From an uncultured Opitutia bacterium (GTDB lineage Bacteria; Verrucomicrobiota; Verrucomicrobiia; Opitutales; Opitutaceae), in contig CAJAYO010000417.1 of assembly GCA_903948415.1 (NCBI GenBank), positions 1 through 38,298 of the forward strand: a DNA stretch of 38,298 nt, in the 5' to 3' direction. The notes beneath the pieces are model-generated. The model did no database searches, had not been told where the DNA came from, and saw only the letters and a program-made list of their open reading frames with translations. Each line of letters starts with the position of its first letter. Within the stretch, counting starts at the first letter, position 1. Below, in pieces: positions 1 through 38,298 of the stretch. Position numbers and translations under genes: made by a program.

Positions 1-1321
1 GCGGCTCGACGGTGAACGCGACCCGGTCGGGATAGGTTTTTTCGTAGGGGTTTTGCAGGTTGGCGGCGAGACCCTGGACGAATTCGTTCAGCCCCTGGGC
101 GAATCCCTGCGGGCCGGCGTAGAGCGTCTGGGTGGCGAGCACCTGGGCGGCGGGGAACGTAATGTTTCCGCTGAGACGGAAGCCGTTGGCGAGGCCGGCG
201 TCGTTGGCGCCCATAATGGCCTGGGTGACGCCGGCGGCGACGATGACGGGCGTGAGCTGGGCCTGGCGGGCGACGGAGAAACGGAGGGTGCGCGGCGTGC
301 TGCCGACGGGGGCGACGGTGACTTCCACCTGGGTCATCGCAGGGCCGGGGCCGAGGGTGCCGGACACGGCGGAGAGGCGGTCCTGGGAAATGGTGCCGAT
401 GACGGCGCCGGTGTTGGCCATTTTGACGGACGACATCGCCGAGGGGAGGATGGTGACGATTTCGGACGCGCACATCGGGAGGGCGACTTCGCCGAGCGAG
501 AGCATTGGATGGCCGAAGGCGGTGATGCGGTTGCCGTCGACGCGGGAGACGGTGCCGGTGCCGGCCAAGGTGATGTCGCCGGTGGCGAGGGCGACGGCGA
601 CGGCTGAGCCCGGATGGAGGGCGGCGGGGGCGCCGGCGGAGGCGGCCGACGTGACCGGCGAACCGGATTGGGTGCTGCCGCCGAGCGCGGTGGCGGCGAG
701 GCCGAGGGCGGCAAAGCGCGGCGCGAAGAGGTCGGCGACGGCGGGGCTGAGTCCCGTGAGGGTGAACGCGGGCTGCAGCGGGGAGGCGCCGGCGGAATTA
801 AACGATGCGGGCTGGAGGCTCGAAGCGGGCGGGACGGAGGACGGGGGCGGCGGCTGGAAATGCGTGAGGGTCGAGGTGGGCGCGGGGGCGGCGGCGGACG
901 CGCCGATTTTTTCGCGGACCTCGGCGAGGTCGGCGGCGGGCGTGAAACCGGCGTAGCGGACGGTCTCGAAGCGTTGAATCTGGTAGCTGAGGGCGCCGGC
1001 GAGTTTGCCCTCGATGTAGAGCGGGCTGCCGCTCATGCCGGCGACGGCGCCCATTTTCTGCACCCGCTCGTCGGTGAGCTCGCAGATGATGAGCGATTTG
1101 CCGGGGCCGAGGGCGTTGCGGATGACCCCGGTGACTTCGACGCCGAAAGGCTCGGGCTCGGTGCCGCGGAAAACCGTCCAGACCTCGCCGCGCTGGCCGG
1201 GCTTGAGGTCGTCGAGGGCGATCGACGCGCCGCCGGAGGGTTGCGTGGGGGCGGCGCGGACGAGGAGCGCAGAGAGCGCGACCGTCGCGGCGAGCAGGCG
1301 AGTGGGGGAGAAAAGCGACAT
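1..1321 (-). CDS. SpoIVB/S55-peptidase-domain secreted protein (3' end missing)
   Basis: The gene reads leftward and runs off the window, so about 440 residues are visible and the C-terminus is missing. The first 24 or so residues form a signal peptide (basic start, hydrophobic stretch ending near VRAAP), so the product is probably exported. Residues 38-120 match the S55-type domain: a DLKPGQRGEVWTVFRG start, then GMSGSP at 95-100, whose Ser98 is the expected nucleophile, followed by LYIEGKLAGALSYQ. A later FGHPM motif may carry the His. A Pro/Ser/Ala-rich linker lies near residues 150-210. In SpoIVB of spore formers this domain cleaves a sigma-factor protease. Here there is no sporulation context, so the substrate is unknown and peptidase activity is only inferred. 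It lies 40 bp downstream of hemL on the same strand and may be co-transcribed. Confidence 0.8.
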   Translation of the reverse strand, partial: MSLFSPTRLLAATVALSALLVRAAPTQPSGGASIALDDLKPGQRGEVWTVFRGTEPEPFGVEVTGVIRNALGPGKSLIICELTDERVQKMGAVAGMSGSPLYIEGKLAGALSYQIQRFETVRYAGFTPAADLAEVREKIGASAAAPAPTSTLTHFQPPPPSSVPPASSLQPASFNSAGASPLQPAFTLTGLSPAVADLFAPRFAALGLAATALGGSTQSGSPVTSAASAGAPAALHPGSAVAVALATGDITLAGTGTVSRVDGNRITAFGHPMLSLGEVALPMCASEIVTILPSAMSSVKMANTGAVIGTISQDRLSAVSGTLGPGPAMTQVEVTVAPVGSTPRTLRFSVARQAQLTPVIVAAGVTQAIMGANDAGLANGFRLSGNITFPAAQVLATQTLYAGPQGFAQGLNEFVQGLAANLQNPYEKTYPDRVAFTVEP

Positions 1322-1361
1322 GAGGGGAATCCGGGAAGACGAGGCGACCGCGGGCGGATAA

Positions 1362-2642
1362 TCAAAGTTCCGCGATGGCTTGCGACATGATTTCGCAGGC
1401 GCGGTCGATGGCGGGGCCCTCGTGGGCGGTGCTGAGGAAGCCGGCTTCGTAGGCGCTGGGCGCGAGATAGACGCCGCGGGCGAGACAGGCGTGGAAGAAA
1501 CGGGCGAAGAGTTTCGCGTCGCCGGTGAGCGCGGTGGTGTAGTCGCGCACCGGCGTGGCGGTGAAGAAAATGCTGAACATCGAGCCGCACTGCGGGACCT
1601 GCGTCGGGAGACCTTTGGCGCGGGCCGCGGCCAGGACGGCGTCGCGGAGCTGGCGGCCGAGGGCGTCGAGGCGGGCGTAGGGATTGAGTTCTTCGAGGAG
1701 CCGGAGGCCGGCGATGCCGGCGGCCAGGGCGAGGGGATTGCCGCTGAGCGTGCCGGCCTGGTAGACGGGGCCGAGGGGCGCCAGGTAGTCCATGATGTCC
1801 GCGCGGCCGCCGAAGGCCCCGACGGGCAAACCGCCGCCGATGATTTTTCCGAGGCAGGTGAGATCGGGGACGATGTGTTCGCGTTCCTGGACGCCGCCCT
1901 TGGCGATGCGAAAGCCGGTCATGACTTCGTCGAAGATGAGAAGGGCGCCGTGTTGTGCCGTGACCGCGCGGCCGGCGGCGAGGTAGCCGGCGTCGGGCAG
2001 GATGACGCCGACGTTGCCGCAGTAGGCTTCCAGGATGACGCAGGCGATCTGGCCGGGGTGGGCGGCGAACGCGGCGGCGAGGGCGGCGGTATCGTTGTAG
2101 GGCAGGACGATGGTTTCCCGGGCGAAGGCGGCGGGGACGCCGGCGCTGTCGGGATGGCCGTGGGTGAGGGCGCCGGAGCCGGCTTTGATGAGCAGGGAGT
2201 CGGAGTGACCGTGGTAACAGCCGGCGAACTTGATGATTTTGTCGCGGCGCGTGAAACCGCGCGCGAGCCGGATGGCGGACATCGTGGCCTCGGTGCCGCT
2301 GTTGCACATGCGGACTTTTTGGATCGAGGGAACGAACTTCACGATGAGCTCGGCCATCTCGACCTCGTAAGGATTGGGCGTACCGAAGGACGTGCCGTTT
2401 TCGAGGGCGGCGGCGATGGCGGCTTTGATGACCGGATGGTTGTGTCCGTGAATGGCGGGGCCCCAGGTGCAGACGAAGTCGATGAGTTCGCGGTCGTCGG
2501 CGGTGATGAGCGTGGCGCCGCGGGCAGCTTTGACGAAAAACGGGGCGCCGCCGACGGAGCGGAACGCGCGGACGGGGGAGTTGACGCCGCCCGGGATGAG
2601 CTGGAGGGCGCGGGCGAAGAGGGCGTCGGAGGACTGCATCAT
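1362..2642 (-). CDS. hemL: Glutamate-1-semialdehyde 2,1-aminomutase
   Basis: HemL is the PLP-dependent enzyme that converts glutamate-1-semialdehyde to 5-aminolevulinate, the C5 route to heme and other tetrapyrroles, in the cytoplasm. The 426 residues match the family's full length. Signatures in order are [23 protein letters not shown] at the N-terminus, [15 protein letters not shown] near 114-128, FDEVMTGFR near 238-245, and [16 protein letters not shown], where Lys266 is the expected Schiff-base lysine. QAGTLSGNP follows. Two adjacent ATG codons open the gene, and the upstream one is used here. The start overlaps the stop of a doubtful 73-residue reading frame, and nadE lies further upstream on the same strand. 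A class III aminotransferase is the only realistic alternative, and the motif set argues against it. Confidence 0.97.
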
Positions 2643-2860
2643 GGGAGGTTTATCGAGCGAGGTTTACGGCCGCCAGAGTTCCGCAGAGGCTCGCGGCGAA
2701 CGCGTGTACCCCAATCGAAAGGAAGCATACGCTCCGGCACTCTGCGCGCGGACAAGGCGTCGGCGGCGAAGCCGGAGATTCCACCGTTAATCGCGCCAAA
2801 AAAGGCGGCAGACGCGCCACAGACCGGAGCGAACAAAGGCATGACGAAACTCCAAGGCAT
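2639..2860 (-). CDS. Doubtful small open reading frame between nadE and hemL
   Basis: This is a 73-residue frame that starts 11 bp after the nadE stop and ends in an ATGA overlap with the hemL start, an arrangement typical of translationally coupled genes. Its N-terminal half is hydrophobic and small-residue rich ([17 protein letters not shown]), like a membrane segment or signal peptide, and its C-terminal half is basic. Against it, no Shine-Dalgarno is visible, third-position G+C is lower than in neighbouring genes, and no family is recognised. It may simply be spacer sequence. Confidence 0.2.
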
Positions 2861-2871
2861 TCGGCGTGTAA

Positions 2872-4584
<1,713 letters not shown>

Positions 4585-4619
4585 GAAAAAGAGGGAGGAG
4601 GTGAGAACGTGGGTGCCTT

Positions 4620-4647
4620 TTTATCGGCTGACAACTCGCAACGCCAA
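4620..4647 (-). promoter_or_regulatory. Possible promoter of nadE
   Basis: On the minus strand, TTGGCG (4647-4642) and GATAAA (4625-4620) are separated by 16 bp and resemble -35 and -10 boxes. The implied transcript start is about 28 nt before the nadE ATG. The site lies in the 120-bp divergent gap between nadE and the TolC-type gene. The match is by eye only. The same gap holds two copies of CTAGCCC at 4663 and 4678, of unknown meaning. Confidence 0.3.
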
Positions 4648-4704
4648 GCTTGCGCTGCGCGTCTAGCCCGCGATTTGCTAGCCCTTCGCTTTTTACCCCA
4701 CACC

Positions 4705-6021
4705 ATGTCCCACCGACGCATTCTTCCGCTCATCGTGTTTTTGGCCGGTTTGACGGCGATGGACGCTGCTGAACGGACGACGTTGACGCTCGAGCAGGCG
4801 CTGGCCTCCGCCGAAGGCGTGAACAGCGCCGTGCTGATCAGCCGCGAAGCGGCCGCGCAGGCGCTGGAGCAGGCGAATCTGGCGCGAGCCGGGACGTTGC
4901 CGGTCGTCAACCTGACGGGAACGCAGCGGCGTTCGCGCAATCTGACGATTTTGAGCACGACGGGCGCACTCAGCGAAACCCGGCCGTCGAACCGGTATGA
5001 CGGGCGGCTCACCGGGAGCTACGCGCTGCTCAATCCGCAGCTGCTTTCGGCGAGACAGGCGGGGCGCATCGGGGCCGAGGTGGCGAAAGTCGACGTGCTC
5101 GTCACGGTGCAGGCGGCGCTCACGAGCGTGGCGCAGGCGTATTTCGGGCATTTGCGCAACCTGCGGCGGCTCGATGTGCTGGACGCCAACATTGCGCGAG
5201 CGCGTTCGCTCCATGAACTCGCGCGCAACCAACTGAAGGCGGGGGTCGCCACGCAGATCGACGTGACGCGGGCCGAGGCGCAGCTCGCCCAGGCGGAGCA
5301 GGCGCGGTTGCAACAGGTGACCTCGGTGATGCAGAGCGACCTGGTGTTCAAACGGCTGCTCAACCTTGATCCGGCGGCGCCGCTGGTGCTGGCGGATTTT
5401 CCGCTGGCGCGGGTGGACGTCACGCTCGGGAGCATGGGCGAAGGCCGCACGACGTTCGAGCAGCGCGCCGACTGGTTGCGCACGCAAAAATCCTTGGAGC
5501 AGTCGCGCCTCGATGTGCGGACGGCGACCTTCGAGCGGCTGCCCACGCTGGGTCTGGCCGGAGACTTTGGCCACGCCGCCGCCAACTACGACGACGACGG
5601 CCGGCGCAAAGTCTGGACGTTCGGCGCGACGCTGACGGTGCCGGTGTTCGACGGCTGGCGTGCGAGCGCGGACCGTGGCACCGCGCTGTCCCGCCAGCGG
5701 GTGCAACAGGCCCGGCTGAATTCGCTCGAACTGCAGATCTCGTCCGAGCTGCGGCTGGCCCGGCAGGATGCCTCGTCGCGCTACGCGCAGATCGCCGTGG
5801 CCGAGAAGAACTCGGGTCTGGCCGAGGAACAACTCCGGCTCGCGCGTTCGCGTTACAACGAGGGCGTCGCCGACAACCGCGAAGTCATCGAAGCGCAGAC
5901 GCAGCTCGCCGTCGCCGCGGACAATCTGCTCGAGGCGGTTTACCAATACAATTTGAGCCGCGTGGAACTGGCGCGGGCGAAAGGCGACGTGCGCGCCGTG
6001 CTCGCGGAAAAAGAGAAATGA
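4705..6021 (+). CDS. TolC-family outer membrane efflux protein
   Basis: This 438-residue protein belongs to the OEP/TolC family, which forms trimeric outer membrane and periplasmic tunnels for efflux pumps or type I secretion. Residues 1-22 form a Sec signal peptide (MSHRRILPLIVFLAGL) with no lipobox Cys. The mature part begins with TLTLEQALASAEGVN, typical of the first OEP repeat. Two long helical hairpin regions follow, containing QLKAGVATQIDVTRAEAQLAQAEQAR and the equivalent RYNEGVADNREVIEAQTQLA. The start was set at the ATG before the signal peptide, because the open frame extends far upstream through the nadE region without meaning. The stop overlaps the maf start (ATGA). No pump genes are adjacent. 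The MdtABC exporter at 27-34 kb lacks its own outer membrane channel and could use this one, which is inference. Confidence 0.92.
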   Translation: MSHRRILPLIVFLAGLTAMDAAERTTLTLEQALASAEGVNSAVLISREAAAQALEQANLARAGTLPVVNLTGTQRRSRNLTILSTTGALSETRPSNRYDGRLTGSYALLNPQLLSARQAGRIGAEVAKVDVLVTVQAALTSVAQAYFGHLRNLRRLDVLDANIARARSLHELARNQLKAGVATQIDVTRAEAQLAQAEQARLQQVTSVMQSDLVFKRLLNLDPAAPLVLADFPLARVDVTLGSMGEGRTTFEQRADWLRTQKSLEQSRLDVRTATFERLPTLGLAGDFGHAAANYDDDGRRKVWTFGATLTVPVFDGWRASADRGTALSRQRVQQARLNSLELQISSELRLARQDASSRYAQIAVAEKNSGLAEEQLRLARSRYNEGVADNREVIEAQTQLAVAADNLLEAVYQYNLSRVELARAKGDVRAVLAEKEK

Positions 6022-6608
6022 CCGGCCCGACCGCCGTTCCACGCCTGATTTTGGCGTCCGCCTCACCCCGTCGCCGGGAACTCCTGACGCAGCTCGGCGT
6101 GGCGTTCGACGTCGTTGTGGCAGACGTGACCGAGCACGAGGAGGCGTCGACCGATCCGCGTGTGATGGTGGCGCACAATGCGGCGCTGAAGGCCGACTGG
6201 GTGGCCGCGCGCCACCCGCGGGCGGTGGTATTGGGTGCGGACACGACGGTGTTCATCGCTGGAACGGCGCTGAACAAGCCGCGCGACGGAGCGGAGGCGC
6301 GGGCGATGTTGCGGCGGCTGAGCGGCCGGACGCACACGGTTTTCACGGGGCTGGCGGTGCGGCGGGCGGAAGACGGGTTGTGCATCGATGAAGGCGTGGC
6401 GAGCGAAGTGACGTTCAAGGTCCTCGACGAGGCGGTGATCGAGACTTACCTCGCGCGGGTGAACACGCTCGACAAGGCGGGCGGCTACGCGATCCAGGAG
6501 CATGGCGAACTGATTGTCGCGGGGCAGCGCGGGTCGCTGACGAACATAATCGGGCTGCCCATCGAATCGACGAAACAAATTTTGACGCGGTGCGGTCTCC
6601 TGCCATGA
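6018..6608 (+). CDS. maf: Maf-type nucleoside triphosphate pyrophosphatase
   Basis: Maf proteins hydrolyse non-canonical or modified nucleoside triphosphates (dTTP/UTP or m7GTP, depending on subfamily) to monophosphates. Overexpression inhibits septation in some bacteria. At 196 residues it is the normal length. It begins with the signature LILASASPRRRELLTQLGV (10-28), has GADTTVFIAG with the likely catalytic base Asp75, and has LDKAGGYAIQEHGELIV near the C-terminus. The ATG overlaps the TolC-type stop by 4 bp, suggesting translational coupling. The subfamily is not assigned here with certainty. Confidence 0.95.
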   Translation: MTGPTAVPRLILASASPRRRELLTQLGVAFDVVVADVTEHEEASTDPRVMVAHNAALKADWVAARHPRAVVLGADTTVFIAGTALNKPRDGAEARAMLRRLSGRTHTVFTGLAVRRAEDGLCIDEGVASEVTFKVLDEAVIETYLARVNTLDKAGGYAIQEHGELIVAGQRGSLTNIIGLPIESTKQILTRCGLLP

Positions 6609-6639
6609 CTTTTTGAGTCCGCCTCCGTCACCCACCTGC

Positions 6640-7764
6640 ATGAGCCAGTCCATCACCACACCCTCCTTGACCACGTCGTTGCGTGGCATGGTCGTGCGGG
6701 CCTGGGCCGATCCCGACTCGCGGTCGACGCTGGTGGGGGTGGCGGGCGTGATCATTTTCTACGTGCTGCTCTGGTTGGTGTCGCCGTATTTGTTTCGCAC
6801 GGACCCGATCACGCCCTCGTCAAACCGGCCGCATGCGTCGCCGAAGCAGTTCAGCATCGAGCTGGCGCCGGACACGTTCGTGAAACCGACGCCGAAGCCG
6901 CCGGCGCCGAACAAGTTTGTGGAGACGAATCCGGACGCGCCGGAGAACATTCCGGACAAAACGACGAATTTCGCCGCCCAGAACCAGCAGGTCGCGCAGG
7001 AAAAGCCCACGGTCGACGGCAAAAGCGACATGCCCGCCCTGGTGGGGAAGAAGGATTTTGAAAACACGCAGATCGTGAGCGGCCAGTTGGTGAAGCCGGT
7101 CGAATTGATCGAGGCCGTGCCGCCGCAAGATGTGACGCCGCCGTCGGAAAAGACCGTGCAGGCGCCGAAACTGGAGCAGAATCCGCTGACGGGCACCGAG
7201 AAAAAAGAAGGCGAGAGCAAGGACGGTTTCGCCACCAACGTTTCGAAAATAACCGAGAACACGCGGGCGATTCCGACGCGGATCGAAGGCGTGAAAAACG
7301 TGCCGCTCATCCAGGATGCGATCGCGGCCCAACCGGCCATCGATCCGCAGCGTCCGCGGCCCCGCCCCACGGTGGTGAAGACCCAGCAGGTGCGGCCGGC
7401 GATCTTGGCGGAACGCCTCGCGGGCACCGCCAACATCGGACCGACGTCGGTCGATGCGCGGTGGAGCAGCTACGGGGCGTATTTGCAGCGCATGATCGAG
7501 TCGGTGCAGATCCAGTGGGAGAAGCTGCTGACCGAGAGCAAAGTTTACCCCACGTCGAGCAGCACGGTGACGGTGAAGTTCGTGATGGATGCCGAGGGGA
7601 AAATCTCGCGTATCGTCAATCTGGACAGCACGGCGAGCGACGCCGCCTCGCGTGCGTGCGTGAGCGCGATCACGGACCGCGCGCCCTATGGCACATGGAC
7701 CGACGATATGAAGGCCGTGCTCGGCGAGCAGCAGGAGATGACGTTCACTTTTTACTACCAGTGA
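6640..7764 (+). CDS. TonB-type periplasm-spanning protein
   Basis: This is a 374-residue protein built like TonB or TolA. It has a short cytoplasmic N-terminus, one membrane anchor at about 29-52 (TLVGVAGVIIFYVLLWLV), a long Pro/Lys/Glu-rich spacer, and a C-terminal domain from about residue 285 with the TonB_C pattern (YLQRMIESVQIQWEKLL, then VTVKFVMDAEGKISRIVNLDS). Such proteins carry inner-membrane proton-motive energy to outer membrane receptors or maintain the envelope. ATG 6640 was chosen over an in-frame TTG nine codons upstream. The stop overlaps the GTG start of the pseudouridine synthase. No ExbB/ExbD genes flank it. The pair at 19.4-20.5 kb has its own partner, so this copy must share that motor or use another. 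Confidence 0.75.
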   Translation: MSQSITTPSLTTSLRGMVVRAWADPDSRSTLVGVAGVIIFYVLLWLVSPYLFRTDPITPSSNRPHASPKQFSIELAPDTFVKPTPKPPAPNKFVETNPDAPENIPDKTTNFAAQNQQVAQEKPTVDGKSDMPALVGKKDFENTQIVSGQLVKPVELIEAVPPQDVTPPSEKTVQAPKLEQNPLTGTEKKEGESKDGFATNVSKITENTRAIPTRIEGVKNVPLIQDAIAAQPAIDPQRPRPRPTVVKTQQVRPAILAERLAGTANIGPTSVDARWSSYGAYLQRMIESVQIQWEKLLTESKVYPTSSSTVTVKFVMDAEGKISRIVNLDSTASDAASRACVSAITDRAPYGTWTDDMKAVLGEQQEMTFTFYYQ

Positions 7765-8522
7765 GCGTGCCGAACGAACGATTTTGGGCGCAATTGCCGC
7801 TCGGTCGGGACGTCACGCTGCTCTCGCACGATGCGAACGGGCTGGCGGCCCTGGCGAAGCCCGCCGGGGTGCTGTCGCATCCGAATGAGATTGGCGATGA
7901 GCCGCGTTCGCTGCTGACGGTGCGCTACGCCCTGGACGGGGAGTTTTTTGACTGGACCGATGCCGACGGGGCCAACCGGCGACTGTGGCTGCTGAACCGC
8001 CTGGATTCCGCGACGTCGGGCGTGATCCTCGCTGCGGCGGACCCCGAACTGGCGACGGAAATCCGCGCGCAGTTCAAGCGGAAGCAGGTGCGGAAGATTT
8101 ATTATGCGCTCGTGTTCGGCGCACCGCGGCAAGCGCTGGAGATTTGGCGGGACCTGCTCGCCGTCGACAAACGCGGCGGAAAAATCCGTGCGGCGACGAG
8201 CGCCGGCCATGTGCCGGCGGAGAGCCGCATGAGCGTCGTGCGGGCGGGGCGGAAGGAGCCGAAGGTGAGTTTGATCCGGTTGGAACCGCGCACCGGGCGC
8301 AGCCACCAGTTGCGCGTGCAGTGCGCGAAGCGCCACTTGCCGATCATCGGCGACCAGACCTACGGGGATTTCAGCCGCAACCGGGAATTTGCGAAACTGG
8401 CGGGCACGAAGCGGCTGTTTCTCCATTCGCTGGAGACCCATTTCGACTACACCTGGCGCGAGCGGGAATGGAAATTTGCGGCGAAGGCGCCGCTCCCGGA
8501 CGCCTTCGAGAAGTTCCTTTGA
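7761..8522 (+). CDS. RluA-family RNA pseudouridine synthase
   Basis: This 253-residue protein isomerises uridine to pseudouridine in rRNA or tRNA. The catalytic motif is LNRLDSATSGVIL with the nucleophilic Asp82; most family members have HRLD, here NRLD. RKIYYALVFG and RTGRSHQLRVQ are further family signatures. There is no N-terminal S4 domain, so it resembles short members such as RluC/D catalytic cores or TruC. The target uridine cannot be told from sequence. The start is a GTG whose last two bases and the next A form the TGA stop of the TonB-type gene. The stop lies 43 bp before the DAHP synthase start. Confidence 0.88.
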   Translation: MSVPNERFWAQLPLGRDVTLLSHDANGLAALAKPAGVLSHPNEIGDEPRSLLTVRYALDGEFFDWTDADGANRRLWLLNRLDSATSGVILAAADPELATEIRAQFKRKQVRKIYYALVFGAPRQALEIWRDLLAVDKRGGKIRAATSAGHVPAESRMSVVRAGRKEPKVSLIRLEPRTGRSHQLRVQCAKRHLPIIGDQTYGDFSRNREFAKLAGTKRLFLHSLETHFDYTWREREWKFAAKAPLPDAFEKFL

Positions 8523-8565
8523 CAGGGGGCGCGGAATGCGCGGAATTGCGCGACTCACGCCCGCC

Positions 8566-9618
8566 ATGATTCTGCCCAAAGCCAACCGCCTCACTCCTGA
8601 ACAGCTCGCCGAAGTCACCGGAATCGTGGCGGAGTTCGGCTGCAAGATTCAGCAGATCGTCGGTGCGGTGCGCACGATCTACGCGATCGTGGGCGACGAG
8701 CGCGAGGAACTGATGATCAACCGGATCGAGGGTCTGGACTACATCGACCGCATCGATCGCATCCAATCGCCGTTCAAACTGATGGACAAGCGGTCGGATC
8801 TGGCGACCCACCGCATCACGATCGGCGGGGTGACGCTCGGCGAGGAGCTGTTGGTGATCGCCGGCGCGTGCACGATCGATCCGAAGAACCCCAATTATTT
8901 CTACGAGACGGCGGCGGCGGTCAAAGAAGCCGGCGCGAACGCGCTGCGCGGCGGCGTGTGGAAACCCCGCACGAATCCCTACACCTTTCAAGGCGACGTG
9001 AAGTCGCTCGATATCCTGATGGAAGCCTCGCGGCGCACGGGGCTGTCGGTGGATACCGAGGTCATGGAAGAGGCGCACATCCAACTCGCCCTCGATGCCG
9101 GAGTGCACACCCTCCAAGTCGGAGCGCGCAACGCCCTCAATTACTCGCTGCTCCGCGCGATCGGCCGGGCCATCGCGGAACGCGACAACGCCGTGTTGCT
9201 CAAACGCAGCATCCACATGGGCCCGCTCAGCGAGTTCATCTCGGCCGCGGAATACATCGCGGCGTTTGGCAACCCGAACGTGATCCTCTGTCCGCGCGGC
9301 ACCACGCCCACGCTCGACGGCTACCGCAACCATCCGGACGAAAGCATTACGCCCCTGCTGAAGGAAAAGACCTGGGCGCCGGTCGTGGTGGATCCCTCGC
9401 ACTCGGTCGGCAAGGCGGCCTATGTGCCCGCGGCGGCGCTGGCGGCGGTCGCCTACGGGGCGGACGGACTTTGCATCGAGGCGCACGTCGAGCCGAACAA
9501 AGGTATCGGCGACGATCCGAAGCAGGCGCTGACGCCCGACGTGTTGCGCGAGACGATCAAGCAGGCCAAGCAGCTGTGGGCGATCCGACGAGGCCAGACC
9601 CCGGCGGCGGCGAAATGA
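8566..9618 (+). CDS. aroF: 3-deoxy-7-phosphoheptulonate (DAHP) synthase, type I-beta
   Basis: The enzyme condenses phosphoenolpyruvate and erythrose-4-phosphate, the first step of the shikimate pathway. The 350-residue protein has an N-terminal ferredoxin-like regulatory domain (about 1-75) of the kind found in Bacillus and Thermotoga enzymes, then the TIM barrel. Signatures are GACTIDP with metal-ligand Cys102, RGGVWKPRTNPYTFQG (128-143), NPNVILCPRGT, VVVDPSHSVGK with a metal-ligand His, and a Glu/Asp pair in CIEAHVEPNKG and DDPKQAL. The usual GPCSVE reads GACTID here, and the loop after KRS is HMGPLSEF, so it is a divergent branch. ATG 8566 is preferred, and ATG 8536 is in frame ten codons upstream. 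It is last in the plus-strand run that starts with the TolC-type gene. Confidence 0.92.
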   Translation: MILPKANRLTPEQLAEVTGIVAEFGCKIQQIVGAVRTIYAIVGDEREELMINRIEGLDYIDRIDRIQSPFKLMDKRSDLATHRITIGGVTLGEELLVIAGACTIDPKNPNYFYETAAAVKEAGANALRGGVWKPRTNPYTFQGDVKSLDILMEASRRTGLSVDTEVMEEAHIQLALDAGVHTLQVGARNALNYSLLRAIGRAIAERDNAVLLKRSIHMGPLSEFISAAEYIAAFGNPNVILCPRGTTPTLDGYRNHPDESITPLLKEKTWAPVVVDPSHSVGKAAYVPAAALAAVAYGADGLCIEAHVEPNKGIGDDPKQALTPDVLRETIKQAKQLWAIRRGQTPAAAK

Positions 9619-9644
9619 ACGTCCGGATTTGACAATTTGCGAGG

Positions 9645-9666
9645 ATGTGGCCACACGTGGCCACAT
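9645..9666. promoter_or_regulatory. Near-perfect palindrome over the antitoxin start codon
   Basis: Ten-base arms ATGTGGCCAC and GTGGCCACAT are exact reverse complements around a 2-bp AC spacer. The right arm ends within the ATG of the antitoxin gene. A consensus -35 box TTGACA lies at 9629-9634, so the palindrome sits where a -10 box would fall. Toxin-antitoxin operons are usually repressed by their own complex at such operators. In RNA the same arms could form a hairpin hiding the start codon. Its role as an operator is inference. Confidence 0.55.
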
Positions 9667-9991
9667 GAAATCGAAACTGGTGTTGAGCCTGCGGGCGAGG
9701 GCCACGATTCGACCCGCGGCGGTCGAAGAAGCGGCGGCGGAGATCTTGCGCCGCCGCGCGACGGTGTCGGTGCGCGAGGCCAAGGATCAAATCTCGGCGC
9801 TCATGGCCCGCGCCGAGGCCGGTGAAGACATTGTCATCACGTCAGACGGCGAACCCAAGGCGATGCTGGTGCGTTACCGTCCGGTGGTCGGAGGCAAGGC
9901 CTGGCGCCCGATCGAAGCGTTCCGCGCGAGCATGCCGGTGGCGCCGGACTCGACGGCGATGCTGCGCGAAGCGCGGGACAGCGGCTACTGA
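9665..9991 (+). CDS. Phd/YefM-type antitoxin
   Basis: This is a 108-residue antitoxin of the Phd/YefM fold. The core starts at about residue 33 with TVSVREAKDQISALMARAEAGEDIVITSDGEP, the usual DNA-binding and dimer domain. The tail SMPVAPDSTAMLREARDSGY should bind and block the toxin. It should repress its own operon and neutralise the VapC-type toxin encoded 1 bp downstream. A 32-residue stretch ahead of the core (MKSKLVLSLRARATIRPAA...) is unusual. An internal GTG or TTG start would give a standard-length protein. No Shine-Dalgarno is well placed for ATG 9665, so the start is uncertain. Phd-type antitoxins commonly pair with PIN toxins. Confidence 0.85.
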   Translation: MKSKLVLSLRARATIRPAAVEEAAAEILRRRATVSVREAKDQISALMARAEAGEDIVITSDGEPKAMLVRYRPVVGGKAWRPIEAFRASMPVAPDSTAMLREARDSGY

Positions 9992-9992
9992 G

Positions 9993-10412
9993 ATGTATCT
10001 CGACACCTCGGTCGTCGTGAAACTCTACACGCACGAAGCCGATTCGGCGGCGTGCGAGAAGATTGTCGTCGGGCACAAAATTGTTTCCTCCGAGCTCCTG
10101 TATGCCGAACTCTGGTCGGCCCTGCTGGCGAAGGAGCGGTCCGGAGCGTTGGCCCCCGGGCAACGCCTCGTCGTGTGGACCCTCTTCGAGTCGCATCTGA
10201 TCGACGATTTCGTCGAACTGCTGCCCCTTGACGGCGTGATCGTGCGGGACGCGGCGGAAATCATGGCGAAAGTGCACCCGCAGGTGCCGCTGCGCACGCT
10301 GGATGCCCTGCACCTGGCCACCTTTGCGGGCGTCGAATCGGGGCCCATCTTCAGTCGCGACAAACGCATGGTCGATGCGGCGCGGCTTCTGGGATTTGCC
10401 GTGGTCGCCTGA
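9993..10412 (+). CDS. vapC: VapC-type PIN-domain ribonuclease toxin
   Basis: This 139-residue PIN-domain toxin is a Mg-dependent endoribonuclease that, in the family, cuts tRNA or rRNA when not bound by its antitoxin. The four acidic positions appear present: Asp4 in MYLDTSVVVKLY, Glu39 in SSELLYAEL, Asp104 in RTLDALHLA and Asp123 in FSRDKRM. It starts 1 bp after the antitoxin stop, so the two are translated as a pair. Its stop is 13 bp from the mutS stop on the opposite strand. The target RNA cannot be told from sequence. Confidence 0.93.
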   Translation: MYLDTSVVVKLYTHEADSAACEKIVVGHKIVSSELLYAELWSALLAKERSGALAPGQRLVVWTLFESHLIDDFVELLPLDGVIVRDAAEIMAKVHPQVPLRTLDALHLATFAGVESGPIFSRDKRMVDAARLLGFAVVA

Positions 10413-10425
10413 CCGCCGACGCGCG

Positions 10426-12993
10426 TCACAGCAGGCTCAACTGCGCATCGTCGGCGGGAGCGACGGAGATTTTCTTCCGGGGCTTCGCCTGGGGCGCCGC
10501 GGTGGGCAGCGTGACGTCGGTGTCGTCGCTCTCCAGTTTCGCGAGAATGGTTTTGGCGCGGTCGATGACGCTGAGCGGGAGGCCGGCGAGGCGGGCGACC
10601 TGGATGCCGTAGCTGCGGTCAGCGGCGCCGGGGACGACACGGCGGACGAAGACGATGTCGTCGTTCCACTCTTTCACGGCGACGGAGAAATTGCGGAGAC
10701 GCGGGAGGTGTTTCGCGAGCTGCGTCAGCTCTTGGTAGTGCGTGGCGAACAAGGTGCGGGCGCCGCGGTCGGGCGCGCGATGGAGATGTTCGACGACGGC
10801 CCACGCGATGGAAAGACCGTCGTAGGTCGAGGTACCGCGGCCGATTTCATCGAGGATGATGAGGGAGCGGTCGGTCGCGTTGTTGAGGATGTTGGCGGTC
10901 TCGTTCATTTCGACCATGAAGGTCGAGTTGCCGCGGGCGAGATCGTCGCTGGCGCCGACGCGGGAGAAAATGCGGTCGACTAGCCCGATGCGGCAGGACT
11001 TCGCGGGCACCCAGCAGCCGACCTGGGCGAGCAGCGTGATCAGCGCGATCTGCCGGATGTAGGTCGATTTGCCGGCCATGTTGGGGCCGGTGAGCAGGAC
11101 GACCTGCGCGTCGTCGCAGGCGAGCAGCGTGTCGTTGGGCACGAAGGCGGCGCTGGCACCGCGGGCGACGGTGGTGTCGGGGGCGCGGAGCATTTGTTCG
11201 ACGACGGGATGCCGCCCCTCGGTGATTTCGAGGATGTCGCCCTCGTCGAGGGTGGGACGGCAGTAGTCCCACTCGCGGGCAAGGAGGGCCCAGCCGGCGA
11301 GGACGTCGAGTTCGGCGAGGGCGTCGGCGGTGTGGGCGAGGGCGATGGAGTCGTCGAGGACGGCCGCGACGAGGTGGTTGAAGAGTTCGAGTTCGCGGGT
11401 GGCGGCGTTTTCCTCGGCGTGAAAAATCTCCTTTTCCTTTTGCTTGAGCGACTCGGTCACATAGCGCTCGCCGCCGACGGTGGTCTGGCGCCGGATGTAG
11501 TCGGCGGGAACCAGGTGGAGGTTGGCCTTGGTGATCTCGATGTAGTAGCCAAAATTATTGGTGAACCTGACCTTCAGGCTCCGGATGCCGGTGCGCTCCT
11601 GCTCTCCGCGCTCCAAGTCGGAAAGCCACGTCTTGTTCCCGCTGGTGAGGGCGCGGAGCTCGTCAAGTTTGGCGTCATAGCCGGCGCGGATGTAATTGCC
11701 GTCGGCGAGATCGTTGGGGAGTTCGGCGGCGAGGGAGCTGATCAGGAGCTGCCGCAGCGCGGGCAGTTCCTGAAGGTGAGCGCTGAGCGCCGAAAGCTGG
11801 GCGTCCGCACCGAAGGCTACGAGCTCGGCGCGGAGGACGGGGATTTGCGCGAGGGTGTCGCGGATGCCGCCGAGTTCGCGCGGGTTGCGGAGACGATTTT
11901 GCAGACGGCCGAGAATCCGGGGAATATCGCGGACGCTGGCGAGGAGTTCGCGGAGCGAAGCGAGGCGGGAAGGCTGGGCGAGCAGTTCGCCAACGAGGGA
12001 TTGGCGGCGGTTGATCTCCGCGAGATCGAGGGTCGGGGAGGCGAGCCAACGCTCGAGGAGCCGGGCGCCGGTGGAGGTGCCGGTGCGGTTGATGGCGCTG
12101 AGGAGCGAGCCGTCGCGCGCGCCGCGGCTGGAGGAGAAAATTTCGAGATTCCGGAGCGTGGCGGGGTCGAGGAGCAGGGTGCGGGCGCTGCGGTATTCCT
12201 GCAGGCCGCGGAGGTTTTCGGGCTTCGCGCAGAGATTTTCCGTGGCGTAGTAGACGAGGGCGCCGGCGGGACCGAGGGCCGGATGGGAGTGGGCGAGGCC
12301 GAAGCCCTGCAAGTTGAGCACGCCCAGCGTGTCCATGACCGTTTTCGCCCCGGTCGCGGTGTCGAAGTGATAGCCGGGCAGCTCGGTGACGAGGCGTGTG
12401 GAGGCGAAGGCGTGGAGGGCGTGGATCTCGGTCTGGTCGTGCGGCGCCGCCTGCCAGCGTTCGCGCTCGTTTTCGATGACGAGCAGTTCGGCGGGGTCGA
12501 GGGCGGTGAGGACGGGCAGGAGGTTTGCGATGTGGGTGTCCGTCGCGACGCGGAACTCGCCGGTCGAGAGATCGAGCCACGCGGCCTGCAGGCCGTGTTT
12601 GTCGAGGGCGAGGGCGCAGAGGTAGTGGTTGCGCGCGGCGTCGAGTTGGTTGGCGGCGAGGGTGGTGCCGGGCGAGAGGATGCGCGTGAGTTGGCGGCGG
12701 ACGAGTTTGCCGGCCTTGGCGGGCTCGGCCTGGTCGCAGATGGCGACTTTTTTCCCGGCCGCGAGGAGTTTGGTGACGTAGTTGTCGAGGGCCTGGGACG
12801 GGAGGCCGGCCATGGGGTGGTCCTGGCGTTTGGTGAGTGTCAGGCCGAGCAGGCGGGAGGCGACGACGGCGTCGTCGAAAAACATTTCGAAGAAATCGCC
12901 GAGGCGGAACAGCAGGAGAGTGTCCTTCGGCAGCCCGCGCCTCACCTCAAAATACTGCTGCATCATCGGGGTGAGTTTGGCGGCGTCGGACAT
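10426..12993 (-). CDS. mutS: DNA mismatch repair protein MutS
   Basis: MutS recognises mispaired or looped bases in newly replicated DNA and, using ATP, recruits MutL. The 855-residue protein is full length. The N-terminal mismatch-reading motif is GDFFEMF (usually GDFYELF), keeping the Phe-x-Glu pair. The Walker A loop GPNMAGKST lies at about residue 636-644, followed by the signature FMVEMNETANILNNAT and Walker B SLIILDEIGRGTSTYDG, then FATHYQEL. The C-terminus ends with a short tail. The gene is divergent from the hydrolase gene at 13091 and convergent with vapC. No mutL is in the window. Confidence 0.98.
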   Translation of the reverse strand: MSDAAKLTPMMQQYFEVRRGLPKDTLLLFRLGDFFEMFFDDAVVASRLLGLTLTKRQDHPMAGLPSQALDNYVTKLLAAGKKVAICDQAEPAKAGKLVRRQLTRILSPGTTLAANQLDAARNHYLCALALDKHGLQAAWLDLSTGEFRVATDTHIANLLPVLTALDPAELLVIENERERWQAAPHDQTEIHALHAFASTRLVTELPGYHFDTATGAKTVMDTLGVLNLQGFGLAHSHPALGPAGALVYYATENLCAKPENLRGLQEYRSARTLLLDPATLRNLEIFSSSRGARDGSLLSAINRTGTSTGARLLERWLASPTLDLAEINRRQSLVGELLAQPSRLASLRELLASVRDIPRILGRLQNRLRNPRELGGIRDTLAQIPVLRAELVAFGADAQLSALSAHLQELPALRQLLISSLAAELPNDLADGNYIRAGYDAKLDELRALTSGNKTWLSDLERGEQERTGIRSLKVRFTNNFGYYIEITKANLHLVPADYIRRQTTVGGERYVTESLKQKEKEIFHAEENAATRELELFNHLVAAVLDDSIALAHTADALAELDVLAGWALLAREWDYCRPTLDEGDILEITEGRHPVVEQMLRAPDTTVARGASAAFVPNDTLLACDDAQVVLLTGPNMAGKSTYIRQIALITLLAQVGCWVPAKSCRIGLVDRIFSRVGASDDLARGNSTFMVEMNETANILNNATDRSLIILDEIGRGTSTYDGLSIAWAVVEHLHRAPDRGARTLFATHYQELTQLAKHLPRLRNFSVAVKEWNDDIVFVRRVVPGAADRSYGIQVARLAGLPLSVIDRAKTILAKLESDDTDVTLPTAAPQAKPRKKISVAPADDAQLSLL

Positions 12994-13023
12994 GGCGGGA
13001 CGGGGAGTGGAACCACGAAACCC

Positions 13024-13089
13024 GCGGAATACACGAAAAATTTTCCGCGCAGCCTTGCGCCGGAACGCGGGGTGGTTCGTGTAATCCGC
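13024..13089. repeat. Imperfect inverted repeat between mutS and the hydrolase gene
   Basis: GCGGAATACACGAA (13024-13037) and TTCGTGTAATCCGC (13076-13089) are reverse complements at 13 of 14 positions, separated by 38 nt. A further CACGAA unit lies just left at 13014. The repeat fills the 97-bp divergent gap and ends 2 bp before the GTG start of the hydrolase. It could be a dispersed intergenic repeat or a binding site shared by both promoters. Confidence 0.5.
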
Positions 13090-13090
13090 A

Positions 13091-13858
13091 GTGAAGCTTT
13101 TTCATCGCGATCTGGGTGGGGCGGGGCGACCGCCTTTGGTGGTGCTGCACGGCATGCTGGGTTCGTCGCGCAACTGGCAGTCGGCCGGCCGCGACCTCGC
13201 GGACACCTATCACGTGCTGGCGCCGGACCTGCGGAACCACGGCGGTTCGCCCCATGCGGACGGCATGAGCTACGCGGATTTGATGGGCGATGTGGTGGAG
13301 TGGCTGGACGACCAGGGGCTCGCGCAGGCGTCGTTGCTCGGGCACAGCATGGGGGGCAAGACGGCGATGTTGCTCGCGTGCCGTCATCCGGAGCGCGTGG
13401 CGCGGCTGATCGTGGCGGACATCGCGCCGAAGGATTACGTGTGGGTGGCGCACCGGGTGAATTTCGCCGCGATGAACGAACTCGATCTCGCCAGCCTGCA
13501 CTCGCGGGCGGAGGCGGAGTTGCGGCTGGAAGCTCGCGTGCCCAACTGGGCGCTGCGGAAATTTCTTGCGACGAATCTGGAGCGCACGGACGACGGGGCG
13601 TGGCGCTGGACGATCTCATTGCCGGCGATTACGGCCGCATTGTCGGCGTTGGAGAAAAATTCGTTGGCGGACGGGGACTGCTACGACGGGCCGGCGCTGT
13701 TCATCGCCGGCGGGAAATCGGACTACGTCGGCGAGGAAGATCAGGCGGCGATCCGGGCGCATTTCCCGGCGGCGCGGGTCGCGGTGATCGCGGAGAGCGG
13801 TCACAACCCCCACATGGAAACGCGCGAGAAATTTGTGGCGCTCGTGCGCGAGGCCTGA
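13091..13858 (+). CDS. Alpha/beta hydrolase, YbfF esterase-like
   Basis: This 255-residue cytoplasmic alpha/beta hydrolase most resembles acyl-CoA or ester hydrolases of the YbfF group. Visible are the oxyanion-hole motif VVLHGMLGSSRNW, the region APDLRNHGGSPH, the nucleophile elbow GHSMGG with Ser86, and the catalytic His238 in SGHNPHME. There is no signal peptide. The start is a GTG directly after the inverted repeat. The natural substrate is unknown, and assignment to a particular reaction would be a guess. Confidence 0.85.
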   Translation: MKLFHRDLGGAGRPPLVVLHGMLGSSRNWQSAGRDLADTYHVLAPDLRNHGGSPHADGMSYADLMGDVVEWLDDQGLAQASLLGHSMGGKTAMLLACRHPERVARLIVADIAPKDYVWVAHRVNFAAMNELDLASLHSRAEAELRLEARVPNWALRKFLATNLERTDDGAWRWTISLPAITAALSALEKNSLADGDCYDGPALFIAGGKSDYVGEEDQAAIRAHFPAARVAVIAESGHNPHMETREKFVALVREA

Positions 13859-13911
13859 ACACTCCCACCCGCTTCGCGTCGGTTTCACTGTCACCCACAC
13901 CCGATTTTCCC

Positions 13912-15711
13912 ATGCCCCACATTACTTCGAGCAAGACCCAGCCTGTCTATGACGTGATTGTCGTCGGTTCCGGGGCCGGCGGCGGCCAGACGGCCTACAC
14001 GCTCACAATGGAAGGCGCCAAGGTGCTGATGCTGGAAGCCGGGCGGAATTACGATCCGGTGAAGGAAACGCCGATGTTTCAGACGACGGCGCAGGCGCCG
14101 TTGCGCGGGGCGAGCACGCCGGACAAGCCCTTCGGCTTTCATGATGCGACCGTCGACGGCGGCTGGCAGGTGCCGGGCGAACCGTACACGAGCGCGTCGA
14201 GCGATCCGGCGCGGCAGTTTTGGTGGTGGCGCGCCCGCATGCTGGGCGGGCGCACGAACCATTGGGGCCGGATATCGCTGCGCAACGGTCCGTATGATTT
14301 CAAACCGAAGAGCCGTGACGGCCTCGGGTTCGACTGGCCGATTTCCTACGAGGACGTGGCGCCGTATTACGACAAGGCCGAGATGCTCGTGGGGGTTTAC
14401 GGTTCGAACGAAGGGCTGGAAAACACGCCGGATTCGCCGGCGGGTTGCCTCCTGCCTCCGCCGAAAATGCGCGCGGGCGAGTTGCTCGCGCAGCATCGGG
14501 GCAAGAAACTTGGCGTACCCGTGGTCCCGATTCACCGCGCCGTGCTGAGCGTGAAACAGGATGCGGAGAACATTCCGGCGAAGCTGCACCCCAAGAACCC
14601 CAAGGCGCAGCGTGTGCTCGCGCAGGCGATGCGGGAGCGGGCCGCGTGTTTCTGGGCGACCGATTGCGGGCGCGGGTGCTCCATCAAGGCCAACTACCAG
14701 TCGACGACCGTGCATCTCCCGCCGGCGCTGGCGACGGGCAATCTCGACATTGTGACCAACGCGATGGTGCGGCAGGTGCTCGTCGACGAAAACGGCAAGG
14801 CGACGGGCGTCGCGTATGTCGACCGGCTGACCGGCCAGGAATGCGTCGTCAAGGCGCGGGTCGTGGTGCTCGCGGCGAGTTCGGCCGAGTCGGTGCGGAT
14901 TCTGCTCAACTCCAAATCGCCGCGGTTCCCCAACGGGCTCGCCAACTCCAGCGGCAAGGTCGGGAAATATATTATGGATACGGTGGGGGCGCGGCTGAGC
15001 GGACAGATTCCCCTGCTCGAGAATCTCCCGGTGCACAACGAGGACGGTGCGGGCGGCAACCACGTTTACGTGCCGTGGTGGCTCTACAAGGAGCAGCACG
15101 CGGGCAAGCTCGGTTTCGCGCGCGGCTACCACATCGAGTTTGGCTCGGGCCGTCGCATGCCCGGCATGGGTTCGACGGGGCCGCTGGAGGCGCTGACCGG
15201 AGGGAATTACGGCAAGCAGTTCAAGGAGGACGCCCGCCGCTATTACGGGTCGTTCATGGGCTTTGCGGGCCGGGGCGAAATGATTCCCAACGAAGATTCG
15301 TTCTGCGAACTCGACCCGACGGTGAAAGACACGTGGGGCATTCCGGTGCTGCGCTTTCACTGGAAGTGGTCCGAGCACGAGACGCGGCAGGCGGCGCATA
15401 TGCAGCGGACCTTTGTCGAACTCATCGAAGCGATGGGCGGCAAGGCGGGAAAACCCGATGCCACCGGGGCCGCAGCGATCGAGCCGGGCGGGAAAATCAT
15501 CCACGAAGTCGGCGGCACCATCATGGGGGCCGACGCCAAGCAGTCCGTGACGAACCAGTGGGGGCAGACGTGGGACGTGAAAAATCTTTTCGTCAACGAC
15601 GGCGGCCCGTTTGTCAGCAACGCCGACAAGAATCCCACGCTCACGATCATGGCCCTCGCGTGGCGGGCGAGCGACTACATGCTTGAGGAAATGAGGAAAG
15701 GAAATCTTTGA
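13912..15711 (+). CDS. GMC-family FAD-dependent dehydrogenase (gluconate-2-dehydrogenase large-subunit type)
   Basis: This is a 599-residue GMC oxidoreductase that oxidises a sugar, sugar acid or alcohol using FAD. The FAD-binding start is VYDVIVVGSGAGGGQTAYTL (12-31), with LMLEAGRNY after it. RMLGGRTNHWGRISLR is the GMC signature around the flavin. Near the C-terminus IIHEVGGTIMG carries the probable catalytic His and SNADKNPTLTIMAL the partner Asn. A Cys cluster (ATDCGRGCSIKANYQ) is as in the gluconate or fructose dehydrogenase group. It has no signal peptide of its own. The next gene, 1 bp on, encodes a Tat-signal subunit that could carry it across the membrane, as known for gluconate 2-dehydrogenase. 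No cytochrome c subunit is adjacent. The substrate is not determined. Confidence 0.9.
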   Translation: MPHITSSKTQPVYDVIVVGSGAGGGQTAYTLTMEGAKVLMLEAGRNYDPVKETPMFQTTAQAPLRGASTPDKPFGFHDATVDGGWQVPGEPYTSASSDPARQFWWWRARMLGGRTNHWGRISLRNGPYDFKPKSRDGLGFDWPISYEDVAPYYDKAEMLVGVYGSNEGLENTPDSPAGCLLPPPKMRAGELLAQHRGKKLGVPVVPIHRAVLSVKQDAENIPAKLHPKNPKAQRVLAQAMRERAACFWATDCGRGCSIKANYQSTTVHLPPALATGNLDIVTNAMVRQVLVDENGKATGVAYVDRLTGQECVVKARVVVLAASSAESVRILLNSKSPRFPNGLANSSGKVGKYIMDTVGARLSGQIPLLENLPVHNEDGAGGNHVYVPWWLYKEQHAGKLGFARGYHIEFGSGRRMPGMGSTGPLEALTGGNYGKQFKEDARRYYGSFMGFAGRGEMIPNEDSFCELDPTVKDTWGIPVLRFHWKWSEHETRQAAHMQRTFVELIEAMGGKAGKPDATGAAAIEPGGKIIHEVGGTIMGADAKQSVTNQWGQTWDVKNLFVNDGGPFVSNADKNPTLTIMALAWRASDYMLEEMRKGNL

Positions 15712-15712
15712 G

Positions 15713-16375
15713 ATGACGACGAACCCTACCCCCGACACGCCCGTTCCCGCCCGCATGGACCGCCGCTCGGCGATCAAATGGATGCTCGGTGCCGCCGCGA
15801 CCGTGGCCATCATGGACCGCGACGGCGTGGCCGCCGAGGCAACGAAGCCCGCCGCGGTCGGCTACGGCACCGACCCGGATCTCGTGAAGATCTACCGACC
15901 GGGCGAGCTGTGGCCGCTGACCTTCACCGAGGCGCAGCGCCGCAGTGCCACGGCCCTGTGCGATGTGATCATCCCGGCAGACGAGAAGTCGCCCGCCGCC
16001 TCGAAGGTCGGCGTGCCGGACTTCATCGACGAATGGATCAGTGCGCCGTATCCGGGGCACGATACGGACAAGCGCACGGTGGTTGAAGGCCTCGCGTGGC
16101 TCGACGCGGAGGCGCAGAAGCGCTTTGGCAACGATTTCGCGGACCTCGTGCTGCGGCAGAAATCGGCGATCTGCGACGACATCTGTGCGATCGGCAAAGC
16201 GAAACCGGAGTTCCGGAAGGCGGCGCAGTTTTTCCGCAAGTTCCGCGATCTGACCGCGGGCGGTTTTTACTCCACGCCCGAGGGATCGAAGGACATCGGC
16301 TACGTCGGCAACGTGGCGCTCGCGAGCTTCGACGGCCCGCCGCCCGAGGTGTTGAAGCGGCTGGGGCTGGCGTAA
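15713..16375 (+). CDS. Gluconate 2-dehydrogenase subunit 3 family protein (Tat-exported)
   Basis: This 220-residue small subunit is of the type that accompanies GMC dehydrogenases. The N-terminus holds a twin-arginine signal, MDRRSAIKWMLGAAATVA with Arg17-Arg18, then an Ala-rich cleavage region. The body contains FTEAQRRSATALCDVIIPADEKSPAA and GVPDFIDEWI, typical of the subunit 3 family. Its probable job is to escort the folded GMC subunit through the Tat translocon and stabilise it in the periplasm, which is inferred from related enzymes. A good purine-rich ribosome site (AGGAAAGGA) lies about 10 bp before the ATG, inside the end of the GMC gene. Confidence 0.9.
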   Translation: MTTNPTPDTPVPARMDRRSAIKWMLGAAATVAIMDRDGVAAEATKPAAVGYGTDPDLVKIYRPGELWPLTFTEAQRRSATALCDVIIPADEKSPAASKVGVPDFIDEWISAPYPGHDTDKRTVVEGLAWLDAEAQKRFGNDFADLVLRQKSAICDDICAIGKAKPEFRKAAQFFRKFRDLTAGGFYSTPEGSKDIGYVGNVALASFDGPPPEVLKRLGLA

Positions 16376-16419
16376 AGCCGGCCGGTCTCAGTCTGAACCA
16401 TCGCCCGTCGGGCAGGCGG

Positions 16420-17376
16420 CTACCGCTTCGTCCACAGCCGCAGCGACGCGAGGAGGAAGTCTTCGAGTGCGGCGGACTCGTTCAGGTTCAGGCGGAGCAG
16501 GCCGACGTTGTGCTCCAGTTTCTCGATCGAACCGATGATGGCGCGGCGCGCGACCTCGTCGCCGGCGACGAGGCGGGGGAGGGCGTAGGCGCGCGTGGCC
16601 TGCTCGATCTCGGAAAAGAGGCGCGCCCGGAGCCCGTTGGCGATACCGGTCTCAATGGCGACCTGCTCGTCGGCGGCGAGGTCCGGCGGGAGTTTTTCCT
16701 TTTGCTGTTTCCAGACCTGATCGGTGGCGAAGTCGAGGACGGCGCCGAAGCGCGCGACGAGACCGTAGGCGGTGAAGACATGGTCGGCGACGGCGCGTTT
16801 GTCGGTGACGCCGCCCGAGAGCCGGCCGAGCCACGCACAGTAGTCTTCCAACCAGGGCGTCCAACCGTCGGCCGCGAGAGGAATGCCGATCGACGGGAAA
16901 CGAAACTGGAGCACGCGGCTGCGGATGGTCGGGAGCAGGGCGTAGGGACGCGTGGTGAGGAGGAGCAGCGTGGTGTTGGCGGGCGGTTCCTCGAGGGTTT
17001 TGAGGAAGACGTTGGCCGCGGCGGTGTTCATGCGGTCCACCTCGTGGATGATCGCGACCTTGCGCGGGGCGACGGCGGGCGTGACTTGGACCTTGGCGAT
17101 GAGTTCGCGCGTGGCGTCCGCGGAGATCTGGCGCATTTTTCCGGCGGGACGGAGCGCAAAGCAGTCGGGGTGCTGGTCGGGCGGGAAATGCGCGGAAGCG
17201 CCCTGGGCGTTGAGGAGGCGATCCGCGATGGCGAGGGCGATGGCGACGAGGATGTCGGGGTCGTCGCCGTGGAGCAGGAGGCTGTGCGACAGGCGCTGGC
17301 GCGCGATGGCCTGTTCGATGACGACGACGGCCGGGGTGCCGGCGAGGGCAGGGGGCCAGGGCGTGGCGGCGGTCAT
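16420..17376 (-). CDS. holB: DNA polymerase III delta-prime subunit-like protein
   Basis: This 318-residue AAA-type clamp-loader subunit should act in the complex that loads the sliding clamp. Visible are the N-terminal SHSLLLHGDDPDILVAIALA, where the usual P-loop is degenerate (delta-prime does not need ATP binding), RKVAIIHEVDRMNTAAANVFLKTLEEPP, which is the sensor and Walker B region, and TTRPYALLPTIRSRVLQF. The family SRC motif reads SRV here. It follows tmk by 43 bp on the same strand, the common tmk-holB pairing. It is convergent with the subunit 3 gene. Confidence 0.88.
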   Translation of the reverse strand: MTAATPWPPALAGTPAVVVIEQAIARQRLSHSLLLHGDDPDILVAIALAIADRLLNAQGASAHFPPDQHPDCFALRPAGKMRQISADATRELIAKVQVTPAVAPRKVAIIHEVDRMNTAAANVFLKTLEEPPANTTLLLLTTRPYALLPTIRSRVLQFRFPSIGIPLAADGWTPWLEDYCAWLGRLSGGVTDKRAVADHVFTAYGLVARFGAVLDFATDQVWKQQKEKLPPDLAADEQVAIETGIANGLRARLFSEIEQATRAYALPRLVAGDEVARRAIIGSIEKLEHNVGLLRLNLNESAALEDFLLASLRLWTKR

Positions 17377-17419
17377 CGGGGCGCGAACAAGAATCTGCCG
17401 GTGCGGTCGGGGACCCGGC

Positions 17420-18067
17420 CTACTTCAGGCGCGCCTGCACTTCGCTCCAAATTTTCTTTTCGATGGCCTCGGCCGTCTTGGTGCCGTCGACGACGATGAA
17501 GCGCTCCGGCATGCCCTTCGCGAGGACAAGGTAGCCCTCGCGGACCTTGGTGTAGAAATCGATGTTTTCGCGTTCCATGCGGTCAGGCAGATCGGAGGCG
17601 CGCTGTTTGAGGCGGGCGAGGCTGACCTCCGTGGGGACATCGATGACGATGGTGAGGTCGGGCATGACGTTGCCGACGGCGAACCGGTTGATCTGCGCGA
17701 CGGGATCGGCGGCAAGGTTGCGCGCGATGCCCTGGTAAACGGTCGACGAATCGAGGAAGCGGTCGCTGAGGACCACGGCTCCGCGCATGATGGCGGGCGC
17801 GATCACTTCGCGGACGAGCTGCGCGCGCGCCGCGGTGAAGAGGAGCAACTCGGTTTCGGCGCACATCTCGTCGCCCTTGGAATTATGGACGATGCTGTTG
17901 CGGATCTGTTCGCCGATCTCGGTGCCGCCGGGCTCACGGGTGGTGAGGACTTCGCGGTGCGTCTTTTGGAAATGGGCCGCGAGCCGGGCGATCTGGGTCG
18001 ATTTCCCGGATCCTTCCGAGCCCTCGAAGGAGATGAGTTTGCCGGAGGCTTTTTGTTTCAGAGGCAT
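17420..18067 (-). CDS. tmk: Thymidylate kinase
   Basis: The enzyme phosphorylates dTMP to dTDP in the cytoplasm for DNA synthesis. The 215 residues are the usual length. The P-loop is FEGSEGSGKST (14-24), followed by TREPGGTEIGEQIRN and SDRFLDSSTVYQGIAR, with the Asp102-Arg103 motif that binds dTMP. The LID segment near RLKQRASDLPDRMERE follows. It starts 18 bp after the pfkB-family gene and precedes holB, so the three probably form one operon. Confidence 0.97.
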   Translation of the reverse strand: MPLKQKASGKLISFEGSEGSGKSTQIARLAAHFQKTHREVLTTREPGGTEIGEQIRNSIVHNSKGDEMCAETELLLFTAARAQLVREVIAPAIMRGAVVLSDRFLDSSTVYQGIARNLAADPVAQINRFAVGNVMPDLTIVIDVPTEVSLARLKQRASDLPDRMERENIDFYTKVREGYLVLAKGMPERFIVVDGTKTAEAIEKKIWSEVQARLK

Positions 18068-18085
18068 GGGGGCAGCGTGGAACGA

Positions 18086-19192
18086 TCAGCGCCAGTTGGC
18101 GAGGAACGTTTCGAGGTCGGAAAGCGAGGGGCTCTGGGCCGTGCGGACATAATGCCCGCTGGTGCAAACGCCGAGGGCGAGGCACGCCTCGGGTGACAGG
18201 CCGAGGAGCTGGCCGGTGCTGAAACCGGCGTTGAAATGGTCGCCGGCACCGGTCGTGATGAGCGGCTTGGTCGTGTAGGGGCCGGGCACACACCACGTGC
18301 CGTCGGCGGTGGCGCAAGCGGCGCACTCGCGCGGATGGACGACGACGGTGGTGAGCGCGAGCTTGGCGCGGATGTCGACGGCCATCTGGCGGAGGCTCGC
18401 CTCGTCTTCGCCGACCGCCGCGAAGCCGAGGGCGGCGTAAACCTGCTGAGCTTCCTTGAGATTCAGGCCGAGGGTGACGCGACCGAAGCGGGCAAACTTG
18501 GCCATCGCGGCGAGCGCGGCGCGGAGATCTTCGACGGAGCGTTTTTCCGGGTCGCAGAGGTCGAAGAAGAAAAGGCAATCGTGCGCGGGAAGTTTGGGGA
18601 GGACGCGCTCGACGAGTTCGACGAGGATCGCGGTCATGTTCGGCACCATCGTCCAGTTGATGAGGGAGACGAGGTCGGCGGCGGCGAGTTCCGCGTGGAA
18701 GGTGCTTTCGCCCATGACGGCGCAGATGCGGTCGTAGGTGATTTCGTCGAGGCTCTTCATCTGGCCGAGCATCAGTTTGCCGTCGTTGAACTCGACGGCC
18801 GTGGTGTGCGCGGCGTCGCAAATGGAAAAGGTGCGGGCCTTGGTGGCCAGACCGGAGAACACCGGATGCACGGCGGGCTGGCCGAGGGCGCCGATGTAGG
18901 TCACGCGTGTGCCGGTGGCGAGGAGGGCGTTGGCCATGATCGGGCCGTTGCCGCCCAGTTTGTCCATGCGGGGGTAGAACTCGAGATTGGTGCTCTTGCC
19001 GGCGGCGCCCTGGATGCGCTGGGCAAACTCGGTGATCGTGTCGATCGGCGTGAAGTTCTCGCCCTGGCCGCGGCGAAGGCCGACGGGGGTGACGATGGTG
19101 TCCACAAAGCCGTCGAAGCCGACGAGGGCGGATTTGGCGCCGAGGCGGGCGCGGTTGGCTTGGAGTTCTTGGAGGGCGCGTTGACGAAACAT
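18086..19192 (-). CDS. PfkB-family carbohydrate kinase
   Basis: This is a 368-residue ribokinase/PfkB-fold kinase. The N-terminal strand SALVGFDGFVDTIV and the first signature region LGGNGPIMANALLATGTRVTYIGALG are present. The C-terminal signature reads PLITTGAGDHFNAGFSTG, with the anion hole and catalytic Asp in GAGD; the usual DTTGAGD has TTGAGD here. The protein is longer than ribokinase (about 310), with extra sequence in the middle. The sugar substrate cannot be told. The start is the ATG at 19192, because the open frame upstream lacks family sequence. It leads the probable pfkB-tmk-holB operon and is divergent from exbB. Confidence 0.88.
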   Translation of the reverse strand: MFRQRALQELQANRARLGAKSALVGFDGFVDTIVTPVGLRRGQGENFTPIDTITEFAQRIQGAAGKSTNLEFYPRMDKLGGNGPIMANALLATGTRVTYIGALGQPAVHPVFSGLATKARTFSICDAAHTTAVEFNDGKLMLGQMKSLDEITYDRICAVMGESTFHAELAAADLVSLINWTMVPNMTAILVELVERVLPKLPAHDCLFFFDLCDPEKRSVEDLRAALAAMAKFARFGRVTLGLNLKEAQQVYAALGFAAVGEDEASLRQMAVDIRAKLALTTVVVHPRECAACATADGTWCVPGPYTTKPLITTGAGDHFNAGFSTGQLLGLSPEACLALGVCTSGHYVRTAQSPSLSDLETFLANWR

Positions 19193-19305
19193 AGGTGAGG
19201 GAGTGGCGACAGCAGAAAATCGCGTGCGGACGGCGGCAAACAGAATCGAGCGGGTGATTTTCGCGCGGCACGCGCCGCCGGTGAACAAGTCCCGGGGAAT
19301 TTCCG

Positions 19306-19322
19306 TTGAACGTGCCGTTCAA
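19306..19322. promoter_or_regulatory. Inverted repeat upstream of exbB
   Basis: TTGAACG and CGTTCAA are perfect 7-base arms around a TGC spacer, 28 bp before the exbB ATG in the 158-bp divergent gap between the pfkB-family gene and exbB. Its position suits a repressor site. No regulator is identified, and a chance palindrome is possible. Confidence 0.3.
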
Positions 19323-19350
19323 ACCCGCCAACTCTTCCGCCACTTCCACC

Positions 19351-20055
19351 ATGCTCGCGCTGCTCCCTGTCCCGTACCTCCTCGCCTCGGCCAATATCAT
19401 CGAGATTTTCGAACGCTGCGGCCTGGTCGACAAGATCATCGTGATCGGCCTCGCCTTGTTCAGTCTGGTCGCGTGGACGATCATGTTCGGGAAGCACTTT
19501 GAATTGAAACGCCTCCGGATGCTGAACCACAGCTTTGAAGCGCACCTGCGCGATCAGCGGACGCTGCTGGACCTGCCGGAGTCGTTTAAAAACAAGCGGG
19601 CGATTCCGTATGCGGACCTGTTTGCCGACGCGGTGGAGGGTTACTGGCGGGCGGCGGCCATCGGCAAGGAGCAGGGCATCGAAAACTCGCGGGCCCGCCT
19701 GGAGCACGCCGAGAATGCCATCCAGCGCGCGATCTCGCGCCAGACGCTCCGCTACGAATCGAGCATGATTTTTTTGGCGTCGATCGTGTCGGGGGCGCCG
19801 TTCATCGGCCTGCTGGGCACGGTGTGGGGCGTGATGGAAGCCTTCAGTGCGGTTGCGCAACAGCAGACGGCAGGGATCCAGCAACTGGCGCCCGGCGTCT
19901 CGGGCGCGATGCTCGCCACGATCGCCGGACTCGTGGTCGCGATCCCGTCCGTCTTTGGCTACAACCTGCTTCTCGGCAACACGCGCGAGATGGTTGTGGA
20001 AATTGAGAACTACGCCAGTTCGCTCGCGGACCGGCTCGAGCTCGAGTCGAAATAA
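19351..20055 (+). CDS. exbB: ExbB/TolQ-family proton channel protein
   Basis: This 234-residue inner-membrane protein forms, with ExbD/TolR, the proton-driven motor that energises TonB or TolA. Three membrane segments are visible at about 26-46 (VDKIIVIGLALFSLVAW), 138-160 (SGAPFIGLLGTVWGVMEAF) and 184-208 (SGAMLATIAGLVVAIPSVFGYN). The GLLGTVWGVMEAF and APGVSGAMLATIAGL motifs are diagnostic of the MotA/TolQ/ExbB domain. ATG 19351 is chosen, and an in-frame TTG at 19306 falls inside the inverted repeat. It begins a three-gene cluster with exbD and a TolA/TonB-like gene. No tolB or pal follows, so a TonB-type role is at least as likely as Tol. Confidence 0.92.
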   Translation: MLALLPVPYLLASANIIEIFERCGLVDKIIVIGLALFSLVAWTIMFGKHFELKRLRMLNHSFEAHLRDQRTLLDLPESFKNKRAIPYADLFADAVEGYWRAAAIGKEQGIENSRARLEHAENAIQRAISRQTLRYESSMIFLASIVSGAPFIGLLGTVWGVMEAFSAVAQQQTAGIQQLAPGVSGAMLATIAGLVVAIPSVFGYNLLLGNTREMVVEIENYASSLADRLELESK

Positions 20056-20070
20056 GCGGACGACCACGCC

Positions 20071-20499
20071 ATGGCCCGCAATTTTCGCCGTCAGCGCACC
20101 ACGCAGCCGATCGCCGATCTCAACGTCACGAACCTGATCGATCTCGGGTTCATGCTGCTGATCATTTTCATGGTCGTGGCGACGGTTTCGAAGCAGGAGC
20201 AGACGCTGCCCATCAACCTGCCGATCGAATCGAAGAGCATCCAGACGAAGCCCGATCCGGACGACAAATTTCAGAGCATCACGATCCAGGCGGACGGCAC
20301 GTGCACGCTCGGCGGGCGGCCCCTCACGTTGGCGCAGCTCGCACGCGAACTGGCGCCCTTTGGGGCCCAGCCGAAGCCGCCGGTTTTTCGCATCCGCATG
20401 GACGCAAAGACGACCGCGCAGCAATTTATCTCCGTCATGGACGAGTTGAAAAAACACAAACTGTTCCGGTTTACGATCGACACCCAGACGGCGCCCTAA
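20071..20499 (+). CDS. exbD: ExbD/TolR-family motor protein
   Basis: This 142-residue partner of the ExbB-like channel has a short cytoplasmic N-terminus, then a membrane segment DLNVTNLIDLGFMLLIIFMV carrying Asp24, the proton-carrying residue of the family. A periplasmic domain with the usual ITIQADGTCTLGGRPLT pattern follows. It starts 15 bp after exbB. Confidence 0.93.
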   Translation: MARNFRRQRTTQPIADLNVTNLIDLGFMLLIIFMVVATVSKQEQTLPINLPIESKSIQTKPDPDDKFQSITIQADGTCTLGGRPLTLAQLARELAPFGAQPKPPVFRIRMDAKTTAQQFISVMDELKKHKLFRFTIDTQTAP

Positions 20500-20538
20500 G
20501 GTTCGCCGCCTCCGCACGTTTTCCTCTGCCGCCGCGCC

Positions 20539-21465
20539 ATGCCCGACCGAATGCCAGCCGCCTTTGTGACCTCCGTGGCCCTCCACGGGCTGGTGGTCGC
20601 CGTGCTGCTGTTGCTCGCCTACTCGGTGAACTCGGATCCCAAGCCCGAGACAAAGATTTTCGAACTCGTGGCGGGAGAAGGCGACAATTTCGGGGCGACC
20701 GAAGCGCCGGCGTTGGGCGTGCCGGGAGGGATCAAACTCAACGTGCCGACCCCGCCCGCGCCGCGCCCCGAACCGATCAAGCCCGAGGTGATCAAGGCCG
20801 AGCCGCTGCCGGTTAAACCGGAACCCACGCCGCCCGTGCCCGAGCCCGCGGTGCCGAAGCCGGCGCCGGTGCCCAAGCCTGAACCCGTTCCGACGAAGGA
20901 CGCGCCGAAAACGGCCACCCCGCCGAAACAGCGGACGATGGCCGAGGAAGTGAAACGGAAGATCGTCATCGAAAATTCGAAGGTACTGCAGAAGATTGCG
21001 CGGGAAAAGGCCGCGGAAAAGAAGCGGCTGGACCAGGAGCGGGCCGACCAAGCCAAGCAAGCCAAGGCTGCGGCGGCCAATGCGCCGCGGATCGATGCCG
21101 AGGGTATCGCGAAGGGGGTGCTCGGAGGCTCGACGGCCAACAAGATCGGCGGTGCGGGGGGCAAGGCACTGACCGGAGCCGACGGTCCGGTGATGGAGAA
21201 ATATTTCGCGATGCTGCGCGAACGGCTGCTCAAGGCGCTCGACAAACCGCCGGGCCTGAGCGACACGCTCGTCGCCGAAGCGGAATTTCGCCTGAATGCC
21301 GACGGATCGATCGCCAGCGTGAAAATCATCAGTCCGTCCGGCAGCGCCGAATTCGACCGCGCCGTGGTCGAGGCCTATGCGCGCGTGCGGATGCCGGTGC
21401 GTCCGGACGGGAAGAGTTCGGTGCACTCTTTGAAGTTTCGGACCAAGGATTTGGAGGGCGGATGA
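20539..21465 (+). CDS. TolA/TonB-like energy transducer
   Basis: This 308-residue protein has one N-terminal membrane anchor (about 7-27, with the family His in VALHGLVVAVLLLLAY). It then has a long Pro/Glu/Lys spacer of PEP-PKP-type repeats (about 70-135), a Lys/Ala/Glu-rich helical stretch (about 140-185, AREKAAEKKRLDQERADQAK) as in TolA, and a C-terminal TonB-type domain from about 225 (AEAEFRLNADGSIASVKIISPSG). Its place after exbB-exbD makes it their energised partner. The helical stretch leans towards TolA and the C-terminal pattern towards TonB. Confidence 0.85.
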   Translation: MPDRMPAAFVTSVALHGLVVAVLLLLAYSVNSDPKPETKIFELVAGEGDNFGATEAPALGVPGGIKLNVPTPPAPRPEPIKPEVIKAEPLPVKPEPTPPVPEPAVPKPAPVPKPEPVPTKDAPKTATPPKQRTMAEEVKRKIVIENSKVLQKIAREKAAEKKRLDQERADQAKQAKAAAANAPRIDAEGIAKGVLGGSTANKIGGAGGKALTGADGPVMEKYFAMLRERLLKALDKPPGLSDTLVAEAEFRLNADGSIASVKIISPSGSAEFDRAVVEAYARVRMPVRPDGKSSVHSLKFRTKDLEGG

Positions 21466-21526
21466 AAAAGTCCTTGCATTCGCGCGGGGAAGTTGGCTTT
21501 TCCTGATCCCTCGTTCACGCGAGTAT

Positions 21527-21602
21527 GGGCTCTTAGCTCAGTTGGTAGAGCGCCTCAATGGCATTGAGGAGGTCAACGGTTCGATCCCGTTAGGGTCCAC
21601 CA
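21527..21602 (+). tRNA. tRNA-Ala (anticodon GGC)
   Basis: This is a 76-nt cloverleaf with the CCA end encoded. The acceptor stem pairs GGGCTCT with AGGGTCC and includes the G3-U70 pair, the identity mark of tRNA-Ala. The D arm is GCTCAGTTGGTAGAGC. The anticodon stem CCTCA/TGAGG holds the loop ATGGCAT with anticodon GGC, which reads GCC and GCT. The T arm contains GGTTCGATCC. A rho-independent terminator follows 4 bp later. The upstream gap from 21466 may carry its promoter (TTGCAT at 21474), but no convincing -10 box is seen. Confidence 0.97.
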
Positions 21603-21605
21603 TTT

Positions 21606-21631
21606 AACCCCGCCGCAAGGCGGGGTTTTTT
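21606..21631 (+). terminator. Rho-independent terminator of tRNA-Ala
   Basis: AACCCCGCC and GGCGGGGTT form a 9-bp stem closed by the stable GCAA tetraloop and followed by a T run. It sits 4 bp after the tRNA and 12 bp before the end of the convergent M50 protease gene, so it might also serve that gene. Confidence 0.92.
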
Positions 21632-21642
21632 GTTTTCAGGGT

Positions 21643-22434
21643 TTAAGGGAACAGGACCGGCGGAGGTTCCGCGGTGGCGCGGTTGGGCACGTAAAGCCGG
21701 GCCACGACGTCCCGCCAGTGGGCGTCCTCGACTTCGCGGCGTTTCACGGCGCGATATTCGATCTCACCGGCGATGAAGATGAACGAGAAGAGCACGGCGA
21801 GCATGTAGAGCGGTTCGTCGGTCAAGCCGATCCGCGGGGCGATCAGGGCGATCACGACGCCCAAACCCGCCAAGACCTTGCCCACCGACGCGGCCCAGAG
21901 GGTTGCGCGCAAGTAGGGCAGCCGGGTGGCGAGGAGGGCACGCAGAATCCGGCCGCCATCCATCGGGAAAGCCGGAAGCAAGTTGAAGCAGCCCATGACG
22001 AGATTGGCCACGAACACCTGCTCCACCAAGCCGGCCAGCGAATAGCGGAGCACGACATCGTTGTCCGCCCCCAGCGGCACAAACCACAGCGCACCGACGA
22101 TCGCGAAATTCACGGCCGGTCCCGCGATGGTCATGAGAAACTCGCGCAGGGGTTGCCGGGGAATATCGTCGAACTCCGCCATCCCGCCGATGGGCATGAG
22201 CAAGATGCGCCGCACCCCGATGCCGAAGCGCATCGCGGTCAGCGAATGTCCGAGTTCGTGCAGCACCACACAGGTGAAGAACGCGAGGACGGTCGCGACG
22301 CTCCAGAGCAGGCCGGCCCAGCGCGCCTCGGCCCACCCGTCCTGCGCGATGAACGCGATCAGGAGAAAAAAGGTGAAATGCAACTGGAGCTGAATCCCCC
22401 GGATGCGGAAAAGGTTCATTGACCAACCAAGCAT
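21643..22434 (-). CDS. Site-2 protease-like membrane peptidase (M50)
   Basis: This 263-residue multi-pass intramembrane zinc protease has the active site HELGH at 59-63 in [17 protein letters not shown] and the third zinc ligand Asp159 in [12 protein letters not shown]. It has about six hydrophobic segments. There is no PDZ domain between the motifs, so it resembles the short SpoIVFB/Rip3-like branch rather than RseP. Related enzymes cleave membrane-bound regulators, and the substrate here is unknown. Possible starts are ATG 22434 (used, giving [14 protein letters not shown] like relatives) and ATG 22419. Neither has a clear ribosome site. It is divergent from the NtrC-type gene. Confidence 0.9.
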
Positions 22435-22514
22435 GCGGCCTAACAAAGGCCCGCCCGCGGAAATCGCCAGCGCCTTCGTCTCGGTTGGCCGGACCTCTCC
22501 GCAGATTCTCCTCC

Positions 22515-24044
22515 ATGTCCGAAATCACCACCAAACCGCCGACCATCCTCGTCATCGACGATGACACGGAGATCCGTTACTCGCTCTCCCGCGTCCTGAC
22601 GTCGCGCAAATACGTCGTCACGGAGGCCGCCAGCGGCGAACAGGGCATCGCGATGGTGAAGAAGGGCCCGTTCCCCGACCTGGTGTTTCTGGACGTGCGC
22701 ATGGGCGGGATGGGCGGCATTGAGGCGTTGCAGCATATCCGGTCGGCGAATCCGAAGCAGTTGGTGGTGCTGATGACGGCGTTCGGCACGGCCCAGACCG
22801 CGATCGAAGCGATGAAATACGGCGCGTTCGACTACGTGATGAAGCCCTTCGATCCGGCAAAGGTGCTCACGCTGGCGGAGAACGCCCTCAAGGCGCACGC
22901 CGACATGCGCGCCGTCGGCGATTACAAGCCGACGATCAACGCCGACGACTATCGCGAAGGCGTCGTCGGCAGTTCGCCGGTCATGCAGGACGTGTTCAAG
23001 GTCATCGGCCAGGTCACGGCCAGCGACGTCACGGTGATGATCACCGGCGAGAGTGGCACCGGCAAGGAGCTCGTGGCGCGGTCGATTTGGAAGCACAGCC
23101 ACCGCGCGTCGCGGCCGTTTATCGCGGTCAACTGCGCCGCGATTCCGGACAACCTGATCGAGAGCGAACTGTTCGGACACGAGAAGGGTTCGTTTACCGG
23201 CGCGACGGTCCAGCGCCTGGGCAAGTTCGAACTGTGCGACAAGGGCACGATTTTCCTCGACGAAATCGGCGACATGGCGCTCGCGACGCAGACAAAAATC
23301 CTGCGCGTGCTGCAACAGGGTGAGATCCAGCGGGTCGGCGGCACCGAGACCCTCAAGGTGGACGTGCGCATCATCGCGGCGACCAACAAGGACCTCGAAG
23401 AGATGGTGAAAGCGAAGACGTTCCGCGAGGACCTTTACTACCGGCTCAATGTCGTGCGGATCCGGATGCCCCCGTTGCGCGAGCGCGGCGACGATGTGCC
23501 GCAGATCGTCGATTTTTGCCTGCAGAACCTTGTGAAGCAGAAAAAGGCGCGCGTGGCGAAGGTCTCGCCCGAGGCGATGGCCGTGCTGACGCGCCACAAT
23601 TGGCCGGGCAACGTGCGCGAACTGGAAAACGTCATTTACCGCAGTGCCGTGATTGCGCAGGGCGACACAATTTTGGTCAAAGATTTGCCGGCCGAAATCC
23701 GTGGCGCGGCGGGCGTGGAACCGCCCGTGGGCGCGCTGGGCAGTGGCGCGAGCGAAGCGCCGTTCGACACGGTCCGCACAGCGAGTGCGGAGTCCGCGGC
23801 CCTCGCGGCGGCGAAGGTTGTCGCCGAGAGCATAGCCGGGGGTGCGACCGACGCCACGCTGACGCTCGAACGCGCCTTCGATTTTCTGCACAACGAACTC
23901 GGCCGACAGGGCACGCCGATGTTGCCCCAGATTGAACGCGAACTGGCGCGGCGCGCGTTCGCCGCCGCGGAAGGTGACGCTACGGCGGCCGCGAAATCGC
24001 TCGGATTGACCAAGGTGGCCCTGCAAAAACGTTTGAAAGAGTAG
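22515..24044 (+). CDS. NtrC-type sigma-54-dependent response regulator
   Basis: This 509-residue transcription activator has a receiver domain at about 10-125 with acidic pocket DDD (15-17), phospho-acceptor Asp60 and Lys110. The AAA+ domain at about 150-385 has Walker A GESGTGKE (178-185), the sigma-54 contact loop [10 protein letters not shown] (222-231) and Walker [14 protein letters not shown]-terminal Fis-type helix-turn-helix, [19 protein letters not shown], ends the protein. Phosphorylated regulators of this type open sigma-54 promoters. The contact loop reads GSFTGA instead of the usual GAFTGA. No sensor kinase gene is next to it, so it is an orphan. Target genes are not evident. Confidence 0.95.
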
Positions 24045-24058
24045 GGGGCTTCGGCGTC

Positions 24059-24076
24059 GCCCGGAGCGGTCCGGGC
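24059..24076 (+). terminator. Stem-loop after the NtrC-type gene
   Basis: GCCCGGA and TCCGGGC form a 7-bp stem with a GCGG loop, starting 15 bp after the stop codon. There is no T run, so it may act as a weak terminator or an mRNA end stabiliser. Confidence 0.35.
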
Positions 24077-24147
24077 AGGTCCGCGATTGCGGTCTTCCCG
24101 TGGAAACAATCCCGGTCGGCCCCGTCTGGCGCCGCAACACGGCCTTC

Positions 24148-25080
24148 ATGAAAACTCCGTTTCGTTGGCTCCTCCTCACCGTCGACATGGCGCTGGCGCT
24201 CGGCCCGGTGATCCACGCCGCGATCCCGCAACGATGGCGAGAAAGAAGGTGCGGTGCTTTTTCAAAGTCTGCCGGCGTCGAACATGAGGCGATTAAGCGC
24301 GTGATGAAGGACGGCAAGCCCGCCTACGCTTTCGCCGTGCTGCGGGAAATCGGCGCGCAGCAGAATATCGAATTTACGTTTTCGAAAGACGGCAGCCTGT
24401 TCACGCCGGACTTTCTCGCGCAGTTCGACGCGTTCTTTTTTACACGACTGGCGACCTCACGCTGGCCAAGAACAGTCCGGTGCAGGGAGACGGAAACGCG
24501 CCGATGACCGCAGCCGGCAAGGCGGCGTTTCTCCAGACGATTGCCGACGGCAAGGGCTTTATCGGCACGCACAGCGCGGCCGAGCCATTTCACCCGCTGG
24601 GCAACCAGGAGCACGGCCCGGCCCGAAACTTGGATGACGGGGCCAAGTTGGACGATTAAACGCGCAGGCTCGGCGCGTTGTTTATCAAACATGACGCCCC
24701 GCAAAAAGGACGGCAGATCGTCGCAGACGGGATGTTTCCAGGGATGAGCGAGGTTCGGGCTGATTTCGGCCCGAATGAGGAATGGTATTCCCTGAAGGAT
24801 TTGGCGCCGGACCTCCACGTGCTGCTGGTAAAGGATAACTACGATGACGGGCCGTCCTACGCCCGGCCACCATATCCTGCCACCTGGGCGCGCCAGCACG
24901 GAAAAGGCCGGGTTTTCTATACCAGCATGGGCCACCGGGCCGATATTTGGACGAACCCGACGTTTCAGGCGGCACAGGTGGGCGGCTTGAATTGGGCGGC
25001 CGCACCGGGGCGATGCCGAGATTTCGCCCAACTTGGCGCGCGCGGCACCTCAGGCCCCCATGTTGTGCCGGCCGACGTCG
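24148..25080 (+). pseudogene. Decayed ThuA-domain (trehalose-utilisation-like) gene
   Basis: Fragments of one ThuA-domain protein follow each other in shifting frames. A signal-peptide-like start MKTPFRWLLLTVDMALALG is in frame 1. ARKKVRCF follows in frame 3 from about 24237, and SKSAGVEHEAIKR through LAQFDAFFF is in frame 1. Frame 3 then resumes with YTTGDLTLAKNS, GFIGTHSAAEPFHPLGNQ and KLDD. A TAA at 24657-24659 interrupts frame 3, apparently in place of a Tyr codon, before TRRLGALFIKHDAPQKG and GKGRVFYTSMGHRADIW. The end, GDAEISPNLARAAPQAPML, is in frame 1. The T runs at 24258-24262 and 24436-24441 fit one-base length changes. Intact relatives are secreted glutamine-amidotransferase-fold proteins of carbohydrate metabolism. 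Several separate lesions make it non-functional unless the sequence has errors. The edges are approximate. Confidence 0.85.
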
Positions 25081-25317
25081 AACCGCCGCCGTCAAAATCC
25101 GCCGCGCCCCAAAAGCAGCGCCGACGCCAAGACAGGGACTGAAGTAAGCAAACCTGCCGCCACTTCGGATGCTTTGGTGCGGGGGCGCCGCTGCCATGTG
25201 GCGGTTACGGTCCTTCGGATGGCCCGGACCGCGACGACGAGGTTTCCCGTGTTTTTCATTGGCGGCGGACGGGATGCCGGCATTTTGCCCCCTATCACCG
25301 TCTGCGAAACCAGTCCA
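25081..25317. other. Non-coding stretch before malQ
   Basis: Between the ThuA remnant and malQ, no gene, RNA or clear promoter is visible. The open frames here give low-complexity Arg/Pro/Ala-rich peptides with no family resemblance. It probably contains decayed sequence and the malQ upstream region. Confidence 0.5.
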
Positions 25318-25345
25318 ATACGGCACAATGGACATTATGTTAACT
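25318..25345. other. dif-like XerCD recombination site (candidate)
   Basis: The right arm TTATGTTAACT (25335-25345) matches the XerD-binding arm of E. coli dif, TTATGTTAAAT, at 10 of 11 positions, recalled from memory. The six-base centre is TGGACA, and the left arm ATACGGCACAA keeps the inner GCA-AA core of the XerC arm. Overall 19 of 28 positions agree with E. coli dif. An A/T-rich site of this kind is unlikely by chance in such G+C-rich DNA. It lies near the change of GC skew. It overlaps the malQ start codon, which is an alternative reason for A/T richness. Confidence 0.55.
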
Positions 25346-26926
25346 AAAGAAACTTCCCAAACGAGCCCTTTATCGCCCACGCTTTTCCATTGGCTGGACC
25401 ACCGCGCTGCCGGCGTGTTGCTGCATCCGACCTCCCTGCCGAGTCCCTTCGGCATCGGCGCCTTCGACGAGGCCGCGAAAGCGTTCGTCACGTTCCTCGC
25501 CGAGGCAGGAATGAAATATTGGCAACTCTGCCCGCTCGGACCGACCGGTTACGGCGATTCGCCCTACCAATGTTTCTCGTCGTTCGCGGGCAATCCCTAC
25601 CTGATCGATCCGGCCGCACTCGTTCGCGCGGGCCTGCTCGATCGTGCCGCTCTGCTGCCTCTCCAGACGCTCAATTCCGATCACGTCGATTTTGGCGCAC
25701 TCTATCAGCTGAAACGCCCCCTGTTGTTCTCCGCGCACGCCACTTGGCGGAAGAATCCGGCCGGGCCGCTGCCGTATGGCAGTTTCGCCGCCTTTCGCCG
25801 GCAGCACGGCACCTGGCTCGCCGGCTACGGACTCTTCTCAGCGCTCAAGGATCATTTTTCCGGCCGTCCCTGGTGGGAATGGCCCGCGGAGGTCCGCTCC
25901 CTCGCCGCCGCGCAAAAATCGCCGCTGAAAAATCAGGTCGCCGTCCGGGCCGAGGCCTACGAATTCATCCAATACCTCTTTTTCGGTCAATGGACGGAAA
26001 TCCGGGCCCACGCCGCGGGTCTGGGCGTCAGCATCATCGGCGACACGCCGATCTTCACGGCCCTCGACAGCGCCGATGTCTGGGCCAGCCCCCAGCTTTT
26101 TCAGCTCAACGCCACAACGGCCCGCCCCACGGCCGTGGCCGGCGTCCCGCCCGACTATTTTTCCGCTGATGGCCAGCTGTGGGGTAACCCGCTTTACGAT
26201 TGGCCGGCGCATGCCGCCGACGGCTACGCGTGGTGGCTTGAACGCTTGCGCGCCAGTTTCTCCCTCTGCGATGTCGTGCGCATCGACCATTTCCGCGGAT
26301 TCGATTCCTACTGGGCCATCCCGGCCGACGCGCCCACGGCGCGCACCGGCCAGTGGGAACGCGGTCCCGGGATCGATTTCTTCCAAAAGGTTGTCGCCGC
26401 CCTGCCCGGCGCGAAACTCATCGCCGAAGACCTCGGCGACCTCACCCCGTCGGTCGTCGCGCTGCGTGAAGCCACCGGACTGCCCGGCATGGCCATCCTC
26501 CAGTTCGCTTTTGGCGGTGATGCGAAAAACCTGTATCTGCCCCACAACCAGCGGCCGAACAGCGTGGTGTATCCTGGAACACATGACAACGACACGACGC
26601 TCGGCTGGTATCGGACGACGGACGAGAAAGCGCGCGACCATGTCCGCCGCTATTTCCGCGTGGGCGGCGAGGCCGTCGGCTGGGACTTCATCCGTTCGGC
26701 CTACGCGTCGGTCGCGAATCTCGCCGTCATTCCGCTGCAGGATGTGCTCAGTCTCGGTCCGGCGGCCCGCTTCAATACTCCCGGCAAAAGCCAGGGCAAC
26801 TGGACGTGGCGCTATCGGGCGGAACACCTCGCGGCGCTGCGCGACGGCACCCTGCCCTACCTTCGCGAACTGGCCGAGCTTTACGGTCGCACCACCGCGG
26901 CCGCGAAAACGTCGGCCACCCCTTGA
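25328..26926 (+). CDS. malQ: 4-alpha-glucanotransferase (GH77 amylomaltase)
   Basis: MalQ moves alpha-1,4-glucan segments between maltooligosaccharides or glycogen in the cytoplasm. The 532 residues fit the compact bacterial form. Signatures are RAAGVLLHPTSLPSPFGIG near 27-45, CPLGPTGYGDSPYQCFSSFAGNPYLI, VRIDHFRGFDSYW with nucleophile Asp320, LIAEDLGDL with the acid/base Glu, and VVYPGTHDNDTTLGWY with the third carboxylate. Two in-frame ATGs (25328 and 25337) lie inside the dif-like site. The first is used, but neither has a ribosome site, so the true N-terminus may be a few residues shorter. It stands alone, convergent with the exporter operon. No other glycogen genes are in the window. Confidence 0.95.
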   Translation: MDIMLTKETSQTSPLSPTLFHWLDHRAAGVLLHPTSLPSPFGIGAFDEAAKAFVTFLAEAGMKYWQLCPLGPTGYGDSPYQCFSSFAGNPYLIDPAALVRAGLLDRAALLPLQTLNSDHVDFGALYQLKRPLLFSAHATWRKNPAGPLPYGSFAAFRRQHGTWLAGYGLFSALKDHFSGRPWWEWPAEVRSLAAAQKSPLKNQVAVRAEAYEFIQYLFFGQWTEIRAHAAGLGVSIIGDTPIFTALDSADVWASPQLFQLNATTARPTAVAGVPPDYFSADGQLWGNPLYDWPAHAADGYAWWLERLRASFSLCDVVRIDHFRGFDSYWAIPADAPTARTGQWERGPGIDFFQKVVAALPGAKLIAEDLGDLTPSVVALREATGLPGMAILQFAFGGDAKNLYLPHNQRPNSVVYPGTHDNDTTLGWYRTTDEKARDHVRRYFRVGGEAVGWDFIRSAYASVANLAVIPLQDVLSLGPAARFNTPGKSQGNWTWRYRAEHLAALRDGTLPYLRELAELYGRTTAAAKTSATP

Positions 26927-27004
26927 AACCTGCGGGAACCTGGCGCGGCCGCTTTCTTGCCGGGTTGCCGGTCTGAGGTGGGGTGGCGCTCGGGTCGCCC
27001 GGGA

Positions 27005-30000
27005 TCAGGCGGCCCGGCGCAGCCCCTTGACCCAAAGCCGCACGCGATCCAGCCAAAGATAGACCACGGGCACGGTGTAGAGCGTGAGCAACTGGCTCAC
27101 AGCCAGCCCGCCCACGATCGCGAGGCCGAGCGGGCGGCGCATCTCCACGCCCTCGCCGGTGGCCAACACCAAGGGCAGCGCACCCAACAGGGCCGCGCAA
27201 TTCGTCATCAAAATCGGACGCAGCCGGAGCAACGCCGCAGCATAGATGGCCTCGCGCGGCGCGAGGCCTTCGCTGCGCTCCGTGGCGATGGCAAAGTCGA
27301 TCATCAGAATCGCATTCTTCATCACGATACCGATCAGCAAGAACAGCCCGAGCAGCGCGATCAGCGAGAATTCCGTGTTCGTCAGGCGCAGCGCCAGCAA
27401 GGCCCCGAGGCCCGCCGACGGCAGCGTCGAGAGAATCGTCAGCGGATGAACCAGACTCTCGTAAAGAATGCCCAGCACGAGATACACGGCCACCAACACG
27501 CCGAGAATCAGGAACGGCTGATTCTGCAGCGTTTTTTGAAAACTTTGGGCGCTCCCCGACAGCCGCGCCTGAATCTCCGTCGGGAGCATGATGCCCACGA
27601 GCGCGCGGTCGATCGCCGCGAGCCCCTCCTCGAGCGAGACATCCTTCGCCAGCGCAAACCCCACGTTCTCCGCGGCGAACTGGTTGCGGTGCCGCACGCG
27701 GTCGTCGACGATGGAATAGTCGTAACGGGTGAACGCGGACAGCGGCACCCGCGCTCCGTCTGCCCCGATCACCTGCACCTGGTCGAGCACCGCCGGATCC
27801 GACGTGAACTGCGGCTCCAGCTCCATGATCACGCGATACTGGTTGAGCCGATCATAGAGCGTGGCGACCTGCCGCTGGCTGAACGAACTGTTCAACACCT
27901 GGGCCACCATCTGCATATCCACGCCGAGGCGACGCGCCGCCTCGCGGTCGATGTGCAGACTGATCTGCTGCGTGCCGCTTTCGGAATGGTTCTCCACGTC
28001 CGTGAGCTCCGGCAGTTCCTGCATCGCCGCGGCCACTTTCGGGAGCCACTTGCGCAGCAAGCCGAGTTCCGAACTCAGGAGGCTGAGATCGTAGGCGCCC
28101 GCGTCGGAGGTGCGCGGGGCATCCATGTCCTGGGAAACCCCGAGCCACAACATGCCCCCGGCCACCGGCGGAGCCGCGAGCCGCAGCCGGTTGATGACGT
28201 CGTTGGCCGACACGCCCCGCTCGGCCAGCGGCTTGAGCCGGATCATCATGCGGGCGTTGTTCAGGCCGGTGGAACCGCCCGAGGTGCCGATCAGATCCTG
28301 CACCGCCGGGTCGGCCAGAATCAGCTTCCGATACACGTCGATCTTGGGCTGCATCACCCGATAGGAAAAAGCATCGTCGCCCCGGGCGAAACCCGTCAGC
28401 TGCCCGGTGTCCTGCGCCGGCAGAAAACCCTTGGGGATTTTGATGTAGAGCGAAACATTGAGCGCAATTGTCCCGGCGAGGACGATGAGCGTCAGAGTTG
28501 CATGGCGTAACACCCAGCTGAGCGACGTCGCGTACGCTGCCCGCACCTTTTCAAACGCGCCCTCGGTCGCCCGGCGCAACGGCCCGGTCGGCCGGGCCTC
28601 TTTGCGCACCAGCCAGCGCGCGCACAAACTCGGCGTGAGCGTCAGCGAGACCGCCAGCGAGAGGAGCATCGCCGCGGCCAGCGTGATGGAGAACTCGCGG
28701 AACAGCCGCTCGACCAGCCCGCCCATGAACAGGATCGAGACGAACACCGCGACGAGCGACAGGTTCATGGCGAGCAAAGTGAAGCCGACCTCCGCCGAAC
28801 CCTTCATCGCCGCGCGAAACGGCGAGAGCCCGCGCTCGATGTGGCGGGAAATGTTTTCCAATACGACGATGGCGTCGTCGACCACGAGGCCCGCGGCCAC
28901 GATCAGCGCCATGAGCGAAAGATTGTTGAGCGAAAACCCGTACAAATACATCACGCCGAACGTCCCGATCAACGACACCGGGATCGCGAGGCTCGGGATC
29001 AGCGCCGCGCGCGCACTGCCGAGAAACAGGAAAACCACCAGCATCACGAGGCCCGCCGAGATCAACAACGTGCGTTCGGACTCCCGGAGCGTCGCCCGGA
29101 TCCCCGGCGACCGGTCCATCACCACCGCGAGGTCGGCATCGGCCGGCAGCAACGCCCGGAGGCCCGGCAACTGCGCGTTGATCGCATCGATGGTCGCGAT
29201 GATGTTCGCGCCCGGCTGACGGCTGATCATCAGCAACACGGCGGGCCGGTCGTTGTGAAATCCGCTGCTGTAGCGGTCCTCGACCGAGTCGGTCACTTTG
29301 GCCACATCGCCCAACCGCACGGGCGCACCGTCGCGATAGCGGATGATCATCGGCAAATATTCCTCGGCGCGCCGCAGCTGGTCGCTGATCTGCACCTCCC
29401 ACTGGCGCCCGCCCTCCTCGACACTGCCACGCGGGCGGATCGAGTTGGCGTTGGCGATCGCCCGGCGCACTTCGTCGAGGGCGATGCCGTGGTGCGACAG
29501 CGCGTGCGGATTCAGCTGCACCCGCACCGCCGGCAGCGAACTCCCGCCGACGGAGACTTCGCCGACGCCCTGGATCTGGGAAACCTTCTGCGCCAAAACC
29601 GTGGCCGCGATATCGTAGAGCGCGCCCGGGGCGAGATTCGGCGAACTGAGCGCCAGCGCCATGATGGGCGCCTGCGACGGATTGGATTTTCGATACGTCG
29701 GGTTGCCCGGCATGCCGGCGGGAAGCTGGCCGCGCGCGGCATTGATGGCCGCCTGCACGTCGCGCGCGGCCGCGTCGATGTCCCGGTTGAAGGCGAACTC
29801 CAATGTGATACTGATCGAACCCTGCCGGCAATCGGCCGAAATATTGGTGATGCCGGCGATGGTGCCCAGCGCCCGTTCCAGCGGCGCGGCCACGCTCGCG
29901 GCCATCGTCTCGGGGCTGGCCCCGGGCAGCGAGGCGCTCACGCGGATGGTCGGAAAATCCACCTGCGGGAGCGGCGCGACGGGCAGCAACCCGTAGGCGA

Positions 30001-30079
30001 GCACTCCGACGAGCACGATCGCCACCGCGATCAGGGCACTCGCAATCGGGCGACGAACAAATGGACGCGAGAGGTTCAT
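27005..30079 (-). CDS. mdtC: RND multidrug exporter subunit, MdtC-like
   Basis: This is a 1024-residue inner-membrane RND (HAE-1) pump subunit with the usual 12 membrane segments and two large periplasmic loops. It begins [20 protein letters not shown]. The [25 protein letters not shown] segment leads the porter domain. The proton-relay Asp pair lies in [21 protein letters not shown] in the fourth membrane helix. [14 protein letters not shown] marks the second half. In E. coli, MdtB and MdtC form a mixed trimer. The tandem of two unequal RND genes behind one adaptor points to the same arrangement here. Its ATG overlaps the mdtB stop (ATGA). The substrate is unknown. Confidence 0.93.
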
Positions 30080-33000
30080 CCCGGAAGGATCTCCGCCGAG
30101 GGGGCCGCGCGGACGGGCGTCGGAGCCCGGCGCGAGCGGACCCGTTGGGCGAGGCGGTCGAAGAACAGATAGACGACCGGTGTTGTGAAGAGCGTGAGCA
30201 CTTGGCTCACGAGCAGACCGCCGACCATGACGAGGCCGAGCGGTTGCCGCAGTTCCGCCCCGGAACCGGAGGACAACATGAGCGGCAGGGCGCCAAACAG
30301 CGCCGCCAGCGTCGTCATTAGAATCGGACGAAACCGGAGCAACGCCGCCTGGCGAATGGCCTCGACGGAACTGAGCCCCTGCCGCCGCGTGGCATCGAGG
30401 GCGAAATCGACCATCATGATGCCGTTTTTCTTCACCAACCCGATGAGCAGAATCACGCCGATGATCGCGATCATGTCGAGCGGCCGGCCCGTGATCCACA
30501 ACGCCAGCAACGCGCCGACCGTAGCGGACGGCAACGTCGAGAGAATCGTGATCGGATGGATCAAACTCTCATACAAAATGCCGAGGACGATATACATCGT
30601 CACCACGGCGGCCAGCACGAGCAGCAGCGTGCTGGAGAGCGACGAGCGGAACGCGTTGGCCGCTCCCTGAAAACGCATCTCGATCGCCGGCGGCACCCCC
30701 AGATCCAGATTGGTTCGCTCGATCGCCGCGACGGCGTCGCCGAGCGAGGCGTCCTTGCCCAAGTTGAACGAAACCGTCACCGCCGGGAACTGCCCCACGT
30801 GGCTGATCAGCAGCGTTGTGGGCCGCTCGGAGACGCGCGCGATACTCGAGAGCGGCACCGGTCGACCGGCGCGCGTGCGGACGAAAATCGTCGTGAGAGC
30901 CTGCGGTCCCGCCGCCAGCCGCGGATCCACCTCCAGCACGACCCGATACTGGCTCGCCTGGGTGAAGAGCGTGGAGATCTGCCGCTGCCCGAATGCGCTG
31001 TAGAGCGCATCGTCGATGTCGGCCACACTCACCCCCAGTCGGCTTGCCGCATCGCGGTCGATCTCGAGGAAGGCCTGCAGGCCCTCGTCCTGCAGGTCGC
31101 TCGCCACATCCGACAACGCCGGCAGTTCCCGCAGTCGGTCGACGAGCTGGGGCACCCAGCCATGGAGGAGTTTTTCGTCCGGGCTCGTAAGCGTAAACTG
31201 AAACTGCGTGCGACTCACGCGGTCCTCGATCGTCAGCTCTTGCACCGGTTGCAGATAAAGCGTGATGCCCGTGACCGCGAGCGCCGCCGAGCGGAGACGT
31301 TCGATGATTTGGAGCGCGGAATCCCGGCGCTGGGCGTGGGGCTTGAGATTGATCAGCATCCGGCCGCTGTTGAGCGTGGAATTGGTCCCGTCGACGCCGA
31401 TGAAGGACGAGAGGCTCGACACCGCGGGGTCCTCGAGAATCTTGGCCGCGAGGGCCTGCTGCCGCTCGGCCATGGCGGAAAACGAGATCGATTGCGGCGC
31501 CTCGGTCACGGCCTGAAGCGCGGCGTTGTCCTGCACCGGGAAAAATCCTTTGGGGACAACCAGGTAGAGCACCACCGTGAGCGCGAGGGTGCCGAGCGTC
31601 ACGAGCAACGTCGCGCGTTGGCGCAGCAGCACCCAGTCGAGCCAAATGCCGTAGCGCTCGATCACCGCGTCGAGGAAACCGCGTTTAGCGTGTTCCTGCG
31701 CCACGTGGGCCGGCAGCATGCGCGCGCACATCATCGGGGTGAGCGTCAGCGACACCACGAGTGAAATGAGGATGGACACCGCCAGCGTGATCGCGAACTC
31801 GTGGAACAGCCGGCCGACGACGTCGCCCATGAACAGCAGGGGAATCAGCACGGCGATTAACGACAGCGTGAGCGACACGAGCGTGAAACCGATTTGCGAG
31901 GCCCCCTTGAGCGCCGCCTCCATCGGCGGATCCCCCTGCTCGCGGTAGCGCGCGATGTTTTCGAGCATCACGATGGCATCATCGACCACGAAGCCGGTTG
32001 CGATCGTCAGCGCCATCAGCGTCAGGATGTTCAGCGAATAGCCGGCGAGATACATGACGCCGAACGTGCCGATGAGCGACAGCGGCACGGCGATGCTCGG
32101 GATGATCGTGGCGGCGATGTTGCGCAGAAAAAGAAACGTCACGAGCACGACGAGGAGCACGGCAAAGACGAGTTCGTGCTGCACCGAGCGAACCGAGGAG
32201 CGGATGCTCTGCGTGCGGTCCGTCAGCACGGCGACATCCACGGCGGCGGGGAGACTCGCCGAGAGTTGCGGCAGCAGCGCCTGCACCCGGTCGACGACCT
32301 CGATGACGTTCGCACCGGGCTGGCGCTGCACGTTGATGAGCACGGCGGGCAGCTTGTCCGCCCACGCGGCGAGCCGTCGGTCCTCGGCGGCGTTTTCGAT
32401 CCGGGCGACGTCGCCCAGCCGCAGCGGTCGGCCGTCGCGCCACGCGATGATCAGGTCGCGGTATTCTTCGACCGACCGAAGCTGATCGTTTGCGTCCATC
32501 AGGATCGCCCTCATCGGACCGTCGAAACTGCCTTTCGGCCCGTTGACACTCGCCGCGCCGATCACGGCGCGCACGTCGGCCAGGCTGAGGCCGCGCGCCG
32601 CGAGTTCGCCGGGATTGATCTGCACGCGCACGGCCGGGCGCTGGCCACCGGCGAGACTCACCATGCCGACGCCGGGAATCTGCGCGAGTTTCTGGGCGAT
32701 GCGTGTATCGACCAGATCATGGACCTGCGGGAGCGGCAAACTGCCCGACGTCACCGCCAGCGTGAGGATGGGCGTATCGGCGGGATTGACCTTTCGGTAA
32801 ACGGGAGGGGTCGGCAGGTCGTTCGGCAGCAAATTGCTCGCGGCATTGATGGCCGCCTGCACCTCCTGCTCCGCGACGCCCATCGACACCTTGAGCGAAA
32901 ACTGGAGCGTGATCACCGAGGAGCCGCCCGAACTCACCGACGACAGCTGGTTGACGCCGGGAATCTGGCCGAAGCGCCGCTCGAGTGGCGCCGTGATGGA

Positions 33001-33183
33001 ACTGGCCGTCACGGCCGGACTGGCGCCCGGGTAGAACGTGAAAATTTGGATCGTCGGAAACTCCACCTGCGGCAGGGCCGCGACGGGCAGGAGCCGATAG
33101 GCAAGCGCGCCGGAGAGCAGCAGCGCGACCATCAGGAGGCTGGTCGCCACCGGACGGAGAATGAACGGGCGCGAGGGGCTCAT
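30076..33183 (-). CDS. mdtB: RND multidrug exporter subunit, MdtB-like
   Basis: This is a 1035-residue RND pump subunit of the same HAE-1 family. The N-terminus [20 protein letters not shown] and [21 protein letters not shown] resemble MdtB closely. The relay motif is [22 protein letters not shown] near residue 400, and [20 protein letters not shown] opens the second half. It should pair with the MdtC-like protein and use proton entry to push amphipathic compounds out. The ATG overlaps the stop of the adaptor gene (ATGA), so the three genes are translationally coupled. Confidence 0.94.
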
Positions 33184-34424
33184 TTTTCCTTCTTCTTTTT
33201 CTTCGACGACCCTTCGCCTTTCGCCTCGCCGCCAGCCGCGCTCGCCGCCGGCGGGCGCGGCGTCGCGTCATCGCTCACGACCGAAACCAGCCGGCCCTCG
33301 CGCAACCGATCGAGGCCTTCGAGCACGACCAGTTCGCCGGGCTGCAGCCCCCGCGCGACCGATTGCAAGGCTCCATCGGACGGCCCGAGCACAATGTCGC
33401 GCACGGTGGCCTTGTTCTCCGCCGCCACCACGTAAACGTAGGTGCCCCGCGAACCGTATTGCACGGCGACGCTCGGGATCACCAGCGCGGACTTCAGCGT
33501 GCGCACCCGCAGCCGGACGTTTACGAACTGGTTGGGGAAAAGTTTTTCGTCCGCGTTGGCGAACTCCGCCTTGAGCCGCAGCGTGCCGGTCGCGAGGTCG
33601 ATCTGGTTGTCGACGGTTTTGAGGCTGCCGGTGGCCAGCACGATCCCCTCCCCGCGGTCCCAGGCCTCGACGACGAGCTGTTCGCCGGCGCGGAGCGGTT
33701 CCACCACTTTTTGCAGCTCCATCTCCGGGATGGTGAACATCACCGAGATGGGTCGCGTCTGGGTGATCACGACCATTCCGCCCGCATCACCGGCCCGCAC
33801 GATATTGCCGGCGTCGACCTGGCGGAGCCCCAGCCGGCCGGCAATCGGCGCCTCGACTTTGGTATAGGCCAATTGGCGACGTGCATCTTCGACCTGGGCC
33901 TGCGCGGTGGCCAGCGCCCCCTCGCGTTCCGCTACGAGGGCCTGCTGGGCCTCCAATTGCTGCGGCGAAATGAGCGTTTGCGCGTGCAACTGCTTGAATC
34001 GGTCGAGATCGCTGCGCGCCGTCCGCACCTGCGATTCGGCGAGGCGCAGCTGACCTTCCATTTGCGTCAAGCGCAGCTGGTAGGGCAACGGATCGATTTC
34101 GGCGAGCAGTTGCCCCGCGGTCACCTCCTGCCCCTCCGAAAACGCCACACGCAACATCTGTCCGTCGACGCGGCTGCGCACCGTCACCGTGTTGACCGGC
34201 ACCACGGTCCCGATGGCCCGGAGATGCACCGAGAGGTCCTGTTGTCGCGCCGCCTCGGCCCGCACGGGCACCGGCTGCGAATTGCTTTTGCTGCTACGAA
34301 ACGGGTTGCCGCCGCCCGTCTTGGGCGCTTCGGCGCGAAATCCGAAATACCAGACGCCGCCGGCGAAAACCAAGGCGACTGCGCAATAGAGGTACCAGCG
34401 GCGGGAGGATTGAGGGTTCGGCAT
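33180..34424 (-). CDS. mdtA: RND periplasmic adaptor (membrane fusion protein), MdtA-like
   Basis: This 414-residue adaptor links the RND pump to an outer membrane channel. An N-terminal anchor ([20 protein letters not shown]) is followed by a disordered linker. A lipoyl/barrel-sandwich region comes next ([20 protein letters not shown]), then a helical hairpin rich in Gln, Ala and Glu ([37 protein letters not shown]), [19 protein letters not shown] and a beta-barrel. The C-terminus ends in a basic tail SSKKKKKEK, which is unusual for the family. The start was set at the ATG before the anchor, and a GTG 22 codons upstream is in frame. No tolC follows the operon. Confidence 0.93.
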
Positions 34425-34496
34425 GTCGAAAGGGAATGGGCGCGTCGAGGAGGTGGACAGTTGCCCGCCAGACGACCATGCGGGGGCCACCGTTGC

Positions 34497-34502
34497 TATA
34501 AA
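34497..34502 (-). promoter_or_regulatory. Possible -10 box of the mdtABC operon
   Basis: On the minus strand the A/T-rich block AAATTTATAGC contains TTTATA at 34502-34497, the only such block in the otherwise G+C-rich 126-bp gap between oleB and mdtA. No good -35 box is seen. If real, the exporter has its own promoter and is not merely read through from the lipid operon. Confidence 0.25.
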
Positions 34503-34550
34503 TTTCGCTCGATCACGGCACGCGGCGTCGCCGACACCACCGCAGCGGCG

Positions 34551-35444
34551 TCACCCCGCGCGCACAAACGCGGCGATGCGCGGCACGACGTCGTCCCGGG
34601 CATCCTCCAGCACGTAGTGCCCCGCGTCGGCGAGCCGGTGCACGTCGGCTTGGGGCAGCACCTCGCGCCACCTGGCCAGAAACGAGTCGTCGAAACAAAA
34701 ATCTCGCCCGCCCCAGATGACCAGCGCCGGCCGCTCCCGGAAGTGGCGCAACCCCTGCTCCACCTCCGCCAGAGCGCCCCAACTCGGATGGGTGGCCGCC
34801 AGCGGGATATCGCGCACGAAGGCGCTCACCGCCACCCGATTCGCCCACGAGTCGTAAGGCAAAAGATAGCCGGCCTTTTCGGTCGCGGTCAGCCGGCGCC
34901 GATGCATCGCCATCCACGTGGCCGGCCACGCGAAACCGTTCAGCCCGCGCACCAGGAGCGGCCCGATCAGCGGGGCCTTGCACACGGCGATGCGCGCCGG
35001 AATGCGGGTGGAGGCGAATGCCGCAGTGTTGAGAATCGTCACGCGGCCGATCAGGTCCGGGTGTCGCGCGGCGAAGCCGAACCCGATCGCCCCGCCCCAG
35101 TCATGCACGACGAGATGCACGCGTTTGAGGGCCAGCGACGCCACCAGCGCCGCGACATCGGCGATGCGCCTCGCGAGGGTGTAGTCGTAGTCTGGCGGCT
35201 TCTCCGAAAGCCCCATGCCGATGTGATCCGGCGCGATGCACCGCGTGGTCGGCGCGAGGGCACGGATCAGGTTTCGATAGTAAAACGACCAGGTCGGGTT
35301 GCCGTGCAGCATGAGCACGGCCTCGTCGCGGCGCGGGCCTTCGTCGACGTAGCTCATGCGGGCACCGCCCGGCGTCGCAAACGATTTTGGCGCGAACGGG
35401 TATTCCCGGGCGAGCCAGGCGGGAATCTGGGGCGGCGTCACCAT
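34551..35444 (-). CDS. oleB: OleB-like alpha/beta hydrolase (haloalkane-dehalogenase fold)
   Basis: This 297-residue hydrolase has the dehalogenase-type motif LHGNPTWSFYYRNLI (46-60), nucleophile Asp115 in VVHDWGGAIGFG, and His276 in DAGHYVLED. These positions are almost those of Xanthomonas OleB (Asp114, His277, from memory). OleB decarboxylates cis-beta-lactones made by OleC, giving long-chain olefins. It overlaps the end of the OleA-like gene by 7 bp, which strongly supports the Ole assignment over a true dehalogenase. No oleC or oleD follows. The start is ATG 35444, and an open frame continues upstream only as a shadow of the OleA-like gene. Confidence 0.8.
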   Translation of the reverse strand: MVTPPQIPAWLAREYPFAPKSFATPGGARMSYVDEGPRRDEAVLMLHGNPTWSFYYRNLIRALAPTTRCIAPDHIGMGLSEKPPDYDYTLARRIADVAALVASLALKRVHLVVHDWGGAIGFGFAARHPDLIGRVTILNTAAFASTRIPARIAVCKAPLIGPLLVRGLNGFAWPATWMAMHRRRLTATEKAGYLLPYDSWANRVAVSAFVRDIPLAATHPSWGALAEVEQGLRHFRERPALVIWGGRDFCFDDSFLARWREVLPQADVHRLADAGHYVLEDARDDVVPRIAAFVRAG

Positions 35445-36463
35445 TCGAGCGCGAGCATCAGACAATTCAGGCCGCTCCCGATGCCGAGCAGACCGACCCG
35501 GTGGCCTTCCTGCACCGCGCCGGCGTCCACGGCGGCACACAAGGTCGCCGGTAGAGCGACGGAGCCGGTGTTGCCGAGGGTTTCGAACGTGGAAAAGTCC
35601 TTGGCGAGATCGAGGCCGAGGGTCTCGTAGAGTTTGCGCCGGTGGGTGCTGCCCACCTGGTGGCAGATAAACCGGTCGAACGCCCCCCCCTGCTCCGCGG
35701 TGAAATCCCGCCACGTTTCCTGGGCGAGCCCCACCCCGGCGATCAACAACTGCTCCGAGTCCGTCTGCATCGCGAGCGCATCGGCCCCGTGGGTGTCGCC
35801 CTGGCAAAGTTCGCTGTGCTGTGTCGCGGCCCGGGCGACGCCCCCGAGCAAACGATGCGCCCGGCCTTTGACGAGCGAACGGTGGCACACCATCGCGGCC
35901 ACCGCGCCGGAGCCGATCGTGAGATTGGCGAAATACGGTTTGATGGCGTTGCGCGAGAGAGTCGTCGCCAGCAACGTCTGCAGCGTTTGCTCGACCAGCG
36001 GCCGGCCGTTCTCGCCCGCCACGACCAGCGCGCAGCGAATCTGGCCGGACTCAATCAAGCCGGCTGCGACCGTCAGTGCATTCAAAAAGCCGAGACATGC
36101 ATTCGAGAGGTCGAAGATCTGGGCCGTCGCCGGCAGGCCGATTTTCCGGTGGGCGAACGCCGCCGTCGCCGGCTCCAGCATGTCGCGACTCACCGCCGCG
36201 TGGACAAACAGTTCGACGCGCCCGGCGCCGAGCGCGGATTTCGCCAGGACCGCCCGGCCCGCCTGCGCGCTCGCGTCCGACGGCCGCGTGCCGGCCGGCC
36301 ACATGCGCCGCTCGCGGATGCCCGACATGAGTTCGAGCCGCCCGGCCGGGAGCTTCAGCCGGTCGTAGAGCGGGCGCAGCCTCTCCTCGATGGCGGCGGA
36401 ACTCCACACCTCGTCCGGCAAGGCGACCGCGAGCGACTCGATGCAGACATTTTCAAATTTCAT
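35438..36463 (-). CDS. oleA: OleA-like thiolase-fold condensing enzyme
   Basis: This 341-residue thiolase-superfamily enzyme is close to FabH but has OleA hallmarks: ELMSGIRERRMWP (45-57), SRDMLEPATAAFAHRKIGL with Glu97, and FDLSNACLGFLNAL with catalytic Cys123. His268 lies in FICHQVGSTHRRK and Asn298 in TLGNTGSVALP. OleA joins two fatty acyl-CoA molecules head to head into a 2-alkyl-3-ketoacid, the first step of long-chain olefin or ketone formation. The Glu that acts from the partner subunit is what separates OleA from FabH. A FabI-like gene lies 10 bp upstream and the OleB-like gene overlaps its end. Without OleC and OleD its product could instead decarboxylate to a long-chain ketone, which is inference. 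Confidence 0.85.
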   Translation of the reverse strand: MKFENVCIESLAVALPDEVWSSAAIEERLRPLYDRLKLPAGRLELMSGIRERRMWPAGTRPSDASAQAGRAVLAKSALGAGRVELFVHAAVSRDMLEPATAAFAHRKIGLPATAQIFDLSNACLGFLNALTVAAGLIESGQIRCALVVAGENGRPLVEQTLQTLLATTLSRNAIKPYFANLTIGSGAVAAMVCHRSLVKGRAHRLLGGVARAATQHSELCQGDTHGADALAMQTDSEQLLIAGVGLAQETWRDFTAEQGGAFDRFICHQVGSTHRRKLYETLGLDLAKDFSTFETLGNTGSVALPATLCAAVDAGAVQEGHRVGLLGIGSGLNCLMLALEW

Positions 36464-36473
36464 GCGGTGGCGT

Positions 36474-37286
36474 TCACTGCTCCATCCGCATCGCGAGCCG
36501 GACAATTTCCTTGTCGAAATAGTTCGCGCCGAGTCCCGCGTCGACGACGAGCGTCGTGCCGTTGAGCCCGCTGCTGCGCCCACTCAGCAGAAAAACCACG
36601 GCATTGGCGACCTCCTGCGTTTCGAGATTTTTTTTCCGAAACGTGAGCTTCTCCGCGTAAAGGTAGCTTTCGAGATAACCGGGAATGCCCGCCGACGCGC
36701 TGGTCTTCAACGGCCCCGCGCCGACCGAGTTGAACCGCACCGCGGAATCCGCACTGAACGACTTGGCGAGGAACCGCACGCTCGACTCCAGGGCCGCCTT
36801 GATCGGACCCATGTAGCCGTAATTGTCGGGGGTCACGAGCAGGGACGAAATGCCGATGGTCACGACCGAGGCCGCGGGCGCGAGATGCGGCTTGAAGGCC
36901 CGCGCCACCTCGACGAGGGAGAACGCGGACACGGCGGTCGCCTGCAGAAAATCCGCCCGCTTGGTCTCGTGAAACGGTTTGAAGCCCTCGGAGTAATTCG
37001 CAAAGGCGAGCGAGTGAACGATCCCGTCCAGCGGCACCTGGCCCGCGGCCGAAACGTCCGCGGCGAGGCGCTCCACGGCCCCCGGTTGCTCGACGTCGCA
37101 AATGAAAACCGGCTTTCCGGCCAGCAAAGTCTCCAGCGATTTTTTGCGCGCCTCGGAGCGCACGCTGTAGACCACCCGCGCCCCCTGCTCTTCCAGCGTC
37201 TTCGCGACGGACCAGGCGACGCTCTTGCGGTTCGCGACGCCGAAGACGAGAAAGGTCTTCCCGGAGACTTGGAGGAAATCGCTCAT
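36474..37286 (-). CDS. fabI: FabI-like enoyl-[acyl carrier protein] reductase
   Basis: This 270-residue short-chain dehydrogenase of the FabI type would reduce the enoyl double bond of fatty-acyl chains with NAD(P)H. FLVFGVANRKSVAWSVAK (12-29) is the cofactor motif of the family. Tyr156 and Lys163 in NYGYMGPIKAALESSVRFLA fall at the same numbers as in E. coli FabI. The other conserved tyrosine, Tyr146 in E. coli, is Ile146 here. RFNSVGAGPLKTSASAGIPGY and VVFLLSGRSSGLNG complete the family pattern. It starts by ATGA overlap with the FabZ-like gene. It may be specialised for this operon rather than housekeeping. Confidence 0.85.
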   Translation of the reverse strand: MSDFLQVSGKTFLVFGVANRKSVAWSVAKTLEEQGARVVYSVRSEARKKSLETLLAGKPVFICDVEQPGAVERLAADVSAAGQVPLDGIVHSLAFANYSEGFKPFHETKRADFLQATAVSAFSLVEVARAFKPHLAPAASVVTIGISSLLVTPDNYGYMGPIKAALESSVRFLAKSFSADSAVRFNSVGAGPLKTSASAGIPGYLESYLYAEKLTFRKKNLETQEVANAVVFLLSGRSSGLNGTTLVVDAGLGANYFDKEIVRLAMRMEQ

Positions 37287-37726
37287 GCGGCGGGCGCGCC
37301 GTCCGGCGTTTTCCAGGCGACCGTGAAATCGACGCTCAGCACGCGCTTGTCACCGCATTTCACCTGGCCGCTCATCATCGTGAAACCGCCGAGCGACTCT
37401 TTGCGCTTCACCTCGATGGTGATCGTGTCGCCCGGATAGACCGGATTGCGGAAGCGCACGTCGCTGATCTTCGCGAGCAACGGCACCCCGTCCTTCGTCG
37501 CCTGCCCCGCCATCAAGCGGGCCATGAAGAGCGCGCCCGTCTGGAACACGGCTTCGCACAACAGCACGCCGGGCGTGATCGGCGCGCCGGGATAGTGACC
37601 CTTGTAGAAATCTTCCTCGGCGCGGAACGTCCGGCGCGCGACCAGTCCGTCGGCGGATTCGCTGACGATTTCGTCGACGAACAAGAAGGGCGGGCGGTGC
37701 GGGATGAGGTCGGTGACTTGGGACAT
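37283..37726 (-). CDS. fabZ: FabZ-like 3-hydroxyacyl-ACP dehydratase
   Basis: This 147-residue hot-dog-fold protein has the FabZ motif LIPHRPPFLFVDEI at the start, and YKGHYPGAPITPGVLLCEAVFQTGAL with catalytic His44 and Glu58. It would remove water from 3-hydroxyacyl-ACP to form trans-2-enoyl-ACP, feeding the FabI-like reductase. It starts 2 bp after the stop of the FAD oxidoreductase and overlaps fabI by 4 bp. It could be a pathway-specific paralogue, because housekeeping fabZ usually sits with lipid A genes. Confidence 0.88.
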   Translation of the reverse strand: MSQVTDLIPHRPPFLFVDEIVSESADGLVARRTFRAEEDFYKGHYPGAPITPGVLLCEAVFQTGALFMARLMAGQATKDGVPLLAKISDVRFRNPVYPGDTITIEVKRKESLGGFTMMSGQVKCGDKRVLSVDFTVAWKTPDGAPAA

Positions 37727-37728
37727 GG

Positions 37729-38298
37729 TCAGGCGGGAGCGGCCGCGGGGGCCGGTTGCTTCATGTGGAAAAGAGCTTTGTCGATCTTGTTGGCCGTGAT
37801 GACGCCATAGTTGATGGTCCCGAGCCATCCCGACATGATGATGCCGACCGAGCCGGCGTGGTAGAGGCCGGGAAGTTTTTCGGAGATCTCCATCGAGACT
37901 TTCAGCCCCTCGAATTTGGTGCCGAACGACGTTCCGGAAAAATGCTGGGTATAGCGCTCGATCGTCCGTGGCGTGGCCGCCTCCATCCAGTCGATTTTCG
38001 CCCGCACGCCGGGAATGTATTTTTCCAGCGCGACCACGGACTCGTCGATCAAGCGCTGTTTCTCCCGCTCGTAGTCGGCGTCGGAGAGCTTCTGCCAGTC
38101 GGCGTAGAGCCCGTTCAGCGAAACCACGACAGTGTAGCGGTCGGACCCGGGGCGCGTATCCGGATAGTAGACGGAAAACGTCCGGCTGGTCGTGTGGAAA
38201 TCGGTCAGTTCCGCGCTGCTGAACTTAGGATTCTCCGAGGTGAAGACCAGGTCGCCGATATGCGGAATGGTTTCGCCCTTGCGGATGCCGAGGTAGAC
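37729..38298 (-). CDS. FAD-dependent oxidoreductase, phytoene-desaturase type (5' end missing)
   Basis: Only the last 189 codons are in the window, with the start lying beyond the right edge. The C-terminal motif [24 protein letters not shown], followed by [11 protein letters not shown], is the flavin-contacting end of CrtI/phytoene-desaturase and carotenoid-isomerase-like proteins. Upstream are [22 protein letters not shown] and a helical segment rich in Glu and Lys. Members desaturate, saturate or isomerise polyene or lipid chains. Here the neighbours are FabZ-, FabI-, OleA- and OleB-like genes, so an acyl chain is the likelier substrate, which is inference. A Pro/Ala tail ends the protein. 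Confidence 0.75.

Follow-up and report, generated by a model that had tools for sequence, protein, structure and literature searches.

The DNA analysed here (the window, 38,298 nucleotides) is the whole of contig C417 in the 6.71 Mb draft genome of an uncultured Opitutia bacterium, an assembly of 977 contigs that is ~95% complete. Its forward strand carries malQ, which encodes a 4-alpha-glucanotransferase (25337-26926, stop codon included; Pfam Glyco_hydro_77, E 4.8e-163) and has its nearest named relatives in the Opitutaceae (Verrucomicrobiota). At the 5' end of this gene, on the same strand, lies the 28-bp sequence ATACGGCACAA TGGACA TTATGTTAACT (25318-25345), in which two 11-bp arms flank a 6-bp centre. 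The XerD-side arm, TTATGTTAACT (25335-25345), is identical to the E. coli arm TTATGTTAAAT at 10 of 11 bases, and its TTATGT is the part best conserved in relatives. The centre, TGGACA (25329-25334), varies among relatives, as expected for a dif centre. The XerC-side arm, ATACGGCACAA (25318-25328), keeps the core GGCACAA, which matches the family consensus CGCACAA at 6 of 7 positions with a one-base departure. An earlier note on this DNA had proposed a dif site here from the XerD-arm match, the 6-bp centre and the retained XerC core, and the sequence bears out all three. The arms also show partial dyad symmetry, with four of five positions symmetric between the inner CACAA and TTATG. The XerD-arm motif TTATGTTAAMT, with at most one mismatch allowed, occurs once in the window compared with 0.03 occurrences expected by chance. 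When we scored the window with a 28-column dif matrix derived from 93 loci of other genera, leaving out its own genus, the site reached 29.8 bits and the next best independent position scored -15, a gap of 45 bits. We regard the 28-base site as almost certainly the dif of this bacterium.

Two ATG codons within the site are in the malQ frame, one across the border between the XerC arm and the centre (25328-25330), which is also in frame in the relative G026, and one within the XerD arm (25337-25339). The ATG in the XerD arm is in frame and open into malQ in 14 genomes, the present one included, from seven genera and two families (G099 was not counted among them), with predicted N-termini such as MSNQ or MLT. 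The most informative case is G026, the closest relative (MalQ 94% identical), where the malQ frame is closed by a stop 6 bases upstream of the dif core and the two dif ATGs are the only canonical starts ahead of the conserved region of MalQ. A search for canonical malQ starts outside dif likewise found none in G050, G024, G098 and G321, making five such genomes with G026. The overlap with the malQ start that the earlier note had described is thus supported, with the qualification that in the window itself the open malQ frame reaches 177 bases upstream of the core and includes several ATGs, so that the start of this malQ is inferred from G026. It is possible that the site is dif and that malQ starts elsewhere, for example at one of the ATGs that precede the core by 48, 126 or 153 bases, in which case the shared codon would be incidental. 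The open upstream frame would allow this, neither 25328 nor 25337 is preceded by a clear Shine-Dalgarno sequence, and in many relatives malQ begins downstream of dif. Against such a start, the five genomes leave no canonical codon outside dif, and the MalQ domain begins well past the dif ATGs, so no N-terminal extension is needed; we consider an outside start unlikely, at perhaps one chance in five. On the sequence, a start within dif would most likely be the ATG at 25337 in the XerD arm, and otherwise the ATG at 25328. When mapped onto a MalQ tree (73 proteins), the in-dif start required eight changes, and well supported branches made seven of these unavoidable, which indicates that this start arose or was lost repeatedly; several lineages would then have adopted the XerD arm to begin malQ. 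At three further loci, L132 (G129), L164 (G097) and L169 (G134), malQ lies beside dif and has no canonical in-frame start before the conserved region, which could reflect a misassembly, a frame shift or initiation at a non-canonical codon.

The association of dif with malQ extends well beyond the window. At least 75 genomes of several families have dif at or just upstream of malQ, with the two co-oriented in 73; in the remaining two, G049 and G294, dif is inverted and upstream of malQ. The genomes are fragmented, and all synteny counts given here are therefore lower bounds. Within the family, 62 genomes have dif and malQ on one contig, and in 49 of these (21 genera) they lie within 1.5 kb of each other, malQ always being beyond the XerD arm and co-oriented with dif. 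Outside the Opitutaceae, the same co-oriented arrangement is found in 24 more genomes from five further families. The neighbourhood on the other side is also shared, as lepB (signal peptidase I) lies a few to ~120 bases upstream of dif, in the order lepB-dif-malQ, at 31 loci (for example L144 in G059) from 31 genomes, 16 genera and four families; in the window this position is taken by a ThuA-like ORF. The adjacency of dif and malQ is probably old in the order, with lepB-dif-malQ as the ancestral arrangement. Shared descent, together with the cost of severing malQ from its promoter, is sufficient to explain the linkage. A functional coupling has also to be considered, in which the XerD arm supplies the malQ start, Xer proteins occupying dif at the terminus modulate malQ expression and tie it to segregation, and selection keeps the pair together across families. 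The co-orientation in 73 of 75 adjacent cases, with dif at the 5' end of malQ in several families, and the repeated gain or loss of the in-dif start would fit such coupling. However, many genomes have dif without malQ nearby and malQ without dif, the frequent retention of lepB beyond the opposite end of dif suggests simple conservation of local gene order, and descent with the promoter cost already suffices, and we consider coupling improbable, at odds of little better than one in ten.

In seven genomes (G021, G033, G115, G003, G002, G051 and G020) dif and malQ are 4-121 kb apart; in every one malQ is co-oriented with dif and keeps its place beyond the XerD arm, a pattern resembling what an insertion of DNA between the two would produce. 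A separate feature is seen at L144, L145, L148 (g16), L168 and L236 (g39), where an inverted XerC-like core, TTGTGC, comes directly after the XerD arm and is itself immediately followed by the malQ ATG (TTGTGC-ATG). Counted with up to one mismatch, inverted cores are present at 11 of 101 loci compared with 2.5 in shuffled sequences; a third Xer half-site and shared descent are both possible explanations.

We next consider copy number and conservation. A scan of the draft genome with the 25-base core of the site returned a single match at up to three mismatches across all 6.71 Mb. Among 150 Opitutaceae genomes searched with the pattern CGCANAATNNNNATTATGTNNANT at no more than one mismatch, 123 had a match (46 of 49 genera), 119 of them exactly one copy, and the reversed pattern, used as a control, gave a single match in the whole set of 150; at this threshold no match was found in 27 genomes. 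Across the order, the pattern is present in 210 of 273 genomes. All seven genomes of the same genus carry dif, including four in which malQ is on a different contig, and finished genomes with malQ 50 kb to 2 Mb from dif still carry it. The presence of dif where malQ lies elsewhere indicates that conservation of malQ does not by itself account for that of dif. The earlier note had held that a better match elsewhere, at the global skew minimum or maximum, or loss of the site from close relatives that keep malQ, would count against dif; neither was observed.

The earlier note had also placed the replication terminus in this window. Since the genome is in 977 pieces, the skew evidence comes from the window and from finished relatives. 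In the window, the cumulative GC skew is maximal at 25014, ~300 bp from dif, a position confounded by gene strand. A single change point fits the skew best at 19267, away from dif, and taken by itself the window skew therefore carries little weight. The finished relatives are more telling. In G004, every sample between 2.40 and 4.32 Mb has positive skew, and from 4.56 Mb across zero to 1.92 Mb the skew is negative; dif, at 4.478 Mb, falls between these two halves, at a distance of 49% of the circle from the skew flip near 2.16 Mb. In G075, dif (1.789 Mb) sits inside the interval of 1.77-1.82 Mb across which the skew changes sign; elsewhere in this genome the skew is noisier. Among 63 dif loci flanked by 8 kb on either side, the skew peak falls within 100 bp of dif at 10 compared with 0.8 expected, and skew is higher on the left than on the right at 51; these loci are mutually related, so the associated probabilities are rough. 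For the proposed terminus, the nearby skew maximum and the finished genomes G004 and G075 speak in favor and the best change point in the window speaks against. In G004, dnaA (G004:C1, L191-L210) lies at 1.1 kb, ~250 kb from dif, compared with a skew origin near 2.16 Mb, and for this reason we did not use it to mark the origin; several further single-contig relatives likewise have dnaA far from the point opposite dif.

The genome encodes the proteins that such a site would require. There is a XerC-like protein (C633) and a XerD-like protein (C303, its gene cut by the contig end), both scoring below the NCBIfam XerC and XerD equivalog cut-offs, and two FtsK_gamma proteins (C527 and C391) score over their cut-off. 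Two further readings of the site can be set aside. TTATGTTAACT includes a start codon, and AT-richness is common in start regions, yet a chance resemblance of the malQ start region to dif is very improbable and was rejected, as the site is conserved once per genome also where malQ is elsewhere, stands 45 bits above the next window position and lies at the skew terminus in finished relatives. Xer sites are likewise known on plasmids and integrated phages, and the second contig of G046 bears two dif-like sites, but a plasmid or mobile-element origin found no support and is just as improbable for a site that has one copy in the genome, ordinary chromosomal genes on both flanks and a position beside malQ and lepB conserved across genera.

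The reading we favor, with a probability of roughly 93%, is that the site is the chromosomal dif, that it holds the start codon of malQ (25337 or 25328) and that it is an old neighbor of this gene, with Xer binding, recombination and use of the start being predicted. XerC and XerD would bind the left and right arms, respectively, FtsK would bring two copies of dif together at the septum, and a single reciprocal exchange would turn a chromosome dimer into two monomers before cell division. Because both copies of dif are identical, the exchange would restore the same bases, and the site can therefore double as the 5' end of malQ. The established XerCD pathway is our basis for inferring that recombination leaves a start codon within the site undamaged. 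Overall, this is an ordinary dif by kind, located in an unusual and long-kept place.

The site resembles E. coli dif, the target of XerCD-FtsK, in its 28-bp length, 11-bp arms, 6-bp centre, XerD arm (10 of 11 bases) and single copy, as well as in its position at the terminus (here seen in finished relatives) and the accompanying XerC-like, XerD-like and FtsK-gamma genes. It differs in its XerC core (CGCATAA in E. coli, GGCACAA here) and in overlapping the start of a metabolic gene, and recombination at the present site is predicted. A dimer-resolution site with a fixed gene neighbor is known in difSL/XerS of streptococci and lactococci. There, however, the neighbor is the recombinase gene and one recombinase acts, whereas the present site belongs to the two-recombinase type and has malQ beside it. 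We know of no other dif with a fixed metabolic-gene neighbor.

Kono et al. (2011) predicted dif in all three Verrucomicrobia examined, including Opitutus terrae PB90-1, a member of the same phylum whose predicted dif is the same kind of site as the one described here (PMC3025954). In that survey, 93.9% of dif sites are given as non-coding, XerS and its 31-bp site are mentioned, and the text searched names neither malQ, lepB nor a start codon (PMC3025954). A search of the accessible literature found no report tying dif to a start codon or to malQ. The lasting linkage of dif with malQ and the doubling of a recombinase arm as a start codon thus appear to be undescribed in the searchable literature. 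That the same pair recurs across several families, with a recombinase-binding arm repeatedly offering a start codon, makes dif-malQ a clean setting in which to ask whether a gene start and a recombination site impose constraints on, or regulate, one another. The dif pattern can also be used to find termini in draft genomes of this poorly studied order, and lepB-dif-malQ can serve as a marker for the stability of gene order at the terminus. As a minor observation, the two dif-like sites on the second contig of G046 are copies of CGCACAATGTCCGTTATGTCTAAT (C2:21205 and C2:72420), present besides the chromosomal dif of that genome, and perhaps belong to a second replicon or an integrated element.
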